From NCBI GenBank assembly GCA_021775995.1, contig JAJFGS010000013.1, positions 682,001 through 746,000 of the forward strand: a DNA stretch of 64,000 nt, given 5' to 3'. Origin of the DNA: Alphaproteobacteria bacterium (lineage in GTDB: Bacteria > Pseudomonadota > Alphaproteobacteria > Micavibrionales > Micavibrionaceae). The notes below the pieces were generated by a model, which saw only the letters and a program-made list of their open reading frames with translations, ran no database searches and was not told the origin of the DNA. Within the stretch, counting starts at the first letter, position 1. Each line of letters starts with the position of its first letter. The translations under genes and the position numbers were made by a program. Positions 1 to 64,000 of the stretch are shown piece after piece.

Positions 1-2584
1 TAATATCTTTCTTCTCAGCAATAACCTCTTCTGGAGCATTGGCAACAAAGTTCTTATTATCAAGTTGCTGTGACATTTTATGAATATTGTCGTCCAACTT
101 TAATATTTCTTTCTTCAAACGCTCACGCTCTTGATCTAAATCAATCAAATCAGCAATGGGTAAAATCAGCACTGTTTTATCAACTACTGTTTGTATAGCT
201 CCCTTAGGCACCTCTTCAGTCATCGTAATACTCGATAAACGTGCCAACGTTTTTATAATCTCACCATAAGTTTCAAATCCCGCTTTAGTAAAGTCACAGG
301 CATCTTTAACCAACAAATCAACCTGCGCCTTAGGCGGCACATTCATATCTCCTCGCACTGAACGAACTTCGCCAATAATGCGCTGCACCCAATCAATTTG
401 CTTTGCAGCACTGTCATCCTTTAACGCACCGTCATACTCAGGCCAACTTTGCCCCATTAATAAAGCACCTTTTTCGCGTTTCGCAATAGAGGCGTAAAGC
501 TCTTCAGTGATGTATGGCATAAATGGATTAAGCAGAGTTAAAATTTGATCAAGTACCCATCCCGTTGTACCACGAATTTCTGCTTTTAACGCTTCATCAT
601 CACCCGCCAATAAAGGTTTAGTGAATTCTAGATACCAATCACAAAATCCACCCCAAACAAATTGATAGATTGCACTGGCGGCATCATTAAAACGGTAAGC
701 CTCAATAGCAGTTTCAACATCTCCCTTACAATCAACAACAGAGTGAATAATCCATTTATTGACCTGATTTTTAACACTAGAAGGATCAAAATTTTCTTGT
801 GGCAAGCAATCATTCATTTCACAAAAACGTGTGGCATTCCAAAGCTTCGTTGCAAAGTTACGGTATCCTGCAACACGATCTTCAGACAAACGCACATCAC
901 GCCCTTGTGCTGCCATTGCCGTTAAACAAAAACGTAACGCATCGGCACCAAATTGATCAATCAGATCCAATGGGTCAATAACATTCCCTTTAGACTTAGA
1001 CATCTTCTGACCTTTAGAGTCACGAACCAGCGCATGGATATAGACATCTTTAAACGGCACTTCGCCTGTTAGATAAAGTGACATCATCATCATACGTGAC
1101 ACCCAGAATGTAATAATATCAAAACCTGTAATAAGAACATCGCCAGGAAAGTATTTATCTAACTCCAATGTTTTATCAGGCCAGCCCAATGTAGAAAATG
1201 GCCAAAGCGCAGAAGAAAACCATGTATCAAGCACATCTCTATCACGGGTGAGTTTAATGCCTGCACCTGCTTGTGCCTGCGCCTCTTCCTCATTTTCTGC
1301 TACATAAATTTTTCCATTTTCATCAAACCAAGCAGGAATCTGATGTCCCCACCAAAGCTGGCGAGAGATACACCATGGCTGTTGATTATCTATCCAACTA
1401 AAATACATATTCTCATATTGTTTAGGATAAAATGTTGTTCGCCCATCACGCACTGCCGCCGAAGCCTCTTTCGACAAAGTTGGTGTGTCAACGTACCATT
1501 GATCGGTTAAATAAGGCTCTACGACCACCCCTGAGCGGTCTCCATAAGGCACTTGATGCGTATGAACTTCTACTTTGTCGAGAAATTCTTGTTCATCTAA
1601 ATCCTTAATAATCTTCTTACGCGCCTCAAACCTATCAAGACCAACATAATCTTCTGGAGCATTTTCATTCATCTTAGCATCAGGCGTCAAAAGATTAATC
1701 AATTGAATTTCTTTGTCAGGATGGCGCTTAGCAACTTCAAAGTCATTATAATCATGCGCAGCCGTAATTTTAACGGCTCCAGAGGCAAACTCAGGATCCA
1801 CATATTCATCCGCAACGATTGGAATAATACGATTACAAATTGGAACAACCGCAAATTTACCTACTAAATCTTTATATTTTTTATCATCGGGGTGAACGGC
1901 AATAGCACCATCCGCCAAAATAGTTTCAGGACGTGTCGTTGCAATCATGATTTCACCGCTTCCATCTTCCAGCGGATATTTAACATGATAAAGTTTACCC
2001 TTAATTTCTTTGTGCTCAACTTCTAAATCAGAAATTGCCGTTTGAAACTTAGGATCCCAATTAACAAGTCGCTTATCACGATAAATCAATCCATCCTTAT
2101 GAAGCTTAACAAAAACTTTAACCACCGCTTTCGATAGACCTTCATCCATTGTAAAACGTGTCCGCTCCCAATCAGGGGTACAACCCAAACGTTTTTGTTG
2201 TCCAACAATCGTTCCGCCAGATTTTTCTTTCCATTCCCAAACTTTAGAAACAAATTCTTCACGCGTTAAATCACGGCTACGAACAATTTGTTGTTCTGCC
2301 AATTGCCGTTCCACAACCATCTGCGTTGCTATACCAGCATGGTCAAGTCCAGGTTGCCAAAGCGCATCCTTGCCTTTCATTCTATTATAACGAACAAGAA
2401 CATCATGAAGGGTACAGTTAAGAGCGTGCCCCATATGAAGACTACCCGTCACATTTGGCGGCGGCATCATAATCGTAAAAGGATCTGCTTTACCTTCTGG
2501 ATTACACTTAAATAACCCTGATTTTTCCCAATTGTCGTATTGACGCGATTCAATCTCGTTCGGCTGAAATGTTTTCTCCAGCAT
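1..2584 (-). CDS. valS: Valine--tRNA ligase (3' end outside window)
   Basis: Charges tRNA-Val with valine in the cytoplasm. It reads leftwards from an ATG at 2584 and is still open at base 1, so about 861 residues are present and only the last part of the C-terminal coiled coil is missing. The class I signature HMGH is at residues 50-53 and KMSKS lies near residue 525 (around base 1000). Between them is the CP1 editing insertion, with a TTRPET-type segment and a GYGD-like 'VPYGDRSG' segment. The anticodon-binding helical domain and the start of the coiled-coil tail follow. It lies 43 nt downstream of the popZ-like gene in the same direction, an order common in Alphaproteobacteria. Identification is secure. 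Confidence 0.97.
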   Translation of the reverse strand, partial: MLEKTFQPNEIESRQYDNWEKSGLFKCNPEGKADPFTIMMPPPNVTGSLHMGHALNCTLHDVLVRYNRMKGKDALWQPGLDHAGIATQMVVERQLAEQQIVRSRDLTREEFVSKVWEWKEKSGGTIVGQQKRLGCTPDWERTRFTMDEGLSKAVVKVFVKLHKDGLIYRDKRLVNWDPKFQTAISDLEVEHKEIKGKLYHVKYPLEDGSGEIMIATTRPETILADGAIAVHPDDKKYKDLVGKFAVVPICNRIIPIVADEYVDPEFASGAVKITAAHDYNDFEVAKRHPDKEIQLINLLTPDAKMNENAPEDYVGLDRFEARKKIIKDLDEQEFLDKVEVHTHQVPYGDRSGVVVEPYLTDQWYVDTPTLSKEASAAVRDGRTTFYPKQYENMYFSWIDNQQPWCISRQLWWGHQIPAWFDENGKIYVAENEEEAQAQAGAGIKLTRDRDVLDTWFSSALWPFSTLGWPDKTLELDKYFPGDVLITGFDIITFWVSRMMMMSLYLTGEVPFKDVYIHALVRDSKGQKMSKSKGNVIDPLDLIDQFGADALRFCLTAMAAQGRDVRLSEDRVAGYRNFATKLWNATRFCEMNDCLPQENFDPSSVKNQVNKWIIHSVVDCKGDVETAIEAYRFNDAASAIYQFVWGGFCDWYLEFTKPLLAGDDEALKAEIRGTTGWVLDQILTLLNPFMPYITEELYASIAKREKGALLMGQSWPEYDGALKDDSAAKQIDWVQRIIGEVRSVRGDMNVPPKAQVDLLVKDACDFTKAGFETYGEIIKTLARLSSITMTEEVPKGAIQTVVDKTVLILPIADLIDLDQERERLKKEILKLDDNIHKMSQQLDNKNFVANAPEEVIAEKKDI

Positions 2585-2627
2585 GTTTTAACCTCAATTT
2601 TTGTATAATTTTTAACCTGATACGGTT

Positions 2628-3128
2628 TTAATCATCAAATGCGCGTCTGGCAAGCTTCTCTAGCTCTTTTTGGACAATACGCTCTACCATTGAAGGTAAG
2701 TTATCGTCCATCCATTCCCGTAGCATAGGGTGCAATGTTTCACGCACGATATCCTCTAGCGTAATACCATCATAAGAACGAGAACTATTAATTGGCATCT
2801 TTTTCGTCAATTTAGATAGGCTACTCAGTGCCGAAGCTTGCGTACTAGATGACAATATATCAGAAGGAACGGATTCAGGGGGTGGGGCCATAATTTTTTC
2901 TTCCTCTTCTTCTATCGGATCACGCATTTCTATTTCTGGCTCTGATTCAGGCTCCGGATCCACAAGATCTTCTTCTGTCAACTCTAAGACATCATCATCA
3001 TCATGACGAACAGGGCTTTCAAGAACCTCCTCTTTAGTTTCTTCTTCGTCATCATCAGAAATAATCTGGCGAATAGAGGCCAGTATTTCTTCAATAGACG
3101 GTTCTTGTTCAGATGAGTTGTCAGACAT
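2628..3128 (-). CDS. popZ: PopZ-like polar organising protein (DUF2497)
   Basis: In this family PopZ self-assembles into a polar matrix that anchors the ParB-origin complex and polar regulators. The 166-residue protein has the expected three parts. The N-terminal helix (residues about 10-25, SIEEILASIRQIISDD) is the client-binding segment. A long Asp/Glu/Pro-rich disordered linker spans about 26-110. The C-terminal helical oligomerisation region (about 120-166) contains TLEDIVRETLHPMLREW and ends KLARRAFDD. The ATG at 3128 gives the canonical MSDNSS start. It sits between tolC and valS as in many alphaproteobacteria. Family assignment is strong; the polar role is inferred from the family. Confidence 0.9.
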   Translation of the reverse strand: MSDNSSEQEPSIEEILASIRQIISDDDEEETKEEVLESPVRHDDDDVLELTEEDLVDPEPESEPEIEMRDPIEEEEEKIMAPPPESVPSDILSSSTQASALSSLSKLTKKMPINSSRSYDGITLEDIVRETLHPMLREWMDDNLPSMVERIVQKELEKLARRAFDD

Positions 3129-3254
3129 GTATGGACCACAAGAGAATCATTAATATTTCTAAACAAGTTTGTGCTATCCACTATATCTTGTCAAAGCATG
3201 ACAAGGGGAAATCACATTCTGTCCTCATAATTTATCCACATTTTGGGGATAACC

Positions 3255-4640
3255 CTATGGTTTGACTGTGGAAAAGCCTAAATTCTGTGGCACAAGTAGC
3301 CCTAAGCTTTGTGCCAAAGCAAAACGTGTAACAATTTCATTCCGTTTAGATTTTAATAATTCAACCTGTGCATTTAGTAATTCCTGATTGGCATTTAAAG
3401 AATCCAGCGTTGTTCTCTCTCCATACTCAGTTTCATAATGAACGCCCTCTTGTGCAATGGCAGAGGCATCTACTTGAGATATCCGTGCTAATGTTTCAGC
3501 ACGTGCCGCTTCCCAATCTTCCCAATTGCTAATGACTTGCTGTTTCACACTATCCTTAGCGATATTAATTTGCTCAGCTCGCTGCATCTCAATTTTCTTG
3601 GCTTCCCTAATACGGGATCTCGTTGCCCCCCCTGTATAAAGTGGAATAGATGCACTTAAACCAATGGCTGCTTGTCTTTGCTCTTCAATAAAATCGCTTT
3701 GATCGTAAACCTTATCAAGACTCCCTATAGCACTGATTTGAGGCAATAATTCACCTTTTATACTACTGACTTGGCTCTCTGCGGCCTGCCTATTAAAACG
3801 CGCCTGAATAATGCCGCGATTATTAGTCTCTGCAAGCTCTATTGCAGCGATTAGGGTTTGAGGTATTTTGAATTTTATGACTGGATACCCCATATCTGTG
3901 GGGGGCGGACTTCCTACGATTTGACCAAAAGTCGCAATAGACGTTTTAACAGCAGCCCGCGCATTAATAACCCCTGCTTTGGCGTCTGCCAAACGAGCCT
4001 CGGACTGACTAACATCAGTTCGCGTTATTTCACCAACTTGAAAGCGGCTCATCGCTTGATTTAATTCCTGAACCACTAATTTTTGATTATTCTCCTGTAA
4101 ATTAAGTACCGCCTGATCACGATATAAATCCATGTAGGCCACAACAGCATTATAAAGCGTTTCTTGCTCCATTGCGCTTAAGTTAAACTCTTGTGCTGCA
4201 ACAATATTTTGCGCTTGCTTAACCTTTGCGCGAGTTGTCCCCCCTTTAAATAACGGCTGATTTAAATTTAAAGATGCTGTTTTCGACGTATTGCCACCAT
4301 CAGAGCTTATAAAAGAATTGCCCTCGGTATCTGTATTCGTATGCGTTATATCAAAATCAGCACTAACATTTGGCAAATAACCACTTTGCGCTTGTGACAA
4401 TTGCTCCTTTACTGCTAAAAGCTCCGCTCTTGCCGCACGAATAGTTGAGTTATTTTCATAGGTTAGCGCTAAAACTTCATATAGCACGTCATTAACTTTC
4501 CCCATGCTCTCTATAACAGAGACGTTACTATACTCTTTTAGAAGTGTTGATGAACCATCAACATAACTCTCCTGTTCTTGCGCAAAAACAGGAAAAGAAA
4601 TTAAATTAAGAAATAAAAATAACGTTTTGAAATAATTCAT
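3255..4640 (-). CDS. tolC: TolC-family outer membrane efflux protein
   Basis: Outer-membrane channel for tripartite efflux pumps and type I secretion. The 461 residues begin with a signal peptide (residues 1-20, ending PVFAQ). Two OEP repeats follow; each contains long alpha-helical stretches and strand pairs such as SLNLNQPLFKGG and LSASIPLYTGG, the repeated motif at the barrel/tunnel junction. Length is typical. The ATG at 4640 shares one base with the TAA of the upstream pcm-like gene (TAATG), so the two are translationally coupled. No inner-membrane pump or adaptor gene lies beside it, so substrates cannot be inferred. Confidence 0.93.
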   Translation of the reverse strand: MNYFKTLFLFLNLISFPVFAQEQESYVDGSSTLLKEYSNVSVIESMGKVNDVLYEVLALTYENNSTIRAARAELLAVKEQLSQAQSGYLPNVSADFDITHTNTDTEGNSFISSDGGNTSKTASLNLNQPLFKGGTTRAKVKQAQNIVAAQEFNLSAMEQETLYNAVVAYMDLYRDQAVLNLQENNQKLVVQELNQAMSRFQVGEITRTDVSQSEARLADAKAGVINARAAVKTSIATFGQIVGSPPPTDMGYPVIKFKIPQTLIAAIELAETNNRGIIQARFNRQAAESQVSSIKGELLPQISAIGSLDKVYDQSDFIEEQRQAAIGLSASIPLYTGGATRSRIREAKKIEMQRAEQINIAKDSVKQQVISNWEDWEAARAETLARISQVDASAIAQEGVHYETEYGERTTLDSLNANQELLNAQVELLKSKRNEIVTRFALAQSLGLLVPQNLGFSTVKP

Positions 4641-5326
4641 TAAAAAACAAATTCTGACACAGGCTCAAACCCTTTTAAATATGGCGTACCTGCATCAAAC
4701 AACACTGTTTCAGAAAAAACATCTTCTTTGACACGCTCAACCAAAGTCACTTTTGCCATAGTATGACCTGCCATTTTTACAGGAGCAACCAAATAACCGC
4801 CAATGTTAAGCTGTCGCTTAATCTCTAAAGGTATCTGAGCCACAGACCCATTCATAATTATCACGTCATAGGGTGCATTCACGGGAGCACCTTCAATTTG
4901 AGGGCCTGTAACGGCAACAATATTACAATATGACAGATTATCCCAACTGGATTGTGCTTGTTTAATAAGTACCAGATCTTCTTCTAAGGCCACAACAGTA
5001 CTCACCAATTGCGAAAGAATAGCAGCAGCATATCCCATACCTGACCCTATAGTCAGGGCCACATGGTCGGATTTAGGCTTTAGTGCTTGGATCATGCGCG
5101 CCAATACTGATGGCTCTATCATATAACGCCCTGATGCAATTTGAATATCTTCATCACAATAGCAAATATGTTGCATTTCTGGCAGAACAAACATTTCACG
5201 CGGTACATCCATAAAGGCCGCCAGCAATTTGTCTGACACAACCCCCATGGGGTGAATCTGACTGTCTATCATCGCTTGGCGGGCAATTTCAAACTGCTCT
5301 GGTTGTGAATTTAGGGCTGAAGCCAT
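4640..5326 (-). CDS. Protein-L-isoaspartate O-methyltransferase family protein
   Basis: SAM-dependent methyltransferase of the PCMT family, 228 residues. Residues 10-35 carry the 'ARQAMIDSQIHPMGV' start seen in alphaproteobacterial members. The SAM loop is LTIGSGMGYAAAIL (about residues 95-108, the usual VLEIGTGSGY position). The segment 'IASGRYMIEPSVLARMIQAL' corresponds to the substrate-side motif. The first Gly of the SAM loop region is preceded by VALT rather than VLEI, and typical catalytic residues are only partly conserved. Like other tolC-linked homologues, it may therefore not repair isoaspartate. It is coupled to tolC through TAATG. Fold is secure; substrate is uncertain. Confidence 0.82.
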   Translation of the reverse strand: MASALNSQPEQFEIARQAMIDSQIHPMGVVSDKLLAAFMDVPREMFVLPEMQHICYCDEDIQIASGRYMIEPSVLARMIQALKPKSDHVALTIGSGMGYAAAILSQLVSTVVALEEDLVLIKQAQSSWDNLSYCNIVAVTGPQIEGAPVNAPYDVIIMNGSVAQIPLEIKRQLNIGGYLVAPVKMAGHTMAKVTLVERVKEDVFSETVLFDAGTPYLKGFEPVSEFVF

Positions 5327-5495
5327 GGTAACACCTTCAAAAAAGATTAACTTAGAGGTTTTTACCTGAAATACAGCCCCTTTTCCAGCGATAAAACGTA
5401 AAGATGGTGGTTGATTAACCGAAAGGGTTTATGTACAAGTTTTATCTTAATCATCTGCTTGGATAGCTATTTAATTCTTGCACATGACATAAGAT

Positions 5496-5530
5496 GGCCT
5501 CCTCGCGTTTACGCGCATGAGGGCTTTAAT
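5496..5530. repeat. Small palindromic repeat, copy A
   Basis: Imperfect hairpin: CCTC (5498-5501), CT, CGCG (5504-5507), tetraloop TTTA, CGCG (5512-5515), CAT, GAGG (5519-5522), then GGCTTTAATAAA. Copies B (31288) and C (60202) have CGTC/GACG in the outer stem where this one has CCTC/GAGG, so the pairing is kept by a double change. It lies between pcm (minus) and tRNA-Cys (plus). It resembles REP-type intergenic palindromes. Confidence 0.6.
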
Positions 5531-5535
5531 AAAGA

Positions 5536-5609
5536 GGCGCGGTGGCAGAGTGGTTATGTAGGGGACTGCAACTCCCCGTACGCCGGTTCGATTCCGGCCC
5601 GTGCCTCCA
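5536..5609 (+). tRNA. tRNA-Cys(GCA)
   Basis: Complete cloverleaf with acceptor GGCGCGG / CCGTGCC (one G-U pair), D-loop AGTGGTTATGTA, anticodon stem GGGGA/TCCCC around loop CTGCAAC (anticodon GCA), T-arm with GGTTCGATTCC, discriminator T and an encoded CCA at 5607-5609. It stands alone on the plus strand among minus-strand genes. Confidence 0.97.
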
Positions 5610-5620
5610 ATTTCTCTTGA

Positions 5621-6625
5621 TCAGCTATTCCAGAGCCACGCCGCGCCGCGAACACCTGATGAATCGCCGTGCTTAGGAGGAACAATCTCAGTATGCACTG
5701 TATCAGAATCAATATATTTGCCCCACTGTGCAGGAACCATTTCATAAAGCTCTTCAACATTACTCATCCCGCCACCTAAAACGATAATATCAGGATCAAG
5801 AATATTAATAACGCCCGATAGCGCACGCGCTATTCTATCGGCATAACGCTCCAAAGCAAAAACAGCTTTAGGCTCACCTTTTTTTGCATTGATAATAATA
5901 TCATGTGTCGATAATTCTTCTTTTTCAACACGTTGATAATCCATTTTAAAACCTGTGCCAGAAATCCAAGTTTCGAGGCAGCCTCTTTTTCCACAGAAAC
6001 ACATCTCTCCAGAATGCTCTAGCCACTTCTTTGATTTTTCAATGTATGCAATATCCCGACCTTCTTGATAGGGGGACTCTGTAAAATTTTTAGATGAATC
6101 TTTCCGTTCCACGGTTTTAGGATATGGCAACGGATTATGCCCCCATTGACCCGCAATATTATTGACGCCTGTCACTGGCTTTCCATCTATAACAATGCCC
6201 CCACCACAGCCAGTTCCAAGAATAACTCCAAAAACAATATGACGCCCTGTTCCAGCACCGTCTACCGCTTCTGATGTTGCAAAGCAGTTTGCATCATTCT
6301 CAATACGCACAGTGCGATTTAAAGCTGTCCCCAAATCATTTAATAAAGGCTTACCATTAACCCAAACTGTATTGGCATTTTTTGCCAATTGTGTATGGGT
6401 ATCAACACAGCCCGTCATGCCCATGCCGACGGTTGCCTGAACACCTACATTCGCTTCAGCTTCTTCGACTAAGTCTTTAATGTTACTGATTGTCTGATCA
6501 TAACTATCGCGGGCGGTTGGAATACGCTTACGGTACATTTCTTTACCGTTTTCACCGTCAAGCATAATAATTTCAGTCTTTGTCCCGCCGAAATCGATCC
6601 CTATACGAAATTTTACGTCTGTCAT
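5621..6625 (-). CDS. ROK-family sugar kinase
   Basis: Probable ATP-dependent hexose kinase (fructokinase, glucokinase or N-acetylhexosamine kinase) of the ROK family, 334 residues. The phosphate-1 motif DFGGTKT is at residues 11-17. The ROK signature appears as GTGCGGGIVIDGKP, with the downstream substrate segment AGQWGHNPLPY. The family zinc-binding cluster is MCFCGKRGCLETWISG, a C-x-C-x4-C pattern. The adenosine motif VLGGGMSNVEELY is near the C terminus. The ATG at 6625 is followed by a normal MTDVKFRIG start. The next gene upstream encodes a trehalose-phosphatase-like protein, so a shared sugar-phosphate role is plausible. Exact substrate cannot be read from the sequence. Confidence 0.88.
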   Translation of the reverse strand: MTDVKFRIGIDFGGTKTEIIMLDGENGKEMYRKRIPTARDSYDQTISNIKDLVEEAEANVGVQATVGMGMTGCVDTHTQLAKNANTVWVNGKPLLNDLGTALNRTVRIENDANCFATSEAVDGAGTGRHIVFGVILGTGCGGGIVIDGKPVTGVNNIAGQWGHNPLPYPKTVERKDSSKNFTESPYQEGRDIAYIEKSKKWLEHSGEMCFCGKRGCLETWISGTGFKMDYQRVEKEELSTHDIIINAKKGEPKAVFALERYADRIARALSGVINILDPDIIVLGGGMSNVEELYEMVPAQWGKYIDSDTVHTEIVPPKHGDSSGVRGAAWLWNS

Positions 6626-6707
6626 TCTAGTTTTAACCCTCTACAACATCATCAAAACAGGAACATAGAACGATCGCTGAAATCAAGCAAGCAGGATATC
6701 TACACCT

Positions 6708-7679
6708 TTATACTTTTAGAGCAAATGGAGACTTTTGAGTAGCCTTCGAGGGGGATTCCTGAGTAGTTTTCTGAGTAGTCTTTGCCATCTCAGCAGCTTC
6801 ACTCAATACATCTCGTAAAAAAAACACAAGCGCTTCTGGCTCAGAAAATTTAACATGCGAACAATCTGGCGCATTTTCCCCAACCCCCAAACAAATTCCG
6901 CCTTCACTTGCTACTTTTTCTTTCACGGTACGATCACCATTACTATCACCTGCAAAGACAGTTAAGCTCGTTTGACGAAGACAACCCTCATCACGTAAAT
7001 ATTGCAAAGACTCTGCCTTACACGCTCCTACTGGAATAATTTCTACAACAGCATTGCTTGGTGTTACGGTATCAACAACTTGCATAGAAGGAATTTTTTG
7101 AGCTTCTAAAATTCTATTCGATAAATCTACAATTTTTTTGGTGAGCATACGCATACGCTCCATATCTTTACTAGAAATAGTGGGTTCATTATTGGGATTA
7201 ATCATATGTGTAAACCCAATAGTAGCACTCGCAATTTTATAATCTTCTATTTGCAAATCCTTATAATCAGGGTCATCCCCCCTTACTTCTTCAAAAGTCT
7301 TTCTAAAATTTATAATATGGTCTCGATTACCAATCCTGAAAAATGGTGTATCACCAGCATATCTTGAAATAACAGAACCATGCTCTGTACCAACCAAAAA
7401 ATCACGGCGCATACCAAAGGTATTCTTCACGAATTCCTGCGGACGTCCTGTAAGCATAAAAGCATTACCATTCATAGCGGAATTAAGGTCATTAAATAAG
7501 CTTGTTAGAGTTAGTTCTAGAGGAACGTTTTTATGTTCACCTGGCTGTGCATGAATGATTGTACCGTCTATATCGGCACCAAAAGTAATATCTCCACCAG
7601 CAATAGCATCAATAATTTTTCTTCTTATCTCTGGAAACGCCTCATGGCCAGAAATAATCTTATCAGCATACGCCTCCAT
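6708..7679 (-). CDS. HAD-IIB phosphatase, trehalose-6-phosphate phosphatase-like
   Basis: Probable sugar-phosphate phosphatase of the HAD superfamily, 323 residues from the chosen start. Motif I is ADIDGTII, with nucleophile Asp and +2 Asp. Motif II is in MLTGRPQEF. GTEHGSVIS matches the GxHGS segment of trehalose-phosphatases, and motif III/IV is FAGDSNGDRTV near the C terminus. KAESLQYL is the conserved Lys region ahead of it. An upstream GTG would add ten residues (to 7709), but an AGGGG about 10 nt before the ATG at 7679 favours the shorter form. The last 25 residues (TTQKTTQESPSKATQKS) are low-complexity. No trehalose synthase is nearby, so the substrate is inferred. Confidence 0.78.
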   Translation of the reverse strand: MEAYADKIISGHEAFPEIRRKIIDAIAGGDITFGADIDGTIIHAQPGEHKNVPLELTLTSLFNDLNSAMNGNAFMLTGRPQEFVKNTFGMRRDFLVGTEHGSVISRYAGDTPFFRIGNRDHIINFRKTFEEVRGDDPDYKDLQIEDYKIASATIGFTHMINPNNEPTISSKDMERMRMLTKKIVDLSNRILEAQKIPSMQVVDTVTPSNAVVEIIPVGACKAESLQYLRDEGCLRQTSLTVFAGDSNGDRTVKEKVASEGGICLGVGENAPDCSHVKFSEPEALVFFLRDVLSEAAEMAKTTQKTTQESPSKATQKSPFALKV

Positions 7680-7792
7680 TACCAAACACCCCTGCTTAAC
7701 TAATTTCACACTAACTAAATGATACTAAAGACTTTAATGCCCAACCAATTATTTTTTGTACTTATCTACGGTTAATATTTCATTACCCATAA

Positions 7793-8386
7793 TCATAAAA
7801 ATTGCCTCTGAGCCGCTACCTTAATATCACCACTATAAGCCATACGCCAACCTGCTTCTTGCATTTTATGAAGGGCTTGGGATTTTGTTAAAAAATAACC
7901 ACCATCTTCAATTATCACACCGTTATCAACCCCATCAATAACAATAATTGATGTCGCATTTTTAGGGCGACCCTCATCAAGAGCCGTATCTAAAATGCAC
8001 CTACTGGCATTGAAACCTTCTAATATCTGTACAGGGCGATTTCTTAAATCATTATCAACATAGCCAGCAAAAGCAGAACCTTCATATCCTTGACGTATTT
8101 GATCTGCATTTTTCATCAACCAAGGATGTAACCCCGCTTCCTTGTTTGATATAGATTCTGTTCTATCACAAAGAACTGTTGCCAATGTCCTAATCCCCAT
8201 AGACTTAAAAGTTTTAGAGAGATCTATGATGTTAGAGGCAGTCATTACCCTATCTGGATTATGATGAGGACGGCTCGGTTCGGCACAATCCCCTAGCTGA
8301 ACATGGTGAGCAATATGAAAAACATCCTCAGGAGAACACTTAAAAATCTCTGCTAATTCGCCTTGATTCAACGTTTTGATCATCAT
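7793..8386 (-). CDS. Isochorismatase-like cysteine hydrolase (divergent)
   Basis: A 197-residue protein with weak but ordered similarity to the isochorismatase/nicotinamidase fold. IIDLSKTFKSMGIRTLATV resembles the first Rossmann-like strand-helix. GYEGSAFAGYVDNDL fits the K-x-x-x-SAF segment, but Gln/Gly stand where the catalytic Lys would be. EGFNASRCILDTALDEG matches the nucleophile region, with Cys in the right place. IIVIDGVDN matches the following strand. The usual N-terminal D-x-Q catalytic Asp is not evident. It may be inactive or have a changed mechanism. It reads in the same direction as the HAD and ROK genes and is separated from them by 113 nt. Confidence 0.5.
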   Translation of the reverse strand: MMIKTLNQGELAEIFKCSPEDVFHIAHHVQLGDCAEPSRPHHNPDRVMTASNIIDLSKTFKSMGIRTLATVLCDRTESISNKEAGLHPWLMKNADQIRQGYEGSAFAGYVDNDLRNRPVQILEGFNASRCILDTALDEGRPKNATSIIVIDGVDNGVIIEDGGYFLTKSQALHKMQEAGWRMAYSGDIKVAAQRQFL

Positions 8387-8520
8387 TTCACTTAAGTTCT
8401 TTTACATAGATTTGGGCAATTTTTAACGCTAGATTGCCAAAATTGCAAGATAAAAATGTTTTTATCGCTCTTTCCTGAGAGAAATACGATAGAATTTATA
8501 TAAATTCTTATTACTTAAGA

Positions 8521-8549
8521 TTGACACTTAACGCCGATTCAGTCATAAA
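8521..8549 (+). promoter_or_regulatory. Sigma-70-type promoter of tRNA-Asn
   Basis: Perfect -35 TTGACA (8521-8526), 17-nt spacer, and -10 CATAAA (8544-8549, 4 of 6 matches). The predicted start near 8556 is 7 nt before the mature tRNA-Asn 5' end. Confidence 0.7.
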
Positions 8550-8562
8550 ACGTTTCTAGTGT

Positions 8563-8637
8563 TCCCCAGTAGCTCAGTGGTAGAGCGAGTGACTGTTAAT
8601 CACCAGGCCGGAGGTTCGACCCCTTCCTGGGGAGCCA
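8563..8637 (+). tRNA. tRNA-Asn(GTT)
   Basis: Acceptor TCCCCAG/CTGGGGA, D-arm with AGTGGTAGAGC, anticodon loop CTGTTAA between GTGA and TCAC (anticodon GTT), T-arm GGTTCGACCCC, discriminator G, and encoded CCA at 8635-8637. It directly precedes a short block of plus-strand genes of unknown or broken function. Confidence 0.97.
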
Positions 8638-8780
8638 TTCTTGATAACTTCCCAAATCAACAAACAAATCAAACGGGTTTTTCTTGCGCAACTGGGTAAT
8701 CCTTGCTACACATTACGGAAACAACAAAGGAAATTGAGTTTCTGAACGGCTCGACCCCAAAATAAAAAAGAGTACATCCT

Positions 8781-9269
8781 ATGTCTGATAAATCCCCGAA
8801 AGAAATAAAGGTGCTAATTGATTCTGTATGGCGGGAAATAAACCAGACCATTATTTCCTCCAAAGACGTTCATAAGATGATCGACGACTTAAGTAGAAAC
8901 GCCCGACTGGAAAAAAGGAATACGAAGCTGGACATGGAACTTATTACCACGCCGGGTAAAGCCCTGCCACCCCTTAATGACCCATTAGACGCGCATATAG
9001 AATGCGTATTTTTAAAAGCTATCAACAAGAGTGAAAACGTTAGGAAAATTTTAGAAACCTGCAAAGAAGAGAAGCTCACTGATGCAATAAACGAATTCGT
9101 TCTTGTTGTGAATATGGGCAAATTAATTCAGCTAATAAACCAACACAAGAGCACAGAAAATGAAAGACGCTATGCAGACTACTATGAGAAAAAGAAAGCT
9201 AAGGAATTTGAAACAAGTAATTCTCCAGATAACTTATGGCTAAAAAGGCAAGGCTTAAACTTCCAGTAA
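8781..9269 (+). CDS. Hypothetical protein, 162 residues
   Basis: Not recognised. The product is soluble, highly charged and predicted mostly helical. It has no signal peptide, no membrane segment and no catalytic motif I can name. The middle section (about residues 70-120, HIECVFLKAINKSENVRKIL onward) alternates hydrophobic and charged residues like a helical bundle, and the C-terminal 35 residues are Lys/Glu/Tyr-rich. It begins 143 nt after tRNA-Asn on the strand opposite the flanking genes, and the ribosome-binding site is poor (GAG about 10 nt upstream). Orphan content and position next to a tRNA suggest acquired DNA, but no integrase or att duplication was seen. Confidence 0.6.
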   Translation: MSDKSPKEIKVLIDSVWREINQTIISSKDVHKMIDDLSRNARLEKRNTKLDMELITTPGKALPPLNDPLDAHIECVFLKAINKSENVRKILETCKEEKLTDAINEFVLVVNMGKLIQLINQHKSTENERRYADYYEKKKAKEFETSNSPDNLWLKRQGLNFQ

Positions 9270-9340
9270 AGCGTAATTACTGCTAAAGAAAAAAGATAAA
9301 TTCAACCTATGCCTTTTCATGTACTCCCATCTAAGGGATA

Positions 9341-9887
9341 ATGAATACGATGAACAATGCCTACGAAACATTTGATACTGCTCCTGATACAAAACCGATT
9401 GCCTATGTTCTCGTCGGTTTTCCTGGTAGCGGTAAAAGCACATGGGCAAAAAACCACCCACAAAAACTGCCCATCGCCTCTACAGATTCTTATATAGAAG
9501 ATTGTGCCGCAGAAAAAAATAAGTTACGCTGAAGCTTTTCGAGCCCACTTCCCCGAAGCTCGTGAAAACCTAAAAGCTCAAATTAATAAACTCACAAAAA
9601 ATCCGACACCTTTTATATGGGATCAAATCAACCTAAAACGTGAAGAACGGATAAAAATTTATAACCGTTTAAATCCAACTCATCGTGTCGTTTATGTATG
9701 TTTCCGTGTTCCCGTAGAAGAATGCATTCAACGCCATCACGCACGCGAACGAAATAGTGGGTCAATAGTCAATGAAGAATATATTCATGAACTAACTGAC
9801 ATTGCATGCTTTCCTCAACAAGAGGATGAGCCGTTCTATAAAGTCTTAATGTTGACTCATCCAGACTGGAAACAAGAAAGCGATTAA
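9341..9887 (+). pseudogene. Frameshifted P-loop (AAA_33/zeta-like) kinase
   Basis: Two overlapping reading frames together make one P-loop kinase of about 180 residues. The first part (9341-9532, 63 residues) carries the Walker A motif GFPGSGKST and an ASTDSYIED segment. The rest (in the +1 frame, to 9887) continues SYAEAFRAHFPEA, WDQINL, then VYVCFRVPVEECIQRHHARER and a typical C terminus. The frames meet at a run of seven A (9513-9519); with six A the protein would read straight through as EKISYAEAF. The gene is either a recent pseudogene, a homopolymer sequencing error, or expressed by slippage. Family members phosphorylate small molecules, nucleic-acid ends or UDP-sugars (zeta toxins); the target here is unknown. 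The stop overlaps the tail of the convergent lipoprotein gene by 3 nt. Confidence 0.72.
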
Positions 9888-10522
9888 GTATTACTAGGCC
9901 ACCATCCATCAAGCCAGCTTTGCAACGGAACAATGGCGGGTTCCTGACCATTATCAAAAAACCATGAATCAATCACATACTGATCGCCAGTTTCTTTTTC
10001 AGCAACGACCGCCGTATTATGAGGCCATCCCCCTGTAATAAAATAGCCGCGCCGTGCTGGATCGCTGACTTTGTGCCACTTCAAAGCACCATCCTGTTCT
10101 AAAAATTTTAAATACAAAGACGTATTTACAGCCTCATCAATACAATCCAATTGATAATATCCATGTTCCCACGCCGTCGCACGACCTATATCAGCATCTG
10201 TTCCAACCGCCTTCCCAACGATCTGCTCCATTTTAGAAATAGCCAGCCCAATATGTTTGCGCTCTTCCTCAGGAGTATTTGCCACAATTTTTAAAGGGCT
10301 TTTTATCTCTTGCCATTCTTTGTCTGCTAGATCCACCCTTGTGTGCGTACGACAACCAAAGCTATGGCATACATTAAAGCTTTTATGACTTTCCTGCCCT
10401 GTTTTATAATACCCAAGATCAATAGGTGCACTAGAACATCCCGATAAAAGAAAGGGCAGGCAAAGAAAAACCGCCCATAAAACAGAGCGGTGTTTCAAAT
10501 TTTTAAAACAGCTATTCACCAA
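9884..10522 (-). CDS. Lipoprotein with papain-like Cys-His-Asp triad
   Basis: A 212-residue exported lipoprotein. Residues 1-29 form a signal peptide with lipobox LLSGC (Cys at about residue 29). The mature part contains QLDCIDEAVN (Cys), GGWPHNTAVV (His) and YVIDSWFFD (Asp), in that order and spacing. This pattern fits a papain/transglutaminase-like fold, and the Cys sits at the start of a helix followed by YLKFLEQDG. Another pair, CHSFGC (about residue 52), may form a disulphide. The family is not recognised by name. It lies 3 nt downstream of the porin gene, so the two are probably co-transcribed. Enzyme activity (peptidase or transglutaminase) is inference from motif order only. Confidence 0.65.
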   Translation of the reverse strand: MVNSCFKNLKHRSVLWAVFLCLPFLLSGCSSAPIDLGYYKTGQESHKSFNVCHSFGCRTHTRVDLADKEWQEIKSPLKIVANTPEEERKHIGLAISKMEQIVGKAVGTDADIGRATAWEHGYYQLDCIDEAVNTSLYLKFLEQDGALKWHKVSDPARRGYFITGGWPHNTAVVAEKETGDQYVIDSWFFDNGQEPAIVPLQSWLDGWWPSNT

Positions 10523-10525
10523 GAC

Positions 10526-11986
10526 TTAGAACTTAAGTATAAACCGTACGTCTCCAGTCCATACATCCGCATCACCTAAACGGAGTTGAGAAAGATCAGT
10601 ACCATCACGCGTTACTTCTGGAACATTACCCACTCTCTCAAAATTTCCACCCACTGCAACACTGAACGGTCCATCTGGATTAATTGTAAAGCCAACTCTT
10701 GCTTTAAAGTCATGTGTCCCATCATTGTTTTCCATCATCGCTGTCGCAGGAACAAAACCTTGAACAGTCAACGTATCGTCACCCTCAGCATCGTTGAAAG
10801 CATAGGCATAACGTAATGTGCTCGAAAACTCAATTGGTGCACCAAAAAGTTCATTAATAGAAGGTGGTCTCGCCGTAAGTTCAACACCTGCAAAAGGTGC
10901 CAAAAATTTATTTTTAACCTTTGTGTCGTATGAGAAAGGCAAAGTCGCTGCATTTGTTATACCACTAAACGTCTCATGGCTTTTAGAGTGACCATACCTC
11001 AAACCACCAAATGGGCGAACTTTAACATTGTTCTTAGACGGCAATAGAATATTTCTACCAAAACCAAGATCATAGGATCCGAATTCATGATCTGCATCAT
11101 ACATAATATTGGTTACATCACCATTAGGTGCAGGAATAACGAATCCTGCTGCGTTTGGTCCTGTACCAACACCAGGAAGCAAAAAATCCTGTCCACCTAC
11201 ATTAAAGGTTGGCTCTACGCCTGTCAGGTTTACTTTCATATGTTCCAGGCTAAGAGCAAGATCCCAGAATTCTGCGTTAGAAATGTTTGGGAACCAAACA
11301 TTTGGCATGTTTGGTAGGTTCGGTATATAACCAAGGGGAATACGGAGTTGTGAACTAATCCCAAAAATATTTCCTTTACTATCAGGTTTTATAACACCCA
11401 ATTGACGATTTGCACCACCGGCTTCTGTTCCTCCAAAGCCAGAAACACCTTTAAGCTTTATCGCACCAGCTTTAAGACCACCAGCAACGCGAATACCTCC
11501 GAATTCACCTGCATAACGAAGGGCTGCGTCATATTGATCGTCTTCGCCCCAGGCCGCACTTTGGGTAAAACCCGCAAGAGTTGGGCTGTTATATTTAACC
11601 CCCTCTTGAGGCTCGCCACAAGGTTGTGCGTCATTCCATCTGTATTTCAAATTATTTATTCCACGCGCCAAAGCATCTCCATCAGCACGCGCCTTTGCAA
11701 TTTCTGAAGCACCCAAAAATTCATGCGGCGTTGCGCGCGCCATTCCATACAAGTGGCCCTTCTGTTCTTCCAGACCTCTAATAATTGAATCCAAAGCGGC
11801 TTTATCACAAGCAATTACAGCTGTGTTTCCGTCTGCAAAATTACCTATGAATGCCGAGGGAACACTTGTTGTTACAATGCCTTTTTGCCCTACATCTCTC
11901 ATATTATAAAGATCTGGAGCAGCCTGCGCAGGCATACTGATCAGTAATAAAAGTCCAAAAACACTTAATAATATCGTACGAGTCAT
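10526..11986 (-). CDS. Outer-membrane porin-like beta-barrel protein
   Basis: Probable trimeric-type porin or related barrel of about 486 residues. The ATG at 11986 gives a clean signal peptide (MTRTILLSVFGLLLLISMPAQA); a longer frame from 12061 adds 25 residues that look non-native. The mature N-terminal half holds the alphaproteobacterial porin signature: YNSPTLAGFTQSAAWGEDD, then LRYAGEFGGIRVAGG. The second half has long alternating strands (GSYDLGFGRNILLPS, FGGLRYGHSKSHETF, STLRYAYAF) that look more like an autotransporter/OmpA-like barrel. The chain ends in FILKF, with the terminal Phe required by the BAM machinery. It is followed 3 nt later by the lipoprotein gene. Function is probably diffusion of small solutes, but the unusual C-terminal half leaves this open. 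Confidence 0.78.
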   Translation of the reverse strand: MTRTILLSVFGLLLLISMPAQAAPDLYNMRDVGQKGIVTTSVPSAFIGNFADGNTAVIACDKAALDSIIRGLEEQKGHLYGMARATPHEFLGASEIAKARADGDALARGINNLKYRWNDAQPCGEPQEGVKYNSPTLAGFTQSAAWGEDDQYDAALRYAGEFGGIRVAGGLKAGAIKLKGVSGFGGTEAGGANRQLGVIKPDSKGNIFGISSQLRIPLGYIPNLPNMPNVWFPNISNAEFWDLALSLEHMKVNLTGVEPTFNVGGQDFLLPGVGTGPNAAGFVIPAPNGDVTNIMYDADHEFGSYDLGFGRNILLPSKNNVKVRPFGGLRYGHSKSHETFSGITNAATLPFSYDTKVKNKFLAPFAGVELTARPPSINELFGAPIEFSSTLRYAYAFNDAEGDDTLTVQGFVPATAMMENNDGTHDFKARVGFTINPDGPFSVAVGGNFERVGNVPEVTRDGTDLSQLRLGDADVWTGDVRFILKF

Positions 11987-12398
11987 AGGTAAATCCTTAT
12001 CAAAAAAAACATTACATAATTTATTCATTACGTAATTTATTAAATGGAAACGCCTCAGCATTAATTTTTTTTAGTTGGTATGTCAATAAGCAAATATATT
12101 GCGCTTAAGTTCAGATATTATGTTGTTGCAAAAATACCATCAATTCCCCCTACCAACGTAACCCTGCTTTAGTGATAATCCGTCTGCACCCAACCTTGTT
12201 TACGGTCATATCTTTGTTTGTATTTAGGATTGACTATCTAAAGTTTTCTTTGTATTTCAATGCGTAAGGTTCTTAATATGAGTTAAACCCAAAGAACTAT
12301 TTTTTATAATTTTTAAATCAGACATAGCTTAAAAGCGCTTTGTTTTTATTTTTCGTAAAATAGAAATTGTAAAATACCAACAAAGAGCAATTGTAAAA
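11987..12398. other. Divergent intergenic region without genes
   Basis: About 410 nt between the porin gene (minus) and the O-antigen-ligase-like gene (plus). It is strongly AT-rich and must hold both promoters. I could not fix a convincing -35/-10 pair, operator or RNA. The porin reading frame continues open to 12061 without signs of coding use. Confidence 0.5.
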
Positions 12399-13598
12399 GT
12401 GATCAAAGAAAAATATTATACCCTTTCCTTCTGTCTTTTGACCGCATTGTTACCGATTCTTGCGGTAGACATGCCAAGAAGTATGGCATTTTCATCCAGC
12501 ATTATTAGCGTCATTTTTGCTGGTTTATATTATTTTGCCTTTCATCAAAAACTTCACTTTTCAAAAACAGCTATTTGGCTTTGCTTAATTACATTTACTA
12601 TGGCTGCATTAAGCATTTTGTGGGCAAAATTTCCTGATTTGGCATCAGAACAAGTTATAAAACTTACTTATTTATTACCGCCGCAAATTTTAATGATCTC
12701 TCTTGCCTTATCTTTAGACAAAGAAAAAATAAAACCCTATATCCACTTTTTCTCCTATGGTTTAGTCATCGGCTCAATCTATTTATGTTTTGAAATATTG
12801 AGCAATGGGGCAATATTTAATTTTATCCGCGGTGTGCCAATGGATCTAAAAGTCAATCTTGCAGAATTTAATAGGGCTTCTGTTTTTATGGTCTTATATT
12901 TTTTCAGTGCCATAGCACTATTAAATATTCATTTCAAAAAATCATTAGCGGTTTTAGTCATGCTGATTCCAACTGTGACTATTCTATTTATAACTGACAG
13001 TCAATCTGCCCTCCTAGCATTCATTGCTGGTCTTATTTTTCTATTTTTATTTCCCTATCAGTCAAAAAAGGCTTGGCTTGGTTTAAAAATAATAATTCTA
13101 GCCATCATGCTCATTGCCCCTTTTATTATTAGCTTTATATACGAAAATTTTGCGGAGAGTGTGCAAGCCCTCCCATTAATGCCACAAGCTTATGCGGGAC
13201 ATAGATTAGAAATATGGGATTATATTTGCCGCTATGCTCTTCAAGAGCCACTTCATGGTTATGGGATAAGAGCAACACGGTCAATTACAGATTTTGATTC
13301 TAGACTAGCCTTTGCCAATGTTAACGAAGTACTTCATCCCCATAACTTTGTCTTTCAGATATGGATAGAATTTGGCTTCATCGGTATTCTAGTCGCTATG
13401 GGTGTTATGGAGAGAGGAATATCACTCATTCAACATAAATTTACAGTGACCCAACAAAAGATACTACTTCCGACTATGATGGCTGCCCTTGGTCCCGCCT
13501 CCACAGCTTACGGAATTTGGCAAGGATGGTGGATAGCTTTATTATTTCATGTTGCCGCAATAGGTCTCATTGCTTGCAAGTTTGCTGAAAAAAAATAA
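12399..13598 (+). CDS. O-antigen ligase/polymerase-like membrane protein
   Basis: A 399-residue integral membrane protein with about ten hydrophobic segments. Between late segments it has a large periplasmic loop (about residues 250-315) containing AGHRLEIWDYICRYALQEPL, then HPHNFVFQIWIEFGFIGILVA. The H-P-H-N motif with following Q and E/G is the signature of the WaaL/Wzy_C family, which ligates or polymerises surface polysaccharide at the periplasmic face. The start is a GTG at 12399 with a weak AGAG upstream. No other polysaccharide genes are adjacent, and hisH-hisF follow 79 nt downstream. Ligase versus polymerase cannot be decided from sequence. Confidence 0.8.
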   Translation: MIKEKYYTLSFCLLTALLPILAVDMPRSMAFSSSIISVIFAGLYYFAFHQKLHFSKTAIWLCLITFTMAALSILWAKFPDLASEQVIKLTYLLPPQILMISLALSLDKEKIKPYIHFFSYGLVIGSIYLCFEILSNGAIFNFIRGVPMDLKVNLAEFNRASVFMVLYFFSAIALLNIHFKKSLAVLVMLIPTVTILFITDSQSALLAFIAGLIFLFLFPYQSKKAWLGLKIIILAIMLIAPFIISFIYENFAESVQALPLMPQAYAGHRLEIWDYICRYALQEPLHGYGIRATRSITDFDSRLAFANVNEVLHPHNFVFQIWIEFGFIGILVAMGVMERGISLIQHKFTVTQQKILLPTMMAALGPASTAYGIWQGWWIALLFHVAAIGLIACKFAEKK

Positions 13599-13677
13599 AA
13601 ATTATTTTATAAAATCTTAGCAATATTGTTATCTCTGTTCTATAATTTTGAAATCAATCCAACTCTGAATAGGTTCA

Positions 13678-14283
13678 ATGTCTACTAAGTCTGAAATAGT
13701 CATCATTGATAGCGGGTGCGCCAATGTCGCCTCTGTTCTATACGCCTTAGAACGCCTTGGGCACACAGCTACACTTACCTCAGATGTAAACTTTATTCAA
13801 AACGCAACTAAAGTTATTTTACCTGGTGTGGGTTCAGCACGTACTGCCATGACACAGCTTCATGAACGCGGACTTATTGATACTATTCAAAACCTTACTC
13901 AACCTGTTATGGGGATTTGCCTCGGTATGCAGCTATTGTTTCAACATTCAGAAGAATTTGATACGAACATGTTAAACATCATACCCGCCAACATTGTTAA
14001 ATTTAATAAAGATACTGATATTGTCCCGCATATGGGCTGGAACAATGTCAGTGTTAAAACGTCTTCACCACTTTTCCAAAACCTTACTCAAGATAGTTAT
14101 TTCTATTTTGTTCATAGCTATCTTGCTCCTGTCGGTGATTATACAATTGGGGAATGCGCCTATGGTAATAAATTTTCTGCTGTCGTAAAACATAAAAACT
14201 TTTATGGCTGTCAGTTTCACCCTGAACGCTCTGGTGAAGCAGGCGCAACCATCCTTCAAAACTTCATAGAAGGAAACTTATAA
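13678..14283 (+). CDS. hisH: Imidazole glycerol phosphate synthase, HisH subunit
   Basis: Glutaminase subunit that feeds ammonia to HisF in histidine synthesis. It has 201 residues with nucleophile Cys81 in GICLGMQLL, the oxyanion-type strand [11 protein letters not shown], and the His181/Glu183 pair in [11 protein letters not shown]. The N-terminal [11 protein letters not shown] and the YFYFVHSY segment match the enterobacterial type (DTGCANLNSV) as I recall it, not the usual alphaproteobacterial form (DYGSGNLRSV-like). The stop and the hisF start overlap as TAATG, so the pair is translationally coupled. No hisA, hisB or other his gene is in the window. Confidence 0.95.
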
Positions 14284-15056
14284 TGTTAACAAAGCGCATT
14301 ATTCCTTGCCTTGATGTAAAAGATGGCCGTGTTGTTAAAGGCACACAATTTCGCAATCACCGGGATGTTGGAGACATCCTTGACCTTGCCAAACGTTATG
14401 CAGACGAAGGAGCAGACGAGTTGGTGTTCTATGATATTACCGCCAGCAGCGATGGTCGCGTGGTTGATAAAAGTTGGGTTGGACAAATCGCTCGTTTAAT
14501 TAACATTCCGTTTTGCGTTGCGGGCGGTATACGAATCCTCGAAGATGCACGTATCATTTTAAATGATGGGGCGGATAAAATTTCTGTGAACTCCCCCGCT
14601 CTTGAACGCCCTGAATTTATTACCGAACTGGCAGAAACTTTTGGTACGCAATGTGTTGTTGTTGGCATTGATAGTCGAGAAGAAGATTCCACCTATAAAG
14701 TTTTTCAATATACGGGAGACGAACATAAAACTGTAAAATCAAAATTTGATACAGTTGAATGGGCACAAAAAGTGGAGAGCCTTGGTGCTGGTGAAATTGT
14801 TTTAAACTGTATGAATAATGATGGCATGCAGCAGGGTTATGATTTAAAACAACTAACAAAAGTGCAAGCAGCCATTACAATCCCATTAATTGCCTCAGGT
14901 GGTGCTGGTCATGAGGAAAATTTCCTAGAAGCCTTTAAAAACACAAAAATTAGTGGCGCATTAGCCGCCTCAGTGTTCCATAGCGGACAAATTGCCATTC
15001 CAGACCTTAAGTTATACCTAAAAAATCAAGGAATCGAAATGCGGTTAAGTCATTAG
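14283..15056 (+). CDS. hisF: Imidazole glycerol phosphate synthase, HisF subunit
   Basis: Cyclase subunit; a (beta/alpha)8 barrel that converts PRFAR and ammonia to imidazole glycerol phosphate and AICAR. It has 257 residues: catalytic Asp11 in [12 protein letters not shown], the second Asp in VVVGIDSRE, and phosphate loops in [10 protein letters not shown] and [15 protein letters not shown]. The stretch [20 protein letters not shown] and the ending [10 protein letters not shown] are nearly those of E. coli HisF from memory. Alphaproteobacterial HisF normally has LCFLDITASHENR here. This supports horizontal origin of the hisHF pair. A strong terminator follows at 15201. Confidence 0.96.
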
Positions 15057-15200
15057 AATCGTTGAAAACGTTGAAAAACTGGGGTTAAAAATATCCTTGC
15101 ATGTGATTTTTGCATGGGTGATCCATATAAAATGCGGAATTACCTTGTTTAAATTTAAGATTTGTATATTATAGATTCATACACCCTCTATTACCGCTAT

Positions 15201-15241
15201 TGCTCGGATCTCTTAGAAATAAGACTTCCGAGCATTTTTTT
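15201..15241 (+). terminator. Rho-independent terminator after hisF
   Basis: Stem TGCTCGGA (15201-15208) with TCCGAGCA (15227-15234), inner stem TCTTA/TAAGA with a GAAA loop, then seven T. It sits 145 nt after hisF. The rest of the 306-nt gap (15057-15362) shows no gene. Confidence 0.88.
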
Positions 15242-15362
15242 GATTATGGTATGTATATACAATTATCAAAAAAATGCTACCTCCTATTGGACGCATTACG
15301 AGCAAACCATTACCAAGATGTCATTCTGATTAAAAGGCACTTATAATGTCCTACCAAACGAA

Positions 15363-16160
15363 TTACATTGCTAAAGCTTTTATAGCAGAAGAAATTTTGT
15401 CCCCTTCCCAATGCGCAAATACTTCATGCGGTTGTGCACGATATGCATCAGAGTGTGAACTAGGCACATAAGCTTTATGCCTATCAATAGCATTGAAGTA
15501 AGCGGCTTCTATGTATATAGGGTGTGATGGCGAAATTTGGTTCCTATGAAATGCAACAGATAAATGATGCTGTATTAAGTGTGTGCCTTCATGATGTGCT
15601 GTATTAAATGCCTCACTTGCATTCTTAACCAATTCTCCATACTGCATATACTGTGTAATCCTGCTATGACTACCTTTTAAATCAGCACTAAATTTACCAA
15701 AAACAAGGATTAGTTTCTTTCCCTGCATTTTAATAGCACCTTCTTGAAAATCATGATTGTATGGTAAGCGTTCGGTTACACCTTCAACGTATATCCTTCT
15801 ATGCAAGCGAACAGATTTTATTAATATAAATTTTTTACTATCAGCGGATAGCTTACCCCAATTTCTAAACCCTGCCAGAATTGGTCTATTAGGCTTCAAC
15901 GTTAATGCTTTTATAAAAGTTTTCCTTTTTCTTCTTTGCCACTCATGAAAAGCTTCTGATATTTCAAAAGCTTTACTTAAGCGCACCAAAGATATTGAAG
16001 ACATTCCTTGTATTTCTAATTTATTAGGATTTCTACTAGAATCTATCATCTTCCTAATAAGCGCACAGCGTGTAGACAGCGATAGCGCCTGAATTTCTTC
16101 TAAATCCATTGGTTCAACCAAGGCTTTTTGTAAACAAACCTTAAGATCAACAGCTTTCAT
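15363..16160 (-). CDS. Putative zinc metallopeptidase with HEGTH motif
   Basis: Family not recognised. From the ATG at 16160 the protein is 265 residues (an upstream TTG at 16178 would add six). The N-terminal 100 residues are basic and helical. The C-terminal half contains NTAHHEGTHLIQHHL, an HExxH zinc-binding motif, and about 45 residues later DAYRAQPHEVFAHWEGD, which offers a downstream Glu as a possible third ligand. LILVFGKFSADLKG before it would form the preceding beta-strand. No signal peptide or membrane segment is visible, so it would act in the cytoplasm or leave by a non-Sec route. It lies alone between the hisF terminator and tRNA-Arg on the minus strand. Peptidase activity is inferred from the motif only. 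Confidence 0.6.
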   Translation of the reverse strand: MKAVDLKVCLQKALVEPMDLEEIQALSLSTRCALIRKMIDSSRNPNKLEIQGMSSISLVRLSKAFEISEAFHEWQRRKRKTFIKALTLKPNRPILAGFRNWGKLSADSKKFILIKSVRLHRRIYVEGVTERLPYNHDFQEGAIKMQGKKLILVFGKFSADLKGSHSRITQYMQYGELVKNASEAFNTAHHEGTHLIQHHLSVAFHRNQISPSHPIYIEAAYFNAIDRHKAYVPSSHSDAYRAQPHEVFAHWEGDKISSAIKALAM

Positions 16161-16295
16161 ACGCCGAGAATACGTCAAAATACACCCACTTATTACTTAA
16201 TCATTAGAAACTTATTTAAAAAATATTTACTCATTCTTCTTGCCAGTCAAAAACTATCAAATATCGTATAATAAAGTTTAACAGATATCTAAAAA

Positions 16296-16372
<77 letters not shown>

Positions 16373-16417
16373 GCTCTTTTCAATCTTTAACCTATCTAAA
16401 ATAGGCTACATGCCTTC

Positions 16418-16723
16418 TCAAGCTTTTTCCTCTGCCACAGGAATATACTTAAAATTGTCCATATAACTACGGGGACGAATTTTCTTTTGTTTATCAACAC
16501 TAACACTATATGTCCAACCTTGCTTTTCAGCATGTGCAACGGCAGCATCCAACGATGGAAAATTCATTTTAACTTGATTCAAAGTATCATCAGATTGCGA
16601 CCACCCCATCAAAGGTTCTGGTGAGCGTTTGGTCAACTGTTCATACTCCAAAACCCAATTATGAGTCTTTCCCATACCTGACTGCATAGCGGATCTGGAT
16701 GGTTTATATATTTTGACGTTCAT
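16418..16723 (-). CDS. NADH dehydrogenase complex I accessory subunit, NDUFS4-like
   Basis: A 101-residue member of the ETC complex I NDUFS4 (18 kDa) family, an accessory subunit that alphaproteobacteria share with mitochondria. It binds at the peripheral arm near the NADH module. Visible family features are VKIYKPSRSAMQSG at the N terminus, THNWVLEYE, the PLMGWSQSDDTLNQVKMNF core, DAAVAHAEKQGWTY and the final RPRSYMDNFKY. Length is typical for the bacterial form. As usual in this class, it is encoded away from the nuo operon. Confidence 0.92.
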   Translation of the reverse strand: MNVKIYKPSRSAMQSGMGKTHNWVLEYEQLTKRSPEPLMGWSQSDDTLNQVKMNFPSLDAAVAHAEKQGWTYSVSVDKQKKIRPRSYMDNFKYIPVAEEKA

Positions 16724-16767
16724 AGCAAAGGATTATACGAATATGGGGAAGACTGTCACCTAAAATA

Positions 16768-17412
16768 TCACCATTTAAACAGCTTACGAGCAAATAATCC
16801 TAAAGCCGCTGCCAGTATGGCAAAAGGTAAAAGGTGATTAAACAAGGAATGTCCCATCTCATCAACCGAACAAGTCAAACGTAAACCAATCCAGCCTAGT
16901 GTTGATACCGCTAAAACATTCATCGCCATTGACCAATAAGGCTGGGTCGTATGCCCCTTCATGGTAATAAAAACCAGCGCAATCAATGGAATAATCTCCA
17001 TCATTATTCCTTCTCTGGCACAATGCACCAAATGAAGACCATCTGTAAATTTCATCCCGTCTTCTAAACTGCGAACAACTGTCCAAATACAAAACACAAC
17101 AAACAAGAGAACAGGAATGATTTTAACCCAATGACGTTGAAAACAATCAGGAAAGCTAAGCCATGAAGATGCTAATGATGCTGAAATAAGAATGAGAACC
17201 GCTATAGAAATTTCAAACAAAAAAGAAGACTTCATCAATTGCATATCAAAATCTGGACGAATTCCAATATATGCAACAACGAGTGTTAAATAAGCAATTG
17301 CACCAATCAACCAAACCGCAATACGGCGATAAGGGCAACGTGGCTTAGCTATATCTAAGTCACTACAAAGCTCGCCAATCAACTCATCTGTATTTTTTTC
17401 AACCTTACTCAT
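16768..17412 (-). CDS. NrsF-like (DUF1109) anti-sigma factor
   Basis: A 214-residue inner-membrane protein with a 25-residue cytoplasmic N terminus and about six membrane segments, the DUF1109/NrsF layout. In Caulobacter this family holds the cognate ECF sigma factor inactive until heavy-metal or redox stress alters periplasmic cysteines. Here HCAREG (about residue 131) and LTCSVDEMGH (about residue 186) provide two periplasmic-side Cys in the family's usual positions. Its ATG overlaps the sigma gene stop as ATGA (17409-17412), so both are translated together. The regulatory role is inferred from family and coupling. Confidence 0.85.
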   Translation of the reverse strand: MSKVEKNTDELIGELCSDLDIAKPRCPYRRIAVWLIGAIAYLTLVVAYIGIRPDFDMQLMKSSFLFEISIAVLILISASLASSWLSFPDCFQRHWVKIIPVLLFVVFCIWTVVRSLEDGMKFTDGLHLVHCAREGIMMEIIPLIALVFITMKGHTTQPYWSMAMNVLAVSTLGWIGLRLTCSVDEMGHSLFNHLLPFAILAAALGLFARKLFKW

Positions 17413-17957
17413 TTTAACATGCCTTGTAATTTCTTCATCATCCGATGCGCAGAAACCTTTACTGCGCTCTCATTCATATCCATTTGATTTGCAACTTCTT
17501 GGGTTGTGTAACCTTCGATTTTAATTTTGCGAAAAATATCCTGCTGCTTTTTAGGAAATTGTTCTAACGCGCGTTCTATATCTCTTAATTCGCCTGAATG
17601 GTTAGAATTGGTTACATTTTCAGACATAAATTCAGGGTTAGACTCTATTGTGCTGGTTACATCCTGCCGTTGCGCATAATATTTACGTAAATAATCCATT
17701 TTTCGATAATTAATGATAGACATTAACCAGGGCTTAAATGGACGGTCTGGCGTATATGTATTTAAAGACTTATGGACAGAAATCAGAACCTCTTGAGAAA
17801 TATCTTCAGCCGCATCACTGTTACTCAAACCTTTATAGATAATATTACGAATAAAAGGATGCAGAGCCTTCAGCAAACTAGAATAAGCGCGTTTATCACC
17901 CGCTTGGGCTTTGGTAGCCCATTCTTGCCATTGTTCTGCATCGGATAATTGTGTCAA
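17409..17957 (-). CDS. ECF sigma factor (SigF-type, partner of NrsF)
   Basis: A 182-residue sigma-70 family protein with only regions 2 and 4. Region 2 spans about residues 20-95 (AAEDISQEVLISVHKSLNTY, then PWLMSIINYRKMDYLRKYYA). A variable linker follows (residues 96-125). Region 4 is about 130-180, with a helix-turn-helix in YTTQEVANQMDMNESAVKVSAHRMMKKL. It precedes the anti-sigma gene with a 4-nt overlap. Such pairs usually autoregulate; no clear ECF promoter could be placed upstream, where tRNA-Asp lies 33 nt away. Confidence 0.92.
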   Translation of the reverse strand: MTQLSDAEQWQEWATKAQAGDKRAYSSLLKALHPFIRNIIYKGLSNSDAAEDISQEVLISVHKSLNTYTPDRPFKPWLMSIINYRKMDYLRKYYAQRQDVTSTIESNPEFMSENVTNSNHSGELRDIERALEQFPKKQQDIFRKIKIEGYTTQEVANQMDMNESAVKVSAHRMMKKLQGMLK

Positions 17958-17989
17958 AGAATTATTATCTTTCTCTTGTTCATCTTAAA

Positions 17990-18066
17990 TGGCGCGAGCG
18001 ACGAGACTCGAACTCGCGACCTCCGCCGTGACAGGGCGGCGCTCTAACCAGCTGAGCTACGCCCGC
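17990..18066 (-). tRNA. tRNA-Asp(GTC)
   Basis: Reverse-strand cloverleaf: acceptor GCGGGCG/CGCTCGC (one G-U pair), anticodon loop CTGTCAC between CCGCC and GGCGG (anticodon GTC), T-loop AGTTCGAGTCT, discriminator G, and encoded CCA at 17990-17992. Confidence 0.97.
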
Positions 18067-18086
18067 GCACTGAAAAGAGATGATGG

Positions 18087-18116
18087 TTAATAACGAAAAA
18101 ATGCCCCTATTGTCAA
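18087..18116 (-). promoter_or_regulatory. Sigma-70-type promoter of tRNA-Asp
   Basis: On the minus strand, a perfect -35 TTGACA (18116-18111), 18-nt spacer, and -10 TATTAA (18092-18087, 4 of 6 matches). The start would fall near 18080, about 14 nt before the tRNA 5' end. Confidence 0.6.
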
Positions 18117-18154
18117 TATGATATGCATTAATCTTTCAATATTTATCAGTTTCC

Positions 18155-19273
18155 CTAAGCTGCCAAGCTATGAGGTGGGCTGTAGGCCAAATCAAACTCT
18201 TCAGCGACGCATTTATAGGTTACTTCACCTTTACAAACATTCAGACCAGCCATAAGGGCAGGATCGTCATTTAACGCCTGTTTCCAGCCTTTATCAGCCA
18301 ATTCCAGCGCATAAGGCAACACAGCGTTATTAAGAGCTTGAGCCGACGTCACAGGCACAGCACCAGGCATATTGGCCACGCAATAATGAATAACGCCGTC
18401 CACATCATAAACAGGCTCACCATGCGTTGTCGCATGGCTGGTTTCAAAACAACCACCTTGATCGATGGCGATATCAACAACAACAGAGCCTTTACGCATT
18501 TTTTTAATCATTTCTTTTGAAACCAATTTAGGGGCAGAAGCTCCTGGAATAAGAACTGCTCCAACAACTAAATCAGCATCAAGAACATAACGCTCAACAC
18601 TATCTGCTGAGGATTGAATAACGCGCGCCGTGTTTTTAAAATAATCTTCAAGATGACGGATTTGATCGTGACCTTTTTCAAGAATAGTCACATCAGCACC
18701 CAAACCAACAGCCATTTGTGCGGCATGGTATCCTGAAACACCACCACCGATCACAACAACTTTTGCAGGCTCAACACCTGGAGAACCACCAATCAAACGC
18801 CCACAACCACCAAGATGTTTTAGAAGGTATGCACCGCCAACTTGAATAGACAAACGCCCTGCAATCTCAGACATAGGTGCCAACAAAGGCAAGCCTTTAC
18901 CATTTGGTCCTGTTACAGTTTCATAAGCAATAGCAACACATTTTGATTTGATTAAACCAAGTGTTTGTTCTTTATCTGCAGCCAGATGAAGGTAAGTGAA
19001 TAATACTTGGTCTTCACGAAGCATTTCACATTCAACAGCCTGAGGTTCTTTAACTTTAATAATCATATCAGCTTTGTCAAAAATCTCTTTCGCCGTTTTT
19101 AAAACTTTTGCGCCCGCTTGTTCGTAATCCTTATCGGTATAGTTAATCCCCTCTCCACAATTTGTTTCGACGATGACATCATGACCATGAGCAACAAATT
19201 CACGCACAGATGATGGCACAAGACCAACACGATGTTCTTGCGGTTTAATTTCTTTAGGGACACCAATAAGCAT
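18155..19273 (-). CDS. ald: Alanine dehydrogenase
   Basis: NAD-dependent interconversion of L-alanine and pyruvate plus ammonia; 372 residues from the chosen start. The N-terminal MLIGVPKEIKPQEHRVGL carries the substrate-binding Arg and the conserved first signature. Catalytic Lys and His lie in IIKVKEPQ and FTYLHLAAD. The NAD-binding Rossmann loop is VVIGGGVSGYHAAQMA, and SADSVERYVLDADLVVGAVL is the following family block. An upstream ATG at 19288 is in frame, but AAGGAGAG lies just before the ATG at 19273, which decides the start. It is monocistronic; the 5' region contains an eight-G run (19399). Confidence 0.96.
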   Translation of the reverse strand: MLIGVPKEIKPQEHRVGLVPSSVREFVAHGHDVIVETNCGEGINYTDKDYEQAGAKVLKTAKEIFDKADMIIKVKEPQAVECEMLREDQVLFTYLHLAADKEQTLGLIKSKCVAIAYETVTGPNGKGLPLLAPMSEIAGRLSIQVGGAYLLKHLGGCGRLIGGSPGVEPAKVVVIGGGVSGYHAAQMAVGLGADVTILEKGHDQIRHLEDYFKNTARVIQSSADSVERYVLDADLVVGAVLIPGASAPKLVSKEMIKKMRKGSVVVDIAIDQGGCFETSHATTHGEPVYDVDGVIHYCVANMPGAVPVTSAQALNNAVLPYALELADKGWKQALNDDPALMAGLNVCKGEVTYKCVAEEFDLAYSPPHSLAA

Positions 19274-19398
19274 ACTACTCTCCTTCATTTATAAATGTGA
19301 AACGAGTTTATCAGGCGAACAGGGCTGAGAAAAGAGATTATAACACATTGATTTAATGGGCATATTAGCGTTCCTTTAGTTTGCTTGTTGGAAATACA

Positions 19399-19406
19399 AG
19401 GGGGGG
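19399..19406. repeat. Homopolymer run of eight G
   Basis: Eight consecutive G on the plus strand, 126 nt upstream of the alanine dehydrogenase start. It is conspicuous in AT-rich DNA. The surrounding gap (19274-19535) has no supported gene. Confidence 0.85.
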
Positions 19407-19535
19407 GTGCCACGTCAGCTTTCAGCTTCCTTCTAATGACATGTTGGTTGGTATTCTTCTCTAAAACAATCATTAAACAAAATAACATTTTCTTATATAA
19501 AAATCGAGGAATATTTTCCTAATATTGCAAATAAA

Positions 19536-20417
19536 TTACTCGCATCTTGTGATTTCAAATTCCAAGGTAGAATGCCCTATTGAGAATTCTTCTTGAAGCA
19601 ACCTTTTAATGGTCGTTTTGAGATCATCTATATTTGATATACCTTCAATAACAATATGCGCCTCCAGCGCAATACGATGCTCATCAAGCTGTCTAATATG
19701 GACATGATGGGCATCTTTAACGCCATCTTGATTTTCTAAGGCGGCGATGACATCTTTAATAACAATATGTTCTGGCGCACCATCCATAAGCAGGTGGATA
19801 GCTTTTGGCATTTGAGCAAAGCCCTGCCATAAAACATATCCCGCAATAATAAGCGTAATAACAGCATCCACCCATAGCCATCCAAACAGTAGGATAAGAA
19901 TTCCTGCTAAAATTACACCAACCGAAGCCATCGCGTCCGTCATATTGTGAATAAAGGCCGCTTTAATATTCATACTGGTTTTTGAAGCACGATAGGTAAG
20001 CAATGCTGTAAACAAATCCACTGCCAAAGCAATACCAGCAACAACAATAACGATGCCGCCTTCAATAGGCACAGGCGCATAAAAACGTTTCATCGCCTCT
20101 ATAATTAAATAAAGCCCGATAATAATAAGGGACGTTAAATTAATTAAAGCTGCAATAGTTTCGGCACGCTTATAACCAAAAGTTTTTTGTTTATCTGCAG
20201 GTCTACGTCCAATACGAATAGCAACCATCGCAATAATAAGTGTTGCCGCATCACTAAAATTATGAAGGGCGTCTGCAATCAAAGACAAACTGCCCGAAAT
20301 TAACCCACCTAAAATCTGTACAAATGTAAGAACAATATTTGCACCGATTGCCCACCATAACCGTCGCTCTGTCATTGCAGACATATCAACGTGATGGTGG
20401 TGGTGGTTATGCCCCAT
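19536..20417 (-). CDS. Cation diffusion facilitator (Zn/Cd exporter, ZitB/CzcD type)
   Basis: Inner-membrane proton-coupled divalent metal exporter of 293 residues. It starts with a His-rich stretch (GHNHHHHHVD) likely to bind metal. Six membrane helices follow: the first TM2 site is ADALHNFSDA (the H-x3-D pair), and the TM5 site is AFIHNMTDAMASVGV (H-x3-D). The cytoplasmic C-terminal ferredoxin-like domain contains KDAHHVHIRQLDEHRIALEAHI and GHSTLEFE, the usual dimer/metal region. It ends 4 nt upstream-side of bioB on the same strand, so it may share the bioB transcript although the functions are unrelated. Confidence 0.93.
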   Translation of the reverse strand: MGHNHHHHHVDMSAMTERRLWWAIGANIVLTFVQILGGLISGSLSLIADALHNFSDAATLIIAMVAIRIGRRPADKQKTFGYKRAETIAALINLTSLIIIGLYLIIEAMKRFYAPVPIEGGIVIVVAGIALAVDLFTALLTYRASKTSMNIKAAFIHNMTDAMASVGVILAGILILLFGWLWVDAVITLIIAGYVLWQGFAQMPKAIHLLMDGAPEHIVIKDVIAALENQDGVKDAHHVHIRQLDEHRIALEAHIVIEGISNIDDLKTTIKRLLQEEFSIGHSTLEFEITRCE

Positions 20418-20421
20418 AAAA

Positions 20422-21417
20422 TTAAGCGACGTTTAGGCCGGCCTCTTTAATCAATGCCAAATCATCATTTGTATCATTATTATTAGTGGTCAAAAGTTTA
20501 TCACCATAAAAAATAGAATTTGCGCCAGCAAGCATACAAAGAATTTGAGTTTCTTTTGAAAAGCTTGTTCGGCCAGCAGATAAACGCACACGTGTTTTAG
20601 GCATGATAATCCGTGTCGTTGCCATCATACGCACCATCTCTATAGGTTCTACTGGCTCTTTATCACCCATTGGCGTTCCCTGAACAGGCACCAATGCATT
20701 AATAGGAACACTTTCTGGATGTGGGTCAAGATTTGCTAAAATTTGCAGCATACGCGCACGATCATAAGTACTTTCCCCCATACCTATAATTCCACCACTG
20801 CAAATTGTAATGCCCGCTTTACGAACACAATCCAACGTATCTAATCTTTCTTGATAAGTTCTGGTGGTAATAATTTCTTCATAAAACTCAGGTGATGTAT
20901 CAAGATTGTGATTGTAAGCTTTCAGTCCAGCATCTTTCAAACGATCGGCTTGATCTTGGTTAATCATACCAAGCGTAACGCAAGCTTCCATGTTCATATC
21001 CGTTACACCGCGCACCATCTCAATCACATTATCAAATTGTGGGCCGTCTTTAACATGACGCCATGCTGCCCCCATGCAAAAACGAGAGGCTCCATGCTCT
21101 TTAGCAAGCTTTGCTTTTTCTAATACTTCGGCAACAGGAAGCAATGGCTCTTTTTTTAAACCTGTTTTCTTGGCGTAATGCGCACTTTGGGGACAATACT
21201 TACAGTCTTCGGGACAAGCACCCGTTTTAATGCTTAAAAGACTAGCAAGCTGAACCGTATTATCTTCATGATATTGGCGATGAATAGTCTGCGCCTTGAA
21301 CAACAAATCCATCAATGGCATATCGTGAATAGCCAAGACCTCTTCGGCCGTCCAATCATAACGAAAATCTTGATTTTCTGGCGTTGTGGACGTTTGTTTG
21401 ATTTGCGTTATAGTCAT
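20422..21417 (-). CDS. bioB: Biotin synthase
   Basis: Radical SAM enzyme that inserts sulfur into dethiobiotin. The 4Fe-4S motif is [16 protein letters not shown] (C-x3-C-x2-C). The 2Fe-2S ligands lie in the conserved strands with [18 protein letters not shown] and GGIIGMGE, and Arg is in the RVRLSAGR region. Three in-frame ATGs exist (21462, 21432 and 21417). The first is one base from the divergent bioF start, leaving no room for either promoter. The third has a GGGTAA about 9 nt upstream and gives 331 residues, the usual length. That start is my choice but is uncertain. It forms the left arm of a divergent bioB/bioFHC unit. Confidence 0.96.
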
Positions 21418-21463
21418 GTTTGTATTACCCATATTTGTAAATTTGCGATGAGAATAAAACATA

Positions 21464-22639
21464 ATGCATGAAATTTATAGAGCCTATAACGACTTTCTTG
21501 ATAATTGCGCAGAAAAGAAGCTCAACCGTAAGTTGATAGGCCTTCAGCCATTGAATGCGCGTGAAGTATCATATCAAGATAAAACTTATGTTAATATGTC
21601 TAGTAATGATTATCTGGGTCTACGCTTTCACCCTGCCCTTATTCAACGCTTCAAAGAATGGACAGATTTATACGGCACAGGGTCTGGAGCGTCCCGTCTT
21701 GTAACTGGTAATTTAGATTTATATGCCCAATTAGAAAATAAAATAGCTAAATGGAAAAGTAAGGAATCCTGTTTAATTATGAATTCAGGGTTTCAGTGCA
21801 ATACAAGTATTTTACCTACTCTATTTGATGCAAAAATTCTGGGTGACGAACCATTGGTTTTTACAGATAAACTAATTCACGCCAGCATGCATCACGGTTG
21901 CAAATTAGCAGGCATAAAACAAATTCGTTTTCATCATAATGACACAAACCACTTATCTGAATTAATAGAAAAGCACAAGAAAAGTAACCAGCCTAAATTT
22001 ATTTTAACCGAAAGTGTTTTTAGTATGGATGGCGATATTGCTCCACTTGAGCAGCTATACGCTCTTCGTGATAAACATCAGGCCTGCTTAATCGTTGATG
22101 AAGCGCATGCTGTTGGTATTTTGGGTAGTCATGGACAAGGCATAGCCAGCAAAGCAGATATCATAATTGGCACATGCGGCAAAGCCATAGGTAGCTTTGG
22201 TGCCTATGTTGCGTGTAGTGAGTTAATTAAAAATTATTTAATTCAACATTGTAGTGGTCTTATTTACTCAACAAGCCTACCGCCTGGCATTCTCGGTGCC
22301 ATTGATGCGGCGGTAAATCTTATTCCAAATATGAATAAAGAACGCAATCATGTTATAGAGCTTTCTAATACATTTAGATCTGGCCTTAGATCAATCGGAT
22401 TAAGTTGTGCAAATTCTGAAACACAAATCATTCCTGCCATTATTGGAGACACAGAAGAAACATTGCGTTTAGCCGATAAAATAAAAGATAAAAGATTTTG
22501 GGTTTCCGCTATACGTCCACCAACAGTTCCTCACAATACAAGCCGTATTCGTTTTGCCATTTCAGCAGCACACCAAGAAGATGATGTGAACAGCCTTTTA
22601 AACATTATTTCAGACAATTATAAAAAGTTAGCCGCATGA
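21464..22639 (+). CDS. bioF: 8-amino-7-oxononanoate synthase
   Basis: PLP enzyme that condenses pimeloyl-ACP with L-alanine in biotin synthesis. It has 391 residues. [11 protein letters not shown] is the N-terminal substrate motif; [13 protein letters not shown] and the [18 protein letters not shown]-stacking/Asp region follow; the internal aldimine Lys is in [27 protein letters not shown] closes the C-terminal domain. It starts at an ATG on 21464 and ends in an ATGA overlap with the bioH-like gene. A palindrome overlaps codons 4-9 (21475-21489). Confidence 0.97.
21475..21489. promoter_or_regulatory. Palindrome at the bioB/bioF divergence, candidate operator
   Basis: TTATAG-AGC-CTATAA, a perfect 6-bp inverted repeat with a 3-nt centre, in the first codons of bioF and just upstream of bioB. 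Its arms resemble the TTAT/ATAA ends of the alphaproteobacterial BioR operator, but the spacing differs and no regulator gene is in the window. Confidence 0.3.
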
Positions 22640-23247
22640 CAACATTAGTTTTTGTTCACGGCTGGGGATCTGGACCGTTTGTTTGGAAAAAAATTATTAA
22701 TGATTTTAAAGATTACGACTGCCATGTCCTTAATTTAGGATTTTTGGGAAACGAGGACATAAATATCCCGAACAAGCCATTTATTGGTATTGGGCATTCT
22801 TTAGGCGGTTTGTGGCTGTTAAAACATTATCCAGACCAAATGACTGGCTTTATCTCTATAGCCAGCTTTAATTGTTTTTATAAATACACCGCACAGCATA
22901 TTTTAAGTAAGATGCAAAAAAATGTCGTAAAAAACACCACTACACAAATAAAAGACTTTTGGCACTATGCTGGGATGGAACAACCAAAAGATATAATGAA
23001 CTTAAAGCCTATAAAACTCACCGAAGGTTTAAAGCATTTATCAAAATGGCACGCCGATATCCCAAACAATCTACCCATTAAGGTTATGGCCAGCCAGAAC
23101 GATCACATTGTACCACCTAAAATGACACAAGATATTTGGAAAAACCATGATATCAACTGGGTTAATGATGGAGGGCATATGTTGCCTATTACACAAAGTC
23201 AATGGTGTGTTGAACATATAAAAGAATTCTTAAAAAATGCAAAATAA
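22636..23247 (+). CDS. bioH: BioH-like pimeloyl-ACP methyl ester esterase
   Basis: Alpha/beta hydrolase of 203 residues that would release pimeloyl-ACP after chain extension of the BioC-methylated primer. It has the oxyanion segment VFVHGWGSGPFVW, nucleophile Ser55 in GIGHSLGG, an acid in ASQNDHIVP and the catalytic His in NDGGHMLP. It is shorter than E. coli BioH (256), with a reduced lid, so it could be another pimelate-gate esterase of the BioG/BioH type. It overlaps bioF by ATGA and bioC by 11 nt, so position strongly supports the biotin role. Confidence 0.85.
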   Translation: MTTLVFVHGWGSGPFVWKKIINDFKDYDCHVLNLGFLGNEDINIPNKPFIGIGHSLGGLWLLKHYPDQMTGFISIASFNCFYKYTAQHILSKMQKNVVKNTTTQIKDFWHYAGMEQPKDIMNLKPIKLTEGLKHLSKWHADIPNNLPIKVMASQNDHIVPPKMTQDIWKNHDINWVNDGGHMLPITQSQWCVEHIKEFLKNAK

Positions 23248-23959
23248 AAACAAAGAAATAATTGCAAAAAACTTTGGTAGATATTGCGAAAACTATAACG
23301 CTTATGCCGATATTCAAAAAGAAACCTCTGAAAAACTATGCAATCTCTTGCCAAAAAAAACAAAACCTAAAATTTTAGAAATTGGTTGTGGTACGGGGTT
23401 TCTAACTAAAAATATATTAAAAAAATATCCTGATGGGGAGTTTCATATTACCGACTTATCACCTGAAATGGTTCAATTTTGTCAGTCTAAATATAAAGCT
23501 GATAACGTTCAGTTTTTTGTAATGGACGGTGAAAATCCAAATTGTGATAACGAATATGATTTAATTGTTAGCTCTATGAGTGTTCAATGGTTTGAAAAAC
23601 CTTTAGAAAGCCTTAAAATATTAGCTGCGAAAGGTGATGTTTATTATTCTACACTAGGTAGTGAAAATTTTAAGGAATGGAAGAACGTTCTATTCAACAA
23701 TAAGTTAAATGATGGCGGCTTACCTAGCAACACATGGCCCAACTTGATAAAAGAAGAGTTCGTTCATAAAGACTATCAAGGTGGTATAGATTTTTTGCGT
23801 ATGTTAAAAAAAATTGGTGCGGCCTCGTCTCCAGATAGCTATAAAAAAACAAATCCTACATTATTAAAACGAGCCTTAAGCGCATTTGACGGCAAGATTA
23901 CTTGGCATATCGTTTACGGCGCTCAACCCCGCAATAATACCATCATAGGCACGAGATAA
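23237..23959 (+). CDS. bioC: Malonyl-ACP O-methyltransferase
   Basis: SAM-dependent methyltransferase that masks malonyl-ACP so the fatty-acid machinery can build pimelate. It has 240 residues. The BioC-type N terminus is AKNFGRYCENYNAYADIQ, the SAM loop is ILEIGCGTGFLT (about 46-57), FHITDLSPEMVQFC carries the acidic ribose ligand, SSMSVQWFEKP is the family signature, and the C-terminal strand is ITWHIVYGAQP. Its last 84 nt overlap the 3' end of the convergent bioA. It is third in the bioF-bioH-bioC unit. Confidence 0.95.
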   Translation: MQNKNKEIIAKNFGRYCENYNAYADIQKETSEKLCNLLPKKTKPKILEIGCGTGFLTKNILKKYPDGEFHITDLSPEMVQFCQSKYKADNVQFFVMDGENPNCDNEYDLIVSSMSVQWFEKPLESLKILAAKGDVYYSTLGSENFKEWKNVLFNNKLNDGGLPSNTWPNLIKEEFVHKDYQGGIDFLRMLKKIGAASSPDSYKKTNPTLLKRALSAFDGKITWHIVYGAQPRNNTIIGTR

Positions 23960-25210
23960 CTGCTCATCCGTAATACAGTAAGGTGGCATCAAGTAAACAG
24001 TAGAGCCTATAGGTCGAATATTCAGCCCATTGCTTAAAAACCAATCACGAAGCTTTTCGCTCAAATCTGACTTATATCCGCCCCCTTCTGGCAAATTAAA
24101 TGCCATGATTGATCCCATCACACGGGGCATTGTCACCATAGGGTGATTAGAAAGTTTAGCTAAAAAACCTTTATGTTGTTTTTCAATATGGGCAATATGA
24201 TCCAGTGTATTTTCTTGTTCAAATAACTCAAGAGAACGCAAAGCAACAGCACACGCCAGAGGATTTGCCGTGAAAGAGTGCCCGTGTAAAAAGGCCGTTT
24301 TAAAGCTATCACTATTAAATGCTTCAAAAATTCTGTCTGTTGCTACCGTTACAGACATTGGCATATAACCAGCGGTTAATCCTTTGGACAGGCAAATCAA
24401 ATCAGGAGTACAGCCAATTTTCTGACAAGCAAATAAATCACCCGTACGGCCGAAACCAACCGCAACTTCGTCAAAAATTACGAGTATATCAGCCTGTTGC
24501 GCTATAGAGACAATTTGCTTCATAAATTCAAGACGACTGAAGCGTATGCCTCCGGCCCCTTGCATAAGTGGCTCTACTATTAACGCAGCTATTTCATCGC
24601 CTGATTTTTCAATTAAATTCTTAAGAGCACTAAGTGCAGCCTTTTCCTTCAAATCCACTTCCGCATCATTATCCCATGTATGCGGATAAGGCAGTGCTTC
24701 AATCGAAAACATCAAGTCTTCGTAAATATTAAAAAAACCACAGCCTTGTCCAACTGACATTGCACCGATAGTGTCCCCATGATACGCACCATCAAAAGCA
24801 ATAAATTTTTTACGATTTTCTTGTCCTTTATTCACCCAATATTGATAAGCAATTTTAACAGCCACCTCGACGGCCGTTGAACCATTATCAGAAAAAAAGA
24901 CACGGTTTAGATCGCCTGGTAAAACAGAAGCCAGTTTTTCAGACAAATTTGCTGCATTAGGATGTGCAAAACCTGCAAACATGACGTGTTCCATTGTGTC
25001 TGCCTGATTAACCAAAGCCTTATTAATTTCAGGATGAGCGTGGCCGTGCGTGCATGTCCACCAGCTAGAAATCATATCCAGAATTTCATCACCCTCTTCA
25101 GTATAAAGACAAGTTCCTTTAGCACGCGTTACAACAACGGGATTACGTTCAGTTTGATGTTGCGTAAAAGGATGCCAGCAGTAACGTTTATCTTTTTCTA
25201 ATAAGTTCAT
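23876..25210 (-). CDS. bioA: Adenosylmethionine-8-amino-7-oxononanoate transaminase
   Basis: PLP transaminase that converts KAPA to DAPA with SAM as amino donor; 444 residues. WHPFTQHQ is the N-terminal hallmark of BioA, SSWWTCTHGHAHPEIN the substrate block, DGAYHGDTIGAMSVG the PLP-phosphate region, FDEVAVGFGRTG the Asp pairing with the pyridine N, and SKGLTAGYMPMSVTVAT holds the Schiff-base Lys. It follows bioD with an ATGA overlap (25207-25210). Its 3' end overlaps bioC on the other strand, and the last 15 residues (SAVNDMPSNLAVKCA) look like a non-conserved extension into the bioC sequence. Confidence 0.97.
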   Translation of the reverse strand: MNLLEKDKRYCWHPFTQHQTERNPVVVTRAKGTCLYTEEGDEILDMISSWWTCTHGHAHPEINKALVNQADTMEHVMFAGFAHPNAANLSEKLASVLPGDLNRVFFSDNGSTAVEVAVKIAYQYWVNKGQENRKKFIAFDGAYHGDTIGAMSVGQGCGFFNIYEDLMFSIEALPYPHTWDNDAEVDLKEKAALSALKNLIEKSGDEIAALIVEPLMQGAGGIRFSRLEFMKQIVSIAQQADILVIFDEVAVGFGRTGDLFACQKIGCTPDLICLSKGLTAGYMPMSVTVATDRIFEAFNSDSFKTAFLHGHSFTANPLACAVALRSLELFEQENTLDHIAHIEKQHKGFLAKLSNHPMVTMPRVMGSIMAFNLPEGGGYKSDLSEKLRDWFLSNGLNIRPIGSTVYLMPPYCITDEQLSRAYDGIIAGLSAVNDMPSNLAVKCA

Positions 25211-25812
25211 AAAACAATCTCCGGTTTTATTTTAAGTAAACTTTCTGCCGTTATATTTTCAAGGTGCGGAATTTCAGCAACAATGGGCACGTCACTACCA
25301 TATTGCTCCAATGCCTCACGATTATGTGATGAGAGTTTGCCATTCATAATTAAACCAGCAACTTTAATATCACGCACACGCATCGCCTCAAGTGATAGCA
25401 ACGTATGATTAATAGTACCAAGACCACTACGACAAACGAGAATAGCAGGTAAATTAAATTGCTTTATCAAATCAATAACAAACTTGTCATCATTAAGCGG
25501 TACCATAAGCCCCCCTGCTCCCTCAATCACCAAGGGACGGTCCGTCTTGGGGAGTTTAAAACACGCCATATCAATACTGATTCCATCACGTTTAGCAGAT
25601 TCATGTGGGGATAAAGGCTGCGTCAATTCATAAGTGCAGGGATGAAAATACTTATCTTCTAATGCGGTAATTTGTTTGACTGTATCAATGTCTGTTTCTT
25701 CCAAACCCGCTTGAACTGGCTTCCAATAATCTGCTTGCATATGAAGCATAAGCCAAGACGCGGCAACGGTCTTACCTACACCTGTATCCGTTCCTGTAAT
25801 AAAGAAAGCCAT
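25207..25812 (-). CDS. bioD: Dethiobiotin synthetase
   Basis: ATP-dependent carboxylase that closes the ureido ring of DAPA. It has 201 residues. The P-loop is TGTDTGVGKT (residues 6-15). YWKPVQAGLEETD provides the conserved Lys and the metal site, YELTQPLSPHESAK is the diaminopelargonate-binding loop, VIEGAGGLMVPLN is the second signature, and LVCRSGLGTINHTLLSLEA follows. The first gene of bioD-bioA on the minus strand, it begins 31 nt from the tRNA-Val 3' end. Confidence 0.96.
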   Translation of the reverse strand: MAFFITGTDTGVGKTVAASWLMLHMQADYWKPVQAGLEETDIDTVKQITALEDKYFHPCTYELTQPLSPHESAKRDGISIDMACFKLPKTDRPLVIEGAGGLMVPLNDDKFVIDLIKQFNLPAILVCRSGLGTINHTLLSLEAMRVRDIKVAGLIMNGKLSSHNREALEQYGSDVPIVAEIPHLENITAESLLKIKPEIVL

Positions 25813-25842
25813 GTGGATTTTCCAACAATAGGACTTAGAAAA

Positions 25843-25918
25843 TGGTGGGCGGTAACGGGTTCGAACCGCTGACCCCCTCGGTGTAAACGAGATGCTCTAC
25901 CAGCTGAGCTAACCGCCC
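25843..25918 (-). tRNA. tRNA-Val(TAC)
   Basis: Reverse-strand cloverleaf: acceptor GGGCGGT/ACCGCCC, D-arm TAGCTCAGCTGGTAGAGCA, anticodon loop TTTACAC (anticodon TAC), T-loop GGTTCGAACCC, discriminator A, and encoded CCA at 25843-25845. It lies between hup and bioD on the same strand. Confidence 0.97.
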
Positions 25919-25965
25919 TCCAAAGTCAGCTTGTTTTTTAGCTTTGTCACAAGCAAAAAGCAAGC

Positions 25966-26003
25966 AATAAAAAAGGCCGCTACATATTGAGGCGGCCCCT
26001 TTT
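25966..26003 (-). terminator. Rho-independent terminator after hup
   Basis: On the minus strand, AAAAGGGGCCGCC pairs (one bulge) with GCGGCCTTTT across a TCAATATGTA loop and is followed by a T-rich tail. It sits 20 nt after the HU stop. Confidence 0.8.
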
Positions 26004-26022
26004 GAAATATATAAAATAAAGC

Positions 26023-26298
26023 TTATTTGTTAACAGCTTCTTTAAGCTCTTTACCAGCTTTGAATTTAACGTTTTTAGACGCTTTAATTTTGATCGCTTC
26101 ACCAGTACGTGGGTTACGGCCAGTTGTAGCAGCACGTTTAGCAACAGTGAATGTACCAAAACCAACAAAACGAGCGTCGCCGCCTTTTTTAACTGTTTTA
26201 GTAATACCTGAGAAAACAGCTTCAACAGCGCGCTGAGCGTCTGCTTTTGTTGTTTCTGTTTCTTTTGCTACATACTCGATAAGTTCTGCTTTATTCAT
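26023..26298 (-). CDS. hup: DNA-binding protein HU
   Basis: Small nucleoid protein of 91 residues that bends and compacts DNA as a dimer. MNKAELIEYVAKETETTKADAQRAV is the helical dimer body, and GFGTFTVAKRAATTGRNPRTGE is the HU/IHF signature spanning the DNA-binding arm, with the intercalating Pro in RNPRTG. The chain ends KAGKELKEAVNK. It is the last gene of the tig-clpP-lon-hup locus. AAAAAGGAA about 7 nt before the ATG is a good ribosome-binding site. Confidence 0.97.
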   Translation of the reverse strand: MNKAELIEYVAKETETTKADAQRAVEAVFSGITKTVKKGGDARFVGFGTFTVAKRAATTGRNPRTGEAIKIKASKNVKFKAGKELKEAVNK

Positions 26299-26441
26299 GA
26301 TAAATTCCTTTTTGTTAAATTAAAAAAATAGTCTGATTCAAAATCGAATCATCTTCGTAAGATTGGTTTACTTGTAATCGGCTCTAGCCCTAACTTTCAA
26401 CCAACGTTACGAATCATTTTTAAAACTTTTTAGGCTTTACC

Positions 26442-28868
26442 TCAATGGTGAATAACGTCTTTTCCCTTATTTTCTGCGCTTTTCGAGGATAAGTCCGTCT
26501 TTTTAGGACTATCTTCCTCCGATAATGGCTCTGGCATCGTTAAAAGCGCATGAACTAAGACTTCTTCGATTGTATTGACGGGAATAATTTCAAGTCCTTT
26601 TTTAACCTTATCGGGTACATCTACGAGATCTTTTTCATTTTCTTTTGGAATAAGAACAGTTTTAGTGCCACTACGAAGTGCCGCGAGAAGTTTTTCTTTT
26701 AAACCACCGATTGCTGTCACATAACCACGCAAATTAATCTCGCCTGTCATCGCAATATCACGACGAATTTCAATGCCTGTTAAGGCGGAGATAATTGCTG
26801 TTGTCATAGCTGCACCTGCAGATGGTCCATCTTTTGGTGTTGCACCTTCTGGAACGTGAACGTGAATAGATGTTTCTTTTAGTTCATCATATGAAATACC
26901 AAATTGTGAAGCACGAGATTTTGTTAACATCTCTGCGACCTTAATAGACTCTTTCATTACATCTTTAAGATTACCTGTCGTCGTCACTTTCCCATCTTTA
27001 CCAGGCATGGTAACGGCTTCAATCGAGAGAATATCACCTCCAAATTGAGTATACGCCAAACCAGTAACAACGCCTACACGATGCTGATCTTCAACCTCAC
27101 CATAACGGAATTTTTTTACACCAGAATATTTCTCTAAAGATTTAGGCGTAACAGAAACTGCTTTCTTGCCCTTCATCAAAATTTCCTTGATGACCTTACG
27201 GCACAAATTAGCAATCTCACGTTCTAAATTACGGACACCCGCTTCACGTGTATAATAACGGATAAGATCACGAAATGTTGCATCACTAATTTTAATTTCG
27301 TCCTTCTTCAGACCAGCTGCCTTTTTCTGCTTTTCTAATAAATGACCTTTGGTGATTTCCAGTTTTTCATCCTCGGTATAACCAGAGATACGAATAACCT
27401 CCATACGGTCAAGTAACGGCTGCGGCATATTTAACGAGTTTGCCGTACAGATAAACATGACGTCAGAAAGATCATAATCCATCTCCATATAATGATCATT
27501 AAATGTTGAGTTTTGCTCTGGATCAAGAACTTCAAGCAATGCAGAACTAGGGTCGCCACGCCAATCAGAAGAAAGTTTATCAATCTCATCAAGTAAAAAT
27601 AATGGATTAGACGTTTTTGCCTTTTTCATACCTTGAATAATTTTTCCTGGCATCGCTCCTATATATGTTCGACGATGACCACGAATTTCGCTTTCATCTC
27701 TTATGCCGCCCAAGGATACACGCACAAAATTACGATTGGTTGCACGCGCAATAGACGCTCCCAACGATGTCTTACCAACCCCTGGCGGACCAACAAGACA
27801 AAGAATAGGCCCCTTCACTTTATTGGTACGTTGTTGAACGGCCAAATATTCTAAAATACGCTCTTTTACCTTTTCTAAACCATAATGATCTTTTTCAAGA
27901 ACCTTTTGCGCCTTTTTAATATCTTTGGAAACACGGCTACGTTTTTTCCAAGGTAAGCATAAAATCCAATCTAGGTAATTACGAACAACAGTCGCTTCCG
28001 CTGACATCGGACTCATCTGTTTTAGCTTTTTAAGTTCGTTTGTTGCCTTTTCTTTTCCTTCTTTAGAAAGTTTAGTTTCTTTAATTTTCTTTTCTATTTC
28101 ACCAAGTTCATCAAGCCCTTCTTCACCATCACCTAATTCCTTTTGAATGGCCTTCATTTGCTCGTTCAAATAATATTCGCGTTGAGTTTTTTCCATCTGA
28201 CGCTTAACACGATTACGAACACGTTTTTCAACTTGAAGAACGCCAATTTCGCCTTCCATAAAGCTATAGATTTTTTCTAAACGTTCGGTCACTGTTTCCA
28301 GTTCTAACAACTCTTGTTTTTCTTCAATCTTTAAAGTTAGATGAGAAGCAACCGTATCCGCCATTTTCACTGGCTCTTCTATTTGATTAATAGAAACCAG
28401 TACCTCAGGTGGAATTTTTTTATTTAGCTTCACATATTGTTCAAACTGAGAAATAACCGCACGCGATAACGCCTCAAGTTCATCATCAATAAATTCTGGC
28501 TTTTTAATAATCTTTGCTTCGGCTTCAATATAGCCATTATCTTCTATATATTTAGACACACGCACACGTGAACCGCCTTCAACTAAAACTTTAACGGTGC
28601 CATCAGGAAGTTTTAAAAGTTGTAAAATATTACCTATGGTTCCAACCGTATATAAGTCTTCGGCCTTAGGTTCATCCTCAGAGGGTAACTTTTGCGTAAT
28701 AAGCAATATTTGCTTATCTGTCTGCATGACATGCTCTAACGCCTTAACGGATTTCTCACGACCGACAAAAAGCGGTACAATCATGTGTGGAAATACCACA
28801 ATGTCCCGTAGGGGCAAAACAGCATATTTCTTATTCTTAATATTTTTTGGGGTAGCAGAGTCCGACAT
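26442..28868 (-). CDS. lon: ATP-dependent protease Lon
   Basis: Cytoplasmic AAA+ serine protease that degrades misfolded and regulatory proteins; 808 residues, the full normal length. The LON substrate-binding domain occupies about 15-210, starting VLPLRDIVVFPHMIVPLFVGR. Walker A is GPPGVGKTSL (about 362) and Walker B is FLLDEIDKL. The proteolytic Ser is in KDGPSAGAAM (about 685), with the partner Lys in LKEKLLAALRSG downstream. The last 30 residues are a charged, poorly conserved tail. It lies between clpP and hup, 153 nt after clpP, where clpX would normally also be found. Confidence 0.98.
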   Translation of the reverse strand: MSDSATPKNIKNKKYAVLPLRDIVVFPHMIVPLFVGREKSVKALEHVMQTDKQILLITQKLPSEDEPKAEDLYTVGTIGNILQLLKLPDGTVKVLVEGGSRVRVSKYIEDNGYIEAEAKIIKKPEFIDDELEALSRAVISQFEQYVKLNKKIPPEVLVSINQIEEPVKMADTVASHLTLKIEEKQELLELETVTERLEKIYSFMEGEIGVLQVEKRVRNRVKRQMEKTQREYYLNEQMKAIQKELGDGEEGLDELGEIEKKIKETKLSKEGKEKATNELKKLKQMSPMSAEATVVRNYLDWILCLPWKKRSRVSKDIKKAQKVLEKDHYGLEKVKERILEYLAVQQRTNKVKGPILCLVGPPGVGKTSLGASIARATNRNFVRVSLGGIRDESEIRGHRRTYIGAMPGKIIQGMKKAKTSNPLFLLDEIDKLSSDWRGDPSSALLEVLDPEQNSTFNDHYMEMDYDLSDVMFICTANSLNMPQPLLDRMEVIRISGYTEDEKLEITKGHLLEKQKKAAGLKKDEIKISDATFRDLIRYYTREAGVRNLEREIANLCRKVIKEILMKGKKAVSVTPKSLEKYSGVKKFRYGEVEDQHRVGVVTGLAYTQFGGDILSIEAVTMPGKDGKVTTTGNLKDVMKESIKVAEMLTKSRASQFGISYDELKETSIHVHVPEGATPKDGPSAGAAMTTAIISALTGIEIRRDIAMTGEINLRGYVTAIGGLKEKLLAALRSGTKTVLIPKENEKDLVDVPDKVKKGLEIIPVNTIEEVLVHALLTMPEPLSEEDSPKKTDLSSKSAENKGKDVIHH

Positions 28869-29021
28869 AAAAATCCTCTATTTAGAAAATAAGCTCATGA
28901 AACACGTTACCGTATTCAATAAAACTACTCAAAAAGTAACAAAAACATGTAAACTATAGGTTAATATACAAGAAAATATAGCATTTTGCTCCTATTTTAA
29001 GCAAAAAACGTGCGTATATGG

Positions 29022-29666
29022 CTATTTTTTATCTATTTTAGCCCCAACAACCTTGTGGGATTCCACAACCTTGTCAATAAGACCAAATTTCTGCGCTTCA
29101 GCCGCACTCATGAAATTATCACGATCCATCGATTTTTCGATGTCAGCTAGTTTTTTGCCTGTATGCTTCACGTAGACATCATTCAACATAGACTTCATAC
29201 GCAAGATTTCACGCGCTTGGATTTCAATATCAGACGCTTGCCCCTGCGCACCACCCAAAGGTTGGTGAATCATAATACGCGCATGAGGTAGTGCAAAACG
29301 TTTATCCTTTGCCCCAGCTGTTAATAACAATGACCCCATAGAAGCTGCTTGACCAATACAAACAGTCGACACATCTGGCTTGATATACTGCATCGTGTCA
29401 TACATCGCCATTCCAGATGTCACAACACCACCAGGGGAATTAATGTAAAATGAAATATCCTTTTTAGGATTTTCAGACTCCAAAAATAATAACTGCGCAC
29501 AAATCAAACTGGATACATAGTCATTAACCTCTCCAGTTAAAAATATAATGCGTTCCTTTAAAAGGCGGGAAAAGATATCAAATGCCCGCTCACCACGGTT
29601 TGTTTGTTCAATAACCGTTGGGATTAGATGAGAATTATAAAGTTCTAAAGGGTCGCGTTCACTCAT
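29022..29666 (-). CDS. clpP: ATP-dependent Clp protease proteolytic subunit
   Basis: Serine peptidase that forms the 14-subunit Clp chamber. From the ATG at 29666 it has 214 residues beginning [20 protein letters not shown], the standard alphaproteobacterial N terminus, with an AGGAAA ribosome-binding site. A longer frame from 29732 adds 22 non-conserved residues and is rejected. The catalytic Ser is in [11 protein letters not shown], the His in [12 protein letters not shown], and the Asp in MDRDNFMSA. It follows tig, but no clpX follows it, so its unfoldase must be encoded elsewhere. Confidence 0.97.
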
Positions 29667-29768
29667 TGGGGTATTTCCTGTGTATTTTAGATTTTGAATC
29701 AGTCTTCTAAACAGTATCGCTGAAACAAACATAGTTCAAGGTACTATAAACCCAATACTCTATTAACA

Positions 29769-29796
29769 TAAAAAAGGGGCATAACGGCCCCCTTTC
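29769..29796 (-). terminator. Rho-independent terminator after tig
   Basis: On the minus strand, AAAGGGGGCC GTTAT GCCCCTTTTTT: a GC-rich stem followed by six T, between the tig stop (29827) and the clpP start. Confidence 0.8.
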
Positions 29797-29826
29797 ACTA
29801 ATTCATTTATTAACAAAAACCTAAGA

Positions 29827-31239
29827 CTATTTCTTATCAGCTTTTTTTGCTGTCTTCTTCGCTGCCGCTTTTTTCGCAGGTTTCTTCTTAGCTGAAGATT
29901 TCTTTTTAGGCTTATCACCTTCATCATCTTCTTTCATTAATTCCTCAATAGAAACTTCTTTTTCTGTAACGTCTGCACGATCAAAAAGAATATCGACAAC
30001 CTTATCTTCAAATAAAGGCGCACGAAGATTTTCCAACATTTGAGTGTTCTTTTGATAAAACTCAAAAACCATTTTTTCTTGGCCTGGATATTTTTGTGCT
30101 TCTGTAATCACCGCACGCTGTAATTCTTGATCATTAACAGTCACGTTTTCTTGTTGACCAATCTCAGCAATCACAAGACCAAGACGAACGCGGCGAACAG
30201 CTATCGTTTGCAGCTCTTCTTTTTCATCTGCCGCTAATTCTTCAGCTTCTGGATTTTGCTCACGCTCTTGCTCAATTTGTTTCGTAATTCCTTCCAACTC
30301 AGCATCAACCATCCCTTGTGGGATTTCAAATTTATGACCATCGTCCAGCACATCCAATAATTGCCGTTTCATTTTAAGGCGTGTTTGATTGCTGTAATCT
30401 GATGTCAATTGGTGTTTAACAGCATCACGAAGCCCTGCTTCATCCTCAAAGCCCAAATCCTTCGCAAAAGCGTCATCAACCTTAGCCTCTGACTCCTCGT
30501 GAATTTCATGGATTTCAACATCAAAAATTGCATCACGACCAGCAAGGTCTGCCGCTTGGTATTTTTCAGGAAATGTTACTTTTACTTCAAATTTATCGCC
30601 AGTTTTTTTACCGATCATTTGATCTTCAAAACCAGGAATAAATTGGTTACTACCCAGTTCTAATTTATGACCATGCGCATGCATACCTTCATGTTCAACA
30701 TTGTCATCAGCAGTACGGCCATGAAAGTCCATGATAACGATGTCACCTTTTTTAGTGCCACGATCACCTTTAATTTTTTGGCTACCTTTATGTTGCGCAG
30801 TAATACGCTCAAGAGCGTCATTAATTTCTTTATCTTCAATCTTGGCAACAGGCTTCTCAATTTTCAAACCTTTTGTATCCATGACTTTAAAATCTGGAAG
30901 AACATCAATCTTCATTGAAAAAATCAAATCTTTACCTTCATCAAATTCTTTAACTTCAATTTTTGGCTGCATTGCAGGACGTAATTTTTTGTCTTCAAGA
31001 ACCTGTTTTGTAGAATCATTTACAACTGTTTCAAGAACCTCACCCATTACAGCACGGCCATATTTCTTACGCGCCATATCAAGAGGCATTTTACCAGGAC
31101 GAAATCCTGGTTGCTTTGCAGTTTTAATAACTTCCTTTAAACGATCAACCACCGTCTTATCGATATCATTTGCGGGAACCGTTACCTCAAGCTCGTGAGA
31201 TAAACCTTTTTTTGAAATTTCTTTAACTTGCATATTCAA
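29827..31239 (-). CDS. tig: Trigger factor (ribosome-associated chaperone)
   Basis: Binds nascent chains at the ribosome exit tunnel. The ribosome-binding domain (about 1-115) carries FRPGKMPLDMARKKYG, the L23-docking signature (G-F-R-P-G-x-x-P). The FKBP-type PPIase domain (about 160-245) contains GDIVIMDFHG and FEDQMIGKKTGDKFEV. The C-terminal chaperone arms run to about 430. The last 35 residues are a Lys/Ala-rich tail (KKPAKKAAAKKTAKKADKK) of low complexity. The TTG at 31239 lies 6 nt after AGGAT, whereas the internal ATG at 31233 lies 12 nt after it, so TTG initiation (MNMQV) is preferred. Confidence 0.96.
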   Translation of the reverse strand: MNMQVKEISKKGLSHELEVTVPANDIDKTVVDRLKEVIKTAKQPGFRPGKMPLDMARKKYGRAVMGEVLETVVNDSTKQVLEDKKLRPAMQPKIEVKEFDEGKDLIFSMKIDVLPDFKVMDTKGLKIEKPVAKIEDKEINDALERITAQHKGSQKIKGDRGTKKGDIVIMDFHGRTADDNVEHEGMHAHGHKLELGSNQFIPGFEDQMIGKKTGDKFEVKVTFPEKYQAADLAGRDAIFDVEIHEIHEESEAKVDDAFAKDLGFEDEAGLRDAVKHQLTSDYSNQTRLKMKRQLLDVLDDGHKFEIPQGMVDAELEGITKQIEQEREQNPEAEELAADEKEELQTIAVRRVRLGLVIAEIGQQENVTVNDQELQRAVITEAQKYPGQEKMVFEFYQKNTQMLENLRAPLFEDKVVDILFDRADVTEKEVSIEELMKEDDEGDKPKKKSSAKKKPAKKAAAKKTAKKADKK

Positions 31240-31245
31240 TTATTT

Positions 31246-31250
31246 ATCCT
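31246..31250 (-). promoter_or_regulatory. Ribosome-binding site that favours a TTG start for tig
   Basis: AGGAT on the minus strand ends 6 nt before TTG (31239-31237) but 12 nt before ATG (31233-31231). This spacing favours the TTG. Confidence 0.5.
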
Positions 31251-31287
31251 GCATAAACTCGGATAAAACCCTTCATGTTATTGTTAT

Positions 31288-31326
31288 AGCGTCCTCGCGC
31301 TTGCGCGTATGACGGCTCTTTTATAA
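31288..31326. repeat. Small palindromic repeat, copy B
   Basis: CGTC (31290-31293), CT, CGCG (31296-31299), loop CTTG, CGCG (31304-31307), TAT, GACG (31311-31314), then GCTCTTTTTATAAA. It lies between tRNA-Leu and tig. Its 3' flank GACGGCTCTTT is identical in copy C (60202). Confidence 0.65.
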
Positions 31327-31329
31327 AGC

Positions 31330-31414
31330 TGGTGCGGGTGAAGGGACTTGAACCCCCACATCCGAAGATACTAGAACCTAAATCTAGCGCGTCTACCAAT
31401 TCCGCCACACCCGC
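31330..31414 (-). tRNA. tRNA-Leu(TAG)
   Basis: Class II tRNA on the reverse strand with a long variable arm. Acceptor GCGGGTG/CACCCGC, D-loop GGAATTGGTAGACGC, anticodon loop TTTAGGT between CTAGA and TCTAG (anticodon TAG), T-loop GGTTCAAGTCC, and encoded CCA at 31330-31332. Confidence 0.97.
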
Positions 31415-31510
31415 ACAGATGCGCTTCAACTGCGCGGTTTTACCGCAACTCAAGCCTAATGCCAAGGGGAATTTAGTATTATTTATGTGATTTATGCGCA
31501 AATTTAAAAA

Positions 31511-31586
31511 TGGGGCGGCTGACGGGGTTCGAACCCGCGACCACTCGGACCACAACCGAGAGCTCTACCACTGAGCTACAGCCGCC
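31511..31586 (-). tRNA. tRNA-His(GTG)
   Basis: Reverse-strand cloverleaf: acceptor GCGGCTG/CAGCCGC plus the tRNA-His-specific extra G(-1) at 31586 opposite discriminator C (31514). Anticodon loop TTGTGGT between CTCGG and CCGAG (anticodon GTG). CCA is encoded at 31511-31513. It is 96 nt upstream of tRNA-Leu, probably in one transcript. Confidence 0.96.
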
Positions 31587-31850
31587 ATATTAAAAAAACC
31601 ATCAAGCTTACAAACGCCGTGATGCTAGATATAATAGCTAGAGCCTTGTCTACATCGAAATCCCCTAAAGGGTCAAGTTTTTCTGTAATATTTGGATACC
31701 CTTATATTTTCTGCTCATAAAAGAAAATTTTACTATCCAAAGTACTAGACGTTTGCTTTATTGAATGGTAAATAAAAAACATTCGCGAAACGCATACCTT
31801 CCATGTAAATAGCGAATACATAAAATAACCCAAGGAGCAAGTCTAAAATC

Positions 31851-33275
31851 ATGTCTGACAATGTATTGAAATTTAAAAGTTACGGCGACTTTACTAAATT
31901 TTCGGAAGAAAATGATATTCAATTCGTAGGATTCGAATTTACCGACCCACGAGGCAAGTTGCAGCACACCGACCAACATATTAGTACAATTGATAAAGAT
32001 ATGTTTGAAAGTGGCATTATGATTGATGGATCTTCTATCGCTGGATGGAAAACAATCAATGAATCAGATATGTGTTTGGTTCCTGATTGGAGTAAATGCT
32101 TCCTTGACCCCTTTGCCGCACAACCAACATTAAAAGTATTTTGCTATATGAAAGAACCATTAACTGGTGATAACTATGAACGTTGCCCTCGCGTTATTGC
32201 CAAAAAAGCAGAAGCTTACATTAAATCTTCTGGACATGGTGATACTGCTTATTTTGGTCCTGAAGCTGAATTTTTTGTTTTTGACGATGTAAAAATGTGC
32301 GCAAACATGAATGAGGTCTCTTATAAAATTGATAGTATAGAAGGTCCCTACAATTCTGGGAGAGATTACGTTGAAGGTAATACGGGTCATCGCCCATCTA
32401 TTAAGGGAGGATACTTTCCTGAAAGCCCTATTGATAGTGGTGCCGATTTACGAGCAGAAATGATAACTGTCATGGACGCAATGGGTGTACCCATTGAAAA
32501 ACATCACCATGAAGTTGCCCCATCACAACATGAACTTGGTATTTTATTTTCAACACTTGTTGATTGTGCTGATAATTTGCAGCTTTATAAATATGCCGTT
32601 CATAATGTCGCGCATATCTATGGCAAGACAGCAACCTTCCTACCAAAACCTGTTTTTGGTGACAATGGATCAGGTATGCATGTTCATCAGTCCATTTGGA
32701 ATGCTGGTAAACCACAATTTGCAGGTGATAAATATGCGGGACTTTCTGATACAGCCATTTATTATATCGGCGGTATTATCAAACACGCCAAAGCGTTAAA
32801 TGCCTTTACTAATCCATCAACTAATAGCTATAAGCGCCTCGTCCCTGGTTACGAAGCCCCTGTTCTATTAGCGTACTCCGCACGCAATCGATCTGCCTCT
32901 TGTCGTATACCCTATGGTAACTCGCCAAAAGCAAAACGCGTTGAAGTACGTTTCCCAGACGCTACAGCAAACCCATATTTAGCATTTTCTGCTATGCTTA
33001 TGGCTGGGCTAGATGGAATTGATAATAAAATCCACCCAGGAGAAGCCATGGATAAGGATCTTTACAGCTTACCAAAAGATGAACTATCTAAAATACCAAC
33101 AGTTTGCGGCTCCTTAAGAGAAGCATTAGATTCATTAAATAATGATCATGATTTCTTATTAAAAGGTGATGTCTTCACCAAGGATGCAATAGAAGCTTAT
33201 ATAGACCTAAAAATGGAAGAAGTTTTGAAATACGAAACCATGCCCCATCCTATTGAATTTTTAATGTACTATTAA
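31851..33275 (+). CDS. glnA: Glutamine synthetase type I
   Basis: ATP-dependent assimilation of ammonia onto glutamate, as a dodecamer. It has 474 residues. FTDPRGKLQHTDQHI and MFESGIMIDGSSIAGW form the beta-grasp signature, YFGPEAEFFVFD the first metal site, KHHHEVAPSQHELGI the second, GSGMHVHQSIW the ATP/His loop, and NPSTNSYKRLVPGYEAPVLL the substrate-binding block. MDKDLYSLPKDEL retains the Tyr that GlnE adenylylates, so covalent control is expected. AGGAG lies 14 nt before the ATG, a long spacer. No glnB precedes it, unlike many alphaproteobacteria. A strong terminator follows. Confidence 0.98.
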   Translation: MSDNVLKFKSYGDFTKFSEENDIQFVGFEFTDPRGKLQHTDQHISTIDKDMFESGIMIDGSSIAGWKTINESDMCLVPDWSKCFLDPFAAQPTLKVFCYMKEPLTGDNYERCPRVIAKKAEAYIKSSGHGDTAYFGPEAEFFVFDDVKMCANMNEVSYKIDSIEGPYNSGRDYVEGNTGHRPSIKGGYFPESPIDSGADLRAEMITVMDAMGVPIEKHHHEVAPSQHELGILFSTLVDCADNLQLYKYAVHNVAHIYGKTATFLPKPVFGDNGSGMHVHQSIWNAGKPQFAGDKYAGLSDTAIYYIGGIIKHAKALNAFTNPSTNSYKRLVPGYEAPVLLAYSARNRSASCRIPYGNSPKAKRVEVRFPDATANPYLAFSAMLMAGLDGIDNKIHPGEAMDKDLYSLPKDELSKIPTVCGSLREALDSLNNDHDFLLKGDVFTKDAIEAYIDLKMEEVLKYETMPHPIEFLMYY

Positions 33276-33300
33276 GTATAAGACATTACATCTTAACAAT

Positions 33301-33332
33301 AAAAAAACCGAGGTAATTTCCTCGGTTTTTTT
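33301..33332. terminator. Bidirectional terminator between glnA and a convergent gene
   Basis: AAAACCGAGG-TAATTT-CCTCGGTTTT with A-rich and T-rich flanks, so it works in both directions. It is 25 nt after glnA and directly abuts the end of the convergent 33335 gene. Confidence 0.92.
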
Positions 33333-33334
33333 AT

Positions 33335-34504
33335 TCATTTTGCAAATTCGTAAAAATTATTAGAGCCTTGATTCCGCCGCATATTTTTTACAACCAACTT
33401 ATAGCTTTCAATATTCCTAGCCCAAGTAAAAAAATCCTGATCACGAGATGGGGACATTAAAGAAATTATATAAATATAATCATCACCCTCCATTACACTC
33501 ACCCACAATTCATAAGCAATCATGTTTGAAACCATAGGGTTTAATTCGTATGCCTGCGTCATCCCAAAAGACATGTCTTTATGATAACCAAGCTTTGGCG
33601 ATTCAATAAACTTACCAATTTTATAATTATCAATTGAAAAATCATCTCTAAATCTTTTAATAACTTCTGAACGAGAAGAAACTGTAAGCTTATTCGTAAG
33701 TAAAATATCAATTTCTCCATCCAAATTGCTTGGCACTTTATTCTGATGGAGCTGTGCTCTCATTCTTTCTAAAGTCTTCACAGGAGACGATTCTAATTTC
33801 CATGATGGAGGATAATCAAAATAAGATTGATTCAAAAACCCATAAGTTTGCAACTCTTCTATCGTACTATTATCAAGAGACTGTAATTTAAAAGAATCCA
33901 CGGTCTGCGCTTGCATTACCTTTTCTACTTTATGCTTTTGTTGCGGCACGTAATATCTTGCCACGATAAGCTTAGAACCATTAATCATTGCCTTTGCTCT
34001 CACAATGTAGGTTGTATCTTTTCTTACCTCTACATAAATTATTTCTAATTCTTTTTTATTTTTTACACTTATTCTTTCTATTGATAGACCGTTTGTTAAT
34101 GCATAGTTTATAAACCAATTTTTCACCCCAATTTCATAGGTAAGTTTCATAGCCTCCACTGTAAAAAAACTTCTTGAATATTGGGCGTTAGCAGGACTTG
34201 TATAATGGGCAACAACTCCCAAAACTTTTTTTCCCAAAACACCATCCTTTAATGCAATATCTTGCTTAGCTATATTATCGCTCCAATCTTTTGGAATATT
34301 CAATTTATAACTTAAATGTATGTCATTATTAGGAGTGTGCTCTATGAGTCTTGTCTTCTCCTTAAACTCCTTTTCAGGCATAAGCTCCATAGGTTCAATT
34401 TCAGGAATATTATCTAGACTCGTGGTCTTCGCATTTACATAGTGAGAATTAAACAAAATTCCCATCACAACAAAAAATACGATTAAACATATATTAGATT
34501 TCAT
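33335..34504 (-). CDS. Exported protein of unknown function, two similar halves
   Basis: Not recognised. From the ATG at 34504 it has 389 residues (a longer frame to 34534 is less likely because the signal peptide would be buried). Residues 1-26 form a signal peptide ending in HYVNA. The rest has no membrane segment. Two segments look alike in layout: residues about 55-215 (YTSPANAQYSRSFFTVEAM, then IYVEVRKDTTYIVRAKAMI and AQTVDSFKL) and about 225-380 (ILLTNKLTVSSRSEVI, then YELWVSVMEGDDYIYIISL and NIESYKLVV). Each has beta strands around 'YI' and ends in an amphipathic 'SFKL/SYKL' strand, like PsbP/Mog1-type folds. It is probably periplasmic and monocistronic, convergent with glnA. Confidence 0.6.
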   Translation of the reverse strand: MKSNICLIVFFVVMGILFNSHYVNAKTTSLDNIPEIEPMELMPEKEFKEKTRLIEHTPNNDIHLSYKLNIPKDWSDNIAKQDIALKDGVLGKKVLGVVAHYTSPANAQYSRSFFTVEAMKLTYEIGVKNWFINYALTNGLSIERISVKNKKELEIIYVEVRKDTTYIVRAKAMINGSKLIVARYYVPQQKHKVEKVMQAQTVDSFKLQSLDNSTIEELQTYGFLNQSYFDYPPSWKLESSPVKTLERMRAQLHQNKVPSNLDGEIDILLTNKLTVSSRSEVIKRFRDDFSIDNYKIGKFIESPKLGYHKDMSFGMTQAYELNPMVSNMIAYELWVSVMEGDDYIYIISLMSPSRDQDFFTWARNIESYKLVVKNMRRNQGSNNFYEFAK

Positions 34505-34667
34505 ATAAGATATTTTCACGTCACCATTATACATGCTTATTATTCCAAATAAAAACTTAACTGCAAAAAATAAATTTAACTGTGAACCTATGGGTTTTTA
34601 GAGTTTCCAAAAAAAGCCATGTTCGCTATTTATAACTATTATAGTATACAACAAGCATGACGATTTT

Positions 34668-36683
34668 ATGTCCGATTTATTAAAACAGAGTAAAAATAGC
34701 AAAATTGAGACCTATGATGCCTCAGATATTGAGGTATTAGAGGGTCTCGAGCCCGTTCGGAAACGCCCAGGAATGTATATTGGTGGTACGGATGAGCGTG
34801 CGCTTCACCATTTAGTCGGCGAAATTCTTGATAATTCTATGGACGAAGCTGTAGCTGGACATGCCAATCGCATTGAAATCCACCTCCATGAAGATAATAG
34901 CATCACAATATCAGACAATGGTCGTGGTATCCCTGTAAATGAACATCCCAAATTTCCAGGAAAATCAGCTCTAGAAATTATTATGACTACGCTTCATTCC
35001 GGCGGAAAATTTAATGGTAAAAATTACGAGACCGCTGGTGGACTACATGGTGTTGGTATCTCTGTAGTTAACGCTCTTTCTGATAACATGTGGGTTGAAG
35101 TTGCCCGTGATAAACAATTGTTTAAGCAGAGTTTTTGCCGTGGCTTAGCAACCTCAAAATTAAAAAATATGGGAGCCGTTAATAATAGGCGCGGTACAAC
35201 CGTTTATTTTCATCCTGATCCAGAAATTTTTGGTGATAAAGCGGCGTTCAAACCTGCACGACTTTTTCAAATGGCACGATCAAAGGCTTATTTATTTCGT
35301 GGCGTTAAAATTAAATGGTCTTGCGATAAGCAATTAATAACCGATGGTGACAAAACAAAAAAAGAAGAAGTATTTCACTTTCCCAATGGGTTAGAAGACT
35401 TTCTTTTATTGTCACTCGAAGATCGTCCAACTATAACCCCCCGCCCCTTTGCTGGTCAAACTGACTTACCTGATAAGGAAGGTAAGGTTGAATTCGCCAT
35501 TGCATGGCCACAACGTGGAGAAGGCTTTATCCACTCCTATTGCAACACTATCCCTACACTTTTTGGCGGATCACATGAACAAGGATTACGCTCCGCGTTA
35601 CTGAGAGGTTTAAAAAACTATGGCGAAATGATTGGCAATAAAAAAGCAGGAATCATCACATCAGACGACATTTTAGGAGATGCTACCGCCCTGCTCTCAG
35701 TTTTCATTCGTGACCCACAATTTCAGGGACAAACAAAAGATAAGCTAGCTACGGCCGCTGCAACACGCTGGGTTGATGTTGCTATCAAGGATTATTTTGA
35801 TCACTGGCTTACTTCTGATCCAAGCTCCAGCAAACTCCTTTTAGATGCTGTTATTGAAACAGCAGAGCTACGCCAACGCCGCCGAGAAGAAAAAGCTACC
35901 CTAAGAAAATCTGCGACACGTAAATTACGCCTACCAGGAAAATTAGCAGATTGCTCTCGTAAGAGTTCGGATGATACTGAATTGTTTTTGGTTGAAGGAG
36001 ATTCAGCTGGAGGTTCTGCAAAACAAGGACGTTTGCGTGAAACACAAGCTATTTTACCATTACGAGGAAAAATTTTAAACGTTGTCAGCGCCTCACGCGA
36101 TAAAATTCGTGCCAATCAAGAAATTCAAGATTTAATCCAAGCAACGGGATGTTCCATTGGCAAGGATTTTGATATCACAAAACTGCGCTATGAACGAATT
36201 ATCATCATGACAGATGCGGATGTTGATGGTGCACATATTGCTGCACTTCTCATCACCTTCTTTTATTCTCAAATGCGCGGGCTCATAGAAAATGGGCATC
36301 TTTACCTAGCCCAACCACCGTTATACCGCCTAGTCAGCGGTAATTTAAGCGAATATGCACAAGATGATGTCCATAAAGATAAGTTGATGAAAACTGTCTT
36401 CAAAGGTAAAAAGAAAGTAGATGTCAGCCGCTTTAAGGGATTAGGAGAAATGCCTGCAGCACAACTAAAAGAGACAACGATGAACCCTAAATCCCGCGTA
36501 TTACTTCGTGTTACCTTACCTGAAGCGCGTAATCTAGCAGGCGGTATTTTAGAGGAAGAGGGCATGCCCCCCTCTTTAGCCGATGTCGATGAGCTAGTTG
36601 AACAACTAATGGGTAAAAATGCGGAAAGTAGATTTAACTTTATTCAAGATAATGCTGAATTTGTAGAAGACTTAGACATTTAA
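34668..36683 (+). CDS. parE: DNA topoisomerase IV subunit B
   Basis: ATPase subunit of the decatenating type II topoisomerase; 671 residues. The GHKL ATPase has EILDNSMDEAVAG (catalytic Glu/Asn), DNGRGIPV, and GGLHGVGISVVNALS. The transducer is in the middle, and the TOPRIM domain shows EGDSAGGSAKQGR and MTDADVDGAHI. EPVRKRPGMYIGGTDERALHHL, the short length, and the absence of the GyrB-type C-terminal insertion identify ParE rather than GyrB. The start at 34668 gives MSDLLKQSKNS. It is followed 17 nt later by a hypothetical envelope gene, probably co-transcribed. Confidence 0.95.
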   Translation: MSDLLKQSKNSKIETYDASDIEVLEGLEPVRKRPGMYIGGTDERALHHLVGEILDNSMDEAVAGHANRIEIHLHEDNSITISDNGRGIPVNEHPKFPGKSALEIIMTTLHSGGKFNGKNYETAGGLHGVGISVVNALSDNMWVEVARDKQLFKQSFCRGLATSKLKNMGAVNNRRGTTVYFHPDPEIFGDKAAFKPARLFQMARSKAYLFRGVKIKWSCDKQLITDGDKTKKEEVFHFPNGLEDFLLLSLEDRPTITPRPFAGQTDLPDKEGKVEFAIAWPQRGEGFIHSYCNTIPTLFGGSHEQGLRSALLRGLKNYGEMIGNKKAGIITSDDILGDATALLSVFIRDPQFQGQTKDKLATAAATRWVDVAIKDYFDHWLTSDPSSSKLLLDAVIETAELRQRRREEKATLRKSATRKLRLPGKLADCSRKSSDDTELFLVEGDSAGGSAKQGRLRETQAILPLRGKILNVVSASRDKIRANQEIQDLIQATGCSIGKDFDITKLRYERIIIMTDADVDGAHIAALLITFFYSQMRGLIENGHLYLAQPPLYRLVSGNLSEYAQDDVHKDKLMKTVFKGKKKVDVSRFKGLGEMPAAQLKETTMNPKSRVLLRVTLPEARNLAGGILEEEGMPPSLADVDELVEQLMGKNAESRFNFIQDNAEFVEDLDI

Positions 36684-36700
36684 ACAAGCTATACAAGAAC

Positions 36701-37918
36701 GTGAAAAAAATCCTCTTATTCTGCATTGCACTGATTATTATTCCATTTGTAATTACAAATTATATTCTTGTACCAAAATCCCTTAATAATATTCAAAGTT
36801 ATTTTAAAAACGCTGGGTTTAATAATGTTCAAATTAATAATTCCAAACTTCAATTAAAGGGGCTCAGTATTGAAAAAATAAGCCTTGATAAAGACGGTTT
36901 TAATACAGCTGATAACACTCAAGTAAAAATATTTTGGCCAACTTATATTTTTAATTCCAAGATCGAATCAATTGATATTAAAACTCTTCATATTTCAAGC
37001 ACGGCAAACAGCCCAAATGATATCTTAGGGTATCAGAAATCCTTCGATATCAGTGAGTTTAGCAAAATTAAAGCAGAAAATGTTTTAATTGATACAATAA
37101 TTTGGGATATAGCAACACCAAAGATCGCCTTACGCTTAGAGGGTAGCTTTAATTTAAAACAAGACGGTGATTTAAAAAATATAGACGCAAACTTAAATGC
37201 AGACCAGCATGAATTAAGCTTTAAGAGTCAATGGTCTGGTACAATACAGAATGATGGAAGTTATAGTATAGAGAGTGTTTTCAATGACCTTAATATAAAC
37301 ACCAATAGCTTTATATTAAAACGAGGCACTGGTTGGGCGACAGTTGAAAATAAATCTGAAGTGACAAACATTAACGCACAATTAGATGCGGGTAACGGTA
37401 ACATTCTCAACGTTCCAACAAAGAACATTAGTTTTCTTTTAAGCCAAGAAAATGATTACTATTCCGTTTTGCTACGTTCAAGCGCATCAGCTATTAAAGA
37501 TGTCAATCTATATGGTGATTTTAAATTCTCTAACAATATAAAAAATCAGGCCTTTGAGTTATTGCTGGAAATAAATAATCCTAATAAATTTGTAAATTAT
37601 TTAAAACAGGAAAATGTCTTAAAAAACTCTCCTAGTAATAACAATTACCCATCAAACAAGATTGGCATTGGATTACTCTATGAACCTGAAAAGCGGTTTG
37701 CCAATGGCCCCTTTCCTTTTTCTCTTAATGTTACAGAAAACGACAAAAATAATTTAACAGGAACCTTTTTGATATATCCAAGTAATTTGGATGTAAGAGG
37801 AACAGCGCAAGGGGAACAAGACATTATTTCCTTGCTACAAACATTATTTTATATCAATAAAGATGATGTTTCAGATGGAAATATTCGATTTGAAAAGAAC
37901 CTAAAGAATCTTTTATAA
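36701..37918 (+). CDS. Inner-membrane-anchored protein, AsmA/YdbH-like (unknown function)
   Basis: Not firmly recognised. It has 405 residues from a GTG at 36701. A single N-terminal hydrophobic helix (residues 3-25) would anchor it with the bulk in the periplasm. The rest alternates short beta strands with Asn/Asp-rich turns: VKIFWPTYIFNSKIESIDIKTL early on, then repeated strand pairs such as IDANLNADQHELSFKSQW. This fits the beta-taco groove of AsmA/YdbH-type lipid-transfer proteins, but it is half the length of YdbH. Codon use is strongly AT-rich. It is 17 nt after parE and ends 10 nt from a convergent gene. Confidence 0.5.
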   Translation: MKKILLFCIALIIIPFVITNYILVPKSLNNIQSYFKNAGFNNVQINNSKLQLKGLSIEKISLDKDGFNTADNTQVKIFWPTYIFNSKIESIDIKTLHISSTANSPNDILGYQKSFDISEFSKIKAENVLIDTIIWDIATPKIALRLEGSFNLKQDGDLKNIDANLNADQHELSFKSQWSGTIQNDGSYSIESVFNDLNINTNSFILKRGTGWATVENKSEVTNINAQLDAGNGNILNVPTKNISFLLSQENDYYSVLLRSSASAIKDVNLYGDFKFSNNIKNQAFELLLEINNPNKFVNYLKQENVLKNSPSNNNYPSNKIGIGLLYEPEKRFANGPFPFSLNVTENDKNNLTGTFLIYPSNLDVRGTAQGEQDIISLLQTLFYINKDDVSDGNIRFEKNLKNLL

Positions 37919-37928
37919 TCTAAAATAT

Positions 37929-38651
37929 TTAAGGGTAAGAACAAGAGTCATACACAACCTTTGCAAATGACCTAGCCCCTTTTTCAATCGTAAAACGATA
38001 CTCACGATTACCAACAACCGTGGAATAACGTAATGGTAAGACCCCTTTTTTGACTTCCCTTTTATCACCATTCATAAAAAAGACCTCAACACGCTTAGAT
38101 GGATCATACCATGCCTCTGGCAAACCACTTATGTTTCTAGCTGATACGCCGCTCCCACCAACTTTAATTTTACCATCTGCGACACTCGCCAAACTTTCTG
38201 GCCCTGAATAGGCTGGTGTATTAATAACAAACCGCTTTGTTTCTGCTTCTGTGCAACCTGACGGAGGTCTTACTGAACGTATAACGAATGATAGTCTTTC
38301 AGCATCCATCCCTTGTTTAAGTTGCTCTCTTACCAACGTCACCAAATCTTGCATAGGGCCTGCTGGAATAATGCTTTCCACCTCTTCTTGCAATTGCCCA
38401 TATCTTGTATTCGCCGTCTGTGCCGTTGCGCTAAGCTCTGTAACTTGATCCTGCAATGCACTTCGTTCTTTTTCGAGTGCTTCAACCTCATCCTTTAAAG
38501 TAATTAAATGTTCTGCACCATATTGCTTGCCTAACCAAAAGCCCAAAAGCATAGAAAGCAAGATAACCGCCAAAACACCCAAAGCACTTGCAATACGTTG
38601 TGCGTTTCGCTCTTTATACCTCGTATGTGGATTGTAATTGTTAATAGGCAT
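37929..38651 (-). CDS. Membrane-anchored coiled-coil protein of unknown function
   Basis: A 240-residue bitopic protein. It has a basic cytoplasmic N terminus (residues 1-20), one membrane helix (about 22-42, SALGVLAVILLSMLLGFWLG), a coiled coil (about 50-95, VEALEKERSALQDQVTELSA), then a mixed periplasmic domain. That domain contains PPSGCTEAETKRFVINT and ends VVYDSCSYP, two Cys that may pair. GSGVSARNISGLPEAWYDP and DGKIKVGGSG suggest beta turns. The layout resembles DUF6776-type periplasmic proteins but I cannot assign it. It follows the SLC13-type permease gene by 3 nt and is surely in its operon. Confidence 0.6.
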   Translation of the reverse strand: MPINNYNPHTRYKERNAQRIASALGVLAVILLSMLLGFWLGKQYGAEHLITLKDEVEALEKERSALQDQVTELSATAQTANTRYGQLQEEVESIIPAGPMQDLVTLVREQLKQGMDAERLSFVIRSVRPPSGCTEAETKRFVINTPAYSGPESLASVADGKIKVGGSGVSARNISGLPEAWYDPSKRVEVFFMNGDKREVKKGVLPLRYSTVVGNREYRFTIEKGARSFAKVVYDSCSYP

Positions 38652-38654
38652 TTT

Positions 38655-40532
38655 TTATAATCCGTAATAAAATTTTGCAAGGCAAATATAGGCAATCCAA
38701 ATTACCAAAACAAGAGGGATACCCGCAATCATAAAGTCACGAAAACGATAATGTCCTGGCCCCATAACAAGTAAATTAGTTTGATACCCTATAGGCGAAG
38801 CAAAGGAACAATTTGCGGCGAATATAACAGCTATTGCAAAAATAACAGGATCTACGCCTAGATTGATTCCCATACTCATAGCAATTGGCGTGAACAAAAT
38901 AGCGCAAGCATTGTTAGACAAAATATTAGTACAGAAGGCCACAATAATAAATAACAAGGCCAACATGTATATAGGTTCATCAGAAAACGGTGCTTTTAAC
39001 ATCATATCCGCAATAAATTGCGTTCCCCCTGTAGCTTGCATAGCCGTCCCTAAAGCAAGCATGGCCCCAACAAGAAAAAGAATTTTTCGGTCGATAGCTC
39101 GTGTTGCCTGGCGAATATTTAAACATCCTGTCGCAATTAACAAAACAGCACCGCTAATAGCTGCAACAGCAATAGATAACACCCCTGAAGACGCCAGCAA
39201 TATTGTAATAACAAAAATAAAAGCGGCAAGTGGTGCTTTCTTAGGAATGGGTAATTCTGTTTTTGAGCCAGATAAGACTGTTACGTCAGTTTGATCTTGT
39301 CCACGCATATTATTAATAGAGCCTTGTGCCCCTGCAACGAGAAGAACATCCCCTGGCTCCAGCCGAATACGTCCCATACTACGTCTAACAACACGCGCTC
39401 GACGCTGAATTCCTAAAACAACAATATTAAATTGTCTTTGAAAACCAACCCTATCAATTGTCATGTCAACAAATCTTGAGGCAGGTGGTATCATCAGTTC
39501 TGCTAAAATACGCGTCTCAGAAACAGTATCATCTAAATCTTGAAGACCTTTTTTATCATCATCATCATTATCTTCCATAATTTTTACCTCTTCATCAGAA
39601 AGTAAAAATCCTGGAAATTTTGAAAGCAGAGCAGCTAAAGAATTGCGTGTTGCGGCAACAATCATGATGTCACCTTGTTCGATTTGATATCCCTCAAAAG
39701 GCGGCAAGATCAAATGCCCTCGCCTTTGTATTAGTCGTACATCAACATCTGGAAGGGCTGGAAACACGCCACCAGAAAACTCCATACCAACAAGAACGCT
39801 ATCAGCCGTCACATCAAGTTCAGCGATAAATTCTTTCTTTCCACCTTCAAGTTTTTGCTTTAATGACCGTCTATCAGGAACAAGAAACGGTAGAATAAGA
39901 ACGAGATAAACCAAACCAACGCATGCCAAAATCATACCCGGTATAAGGAAATCAAAAAACCCTAATGGCTCATAACCCAATTCAACCATTGTACTTGAAA
40001 CAAGTAAGTTGGTCGAAGACCCCACCAACGTTGTCATTCCCCCTAGAATAGCCGCATAGCTTAACGGCATCATAATTTTACTCTCCGAAATCCCTGCAGA
40101 AATCCCGATAGCTTGAATAAGGGGAATAGTTAAGATGACAAGGGGAGTATTATTTAAGAAAGCACTAAAAACCAGCACAAAAATTAGAATAAAAAAGATA
40201 GCCATGCGCGCTGGCACACGTTTGTTATTTACAAAAACCTTAACCAACACACGAAGCGCGTCTGTTCGAATAATCGCCTGCCCCATAACCAGCAAAGCAA
40301 GTACTGCAAGCAACGCTGGATTTGCAAACCCCGATAATAAATCAGAGGCATCAAGTTGATTACGTCCATTAGCATCCGGCAAAGGAAAGAGTTGTCCGAA
40401 TAATAACAAAGATGTCAGAATAACAACACTCGTTGCCTCTAAGGGTAATTTTTCACGGGCAAAAAGATAAACAGCTACTGCTGTTAAAATTAATACGAAC
40501 CACATGTGAAAATTTGCATCTATAATTGGCAT
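38655..40532 (-). CDS. SLC13/DASS-family anion permease with RCK_C domains
   Basis: Inner-membrane symporter-type permease, 625 residues. N-terminal helices include LNNTPLVILTIPLIQAIG and LGGMTTLVGSSTNLLVSS, the Ser-Asn-Thr hairpin that binds anion and Na+. A large cytoplasmic insert (about 220-410) holds two TrkA-C/RCK_C-like domains (VLVGMEFSGGVFPALPDVDV and FVDMTIDRVGFQRQFNIVVL, each ending GDxxLV/A). The second half repeats the transport hairpin (NILSNNACAILFTPIA and FAANCSFASPIGYQTN). Homologues carry sulfate, dicarboxylates or similar anions; the substrate is not determinable here. It is 17 nt from lptD and 3 nt from the coiled-coil gene. Confidence 0.88.
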   Translation of the reverse strand: MPIIDANFHMWFVLILTAVAVYLFAREKLPLEATSVVILTSLLLFGQLFPLPDANGRNQLDASDLLSGFANPALLAVLALLVMGQAIIRTDALRVLVKVFVNNKRVPARMAIFFILIFVLVFSAFLNNTPLVILTIPLIQAIGISAGISESKIMMPLSYAAILGGMTTLVGSSTNLLVSSTMVELGYEPLGFFDFLIPGMILACVGLVYLVLILPFLVPDRRSLKQKLEGGKKEFIAELDVTADSVLVGMEFSGGVFPALPDVDVRLIQRRGHLILPPFEGYQIEQGDIMIVAATRNSLAALLSKFPGFLLSDEEVKIMEDNDDDDKKGLQDLDDTVSETRILAELMIPPASRFVDMTIDRVGFQRQFNIVVLGIQRRARVVRRSMGRIRLEPGDVLLVAGAQGSINNMRGQDQTDVTVLSGSKTELPIPKKAPLAAFIFVITILLASSGVLSIAVAAISGAVLLIATGCLNIRQATRAIDRKILFLVGAMLALGTAMQATGGTQFIADMMLKAPFSDEPIYMLALLFIIVAFCTNILSNNACAILFTPIAMSMGINLGVDPVIFAIAVIFAANCSFASPIGYQTNLLVMGPGHYRFRDFMIAGIPLVLVIWIAYICLAKFYYGL

Positions 40533-40549
40533 GTTACTTCTTTTTCTTA

Positions 40550-42919
40550 TTAATTCTCTTCAGAACCAATCGAGACATCAGCAGATGTTTCAAATGAACC
40601 TAGATTTTTTAACCCCAACCTAACCATTATTTCAGTACCACTGTCGCCGGATGAATCTCTTGTCAATGTGCGTTGGCCAGAAATAAGGAAGTTAACGCAT
40701 TGTCCTTCATAGTCCAAGCCATATCTGGCATATCTTAACCCCTCACTTTCATCTGCCAAATCATATTGCATACTACTAACAACACTCCACTTATCATTAA
40801 ATCTGTAACGCCCACCCAACATAATTTGTTCACGACTCGTATCCAAATCTGTCCCCTGCAAAGCATTGGCATAAAAATAGCGAGTGCTCAAAGACACCTT
40901 ACCTATTGTGCTCGAAGCATCAACCTCATGACGTTGTGAAGATAAATCAGCATTTTCAAGCTGCATACCATAATTTAATTGCAGCGCACTTCCTGCAGCA
41001 ACAGAAACGTTACCAACAAAGTCAGATTTTTGTTCCGACAAACCAGAACCTTGCGGAAATGGATTATCATTTTTGTCAAACCTATAGCTTTGCCCAAAGA
41101 AAACTTCGCCTCTATACCCATTATCAGCATATAAACCTGTGCGCACACCATAGGTAGTTGATGCTTCATCTTCAATACGATCATAGCCTGGAAACCTATT
41201 AGCGTTAAACAAATTGGTCATATCTATAGATACATCTTGGGAATCTTCATTTGGAATATCATCATTGTCATGAAGATTTGTTCCAGTAGTAAGCGCTAGA
41301 ATTGGTTCAACAACAAGTTCTGTTTTTTCAAAACTTTTAGAAACAGGATAGCTACTTTTCAAATGCGCCTGTGTAAAGCCACGAACTGCCGAAGAAGAAG
41401 GGTTTCGTTGATTTACAGAAGATGCTAAGTCACGATCCTCTACTTGATATGTATCACCACGCGCTATGACATCAAGCGTGTTTACCAAACCAATATTACT
41501 GACATGGCGTCGTTGCCATCCTGCTTCCACGGACGCTCGGTTCATATCTTGTCCACCACCATCTCTCTGTAACCCTAATAATGATGATTCCAAACTCCAA
41601 CGTCCACCAAGCGTACCATTAGGTTTACCCAAAAACCTGGCATAAAGTTCAGGCAAAACATTAGGTTGGTCATCACGGCGATCACTTATGCGTAAATCTT
41701 TAAAATTAATTGCTCGCGCATTAGCATAGTTACGATCCGAAAACCGCTCCAAATAAACTGTATTTTCTAATATGTCTTCATTAGAAAGATTATATTGGCG
41801 CAAATATTGTTCATCACTAACAAGTTTGAAATTTGTCCCCGCACGCCATTTGTCATTTATGTCCCATAACCCCTCTACAAATAAATGACCGCGTGCCTCT
41901 TCGTCTACAACCACATCCCGTTCATTAACAAAATCAGTACGACTGGAATAAGTAGCACCGCCGTTTGTTGTTATTACTGCATTTTCAAAACGTTGACGAT
42001 ATTCGCCAGTAACTAGAGGGACTTCTTCCGTATAAGCATTTACACCTATTGTTGCATCTTTATCTGGTGCTATATCCCAATAATATTCTTGGCTATAATT
42101 AGCCCCCAACTGACTGTCAAAGCCAATGGAAGGGATTAAAAAACCACTTTTTCTCTTGATAGAGCCATCAGGATGAGAAAAATAAGGAACATAAGCAACA
42201 GGCAACCCCGCAACTTCGAAAGTCGCATCATCATAAGAAATACGATGTTCATCTTTATGGTGAGTAACGTTTTTAGCCTTAATTTGCCATATGGGGGACT
42301 TTGATGGATCTTCTTCACATACTTCGCAAGCAGTATATGTCGCTTTATGCATGATAACTTTTAAATCAGCAATTTTATCAGCTTTTTCAGCAGAAAAACG
42401 TGAGCCATCAGCCAGAACCCCGCTGAGCCCCTGTATAAAACCATCTTTCATTTTGTCTTTTAATTCAACAGTTTCTGCAAAATAAACATCACCTGTCGTT
42501 TCATTCAACACGACATTACCAATCGCTTGAACGTTATCCTTATTCAAATCATAGGTGATTTTCTTGGCTCGAAGAATACGACCTGCTTGCACCAGCTCAA
42601 CATTACCAATCGCACTCACAATGGCGTTATCTTCGTCATACTCAACTTGGTCAGCCAAAAGATCAACCATGTCTTCAGCATTGACGATTTGATCCGTAAC
42701 AGTTGGCTCCTCTAGGATAATCTCTTGATTTTCAAGGCTTTCCTTTTCTAAAAAAACAGGTATTTCGGTTTTAGAAGTATCGGGATATGAAATATACGGC
42801 TTATTAAAGAGAAGATATTTACCACTATCCCCTACATTATTGGCTACAGCATAACCAACAAAGCTTACGCAAAAGCAGCAAGTCAAAAAAGTGCCAACTA
42901 TGAGCCTTTTTTTTAAAAT
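40550..42919 (-). CDS. lptD: LPS-assembly protein LptD
   Basis: Outer-membrane beta-barrel that inserts LPS into the outer leaflet with LptE. About 790 residues: signal peptide, LptA-like jellyroll (about 65-180: LADQVEYDEDNAIVSAIGNV, DNVQAIGNVVLNETTGDVYF), the conserved WQIKAKNVTHHKDEHRISY and PVAYVPYFSHPDGSIKRKSG blocks, then a large barrel. Two Cys lie in YTACEVCEED. There is no ATG. The nearest TTG/GTG (42934/42931) overlap or precede the strong GGAGG (42925-42929). Only ATT at 42919 has correct 5-nt spacing and yields a clean signal peptide (ILKKRLIVGTFLTCC), so that start is annotated. The usual surA-pdxA-ksgA genes do not follow. Confidence 0.93.
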   Translation of the reverse strand: MLKKRLIVGTFLTCCFCVSFVGYAVANNVGDSGKYLLFNKPYISYPDTSKTEIPVFLEKESLENQEIILEEPTVTDQIVNAEDMVDLLADQVEYDEDNAIVSAIGNVELVQAGRILRAKKITYDLNKDNVQAIGNVVLNETTGDVYFAETVELKDKMKDGFIQGLSGVLADGSRFSAEKADKIADLKVIMHKATYTACEVCEEDPSKSPIWQIKAKNVTHHKDEHRISYDDATFEVAGLPVAYVPYFSHPDGSIKRKSGFLIPSIGFDSQLGANYSQEYYWDIAPDKDATIGVNAYTEEVPLVTGEYRQRFENAVITTNGGATYSSRTDFVNERDVVVDEEARGHLFVEGLWDINDKWRAGTNFKLVSDEQYLRQYNLSNEDILENTVYLERFSDRNYANARAINFKDLRISDRRDDQPNVLPELYARFLGKPNGTLGGRWSLESSLLGLQRDGGGQDMNRASVEAGWQRRHVSNIGLVNTLDVIARGDTYQVEDRDLASSVNQRNPSSSAVRGFTQAHLKSSYPVSKSFEKTELVVEPILALTTGTNLHDNDDIPNEDSQDVSIDMTNLFNANRFPGYDRIEDEASTTYGVRTGLYADNGYRGEVFFGQSYRFDKNDNPFPQGSGLSEQKSDFVGNVSVAAGSALQLNYGMQLENADLSSQRHEVDASSTIGKVSLSTRYFYANALQGTDLDTSREQIMLGGRYRFNDKWSVVSSMQYDLADESEGLRYARYGLDYEGQCVNFLISGQRTLTRDSSGDSGTEIMVRLGLKNLGSFETSADVSIGSEEN

Positions 42920-42924
42920 TACTT

Positions 42925-42929
42925 CCTCC
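42925..42929 (-). promoter_or_regulatory. Strong ribosome-binding site implying an ATT start for lptD
   Basis: GGAGG on the minus strand, 5 nt before ATT (42919-42917). The annotatable TTG and GTG codons lie upstream of it and have no ribosome-binding site of their own. Confidence 0.55.
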
Positions 42930-43026
42930 ACCAAAGATAAAAATTAGAATTAAAAAATAACCCGTAAACCATTAGAAAAACTCAAATTTAAGGTTTTTTA
43001 CAAGGTGTTGATGTTAGCAGAAATGA

Positions 43027-44334
43027 CTATTTTAAGAAAGAAGGTATATCATCCCCAAAGCCTTGTGCATCGTCATATTCGTTGGAAGAATTTGGATCAT
43101 TATATTTTTTTTGAGATGCTTTTTCTTTAACCTTCGAAGGCTTCACCGCCTTATCAGTTTGCGTCTTTTTTTCTGGTGTTTTTTGTGGTGATTTAGAAGA
43201 TGAAGATGAGGGTGTTTTTTGTTTTAAATCAACAGGATCAAACTCTTTTTTAATCAATTGCTGTATAGCGCTTAGGAACTTTTCATCACGAGCCGTTGTC
43301 ATCATCCATGCTCGGCCCGTATTACCAGCACGACCCGTTCGCCCAATCCTATGGACATAATCATCAGGAGTCATAGGTACATCATAATTAAAAACATGGG
43401 ATACATTATTAACATCAATGCCCCGTGCTGCCACATCACTACAAACCAGTAATTTGATCTTATCGTCTTTAAACTTCTGCAATGTCTCTGTTCGCTTACT
43501 TTGCGCCATATCACCATGAAGTGGTTCTGCTTCATATCCTTTGCCTTTTAACCATTTAGCAACAATATCGACATCTTTTTTACGATTACAGAATATAAAA
43601 GCATTTCTAACATCTTCCCGCTTCAGAATAATATCTAATGTGTTATTTTTATCTTTAGGACTCACATGGACCAAAAATTGTTCTACAGTTTCTGCTGGAG
43701 ATGCAGCAGCGGCAACAGAAACTTCTTTCGGATTGCTTAAAAACTTTTCTGTCAGTTTTTTAATTTCTGGTGGCATTGTTGCAGAAAATAAAAGCGTCTG
43801 ACGCATAGGTGGTATCAAAGACACAATTTTTTCAATGTCGGGAATAAACCCCATATCCATCATGCGGTCAGCTTCATCAATCACTAAAATTTTTATATCA
43901 TTGAGAAGAATATGCCCACGCTCAAAAAGATCTAAAAGACGGCCTGGTGTTGCAATTAAAACATCAACCCCCTGTTCTAGAAGTTTCATCTGCTCACCCA
44001 TAGACTCCCCACCAACAAGAAGAGCCTTATTAAGCTTATGATATTTACCGTAAACTTCAAAATTCTCGGCCACCTGCGCAGCCAACTCCCGTGTCGGCTC
44101 TAATACCAAAGAACGGGGCATGCGCATTTTTGCACGCCCTCCGCTTAAAGCATCAATCATAGGAAGTGTAAAACTTGCTGTCTTTCCTGTTCCCGTTTGC
44201 GCCAGCCCAACAACATCACGTGTCATTTGAATAGCAGGAATAGCTTTGGCCTGTATGGGAGTAGGTTCTTTATATCCACGCTCATTAACAGCTTTTAATG
44301 TTTCCGGACTTAATCCAAGATCTTCAAATGTCAT
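43027..44334 (-). CDS. rhlE: DEAD-box RNA helicase, RhlE type
   Basis: ATP-dependent RNA helicase of 435 residues. The Q motif is FEDLGLSPETLKAVNERGYKEPTPIQ, motif I is GLAQTGTGKTASF, Ia is LEPTRELAAQV, II is VIDEADRMMDMGF, III is LLFSATMP, and V/VI are CSDVAARGIDVNNV and YVHRIGRTGRAGNTG. The tail after residue 375 is Lys/Ser/Pro-rich and disordered, as in RhlE. Such helicases act in ribosome assembly and RNA decay. It is monocistronic, with 90 nt of non-coding sequence between it and lptD. Confidence 0.95.
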   Translation of the reverse strand: MTFEDLGLSPETLKAVNERGYKEPTPIQAKAIPAIQMTRDVVGLAQTGTGKTASFTLPMIDALSGGRAKMRMPRSLVLEPTRELAAQVAENFEVYGKYHKLNKALLVGGESMGEQMKLLEQGVDVLIATPGRLLDLFERGHILLNDIKILVIDEADRMMDMGFIPDIEKIVSLIPPMRQTLLFSATMPPEIKKLTEKFLSNPKEVSVAAAASPAETVEQFLVHVSPKDKNNTLDIILKREDVRNAFIFCNRKKDVDIVAKWLKGKGYEAEPLHGDMAQSKRTETLQKFKDDKIKLLVCSDVAARGIDVNNVSHVFNYDVPMTPDDYVHRIGRTGRAGNTGRAWMMTTARDEKFLSAIQQLIKKEFDPVDLKQKTPSSSSSKSPQKTPEKKTQTDKAVKPSKVKEKASQKKYNDPNSSNEYDDAQGFGDDIPSFLK

Positions 44335-44362
44335 AAAATGTCTTTTTTAATTTTTGATGTTT

Positions 44363-44740
44363 TTAGGTGTGTAATAAAAAGTATCCCGCCAAATTTAAAG
44401 CAAATAAACCAGTCGCTATTATTAAAATTTTGGAAGATCTTTTCTTTTTGGGGGCACATGGTTCATGACCACATCCTGTGCTATGACAGTCAATCCGTTT
44501 TGCAACTATATGAAGTGTCCAACCTAATAAAATAATGGAACCAGACATGATAATCATGGGCACTTCATAATCATGCATTGCTTCATGCAAATGACTAATT
44601 CCCATTGGCATAGACACAATAATTCCCATGCCTGATATAAGACTAAGAATGCTGAAAATAATAGGAATGCCACAACAGAAAAAATGACTTATTTCTGATG
44701 TAATAGAAATCCAGTTTATTGCGCTATGCAAACGATTCAT
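44363..44740 (-). CDS. Small membrane protein with Cys/His-rich loop
   Basis: Not recognised with confidence. It has 125 residues and three or four hydrophobic segments (about 18-45, 60-82 and 105-124). The first contains ISHFFCCGIPIIFSI with a vicinal Cys pair. The loop before the last helix, DCHSTGCGHEPCAPKKKRS, is rich in Cys and His and could bind a metal. The general look recalls MerC-like mercury or other soft-metal transport proteins, but family signatures are not clear enough to name it. It is upstream of rhlE on the same strand, 28 nt away. Confidence 0.55.
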   Translation of the reverse strand: MNRLHSAINWISITSEISHFFCCGIPIIFSILSLISGMGIIVSMPMGISHLHEAMHDYEVPMIIMSGSIILLGWTLHIVAKRIDCHSTGCGHEPCAPKKKRSSKILIIATGLFALNLAGYFLLHT

Positions 44741-44800
44741 AAATTATAAAACCTTGTAATTAATAAAGGAAAATAGTCTTACTTAGGGTAATCTGTCAAT

Positions 44801-47800
44801 TCAAATCTGCTTCTTTTCAATATCAATGTATAAACGGTCATTTCTACCCCCATCTGCCTTCAGAAGCCCAGAGGCACCAATCGCTACGCCATCTTCAACG
44901 CCAAGGATCAACCTTACCCCCTGATCTGTTGCCTCTGTATGGTAATTATACAAAATATTGCGTTCTTTACTGTCCCAACTGGTTACTGCTGAAGACCTAG
45001 CAAAAAGAAGCTCCACAAAAATAGAATTGCTCTGAGGGTCATGATGAATCGAATATTTTACAGGAGCCGATAAATCTAATACCACACGGACTTTATTCGG
45101 GTGCTCCCCTATACGAATATGTTTAACATTTGTTTGCCCTGTTTGCTTAATATTATTTTGAATTGCCGTATTCGCAGGATTATCAGAAGTGCTTACCTTG
45201 TAAACCTTTCCACTCCTTTTATCTTTATAACCCTTAGCAAGAGAAATAATATCTTTCACATTCAACGTTCCATCTTGGGCAACATCCATATCTAAATCAA
45301 TTTCTGCAACATCAGTATTTGGTGTCGCAGACATATCAATTCCAAATTGGAATAAATCATCTGGTGTTAAGTTTACGTACTTAAACGGAATATCAATACC
45401 CTCTTCAGGATCAGGACGGATAGTATAATTTCCTGGAGGAATTTGCTCAAAAGTAAAATAGCCATCAAACCCTGTTTGAGTTTCTCTAAGAATATCGGCT
45501 TCCTCATCAAGAAGTTGTAAAGTAACACCTGCAATTGGCTTACCTTCATCGCTCCACCTTAATGTTCCATCAATAGCGCCCGTCTCAATAAGAGGAAATT
45601 CTAACTGATGGACAACACCAGGTCTTGGATAAATTCTATATCCTGGAACCGAAGAAACAAGATAAGGGTCATCAATGCTTTCTTTGGCAACTTTAATTTT
45701 CGTCTTCTTACTACCCACTGATATGAGTTGCATAAGGTTACCACTCTCATCTGTTTCTTCTCTACTAATCCTTCTGTTAACAATAACACGCGTATCTTCT
45801 AATGGTTCGTCACTGTCGTCATACGTGCCATCATAATTTTTATCAGTATACAAAAACGAATTGACAGGTCCTACATTTGACAAAGGGTTACCTCTATATG
45901 CGTAAGTGCCATCTTCACCATACGGACCAAGAGACGTACTTGCCCGCAATGTAAACCCAACCCCTGTTGTCGATTGCCAATCAATATCCATACTCCCCAA
46001 GAATTTTTTATAATCTCGACTAATTTGAAAACCCAAACCTTTTTGGTCATTAATAAAACTATAATTGGCTCTTGCCGCCATAGAAAAATCTCTATTAGCC
46101 CTATACCGAAGCTCAGTCTGAAATGATGTCACTTCTGGATCTGGAGAAATGTTATAATCAAGACTGTTTCTAAAATTCCATTTATTCCGTCTTGTCGACG
46201 CTCCAAAACGCCCAGTGCTGAGCTGATGTTCACCGTCTGAAAAACTAGATCTTGTCGTATTTGTCATTCGTAGCGGCCCTATCCCCAAGGATTGTCTGGT
46301 TATATAATCGCTAACATCATCACGTTTTTTGCGTTTAGTATAATTCTGCCTTAACTCCAAACCCAACGCCCCAATGGCCGTTCTAAATATTTTCTTTACG
46401 CTAATATCAGTTTCTAAAGTTTTGGCATTGTCACCATTACTCGCATGCGGGCTTTCAAAATCACTAAAGGCTGAAATTTGTGCGTTTACTTTAAACCCCT
46501 TAAAATCACTTAAAGTTCTTACCTCCAGAGCTTGCCCACCATCAAGTTGCTTATAGCCCTCCACTTTAGCCAAAGTAGTACCAACAGAGCCAATAGCACC
46601 TGCAGATAAATATTCTCGTGAAACAGTATTGTTTCCATCTCTATCGCGAATCGTGTTTGCTGTAAAAAATGCTGTTAGTTTTTCTTTAATTCCACGCGCA
46701 GCATATATATTAGCAGCCAACCCTTCTCTAAGGCCTGTTCTTCTCTTGTCAATCGGAATTAAATCTTCATTACCGTCAACAATACCACCAGAAAAAACAT
46801 TTTTACCTTTTTCAATCATACTGGATTGATAAATATAATTTTCTACACGTTCTTTAATTTGACCTTGTGGGCCATAAAGAACAATACGAAATCTATTATT
46901 ACCAAAACCAACAGAGATATCCTCAAATCGATACTCTCCTCGATCATCAATAACACCAAAATTAAGAAGCTCGTTATTAAGATACAACTCTACTTCCCAA
47001 CCAGGTGTTCCTATACCATCAATCGTAATAAGATCGAATTCTCCAGACTTATTGCTACTTTCTGTAGAAAATAAGAATCCACGCCCACCAACATTATTTG
47101 AAATCAGCTCTCTATTCGACAAATTAACATCGCCCAATTGCGTGTCCTCAAGACCATAAGGAAGCGCACCCTCATGGATATTTTGTCGTCTTAAACGAAA
47201 ACGAATATTTTCTGGGTTCTGGAATTCACCATTACGATGAGCAAACGCCGCCGAATAATCAGCACTAGCATATGCCAAATCATTAACACCATTAACACTC
47301 AAACCGCCAAAAACATGTTCGGCTGCATCGTCATAACCCGTGGAAGCAGAAATATCGATTGTTGGCTTCGTATAAAATTGATAAGGGTACGGTATAAACG
47401 GAAAGTCGTCCCCTTCAAGCCTTTCTGCTCTACGTTCCTCTGTTCTTGCCCTTTGCTTCTCTCTAACCAAGGCTGTTTGGAAAGGCAAAGGTTTATCTGG
47501 AATAATATCAAGAACCAATGAACTTAAATTCACCTCAAACTGCGCAGGCCATATCTGTGATAAAACACCAGATAAAATATAAATATCATCATCTGCAACT
47601 TCAGGACCAATAAATGCTTCTGAAGGAAGGTCAAACTCTTCACCACGAAAACGTAATCTTTTATTTTGTACGTCAACAAAGTAACTATCTTCTTCAAAAA
47701 GCGCCCAACCATCGACAGTATGTATGGAAGTATCAATGTCATAATAAAAATCAAGAATTTCTGATAATGCGGCTACAGGAAAATAATATTCCCCATTTTT

Positions 47801-48136
47801 TTGGATAGCAAATACACCCTCAGATAATAGTTTTTTATCAGTTGTGACGGCAAGGACCAAATCCTCTACATTAGAATTATCATTGTCTTCTGCATAACCA
47901 AGATCATACGAATCATTTGAAGTTGTTTGAATACCACTTTCTGGCTCAATCAAATCTAAAGGCAAATCTTCTGGTAAAACATCTTGTTGCTCTTGAATAT
48001 TTTCTTCAGATGACTGTGTTTCTAATGTACTTTCTTCTGCAAAAGATGAATGCGGTTCAAGCAAAGCAGCAAACAAGATTCCAAAAAATAGAATCATGGC
48101 AAAAGCCCGACAATACTTGCTTGTAGAATTCGACAT
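44801..48136 (-). CDS. Usher-like outer-membrane protein with SdrD-B, dockerin-like and AMIN-like C-terminal segments
   Basis: Probable pilus-assembly usher of an alternative chaperone-usher system; 1,112 residues from the ATG at 48136 (GGCGG 9 nt upstream). Domains in order: signal peptide (1-32); periplasmic N-terminal region (about 60-210: FPVAALSEILDFYYDI and IYILSGVLSQIWPAQF); usher-type inner domain (about 355-415: GTPGWEVELYLNNELLNFG, then DISVGFGNNRFRIVLYGPQG); long beta-barrel (about 415-770); SdrD-B/Ca-loop YTDKNYDGTYDDSDEPLED (about 780); carboxypeptidase-regulatory-like domain (TGAIDGTLRWSDEGKPIAGV); one dockerin/EF-like motif DVAQDGTLNVKDIISLAKGY (about 951); and a C-terminal AMIN-like domain (about 1002-1110, VKHIRIGEHPNKVRVVLDLS). 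It is the last gene after two DUF4402 subunits and a PapD-like chaperone. Usher function is inferred from architecture and context. Confidence 0.75.
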   Translation of the reverse strand: MSNSTSKYCRAFAMILFFGILFAALLEPHSSFAEESTLETQSSEENIQEQQDVLPEDLPLDLIEPESGIQTTSNDSYDLGYAEDNDNSNVEDLVLAVTTDKKLLSEGVFAIQKNGEYYFPVAALSEILDFYYDIDTSIHTVDGWALFEEDSYFVDVQNKRLRFRGEEFDLPSEAFIGPEVADDDIYILSGVLSQIWPAQFEVNLSSLVLDIIPDKPLPFQTALVREKQRARTEERRAERLEGDDFPFIPYPYQFYTKPTIDISASTGYDDAAEHVFGGLSVNGVNDLAYASADYSAAFAHRNGEFQNPENIRFRLRRQNIHEGALPYGLEDTQLGDVNLSNRELISNNVGGRGFLFSTESSNKSGEFDLITIDGIGTPGWEVELYLNNELLNFGVIDDRGEYRFEDISVGFGNNRFRIVLYGPQGQIKERVENYIYQSSMIEKGKNVFSGGIVDGNEDLIPIDKRRTGLREGLAANIYAARGIKEKLTAFFTANTIRDRDGNNTVSREYLSAGAIGSVGTTLAKVEGYKQLDGGQALEVRTLSDFKGFKVNAQISAFSDFESPHASNGDNAKTLETDISVKKIFRTAIGALGLELRQNYTKRKKRDDVSDYITRQSLGIGPLRMTNTTRSSFSDGEHQLSTGRFGASTRRNKWNFRNSLDYNISPDPEVTSFQTELRYRANRDFSMAARANYSFINDQKGLGFQISRDYKKFLGSMDIDWQSTTGVGFTLRASTSLGPYGEDGTYAYRGNPLSNVGPVNSFLYTDKNYDGTYDDSDEPLEDTRVIVNRRISREETDESGNLMQLISVGSKKTKIKVAKESIDDPYLVSSVPGYRIYPRPGVVHQLEFPLIETGAIDGTLRWSDEGKPIAGVTLQLLDEEADILRETQTGFDGYFTFEQIPPGNYTIRPDPEEGIDIPFKYVNLTPDDLFQFGIDMSATPNTDVAEIDLDMDVAQDGTLNVKDIISLAKGYKDKRSGKVYKVSTSDNPANTAIQNNIKQTGQTNVKHIRIGEHPNKVRVVLDLSAPVKYSIHHDPQSNSIFVELLFARSSAVTSWDSKERNILYNYHTEATDQGVRLILGVEDGVAIGASGLLKADGGRNDRLYIDIEKKQI

Positions 48137-48277
48137 TATGGTCATCCGCCTGAATAGGCATTAAAGAACTGTGGATAGAATCATCCGCTCCTATTGTACC
48201 ATTAAAAACGCTATATTTAACAGCACTTTACTACATAAAGCCGTATCTTTAATATGATATTATGGATAACATAAAGC

Positions 48278-49126
48278 TTATTGGACTGACGCCTGTGCTT
48301 CAGCTAAAACTTTTATTGGTTTACCAATAAACCCGCTAGTTTCCGTATAACGGACCGTCAGGTTAGAGCATTTTGGGCTATCGGGTTTTTTAGCAATTTT
48401 TTTCTTCACATGACGCTTGCTGGTTTCAGCATAAAGAGAATAACCCCTTGTAAACTTTAACAAATATTCATTTCCACCCTGATTACATATAAAATCAAGG
48501 TCACCATAGGCGCTCTTGGTACCTTGGCGCGTCAAAGTAAAACTCGTAAAAATCTCTCCCCCTTGATCTACCGCATTAAAATCTTGAATTTCCGCGCTAA
48601 CATCCAAATCGCCCTTTCGAACAATAATTGGCATACTAACGCCTGCTAGCATTTTCATAGAAACACCAGGTTTTTTGCCTTCGTTACTACTATCTCTATA
48701 TGCCTGAACATCTTTCTCTGGGCGAATCCATAAATGTGACCTATATTCTCCATCGGCTAAATTTGAAGGCATACGCAACATCATACGAACTTGCTGAGAG
48801 CTCCTTGGCAATAAGGTAAAACGGCGCGGTGAAAAATGAACCATATCCACAACAGGGCGAATCTCTGGTGGAATATTATCTTCTGGAACGGCAACCAAGG
48901 ATTTTTTCTCCGTCATTTTAAAATGCTTCCAACCCAGACGGTATGTTTGTTTGTGATTAGAATTGTTAATAATTGTAATAACTTCAGCTCTTTTAGATCC
49001 TTCAAAAATAACCCGCTTTACAGTAACTGCAATAGCATCTGCATGGCGCGGAAATAAAAAAAACGTCGTAACAGACAACGTTAGAAACACCAAAAATAAA
49101 AATTTTATTTTATAATTATTCATCAT
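48278..49126 (-). CDS. PapD-like periplasmic pilus chaperone
   Basis: Probable chaperone that holds pilin subunits by donor-strand complementation. It has 282 residues. A signal peptide (to about residue 31, ending RHADA) is followed by an N-terminal immunoglobulin-like domain: AVTVKRVIFEGSKRAEVITIINNSNHKQTYRLGW-type strands, then HFSPRRFTLLPRSSQQVRMML, the G1-strand equivalent with the P-R-R/P-x-x-x-Q-x-V-R pattern. A second domain follows (FTLTRQGTKSAYGDLDF and SGFIGKPIKVLAEAQ). A frame open to 49138 exists, but GAGG six nt before the ATG at 49126 decides the start. That ribosome-binding site overlaps the stop of the upstream pilin gene. Confidence 0.82.
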   Translation of the reverse strand: MMNNYKIKFLFLVFLTLSVTTFFLFPRHADAIAVTVKRVIFEGSKRAEVITIINNSNHKQTYRLGWKHFKMTEKKSLVAVPEDNIPPEIRPVVDMVHFSPRRFTLLPRSSQQVRMMLRMPSNLADGEYRSHLWIRPEKDVQAYRDSSNEGKKPGVSMKMLAGVSMPIIVRKGDLDVSAEIQDFNAVDQGGEIFTSFTLTRQGTKSAYGDLDFICNQGGNEYLLKFTRGYSLYAETSKRHVKKKIAKKPDSPKCSNLTVRYTETSGFIGKPIKVLAEAQASVQ

Positions 49127-49134
49127 AAACAACC

Positions 49135-49659
49135 TCATTGATAATTAGCCATAACAGTATAGGTGCCAGAATATACACCATCAGTTTGTCCTGGTGCCGC
49201 TGCAACCGTTATAGTTGCCCCCAAAGGAAAGGAGGCAGGATTCGTTGTTAGTGTAACAGAAACAGAGGACCCACCGCCATTAATATCGAAAGTACCAACA
49301 TTCATCGCGGGACCAGGACCAGTAACTGAAAACGTTGCCGCCGTCATCGAAACATCAATAAGGACCCCAGTAGATCCTGAAATAGATAATATCCCTTGTG
49401 TTTCTAACCCCGCCCCTGCCAAAAGCGTTACTGAACCCGTTTTTGTTCTGACGCCCACAGTAGAAATTGAAACCGTTCCCCCTGTTGTCCCTGCCGAAAA
49501 AGTACCAAAATGAAGGGCGGAAGTTGAGCTAACCGCAATTGTAATCATGGCTTGTGCCACAGACGGAACAACCGTAAGAGGAATAAACGCAATCGTGGCC
49601 GGCAAACATTTTTTTGCCAGTGCCCCAACCGAAAATTTATGTTTTTTTATTATTTCCAT
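49135..49659 (-). CDS. DUF4402 pilin-like surface subunit 1
   Basis: Exported 174-residue protein of the DUF4402 family. A long signal peptide (residues 1-37, ending in SVAQA) is followed by an all-beta domain of Gly, Ser, Thr and Val. It shows the family start ITIAVSSTSALHFGTFSAGT and the family end GVYSGTYTVMANYQ. FDINGGGSSVSVTLT and LPLGATITVAAAPGQ-type strands lie between. Such domains are proposed pilin-like units, handled here by the chaperone encoded 9 nt downstream. Paralogue of subunit 2, about 40% alike by eye in the terminal strands. Confidence 0.8.
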   Translation of the reverse strand: MEIIKKHKFSVGALAKKCLPATIAFIPLTVVPSVAQAMITIAVSSTSALHFGTFSAGTTGGTVSISTVGVRTKTGSVTLLAGAGLETQGILSISGSTGVLIDVSMTAATFSVTGPGPAMNVGTFDINGGGSSVSVTLTTNPASFPLGATITVAAAPGQTDGVYSGTYTVMANYQ

Positions 49660-49750
49660 TTACCAGCAGACAATGTGCAACTATATGTAAAAAAATACTC
49701 ACAAACAGAATAGCAACTGATTGTGAGTATTAAAAGATAATTATAAAATA

Positions 49751-50323
49751 TTATTGATAAGTTACATCAACCGTATACGCACCTGTAAATGTTACTGGTG
49801 TAATCCCAACGATTGCTGCTGCTTGTCCAGCAGGAACATTCAACGTTGCACCAACAGGCACAACAACAGTTGTCGCAGGACCAACAATTGACGTTGTCAC
49901 CGATGTACCACCAGCTGCAGTTTTCAGATTAAACTGGTTAACATTCATTGCTAAACCAGCACCACCATCATCGACTGTAAATACTGTAGCGGTCATCGCA
50001 ACATCCATCGTAAGACCTGTTGCCGCAGTGATTTCGATTCGCCCTTCATTCTCTAAACCTGCGCCACCAACCTCGGTCACACTGCCAGTTCCAGCCCCTC
50101 TTGTCCCTGCCGTATCAACGGCAATATCACCTAGTGCTGTTGTAACAGTCATAGAACCGAAATGTAAAACTTGAGTTGATGTGACAGCAATCGGCGTCAA
50201 AATGATTGCGGATATTAAACCCGTTCCTGTAGTAGCTCCCACTGGATTAGAACTCAACGCCACAAGGGCCGTCCCCATCAGTAAAGCCTTGCCTATATCA
50301 CTACCATTCTTGGTATTTTTCAT
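49751..50323 (-). CDS. DUF4402 pilin-like surface subunit 2
   Basis: Exported 190-residue DUF4402 protein and first gene of the operon. The signal peptide ends SNPVGA (about residue 30). The mature chain shows the family start ITPIAVTSTQVLHFGSMTVTT-like strand, GAGLENEGRIEITAATGLTMDVAM in the middle, and GITPVTFTGAYTVDVTYQ at the end. AGGA six nt before the ATG is a good ribosome-binding site. Its position first in the operon and its paralogy to subunit 1 suggest a major/minor subunit pair. No Cys pair or pilus tip domain is evident. Confidence 0.8.
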   Translation of the reverse strand: MKNTKNGSDIGKALLMGTALVALSSNPVGATTGTGLISAIILTPIAVTSTQVLHFGSMTVTTALGDIAVDTAGTRGAGTGSVTEVGGAGLENEGRIEITAATGLTMDVAMTATVFTVDDGGAGLAMNVNQFNLKTAAGGTSVTTSIVGPATTVVVPVGATLNVPAGQAAAIVGITPVTFTGAYTVDVTYQ

Positions 50324-50395
50324 AGCATATCCTCGCTTATATATAATGTTTACAAAAAAATATAATTAATTGATTATATCTTAAGAATTACTAAT

Positions 50396-50441
50396 TTTAG
50401 GTTAATAAAGAACTTAAAAACCGAATTAATATTAACCTAAA
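50396..50441. promoter_or_regulatory. 12-bp perfect inverted repeat between divergent surface genes
   Basis: TTTAGGTTAATA (50396-50407) and TATTAACCTAAA (50430-50441) are perfect reverse complements, separated by 22 nt. They lie in the 202-nt space between DUF4402 subunit 2 (minus) and the TPR-sulfotransferase (plus). This could be a dyad operator or an RNA hairpin, and it has no T-tract of a terminator. Confidence 0.55.
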
Positions 50442-50525
50442 GGTAACATTGTTAATAATTAAAAAAAAGAGAATATTTCGAGTAACTTACAATCATGTGT
50501 AAAAAAAAAATTAAGGTAAATGATT

Positions 50526-52895
50526 ATGACAAAAATGAATGAGGTTACGTTAGATAAAGCACTCTTGATTGCAAAAGAGCAACATCAGGCAGGCAACTTA
50601 ACATTGGCCGACAGAACGTACAGAGACATTATCAAAGTATACCCAGAAGATTTTACCAGCTTACATTACTTAGGAATCATAGCCTACCAACGCGGCGCAC
50701 CTCAAGAAGGAGTTACTTTCTTAAGCCAAGCCGTCAATGTAAATAAGGACAATCCAGAAACATGGAATGCTTATGCTGTCATGCTTGAGCTAACAGGAGA
50801 AATTGATAAGGCAGTTAAAACATGGAAAAAAGCATTAAAAATAAGACCTGACTATCCCGACGCACTTAGTAACTTAGGTAACGCTTTGTGGAAACTTGGT
50901 GAATATAAAAAAGCACAAAAAGCTTGTGAAAAAGCTTTAAAAACAAAACCTAATTTTCATGCAGCACTAATCAATCTAGGAAACACCCTTGTTTCCCAAG
51001 GTAAAAACGAAGAAGCAATTACAAAATGGGAAAAGTCTTTAGAAATAAATCCAGACAACCACAATGCCCTAATAAATATTGGAAATGCTTTGCGTGACTT
51101 AGGCCGTATACAAGAATCTGAAGAATATTGCCGCAAAGCACTTAGTTTATATCCAGACAACCCTGATGCCCTTTTAAATTTAGGTAACGCTTTAAGCGAC
51201 CAAGGCCAACACCAAGAAGCAGAAAAAATATTCAAGCAGGCCACAAATATCAAACCCGACTTTGCGAAAGCTCATAATAACTTATCCATTGCTTTAATTA
51301 ATCAATTAAAATTTGATGAAGCTTTAACAGCAACAAGATACGCTATCGCTTTTGACCCTAATTATGCTGAAGCCTATGGGAACATGGCTGTTATTCTCAG
51401 AGAACTCGGCAAGTTACCAGAAGCAGAAGAGGTCGCACGAAAAGCTTTATCTTTAGATCCAGAATCTGTGGAAGCAAAAATTGACCTAGGTGAAATATTA
51501 TTCTTAATTGATAACTATGAAGAAGCTGTCACGCTGTTTAATGATGCGCTGGAGCTCAAGCCTGAAACACCAAGGCTTTATATTAAATTAAGCACGGCCT
51601 TAGATCGCGCAAACCGATCAGATGAAGCTATAGAAATATTAGAAAAAGCCGTTGAGTTAAATCCTGAAATGCCGGAGGCTTACCATTTAAAAGGAGTAAC
51701 ACATCTTTCCTCTAACGAAACAGATAAAGCCCTGGAATCTTTAAACAAAGCATTAGAAATTAAACCCGATTTTCCTGAAGCCATCGCAACAAAATCTGAA
51801 GTCTTCCAATCCTTAGGGCAAATGGAAGAAGCCACTACCCTTGTCAGAAAATCAATTGATCTTAACAATCAAATCCCAAGCCTTTACCTAACACTAAGTA
51901 AAATTAAAAAATTTACAAAAGACGACCCAGATTTAAAAAATATGGAAAGCCTTGCTGTTGATATGGACAAATACGGCAAAGCACAAGCCCCTTCCCTTTG
52001 CTATGGCTTATTTAAAGCTAATCAAGATATTGGAGAGTACGACAAAGCTTTTGAATACTTAAAAAAAGGTGCGGATATAAGACGCTCTACAGTTTTTTAC
52101 CAACCAGAAAACCAAGAAAATGTCTTTAAGACAATCAAACAGACCATCAACAAAAAACATATAGATCAATTTAAAGGTAAGGGTTGCGAATCAAATGTAC
52201 CAATTTTTATTGTTGGTATGCCACGTTCAGGAACAACCCTAACAGAACAAATTATATCTTCACATCCAGATGTTTATGGTGCTGGTGAACTTTATGCTTT
52301 GGCTCATGTAGAAAAGGAAATTGGCATATTAAACGTTAATAACGCAAAAGAATGGGGTCAAAAATACATCGATCTTACACGTGCTATTAGTGCAGAAAGC
52401 AAGACAGCAAAAAGAATTACGGATAAAATGCCTGGTAACTACGTTCGCTTAGCGCAGATCGCATCTGCCTTACCCAACGCAAAAATAATACACTGCAAAA
52501 GAAACCCTATTGATACATGCCTTTCCTGCTACAAACAACTTTTTGCTAGAGGGCATTATTGGTCTTACAATTTAGAAGAAATGGCCTCTCATTACGAGCA
52601 GTATAATGGTTTAATGGATCATTGGCGGAAAGAAATCCCAGAACGTTTTTTTGAAATTAATTATGAAGACACCGTCAATGACTTTGAAAATCAGGCCCAT
52701 AAATTAATTGATTATGTTGGCCTAGAATGGGACGATGCATGTCTATCACCACATAAATCAAAACGCGCCGTTCTTACTGCAAGTAAAGGACAGGTTATCA
52801 AGCCAATTTATAACACTTCTATCCATGCTTGGAAGCGTTATGAAGAGCAACTCCAGCCACTCATTAAACGATTGGAAAAATACGTTACCAACTAA
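50526..52895 (+). CDS. TPR-repeat sulfotransferase
   Basis: Probable PAPS-dependent protein or glycan sulfotransferase with a protein-binding scaffold; 789 residues from the ATG at 50526 (AAGG 9 nt upstream; the ATG at 50520 is too close). Residues 1-450 are about 13 TPR units of exactly 34 residues, with phase marks such as PDALSNLGNALWKLGEY and PDALLNLGNALSDQGQ. After a linker comes the Sulfotransfer_3-type domain (about 555-789). Its 5'-phosphosulfate loop is FIVGMPRSGTTLTEQI, and the 3'-phosphate motif is HCKRNPIDTCLSCYKQLF. TDKMPGNYVRL contains the usual Lys. It ends 3 nt from the convergent LamG-flagellin gene, so flagellin or pilins are candidate substrates by location only. Confidence 0.88.
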   Translation: MTKMNEVTLDKALLIAKEQHQAGNLTLADRTYRDIIKVYPEDFTSLHYLGIIAYQRGAPQEGVTFLSQAVNVNKDNPETWNAYAVMLELTGEIDKAVKTWKKALKIRPDYPDALSNLGNALWKLGEYKKAQKACEKALKTKPNFHAALINLGNTLVSQGKNEEAITKWEKSLEINPDNHNALINIGNALRDLGRIQESEEYCRKALSLYPDNPDALLNLGNALSDQGQHQEAEKIFKQATNIKPDFAKAHNNLSIALINQLKFDEALTATRYAIAFDPNYAEAYGNMAVILRELGKLPEAEEVARKALSLDPESVEAKIDLGEILFLIDNYEEAVTLFNDALELKPETPRLYIKLSTALDRANRSDEAIEILEKAVELNPEMPEAYHLKGVTHLSSNETDKALESLNKALEIKPDFPEAIATKSEVFQSLGQMEEATTLVRKSIDLNNQIPSLYLTLSKIKKFTKDDPDLKNMESLAVDMDKYGKAQAPSLCYGLFKANQDIGEYDKAFEYLKKGADIRRSTVFYQPENQENVFKTIKQTINKKHIDQFKGKGCESNVPIFIVGMPRSGTTLTEQIISSHPDVYGAGELYALAHVEKEIGILNVNNAKEWGQKYIDLTRAISAESKTAKRITDKMPGNYVRLAQIASALPNAKIIHCKRNPIDTCLSCYKQLFARGHYWSYNLEEMASHYEQYNGLMDHWRKEIPERFFEINYEDTVNDFENQAHKLIDYVGLEWDDACLSPHKSKRAVLTASKGQVIKPIYNTSIHAWKRYEEQLQPLIKRLEKYVTN

Positions 52896-52898
52896 AAT

Positions 52899-54467
52899 CT
52901 AATTAAAAAATCCAGAATTACCTGTAAATAACTGAAGTATTGTAGCACGGCTTTGGCTAGCAAGACTAAGAGCTGTTGTCCCTAAATCTAGCCTTGTCTG
53001 ACTAGCAAGAATATTTGCTCCTTCTTCATTTTGATCTGCAATAATAAGATCAGAAGCCCCTGCCTTTAAATTGGTAATAACATTTCTGGTAAAGTCTTGC
53101 CGTGTGCTAATAATTGAAAAATCTGTCGAAAGCTTTGTTCCAAAATCACGCACTTTTTCAATGGCTTTTCGAACATTGCGGATAGCATCTTCCACCTGTG
53201 AAGGTTTCTGAAAATTCACACTATCAAGACCCAATGCTGCAAGGGTAAAACTTTCTCCCTCTGTTTCTAACTGACTACTTCTATCATGGTTAAAATCTAC
53301 AATAAGATCTTCTTTGTCTAACAAGTTAATTCCTCGAAAATGACTATCTTCGACAACAGAATCAATTTGTTCTAAAAACACCTGCATTTCCTGCCTGAAT
53401 TGTTCTGAAAGAGGAAGTGATGTTGCCTCATAACGTGCCTGCAAGTCTGCTTGGGAAATAATGCTGTTATAAAAAGCGACATCGGATATTTCACCACGGA
53501 AAGCAAAAGATCCATCTGGGCGATTGGGAGCATTACCCGGCCCATCATCATGAAAATATATATCCTGGTCTATCGCACCGATAGCATTGCGGTTTGGATG
53601 GCTTCCTATCGGTACAGGAATAAAGGCAGAACCAAACTCTTCACCATTCAGATAACCTAAAAAAGTATTGTTATTTGCATCTTGAACCAAAGCAACGTGG
53701 TAAGAAGTCTCTGCATCAATCGGCACGCTAATATCCAAAGGACCATAACCGCCTGCATTTGTCGTACGGCCATTAACACGTAACAAACCATTATCAATAT
53801 AGATGGTTAAATTATTGACAGGACCACCCTCTTCCCAGAGAACCTGCCGCCCGCCTGTACTATCTGCATTAAAAATAAGCTCTATTGTTTTTTCATTATA
53901 AGGACCTAGCGTGTTGATAGAATCATCAACAGGCACAGCAACATATTGTGCAGCCCCATCAAATTTTGCGGGCAAACCACCTGCTCCATAAAATAAAATT
54001 TCGTCTCCTTGCGTCACACCATTAGTGTAGACCCCATCACCACCAGCGCCCAAAGTCCCAAGGTTAAATGCTGTCGGCCCATCTGCATCATTAAGACGAA
54101 AATAACCAACAGGTGCATCTGCTAAAATAGCATTCGGTAAAGCAGAATCAGTCTTTTCTAATTCTTCTTTAGCTTCTAAAGCTTTTAACTCTGCTAAGTT
54201 TAAAATTTTTTCAATTGTTTCAACACCAGTAACAGCTTCCTGGATTGTACGAACACCCAATCCCATACCATCTAATAATCTATTAAATATATCTGCAGAA
54301 TGATTAAGGGCAGATGCTTGAAAAAAATTTTGAGGCTGGTCTATAGCACGATTAACTTTGTTACCAGTCGCCAGACGTTCAGAAGTGCGCTCAAGATTCT
54401 CTCTTGAACGCTGAATGCTTGTCAGCGTGCTTTTAACTGTCGCACCTACTATAATATCATTACCCAT
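52899..54467 (-). CDS. Flagellin with inserted LamG/concanavalin-like domain
   Basis: A 522-residue flagellin. Residues 1-112 are the D0/D1 N-terminal helices (IIVGATVKSTLTSIQRSRENL, RLATGNKVNRAIDQP, GVRTIQEAVTGVETIEKIL). Residues about 352-522 are the C-terminal D1/D0 region (RNVITNLKAGASDLIIADQN and GTTALSLASQSRATILQLF). Between them (about 115-350), the variable D2/D3 part is a LamG_3-type jelly roll. It starts DAPVGYFRLNDADGPTAFNL and has PAKFDGAAQYVAVPVDDSI, TSYHVALVQDANNNTFLGYL, and the diagnostic end RGEISDVAFYNSIISQADLQ. No other flagellar genes are near. The ATG at 54467 gives MGNDIIVG. A filament displaying a lectin-like domain is implied; ligand unknown. Confidence 0.88.
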   Translation of the reverse strand: MGNDIIVGATVKSTLTSIQRSRENLERTSERLATGNKVNRAIDQPQNFFQASALNHSADIFNRLLDGMGLGVRTIQEAVTGVETIEKILNLAELKALEAKEELEKTDSALPNAILADAPVGYFRLNDADGPTAFNLGTLGAGGDGVYTNGVTQGDEILFYGAGGLPAKFDGAAQYVAVPVDDSINTLGPYNEKTIELIFNADSTGGRQVLWEEGGPVNNLTIYIDNGLLRVNGRTTNAGGYGPLDISVPIDAETSYHVALVQDANNNTFLGYLNGEEFGSAFIPVPIGSHPNRNAIGAIDQDIYFHDDGPGNAPNRPDGSFAFRGEISDVAFYNSIISQADLQARYEATSLPLSEQFRQEMQVFLEQIDSVVEDSHFRGINLLDKEDLIVDFNHDRSSQLETEGESFTLAALGLDSVNFQKPSQVEDAIRNVRKAIEKVRDFGTKLSTDFSIISTRQDFTRNVITNLKAGASDLIIADQNEEGANILASQTRLDLGTTALSLASQSRATILQLFTGNSGFFN

Positions 54468-54616
54468 TCATGCCTTCCCGCAATTATCGGTATATACAAT
54501 GCAAACTTCATACCAAGTATCACTATGTTTCTACACGAATACTTTGTAAGATTTCAATGGCTTACATCATTACTACTATATTATAGAAAAAAAGTTAAAT
54601 TATAATTAGAGAAGCC

Positions 54617-56455
54617 TTATACAGCCTGCTTAACAGGCACTCTTTGGGAAAAACTATCAACCCCATCAATAATATGGAATTCAACAGATTCACGCCCCTG
54701 CCAATTATTAATCTGAAATTGTCCCAAAAGATGAAAATTAGTATTTCTTGAGTTATTTAGTAACATCTTGCCTAAATCCGTATCGACACCACTAAAAAAC
54801 ATCGCCTTCATACGGCCACCGCCATCCGCATCACTTAACATCAAACGAATATGTTTTTCCTTTAATATGTCAACTTGAAAAACTTTGGTGTCAGATAGAG
54901 CAAAAATAGGTTCAGGATTGCCCATTCCAAATGGTCCAACATTATAATTAAGCAACTTAACAAATTCTGGTCGTGCGCCACATACCGTTGCAATACCATC
55001 AACATCAATTGAAGGAGATTCCTCAATCGTGTTCTTATGCGTCGAAATATATTCAGCAATAAATTTTTTAAAATCATCCAAACGATCAGGCATAATGGTA
55101 AAACCGCCTGCCATCGCATGACCACCACCTTTGACTAAAACATCTTCATTACGCGCCGCAATAAATATATCCGCCATATGAACACCCTTTACAGAGCGAC
55201 CAGAACCTCGGCCCTCAATAACACCATCTTGGTTTTCAACATAGGTCACAACAATTGCAGGTTTATCATATTTTTCTTTTAATCGCCCTGCAACAAGACC
55301 GCTTAAACCAGAATGAAAGGATTCATCATCTACCAAAATAAAATTTTCATTATTACCTTTTAAAAATTCAACTTTGTTTAACGCTACTTGCATCATATTG
55401 GCTTGAATTTTTTTACGCTCTTGGTTGCACTCTTCCAAAGCATAAGCGATCGATAACGCCTCATCTGGATCATCTGTCGAAAGCAATTTAGCCCCAAGAT
55501 CAGAACGATGGACACGACTTCCCGCGTTAATTCTGGGGCCAATAGACCATCCAGCATCTTTAGGTGTTGGCGCAATTTCAATCTTACCGACCTGACAAAG
55601 CGCCTCTATTCCTTTATTATTATGGGCGGCCATTTGTTCAAAACCAACTTTTACAAATAAACGATTAATGCCTTTCAATGGAACCATGTCACAAACTGTT
55701 CCCAACCCAACCAAATCCATCCATGATTTTAATGGGGCTTCACTTTTTCCAGTTTTTTCAAAATAATTTTTTGTACGCAGAGAATTATTCACCGCAACAC
55801 AGGCCATAAACGAAACACCACACGCCGCTAACATATCCAAACCTGATTTATCGTCTTGACGTTTAGGATTTATAATATGTGCCGCAGTTGGTAACTCATC
55901 TTCAGCTTCATGATGATCAAACACCGCTACCCGTAAACCCATATCATGAGCGGCTTGTAGCGGTTCGAACGCCGTTGTACCACAATCCGCCATAATGATA
56001 AATTCTGCCCCCTGATCTTTCAAAGACTGCATTGCCTCTGCACTAGGACCATAACCTTCAGTTAGCCGATCAGGAATATATACGGGTGGGATCACATCAA
56101 AATGTCTTAAAAACCGGGTTAGTATCGCCGCTGACGTTGCTCCATCTACATCAAAATCTGCAAAAATTCCGATAGGTGTTTTATTGATAATACAATCAGC
56201 ACAATCATCAGAAAATTTTTTCATACCCTTAAAAGAAAATGGATCAGGAAAATGCTCACGTAATGTTGGGTTTAAATATTCATCAACATCGTCTGATTTT
56301 ATCCCACGCTGAACCAGCATCCGTGCCACAAATTCGGGCAAGCCATGATTTTGCGACAGGTTAACTATTTCATTTTCATCCGCTTGTGCAAAAGACCATC
56401 GCTTATTATCCAGCGATTTTTCTACGTTAAATATAGAAGAACCAGAATCATTCAT
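54617..56455 (-). CDS. recJ: Single-stranded-DNA-specific exonuclease RecJ
   Basis: 5'-3' ssDNA exonuclease of the DHH superfamily used in recombination and mismatch repair; 612 residues. The catalytic motifs are IGIFADFDVDGATSAAIL, IIMADCGTTAFEPL and AVFDHHEAEDELPTAAHIINP, with a second cluster at GPRINAGSRVHRSDLGAKLL. The DHHA1 region contains VKGGGHAMAGGFTIMPD, followed by an OB-fold C terminus (IFALSDTKVFQVDILKEKHI). It overlaps glpX by 8 nt and is the last gene of hom-glpX-recJ, a typical alphaproteobacterial order. Confidence 0.97.
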   Translation of the reverse strand: MNDSGSSIFNVEKSLDNKRWSFAQADENEIVNLSQNHGLPEFVARMLVQRGIKSDDVDEYLNPTLREHFPDPFSFKGMKKFSDDCADCIINKTPIGIFADFDVDGATSAAILTRFLRHFDVIPPVYIPDRLTEGYGPSAEAMQSLKDQGAEFIIMADCGTTAFEPLQAAHDMGLRVAVFDHHEAEDELPTAAHIINPKRQDDKSGLDMLAACGVSFMACVAVNNSLRTKNYFEKTGKSEAPLKSWMDLVGLGTVCDMVPLKGINRLFVKVGFEQMAAHNNKGIEALCQVGKIEIAPTPKDAGWSIGPRINAGSRVHRSDLGAKLLSTDDPDEALSIAYALEECNQERKKIQANMMQVALNKVEFLKGNNENFILVDDESFHSGLSGLVAGRLKEKYDKPAIVVTYVENQDGVIEGRGSGRSVKGVHMADIFIAARNEDVLVKGGGHAMAGGFTIMPDRLDDFKKFIAEYISTHKNTIEESPSIDVDGIATVCGARPEFVKLLNYNVGPFGMGNPEPIFALSDTKVFQVDILKEKHIRLMLSDADGGGRMKAMFFSGVDTDLGKMLLNNSRNTNFHLLGQFQINNWQGRESVEFHIIDGVDSFSQRVPVKQAV

Positions 56456-57470
56456 CTTTCAGATCAAAACCCGTTTTAAGGTGAAAATTATGCGTCGATT
56501 CAATATAACGTACTGTGCCAGATTTAGATCGCATCACAATCGAATGGGTTGTTGCACTGTCCGCATAACGACGTACACCAGGTAACATTGGCCCTGTGGT
56601 TACACCTGTTGCTGCAAACATAACATTGTCAGGTTTGGCCAATTCATCCGTTGTATAAATTTTATTATAATCTTTAATACCCCATTTATCAGCACGCGCT
56701 TTTTCATCATCATTGCGAAAAACTAAGCGTCCTAACATATGACCACCAACACATTGAAGCGCAGCAGCAGCCAAAACTCCCTCTGGCGCACCGCCAGTAC
56801 CTACATAAAAGTCAATTCCTGTTTTATCATCTGTTGCCGCAATAATTCCTGCAACATCACCATCTTGAATAAGGGAAATACGTGCGCCAGATTCACGTAT
56901 ACCTTTTATGATTTCATCGTGACGCGGACGATCCATGACACAAATTAATAAATCTTCAATTTTCTTGTTCTTTGCTTTAGCTACTTTTTTCAAAACCTCA
57001 TCAATCGGCGCATCCAAATCCAACACATCAGCAGGAACATCTTTACCAACAGCCATCTTTTCCATGTAAGTATCTGGCGCATGCAAGAACCCATCTTTAT
57101 CTGTCATCGCCATAACTGTAATAGCGTTTGCCCCACCTTTGGCTGTAATTGTTGTACCTTCTAATGGATCAAGCGCAATATCAACCTCGGGCCCACCTGC
57201 TCCTACCTCTTCACCGATATAAAGCATAGGCGCTTCATCACGTTCACCTTCACCAATAACCACACGCCCCTTAATCGCTAGAGAATTAAGCGTATCGCGC
57301 ATCGCATCAACCGCCGCTTTATCGGCCGCCTTTTCATCACCACGCCCCACCATACGAGAAGCGGCAAGCGCAGCTGCTTCAGTAACTCGAACTGCCTCTA
57401 AGGCTAAGTTTCTATCCATTAAATCTTTTGCAATCATTTTTTGATTATCTTTCATAGTAATAAGGCTCAT
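56448..57470 (-). CDS. glpX: Class II fructose-1,6-bisphosphatase
   Basis: Metal-dependent gluconeogenic phosphatase, 340 residues from the ATG at 57470. A TTG at 57500 would add ten residues that overlap hom and look non-native. Motifs: NLALEAVRVTEAAALAASR at the N terminus, GEGERDEAPMLYIGEEVG metal ligands, IALDPLEGTT (the D-P-x-x-G-T/S lithium-sensitive phosphatase signature), GTGGAPEGVLAAAALQC, and ATGVTTGPMLPGV near the end. It lies between hom and recJ. Confidence 0.96.
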   Translation of the reverse strand: MSLITMKDNQKMIAKDLMDRNLALEAVRVTEAAALAASRMVGRGDEKAADKAAVDAMRDTLNSLAIKGRVVIGEGERDEAPMLYIGEEVGAGGPEVDIALDPLEGTTITAKGGANAITVMAMTDKDGFLHAPDTYMEKMAVGKDVPADVLDLDAPIDEVLKKVAKAKNKKIEDLLICVMDRPRHDEIIKGIRESGARISLIQDGDVAGIIAATDDKTGIDFYVGTGGAPEGVLAAAALQCVGGHMLGRLVFRNDDEKARADKWGIKDYNKIYTTDELAKPDNVMFAATGVTTGPMLPGVRRYADSATTHSIVMRSKSGTVRYIESTHNFHLKTGFDLKDE

Positions 57471-57486
57471 GACTTCATCTTTCTTA

Positions 57487-58788
57487 TTATATATCTTCAA
57501 TACGCATTAAAGTTGGTTTATCAAGAACGCTTGATAATTCACGAACTGAATTAATAGCGTTTTGTACTTTTTTGAAATGGGTTGAATGAGTGATAATAGC
57601 AACAGATGCCGTTCCATCTTCTTCATGCCCTTTCTGAATAAAACTATCTATAGAAACATTTTTATCTTTTAAACATGCCGTAATGTCCGCAATAACACCT
57701 GGAACATCTTTAACATGAAGGTGAATATAACACTGGCAATTTAAAGTTTCTGTTCCTTGCCATTCAACTTTGTCTAACTCCTTAACTTTAACCCCAAAAG
57801 TGGGCAAATAATTTCCCTTAGCCAAATCGATAATATCCGCCACAACAGAAGAAGCTGTTGGCTCCTCACCGGCGCCCTGACCAACTATAAATGTTTCGTC
57901 AGAAAAATCACCTTGAGTCATAACCGCATTATAGGCACCTTCCACACTTCCCATCGCACCATTTTTAGGTACAAAGCAGGGTGCCATCGTTTGAACAACA
58001 CTATCCCCATCACGTTGAACCATGCCGATTAGCTTAATTCTATAACCTAAATCGTCGGCATGCTTAATATCTCTCATTGTAACGTGAGAGATGCCTTCAA
58101 TTTCTAATGATTTAAAGTCAGGCTTAACACCAAAAGCAAGAGCACCTAAAAGAACCAACTTATGCGCTGCATCAATACCATCAACATCAAAACTTGGATC
58201 TGCTTCTGCAAAGCCTTTTTCTTGAGCTTCTTTCAAAACATCATCAAAACTGCGTTCAGTTTCACGCATCTTGCTCAAGATATAATTACAAGTTCCATTT
58301 AAAATACCATAGACTGTTGTAATTTTATTGGCCGCCAAACCTTCGCGTAAAGTTTTAATAATTGGAATTCCGCCTGCTACAGCAGCTTCATAGGTGATAC
58401 TTACATTATTATCTTCAGCTAATTTCGAAAGTTCAAAACCATGATGAGCAAGTAGTGCCTTATTAGCTGTTACAATATGCTTGCCATTTTTTATTGCCTC
58501 TATAATAAAATCTTTTGCCTGCCCATCTGATCCACCAATCATCTCAACAACAGCGTCTAGACGTTTGTCTTGCGCCATATCTGATAAACTAGATGCCCAT
58601 TCATATTTAGATAAATCAACGCCGCGTTCTTGATTTTTGTTAGCAGCAATAACAGAGATAATTTCTATATCACGAGAGGATCTTGTCGTAATAACATCCG
58701 TATTTCTTTGAAAAACTTTAACGACACCACAACCTACAGTCCCTAGACCCGCTATCCCAATTCGGAAAGGCTTAGTGCTATCTGACAT
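57487..58788 (-). CDS. hom: Homoserine dehydrogenase
   Basis: NAD(P)-dependent reduction of aspartate semialdehyde to homoserine for threonine and methionine synthesis; 433 residues. The nucleotide loop is IGIAGLGTVGCGVVKV (residues 10-25), NGKHIVTANKALLAHHG carries the conserved Lys, YEAAVAGGIPIIKTLREGLAAN and GILNGTCNYILSKM are the substrate signatures, and DGIDAAHKLVLLGALAFG follows. A C-terminal ACT domain (about 350-430, CYIHLHVKDVPGVIADITAC) predicts allosteric control by threonine. It ends 16 nt before glpX. Confidence 0.97.
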   Translation of the reverse strand: MSDSTKPFRIGIAGLGTVGCGVVKVFQRNTDVITTRSSRDIEIISVIAANKNQERGVDLSKYEWASSLSDMAQDKRLDAVVEMIGGSDGQAKDFIIEAIKNGKHIVTANKALLAHHGFELSKLAEDNNVSITYEAAVAGGIPIIKTLREGLAANKITTVYGILNGTCNYILSKMRETERSFDDVLKEAQEKGFAEADPSFDVDGIDAAHKLVLLGALAFGVKPDFKSLEIEGISHVTMRDIKHADDLGYRIKLIGMVQRDGDSVVQTMAPCFVPKNGAMGSVEGAYNAVMTQGDFSDETFIVGQGAGEEPTASSVVADIIDLAKGNYLPTFGVKVKELDKVEWQGTETLNCQCYIHLHVKDVPGVIADITACLKDKNVSIDSFIQKGHEEDGTASVAIITHSTHFKKVQNAINSVRELSSVLDKPTLMRIEDI

Positions 58789-58793
58789 TGTGT

Positions 58794-59588
58794 TTATCGC
58801 TCACCCATCACCACGTCAACACGGCGGTCATGCCTTTCATTACCCGTTGCTTTGGCAGACCCCCAGCTGACTGTTTTTAGTTTCTCCCCAGGCACACCCT
58901 TATGCATTAAAGCATTTGAAACTTTTTCAGCACGTTTCAAAGATTGACGTAAATTAATAATATGTGCCTGTGTTGTGTCTGTCCCCGCTTGCGTCGGCTT
59001 ACTTGCAAAACCCTCAACGGTAACATGGTTAACAGGCGCAAACTTAGCCTGCCCTGCTAAACTTGATATCTTTTTCATGTCACCAGTGCCCAGACGTGAC
59101 GAACCATGTTTAAAGAAAATCTGTCCTGCAGCATTACCGTAGGCTTGAGCATAATTTTGATTATAGGCCTGTGCAGAATTCATATTATTCCCATAGGGTT
59201 GAGTAGCCATATTTGGAGGGGCATCACTTAAACCATAAACTGTAACACTTGAATCCGATGTTCTAAATGCTTCACCATAAGTTAGCGTAGAATCTGCAGA
59301 TGCATGAGATTGTTGTGCCGGTGATGATACACCACGTCGATATTCAGGGTTTAATTCCATATCAAAAATTTCGACAGAACTATCTAAGCTGGTCATCTCT
59401 TTCTTTTGATTAACCACAGGAGTAGGAAGCGGTGTAACCGTATCCGTAGCATTACTTACTTCCGTTTTAGGTTGAGGTTTTCCCGCATCCCCACTGAGAG
59501 AATTATGCATGCTTTCACAAGCAGAAAGACTTAATATCGCAAAAGCACATAAAACATAACGATGTAACGTATTCGTAAACATTATCAA
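58794..59588 (-). CDS. OmpA-family peptidoglycan-associated lipoprotein
   Basis: A 264-residue exported lipoprotein. The lipobox is LSLSAC (Cys at about 24). A long Ser/Thr/Asn/Gln-rich linker, with SAQAYNQNYAQAYGNAAG, reaches to residue 150. The OmpA-like C-terminal domain runs about 155-264: IFFKHGSSRLGTGDMKKISS, VTVEGFASKPTQA, NLRQSLKRAEKVSNALMHKG, VSWGSAKATG, HDRRVDVVM. It would tie the outer membrane to peptidoglycan. The usual TD in G-x-T/A-D is replaced by AS, so the meso-DAP contact may differ. The start is TTG (59588), 8 nt after AAGGA; the ATG at 59582 is the alternative. Five nt separate it from hom. Confidence 0.82.
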   Translation of the reverse strand: MIMFTNTLHRYVLCAFAILSLSACESMHNSLSGDAGKPQPKTEVSNATDTVTPLPTPVVNQKKEMTSLDSSVEIFDMELNPEYRRGVSSPAQQSHASADSTLTYGEAFRTSDSSVTVYGLSDAPPNMATQPYGNNMNSAQAYNQNYAQAYGNAAGQIFFKHGSSRLGTGDMKKISSLAGQAKFAPVNHVTVEGFASKPTQAGTDTTQAHIINLRQSLKRAEKVSNALMHKGVPGEKLKTVSWGSAKATGNERHDRRVDVVMGER

Positions 59589-59676
59589 AACCCGATTCCT
59601 TATAAGATTACGCTATCCTAGCCAAATTTACCGTAATTTCAAGGGATAGCCTTGATAAATAAAGGATTATCCCTGA

Positions 59677-60192
59677 TTATGACTGACCTTTATATTCAGC
59701 CGCTAATCGAGCGTAGTTATCGGCGGAAACCTTAAGAAAATCAAGCTCTTGCGGAGTCATATCCCGCATATATTGGGCGGGGGAGCCACCCCAAAGCTGC
59801 CCAGATTTAACAATCTTGCCTGGTGGCACCAATGCACCTGCTGCCACCATCGAACATTCTTCAATAACGGCCTCATCCAAAATAATAGCCCCCATACCGA
59901 TTAAGCATTTATTCTGAACCGTACAAGCATGAAGAATGCTTCCATGCCCTACCGTGACATCATCCCCTATATAAGTACCGGCAACTTTACGCGTAACATG
60001 AACAACTGAATTATCCTGAATATTGGTTCGTTTCCCAATGCGAATTTCATGCACATCACCACGCATTTGAACACCAAACCAAACAGAACTCTGCTCACCA
60101 ATTTCGATATCACCAGCAACAGTGGCATTATCAGCCACCCATACACTGTCATGAATTTTTGGTAATATATCTTTGTATTTGAGTATGGTCAT
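59677..60192 (-). CDS. Gamma-carbonic anhydrase family protein
   Basis: Left-handed beta-helix trimer protein of 171 residues from the ATG at 60192. A frame open to 60234 runs into the palindromic repeat and is rejected. Hexapeptide repeats run from VWVADNATVAGDIEIGEQSS to the middle. The metal-binding His residues are in QDNSVVHVTR and VGHGSILHAC. The typical tail is SGQLWGGSPAQYMRDMT and ends with a helix (about 145-171). Members catalyse CO2 hydration or act as metal-dependent acyl/thioester helpers; activity cannot be decided. It follows the aldo/keto reductase gene, separated by repeat copy C. Confidence 0.9.
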   Translation of the reverse strand: MTILKYKDILPKIHDSVWVADNATVAGDIEIGEQSSVWFGVQMRGDVHEIRIGKRTNIQDNSVVHVTRKVAGTYIGDDVTVGHGSILHACTVQNKCLIGMGAIILDEAVIEECSMVAAGALVPPGKIVKSGQLWGGSPAQYMRDMTPQELDFLKVSADNYARLAAEYKGQS

Positions 60193-60201
60193 AATTTTTC
60201 T

Positions 60202-60250
60202 GCGTCCTCGCGCCCAATATTTATAAGCGCACATGACGGCTCTTTCTAAA
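60202..60250. repeat. Small palindromic repeat, copy C (expanded loop)
   Basis: GCGTC (60202-60206), CT, CGCG (60209-60212), a 15-nt AT-rich loop in place of the tetraloop, CGCA (60228-60231), CAT, GACG (60235-60238), then GCTCTTTCTAAA. The flank matches copy B. It lies between the aldo/keto reductase stop and the gamma-carbonic anhydrase start and supplies the stop codon of the former. Confidence 0.6.
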
Positions 60251-61307
60251 ATGGTATAGGATATTGACGATAAACACTATCAATCTCTGACATTACCCCG
60301 GCAGATAATTCAATATCAAAGGCATCAATATCTATTTTTAATTGTTCCATTGATGTCGCCCCGATAATAGTCGACGTCACAAAGTTTTGTTTGTCTATAA
60401 ATTTAAGCGCCATTTGACATGGGTCTAACTCGTTCTTTTTTGCAACATCTAAATAACCATCGACAGCTTTGTGGGTTGCTTCATTAAGACGCCATAACCC
60501 AGACGTAAGCCCTAAAGATTGTTCAACATGGCCGCGTGAACCTTCGGGACACGCACCATTTTTATACTTACCACTTAAAATACCCGCTCCTAAAGGAGAC
60601 CACGGCAAATAAGCAACATCTTCACGCACACAAACTTCAGCAAGATAAGGATCATCCGAACGATTGATTAAGCTAAATTCATTTTGAATAGATTGAACGC
60701 GCGGTAAACTATGTTCTTTAGCTTGTTCATTATACTTCATAATGCCCCACGCCGTATCATCAGACAAACCAAAGTGTCGCACTTTGCCAACCTTTACAAC
60801 TTCATCGACAGCACGTTGAATATCGAGAAGGTTATCTTCAATTTTGGATGTTTTCTCCATCGCAAAATCAACCATACCAGCATGGTTCGATCCAAAATGC
60901 GGGAAATTTCTATTCGGCCAATGCAATTGGTACAAATCAATATAATCCGTTTGCAATCTTATTAATGACCCTTCAACCGCCTGACGAATACTATCACCCG
61001 TTAAAGGAACACCACCACGAATCCATTCTGGCCCCTGCCCTGCAACCTTACTTGCCAAAATAACCTTATCTCTGTTGCCAGACTTAGCAAACCAAGACCC
61101 TATAATTTTTTCCGTGGCGCCGTAAGTTTCTTTATGGATAGGAATAGAGTAAAGCTCTGCCGTATCGAAAAAATTAACGCCACGCTCCAGCGCATAATCC
61201 ATCTGCTCATGACCTTCAGCTTCGGTATTTTGTTCACCCCATGTCATGGTACCTAAACAAACGCGTGAAACATCTAAACCTGTACGACCTAATTTTGAAT
61301 ATTTCAT
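60246..61307 (-). CDS. Aldo/keto reductase (Tas-like)
   Basis: NADPH-dependent oxidoreductase with a TIM-barrel fold; 353 residues. The N terminus is MKYSKLGRTGLDVSRVCLGTMTWGEQ, catalytic Asp/Tyr lie in NFFDTAELYS, Lys is in VILASKVAG, and His is in IDLYQLHWPNR. The C-terminal NADP site is in TSTIIGATSMEQLKIDID. A longer insertion after the Lys (GAGTGPEWIRGG-like region) matches the E. coli Tas group. The physiological substrate is unknown. It ends inside repeat copy C, with a TAG at 60246-60248. Confidence 0.93.
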   Translation of the reverse strand: MKYSKLGRTGLDVSRVCLGTMTWGEQNTEAEGHEQMDYALERGVNFFDTAELYSIPIHKETYGATEKIIGSWFAKSGNRDKVILASKVAGQGPEWIRGGVPLTGDSIRQAVEGSLIRLQTDYIDLYQLHWPNRNFPHFGSNHAGMVDFAMEKTSKIEDNLLDIQRAVDEVVKVGKVRHFGLSDDTAWGIMKYNEQAKEHSLPRVQSIQNEFSLINRSDDPYLAEVCVREDVAYLPWSPLGAGILSGKYKNGACPEGSRGHVEQSLGLTSGLWRLNEATHKAVDGYLDVAKKNELDPCQMALKFIDKQNFVTSTIIGATSMEQLKIDIDAFDIELSAGVMSEIDSVYRQYPIPF

Positions 61308-61322
61308 TTTCTCTCCGGCTAA

Positions 61323-61354
61323 TAAAAAACCAGCTAGAGCATAGCTGGTTTTTA
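61323..61354. terminator. Terminator after rpsI (bidirectional)
   Basis: AAAACCAGCTA-GAGCA-TAGCTGGTTTT, an 11-bp stem with A-rich and T-rich flanks. It separates rpsI (minus, upstream) from the aldo/keto reductase start at 61307. Confidence 0.88.
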
Positions 61355-61509
61355 AAATTATTAAAGCATTTAGTAATATTCAGTATTTCTGTATAGTTTA
61401 CGCACTCAACAGCAAATAGTTTTTGTGTTTGGCAAGGAAGATTAAATAAAGCGTATATAAATACGTGAAATTTAATCTGACGCAGACCAAACGCAAAAAA
61501 TAGAAGCTG

Positions 61510-62031
61510 TTAACGTTTCGCCCACTGTTTAGAACGACGTGCTTTATGCTTACCAATTTTCTTACGCTCAACAACACGTGCATCACGTGTTAACATACCT
61601 GCTTTCTTCAGTGCTGGACGAAGCTCAGGCTCCATGTTTTCTAGTGCACGTGAAATACCATGACGTACTGCACCAGCTTGACCAGATAAACCGCCACCTT
61701 TAACAGTACAAATGATATCGAACGCATTCACACGATCAACAATTAAGAAAGGCTGGTTCAGCACAAGTAAATGTGTTTGACGACCAAAATATTGATCTTG
61801 TGTTTTACCATTAACAACAACCTGACCTTTACCTTTTTTAAGCCATACACGCGCTACAGATTCTTTACGACGACCCGTTGCATAAGCACGACCTAAATCA
61901 TCAATCTTCGGTTCTTTTTTCTCAGCTTTAGCTTCAGGAGCCGCAGCTTTTTCTTCAACAGGAGCAACATCAGTTGCTGCGCCCAAATCTTTTAAGTCTT
62001 TAACTGCCTCTATTTTTTTTGAATCGGCCAT
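61510..62031 (-). CDS. rpsI: 30S ribosomal protein S9
   Basis: Small-subunit protein whose C-terminal tail reaches the P-site tRNA. It has 173 residues. The conserved core starts at about 46 ([23 protein letters not shown]), with [27 protein letters not shown] and the basic tail [24 protein letters not shown]. The first 45 residues are an Ala/Glu/Lys-rich acidic-basic extension typical of alphaproteobacterial S9. It is 2 nt after rplM and co-translated with it; a strong terminator follows. Confidence 0.98.
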
Positions 62032-62033
62032 TT

Positions 62034-62495
62034 TTAATCTCTCTTATTCTTAGGGTTCATTGCAGCAACATCCAAAACTTCTGGGTTTTGCGCTTCATGT
62101 GGGTGCTCTGCACCAGGATATACGCGAAGATTGCTCATAATTTGACGACCTAATGGGCCACTCGCAATCATACGTTCAACAGCTTTTTGAACAACACGCT
62201 CAGGGTGTTCACCTTCAAGGATTGCACCTTTTGAACGTTCTTTAATTCCACCTGGGTAACCAGTATGCCAATAGAAAATATCGCCATCACGTTTATTACC
62301 TGTTAGGCGAACATCTTTCGCATTAATAACGATAACATTATCACCACAATCCATGTGCGGTGTAAAAGCTGGTTTGTGCTTACCACGGAGGCGTGATGCC
62401 ACAACAGATGCCAAACGACCCAAAACGACGTCCTTTGCATCAACGATAAGCCATTTCTTTTCGACCTCAGAGGCCTTCATAGAATAGGTATTCAT
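62034..62495 (-). CDS. rplM: 50S ribosomal protein L13
   Basis: Large-subunit assembly protein of 153 residues. [30 protein letters not shown] opens the family core. [34 protein letters not shown], and the signature block [26 protein letters not shown] follow. It is the first gene of rplM-rpsI. The 201-nt space to metY on the other strand holds both promoters, but none could be fixed. Confidence 0.98.
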
Positions 62496-62696
62496 CTTAT
62501 TTTTCCTTATATATATTCATATTTACTGAATTCTGGGAGTGTTATCCAACATAAACGCCTTCCAGTCAAGAAAAAACGTGCAAAAACAATAGATTAAACT
62601 TGCGGTATTATTTTACCTTTATAAGAGCACTGTTCTTCTAGACCCTCGCCATAGAATCCCGCTACCCTTCCTTGTAAGGTATTGAAAGAGAAGAAT

Positions 62697-63995
62697 ATGT
62701 CTAGCGACGCCTCCAAAAAATATGGTTTAGAAACAATGTCCATCCACACGGGATCTGGCCCTTGCCCCGAAACTGGGGCACGGACAATTCCTATTCACCA
62801 AACAACAGCCTATGTCTTTAATGATGCTGAACATGGCGCAGATTTGTTTGCGCTACGTGATACAGGCTATGTTTATTCCCGCCTAACCAATCCAACCTGC
62901 TCTGCGCTTGAAGAAAAGTTAGCGGCTCTTGACGGCGGCAGTGGTGCAACTTGTGCTGCTTCTGGTCACGGTGCCCAGCTCCTCGTCTTAAGCGCACTCA
63001 TGTCACCGGGCGATCACATCGTCTCTTCCTGTAAACTCTATGGTGGCTCAGCCAATCAATTTGCTACAATCTTCCCAGACATGTTTGGTTGGGAAAGCAC
63101 AACATTTAATCCTGACAATGCACGCGAAGCCAAAGCCGCAATCACGCCAAAAACAAAAGCTATTTTTGCCGAAAGCCTGTCTAACCCTGAAGGCATAGTG
63201 GCCGACATCGAAGGGCTTGCCGCCGTTGCGCGCGAGGCAGGCATTCCCCTTATCATCGATAACACTATGGCAACGCCTTATTTATGCAAGCCATTGGAAC
63301 ATGGTGCCAATGCCGTCACTTATTCCACCACAAAATTTATGAGTGGTCACGGCAATGCCATGGGTGGTGCCGTTATTGACGGTGGTAATTTTGATTGGCT
63401 GGCACACGCTGATAAATTTCCGCGTCTTGCACAACCTGGAAAAAATTATGATGGTATTATCTTTGCAAAATCTTTTGGCAATGCTGCGCTCGCCATTCAC
63501 AATCATGCCATTGGTTTGCGTGACTTAGGCGGACAGCAACAACCCTTCAATGCCTACCTCACTTTCGTTGGCTTAGAAACCCTTGCTGTTCGTATGCAAA
63601 AACATTGTGAAAATGCGCTTATTGTTGCTCATTATTTAGAACGTCACAAAAAAGTCGACTGGGTTAGTTACGCAGGATTGGAAAGCAGCCCCCATCATAA
63701 AAATGCAAAAAAATATATGAACGGGCATGGCGGCGCAGTTTTTACCTTTGCTCTTAAAAGCGGATTCAATGCCTGTAAAAAACTAGCAACAGACCTTGAA
63801 CTTTTCTCACAACTTGCCAACATTGGTGAAACACGCAGCTTAATTCTCCATCCTGCTTCAACCACACACTCACAACTAGATGAAGATGCTCGTACAAAAG
63901 CTGGTGTAGCAGATGATGTCTTGCGTATTTCCGTTGGTATTGAAACAGTAGAAGACTTACTCAATGATTTAGAATGCGTATTAAAAACGATTTAA
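62697..63995 (+). CDS. metY: O-acetylhomoserine (thiol)-lyase
   Basis: PLP enzyme that makes homocysteine from O-acetylhomoserine and sulfide (direct sulfhydrylation). It has 432 residues from the ATG at 62697, which follows AAAGAGAAG; a TTG at 62682 is in frame but less likely. Motifs: MSIHTGSGPCPETGARTIPI at the N terminus, TGYVYSRLTNPTCSALEEKL, the PLP-stacking ASGHGAQL region, IIDNTMATPYLCKPLEHGA, and the Schiff-base Lys in YSTTKFMSGHGNAMGG. The C terminus ends with LRISVGIETVEDLLNDL. The CDS is complete, with a TAA at 63993-63995. It links functionally to the hom gene (homoserine supply). Confidence 0.95.
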   Translation: MSSDASKKYGLETMSIHTGSGPCPETGARTIPIHQTTAYVFNDAEHGADLFALRDTGYVYSRLTNPTCSALEEKLAALDGGSGATCAASGHGAQLLVLSALMSPGDHIVSSCKLYGGSANQFATIFPDMFGWESTTFNPDNAREAKAAITPKTKAIFAESLSNPEGIVADIEGLAAVAREAGIPLIIDNTMATPYLCKPLEHGANAVTYSTTKFMSGHGNAMGGAVIDGGNFDWLAHADKFPRLAQPGKNYDGIIFAKSFGNAALAIHNHAIGLRDLGGQQQPFNAYLTFVGLETLAVRMQKHCENALIVAHYLERHKKVDWVSYAGLESSPHHKNAKKYMNGHGGAVFTFALKSGFNACKKLATDLELFSQLANIGETRSLILHPASTTHSQLDEDARTKAGVADDVLRISVGIETVEDLLNDLECVLKTI

Positions 63996-64000
63996 CCACA

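Follow-up and report, generated by a model that had tools for sequence, protein, structure and literature searches.

A flagellin family of Micavibrionales with a conserved LamG-type jelly roll in the outer-domain position

The 64,000-nucleotide stretch of a Micavibrionaceae genome analysed here (the window) encodes a flagellin whose outer domain, at approximately residues 110-350, is confirmed as a LamG/concanavalin-like jelly roll. The computations disclose (i) the LamG domain and its predicted fold, (ii) intact flagellin ends, (iii) a conservation pattern in which the insert surpasses the ends, (iv) the spread of the protein across a bacterial lineage, and (v) a flagellar-gene neighbourhood in several relatives. 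We consider it reasonably probable that the protein joins the filament as an accessory component beside ordinary flagellin and exposes LamG there as an adhesin-like module that binds glycans.

Domain architecture

The gene comprises an intact open reading frame (Table 1), and its 522-aa product displays a Pfam Flagellin_N match at residues 13-104 (E 1.3e-9, above the cut-off), a Laminin_G_3 match at residues 170-342 (E 2.9e-7), and a PF00700 Flagellin_C match at residues 430-514 that falls below the cut-off (E 9.1e-4, 19.9 bits, cut-off 23). Since the ordinary flagellin of the genome is likewise below the Flagellin_C cut-off (19.2 bits), the weak C-terminal score is not peculiar to the LamG flagellin. 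The top NCBIfam match is flagellin PRK12688 (2e-43, 148.8 bits), a model with a far higher cut-off of 614. The initial annotation had read the insert as LamG and proposed a profile search against the LamG families; Laminin_G_3 scores 31.2 bits against a cut-off of 27.6, and, together with the predicted fold and the structural comparisons described below, this bears out the identification. The placement of the insert at the outer-domain position is equally upheld by the order of the Pfam matches and by the superposition of the modelled ends on solved filaments, whereas the limits originally given, residues 115-350, are slightly widened to about 110-350.

The ordinary flagellin, the only other Flagellin_N match in the genome, shares the D0/D1 ends with the LamG flagellin, at an identity of 46% for residues 1-107 and of 50% for the 163 residues 352-514, whereas its outer part matches Flagellin_IN, not LamG, and is the least conserved region between species. 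No middle part of the two proteins was aligned by BLAST. Comparison with other axial and enzyme-bearing families returned only marginal scores: the flagellinolysin model NF033876 reached 16 bits (cut-off 205), confined to residues 397-443; no family of peptidases, such as the HExxH gluzincins, is among the Pfam matches; and the FlgL model TIGR02550 reached 16.9 bits (cut-off 127.2, E 0.0031). A separate FlgL-like gene, itself below the TIGR02550 cut-off (E 9.6e-12, 44.5 bits), is encoded elsewhere in the genome.

The same architecture recurs in other flagellins, as the initial annotation had envisaged. In a Pfam scan of 31 full-length proteins, the window's and 30 relatives, at E <=0.01, Laminin_G_3 and Flagellin_N (PF00669) are matched by all 31, Flagellin_C by nine, and the Sialidase N-terminal family additionally by three.

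Table 1. Coordinates of the LamG flagellin gene, its domains, and associated or related genes. Unprefixed positions refer to the window.
Feature	Position	Strand	Details
LamG flagellin gene	52899..54467	-	intact ORF, 522 codons, ATG start
Flagellin N-terminal D0/D1 helices, residues 1-107	54147..54467	-	Flagellin_N 13-104; predicted helices 9-34, 45-104
LamG/concanavalin-like jelly-roll outer domain, residues 110-350	53418..54140	-	Laminin_G_3, AlphaFold2, VIA
Flagellin C-terminal D1/D0 part, residues 351-522	52902..53417	-	identity to ordinary flagellin; predicted helices
Sigma-54-like promoter site	54500..54516	-	TTGGTATGAAGTTTGCA; begins 49 bases upstream of the LamG flagellin ATG
TPR-repeat sulfotransferase, 791 aa	50520..52895	+	converges on the LamG flagellin gene, 3 bases between
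DUF4402/usher-like block	44801-50323	-	two DUF4402 proteins, chaperone-like protein, large usher-like protein; ~2.6 kb from the LamG flagellin gene
Ordinary flagellin, 552 aa	C5:212.7-214.3 kb (L015:7684-9342)		
FlgL-like gene, 382-aa frame	C3:243934-245061		
Tandem LamG flagellin pairs	L047:5221-8555; L091:4216-7569		each within a single genome
Extra flagellins, ~440-460 aa	L083:5443-6762; L056:1791-3110; G009:C8:68286-69584; G006:C13:24951-25430		
Methyltransferases between LamG and ordinary flagellins	L086:7621-9252; L087:7562-9271		
TPR-sulfotransferase relative beside a flagellin	L086:9258-10943 (= G019:C1:121750-123207)		Pfam for L086 only
TPR-sulfotransferase relatives beside flagellins	G040:C4:60045-61502; G035:C47:1772-3175; G050:C4:166294-168824		position match
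RTX-repeat protein, 1415 aa	L108:2836-7083		two LamG stretches and a C-type lectin domain

Predicted structure

The AlphaFold2 model of the whole protein, computed with 31 sequences, has a mean pLDDT of 88.2, falling below 50 solely at the two termini (residues 1-6 and 511-522), and the insert modelled alone reaches a pLDDT of 94.9 and a pTM of 0.92. The predicted helices span residues 9-34, 45-104, 351-374, and 422-515, the last two being separated by short strands, and the N- and C-terminal helices together form a single D0/D1 rod. The modelled ends superpose on the H. pylori FlaB filament (9yh1; VIA Z 19.2, rmsd 4.7, 267 aligned within residues 2-515) and on a Shewanella filament (9lah; VIA Z 19.0, rmsd 4.8, 267 aligned). 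The predicted insert resembles (i) domain 4 of the arabinanase AbnA (5ho2; VIA Z 21.8, rmsd 2.4, 193 residues), (ii) the jelly-roll domain of clostridial NTNH (9arl_B; VIA Z 21.3, rmsd 2.5, 200 residues), and (iii) neurotoxin binding regions (VIA Z 19-20), and its Foldseek neighbours include carbohydrate-binding proteins, namely AbnA domain 4 (5hon, a structure with sugar ligand), pentraxins, and sialidases. These matches are a likeness of fold and not a demonstration of function; LamG folds can also bind proteins or serve as spacers, and a jelly roll is no proof of glycan binding.

Inverted conservation

The initial annotation had described the insert as the variable domain of the flagellin; it does occupy the outer-domain position, but far from being variable it is the best conserved part of the LamG flagellins. 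In seven genomes of the genus the insert shows 70.7% identity versus 55.4% for the ends, with the insert higher in 21/21 pairs. The relation is reversed in the ordinary flagellins from these genomes, at 54.6% for the middle versus 81.0% for the ends, with the middle higher in 0/21 pairs; G001, whose ordinary flagellin is partial, stands outside this matched set. Eight genomes of several genera display the same trend, with the insert at 59.7% versus 53.2% for the ends (insert higher in 20/28 pairs) and, for the ordinary flagellins, the middle at 38.0% versus 75.2% (middle higher in 0/28). Unmatched sets agree: 45.6% versus 38.8% among 24 LamG flagellins (203/276 pairs with the insert higher), 46.2% versus 40.5% among 31 (331/465 pairs), and N-terminal, middle, and C-terminal identities of 71.6, 31.6, and 65.4% among 17 ordinary flagellins (middle higher in 0/136 pairs), these last being hand-picked, one of them from the suspect L102 contig, and drawn from species that differ from those of the LamG sets.

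The invariant columns of the LamG flagellins fall mainly within the LamG part, 19/28 and 18/27 in two alignments. The inversion has two sources, the insert outdoing the outer domain of ordinary flagellins and the ends lagging behind ordinary ends, the latter leaving room for a specialised or a poorly assembling subunit. The pattern is not uniform: when the window's protein is compared with several other genera, the identity of its insert falls a few points short of that of its ends.

Distribution

Among the matches listed, 33 near-full-length LamG flagellins occur in 26 of 142 Micavibrionales genomes, so that the gene is patchy within the order; the carriers comprise 22 genomes of the window's family, including 9/10 of the genus, and three plus one in two further families. 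Close orthologues are found in 9/10 genus genomes, the window's own counted, the copy in G007 being cut by a contig end. An additional flagellin match devoid of LamG is present, among the matches listed, in 25/26 carrier genomes (the 26th being G075), and the LamG flagellin is thus an addition to another flagellin, not a substitute for it. Relatives were collected by a contig scan with two insert motifs, in which 80 of 86 relatives were kept; one full-length match, on L102, sits in a bin titled Cytophagales and is taken as a mis-binned contig.

In an even sample of the class, 4/385 genomes match at 1e-60, all from the window's genus or family, and in a sample of the phylum, in which the genomes among the matches listed all belong to that same class, 3/398 pass 1e-40, namely the window's own genome and two matches restricted to the C-terminal flagellin part. 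With up to three candidates scored per genome, strict E limits, and one LamG subfamily as query, no LamG flagellin was found outside the family in these 385 class and 398 phylum genomes. Among the matches listed, none is a full-length LamG flagellin from G031 or G071 (single-contig, 2.5 Mb), two genomes that we take to be possibly the cultured predator M. aeruginosavorus, which disfavours a core role in predation.

An origin from mobile elements was considered and set aside: no tblastn match at E 1e-5 was obtained among 50,697 phage records, and the 64 viral-contig stretches that match a motif include none encoding a relative.

Two arrangements accompany this spread (Table 1). Tandem LamG flagellin pairs occur within single genomes, the L047 pair adjoining genes that, judged by eye, look like glycosyltransferases. 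Extra flagellins recur in the order; that of L083 lies directly upstream of the LamG flagellin and presents Flagellin_N and no recognised outer domain in Pfam.

Promoter and flagellar gene neighbourhood

Sigma-54 controls flagellar genes in alphaproteobacteria, and the genome encodes RpoN. Upstream regions were scored against the sigma-54 consensus, and a candidate sigma-54-like site precedes the window's gene (Table 1). Sites with at least 10 of 13 matches within 150 bases upstream occur in 8/8 orthologous loci of the genus, against 0.06 expected from shuffles, these loci being related and not independent of each other, and in only 2/25 other LamG genes, against 0.27 expected, a set that includes four additional copies from the genus itself. 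A sigma-28-like match at 54484-54510 with 2 mismatches looked striking and was dropped for the sigma-54-like site; at up to 3 mismatches the window contains three such matches versus 1.24 expected, a count reached by 9/100 shuffles, and the upstream regions of relatives are at or near the shuffle level.

The genus orthologues stand apart from the ordinary flagellin gene. Seven loci of other relatives (L085, L086, L087, L089, L090, L094, and L097) have an ordinary flagellin gene downstream of the LamG flagellin and in the same orientation, separated by 157-224 bases in five of them, by one gene in L087, and by two in L086. In L085 the Pfam matches identify FlgE on the upstream side; on the downstream side lie the ordinary flagellin, FlbT, and FlaF.

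The LamG domain in RTX-repeat proteins

The genome presents Laminin_G_3 matches at eight places, seven of which, one below the cut-off, lie outside the LamG flagellin gene and are distributed over five proteins, whose open frames measure 630-1371 aa. A Pfam scan of three of these five proteins returned RTX calcium-binding repeats in all three and LamG above the cut-off in two (1024 and 751 aa; L012 and L014), LamG not being among the matches of the third (L016) in that scan; the matches of the RTX-repeat proteins scanned include H_lectin below its cut-off. The 1024- and 751-aa proteins carry the same LamG subfamily as the insert, with about 37-44% domain identity, but differ from the LamG flagellin by their RTX calcium-binding repeats and the absence of flagellin ends. 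RTX-repeat proteins are usually exported by type I secretion. LamG also occurs on RTX proteins of relatives (L105 and L108), one of which combines two LamG stretches with a C-type lectin domain (Table 1).

A tree of 67 of 105 extracted LamG stretches, leaving out five 'rtx' rows (L117, L008 twice, L151 twice), two short stretches, and 31 more distant ones, unites the domains from flagellins (33 rows) with those from Micavibrionales RTX proteins (13 rows, assigned by a simple repeat pattern) in a single clade (100/99), within which flagellin and RTX domains are intermixed. The tree requires four changes of the flagellin label, at least two of them forced by well-supported branches; a single clade of flagellin LamG domains is not rejected (p-AU 0.08). 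In a tree of the flagellin ends, midpoint-rooted and with three very long branches, 17 ordinary flagellins form one clade (99/95) whose sister comprises 22 LamG flagellins, including the window's (99/92), with nine more divergent LamG flagellins outside both. On these trees, the LamG domain has probably moved between filament and RTX proteins. Twenty-nine LamG residues reach a conservation of at least 90% in 32 flagellin domains as well as in 13 RTX-protein domains, although many of these residues may belong to the fold core.

Proposed function and alternatives

In the favoured reading, the D0/D1 ends would direct export by the flagellar apparatus and insertion into the filament next to ordinary flagellin, and the jelly roll, kin to the LamG domains of RTX proteins, would be displayed at the filament surface, where it may bind a glycan or another surface ligand. 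The filament, or a stretch thereof, would so become a polyvalent adhesin for particles, biofilm, other cells, or prey. Co-assembly, surface display, and ligand binding are inferred from the computed features; adhesion to glycans is our best guess, based on the fold and on the second home of the domain in RTX-repeat proteins, some of them with other lectin-type domains. The frozen LamG sequence suggests a fixed partner, and since RTX proteins carry the domain as well, that partner may also be contacted from other sites on the cell. The initial annotation had pictured thousands of modules per filament, which presumes a major subunit; since 25/26 carriers also have a LamG-free flagellin match, among the matches listed, the LamG flagellin may be a minority subunit, possibly a stage-specific one.

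Prey as the target is a guess from lineage. Micavibrio relatives include epibiotic predators, and the filament of this lineage might double as a polyvalent lectin, bearing a domain in common with RTX-repeat surface proteins, by which a swimming, prey-seeking cell recognises and grips its target, selection having frozen an otherwise hypervariable region to preserve its specificity; we deem this extension rather unlikely, because the two genomes that may, on our assumption, be M. aeruginosavorus show no full-length LamG flagellin among the matches listed. The available portion of PMC3189940 describes, for M. aeruginosavorus, flagellar genes that are on in attack phase and shut down upon attachment, and one RTX protein with a lectin-like domain. 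These features would fit contact sensing or capture.

The same observations can be read without a foreign ligand. LamG could be a purely structural outer domain that packs on its neighbours and makes the filament stiffer or thicker, as an aid to swimming in viscous media; contacts between outer domains that tune motility are described in the accessible parts of PMC8931119 and PMC10256154, and the high conservation of LamG would suit, and could reflect, a packing interface on the filament. We nevertheless hold this to be unlikely, given that the same LamG residues are conserved in RTX-repeat proteins without flagellin ends, that the LamG subunit joins another flagellin instead of replacing it (25/26 genomes, among the matches listed), and that the ordinary flagellins of these genomes manage without LamG. 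A low probability is likewise assigned to binding of the producer's own polysaccharide or matrix, in filament-to-cell, filament-to-filament, or biofilm anchoring: the LamG-bearing RTX-repeat proteins of the genome speak for it, as does the DUF4402/usher-like block, perhaps a pilus, near the gene in the window and in L078, with relatives of parts of the block in L079 and L082, whereas nothing specific to self-binding was found in the analysis.

A role outside the filament proper, as a hook-filament junction or special axial protein or as a subunit secreted unassembled, would agree with ends that are less conserved than the ordinary flagellin ends of the same genomes, yet it is quite improbable in view of the NCBIfam scores (PRK12688 at 2e-43 versus FlgL at 0.0031), the separate, sub-cut-off FlgL-like gene, the 46-50% identity of the ends to ordinary flagellin, and the position of the gene between flgE and ordinary flagellin in L085. 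Variable outer domains of flagellins elsewhere are often explained as decoys for phages or grazers; that the insert binds nothing and only changes the surface met by phages that attach to flagella, or by grazers, is nonetheless very improbable, as a decoy should vary fast and the LamG insert is the best conserved part.

Relation to known flagellin insertions

Domain insertions in flagellins are already known, and the one found described in depth is an enzyme. Flagellinolysin, as presented in the accessible text of Eckhard et al. 2017 (PMC5595980), carries a metallopeptidase in the hypervariable region and yields proteolytically active filaments; it resembles the LamG flagellin in having a functional domain inserted between intact flagellin ends, but its insert is a protease scattered across many phyla, whereas the LamG insert has a lectin-type fold so far observed in one order. 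The same text reports 61 domains among 26,587 flagellins surveyed, with a top ten that includes 'Sialidase' (10) and vWFA (21) and not LamG; since 3/31 LamG flagellins match Sialidase N-terminal, a few LamG inserts may already sit in that 'Sialidase' tally. A further likeness is the Clostridium botulinum flagellin CBO0798, whose insert at about residues 135-360 was threaded (3D-PSSM) as an HCRn-like jelly roll, a domain likened to laminin G domains, in the available part of Doxey et al. 2008 (PMC2605760). Both flagellins thus have a predicted jelly-roll insert, but CBO0798 belongs to another phylum, its jelly roll rests on threading, and a conserved LamG family is not described in that text. 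The literature covered, which comprised few subscription journals and the starts of abstracts, yielded no paper on LamG flagellins, and lectin-type flagellin inserts were not found in the accessible parts of PMC12445082 and PMC7908775.

In this lineage-specific flagellin family the exposed domain is better conserved than the core, the opposite of what is usual, and the contrast holds even with ordinary flagellins from the very genomes concerned; this points towards a fixed partner. The family offers a testable link of motility and surface recognition in a group to which epibiotic predators belong, and a natural template on which filaments that bind ligands could be modelled.

Other adjoining genes

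The 791-aa neighbour that converges on the LamG flagellin gene displays Pfam TPR repeats and a Sulfotransfer_3 domain (3.3e-44). It was considered as a conserved partner or modifier of the flagellin and rejected: within the genus it stands beside the LamG flagellin in the window and L078, the best relatives in G001, G002, G003, G004, and G006 not adjoining the LamG flagellin, and it is consequently not counted in the LamG flagellin system. The DUF4402/usher-like block (Table 1) has relatives of all four genes in L078 and of parts in L079 and L082, and is perhaps an alternative chaperone-usher pilus, the usher and chaperone reading not being named by Pfam. Between the LamG and ordinary flagellins of L086 and L087 lies a methyltransferase, possibly a flagellin methylase, that of L086 with a PKMT-type C-terminal domain in Pfam. 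Relatives of the TPR-sulfotransferase, in frames of about 530-750 aa, adjoin flagellin genes in four Micavibrionales genomes, which hints at sulfation of flagellin or of flagellin glycans.
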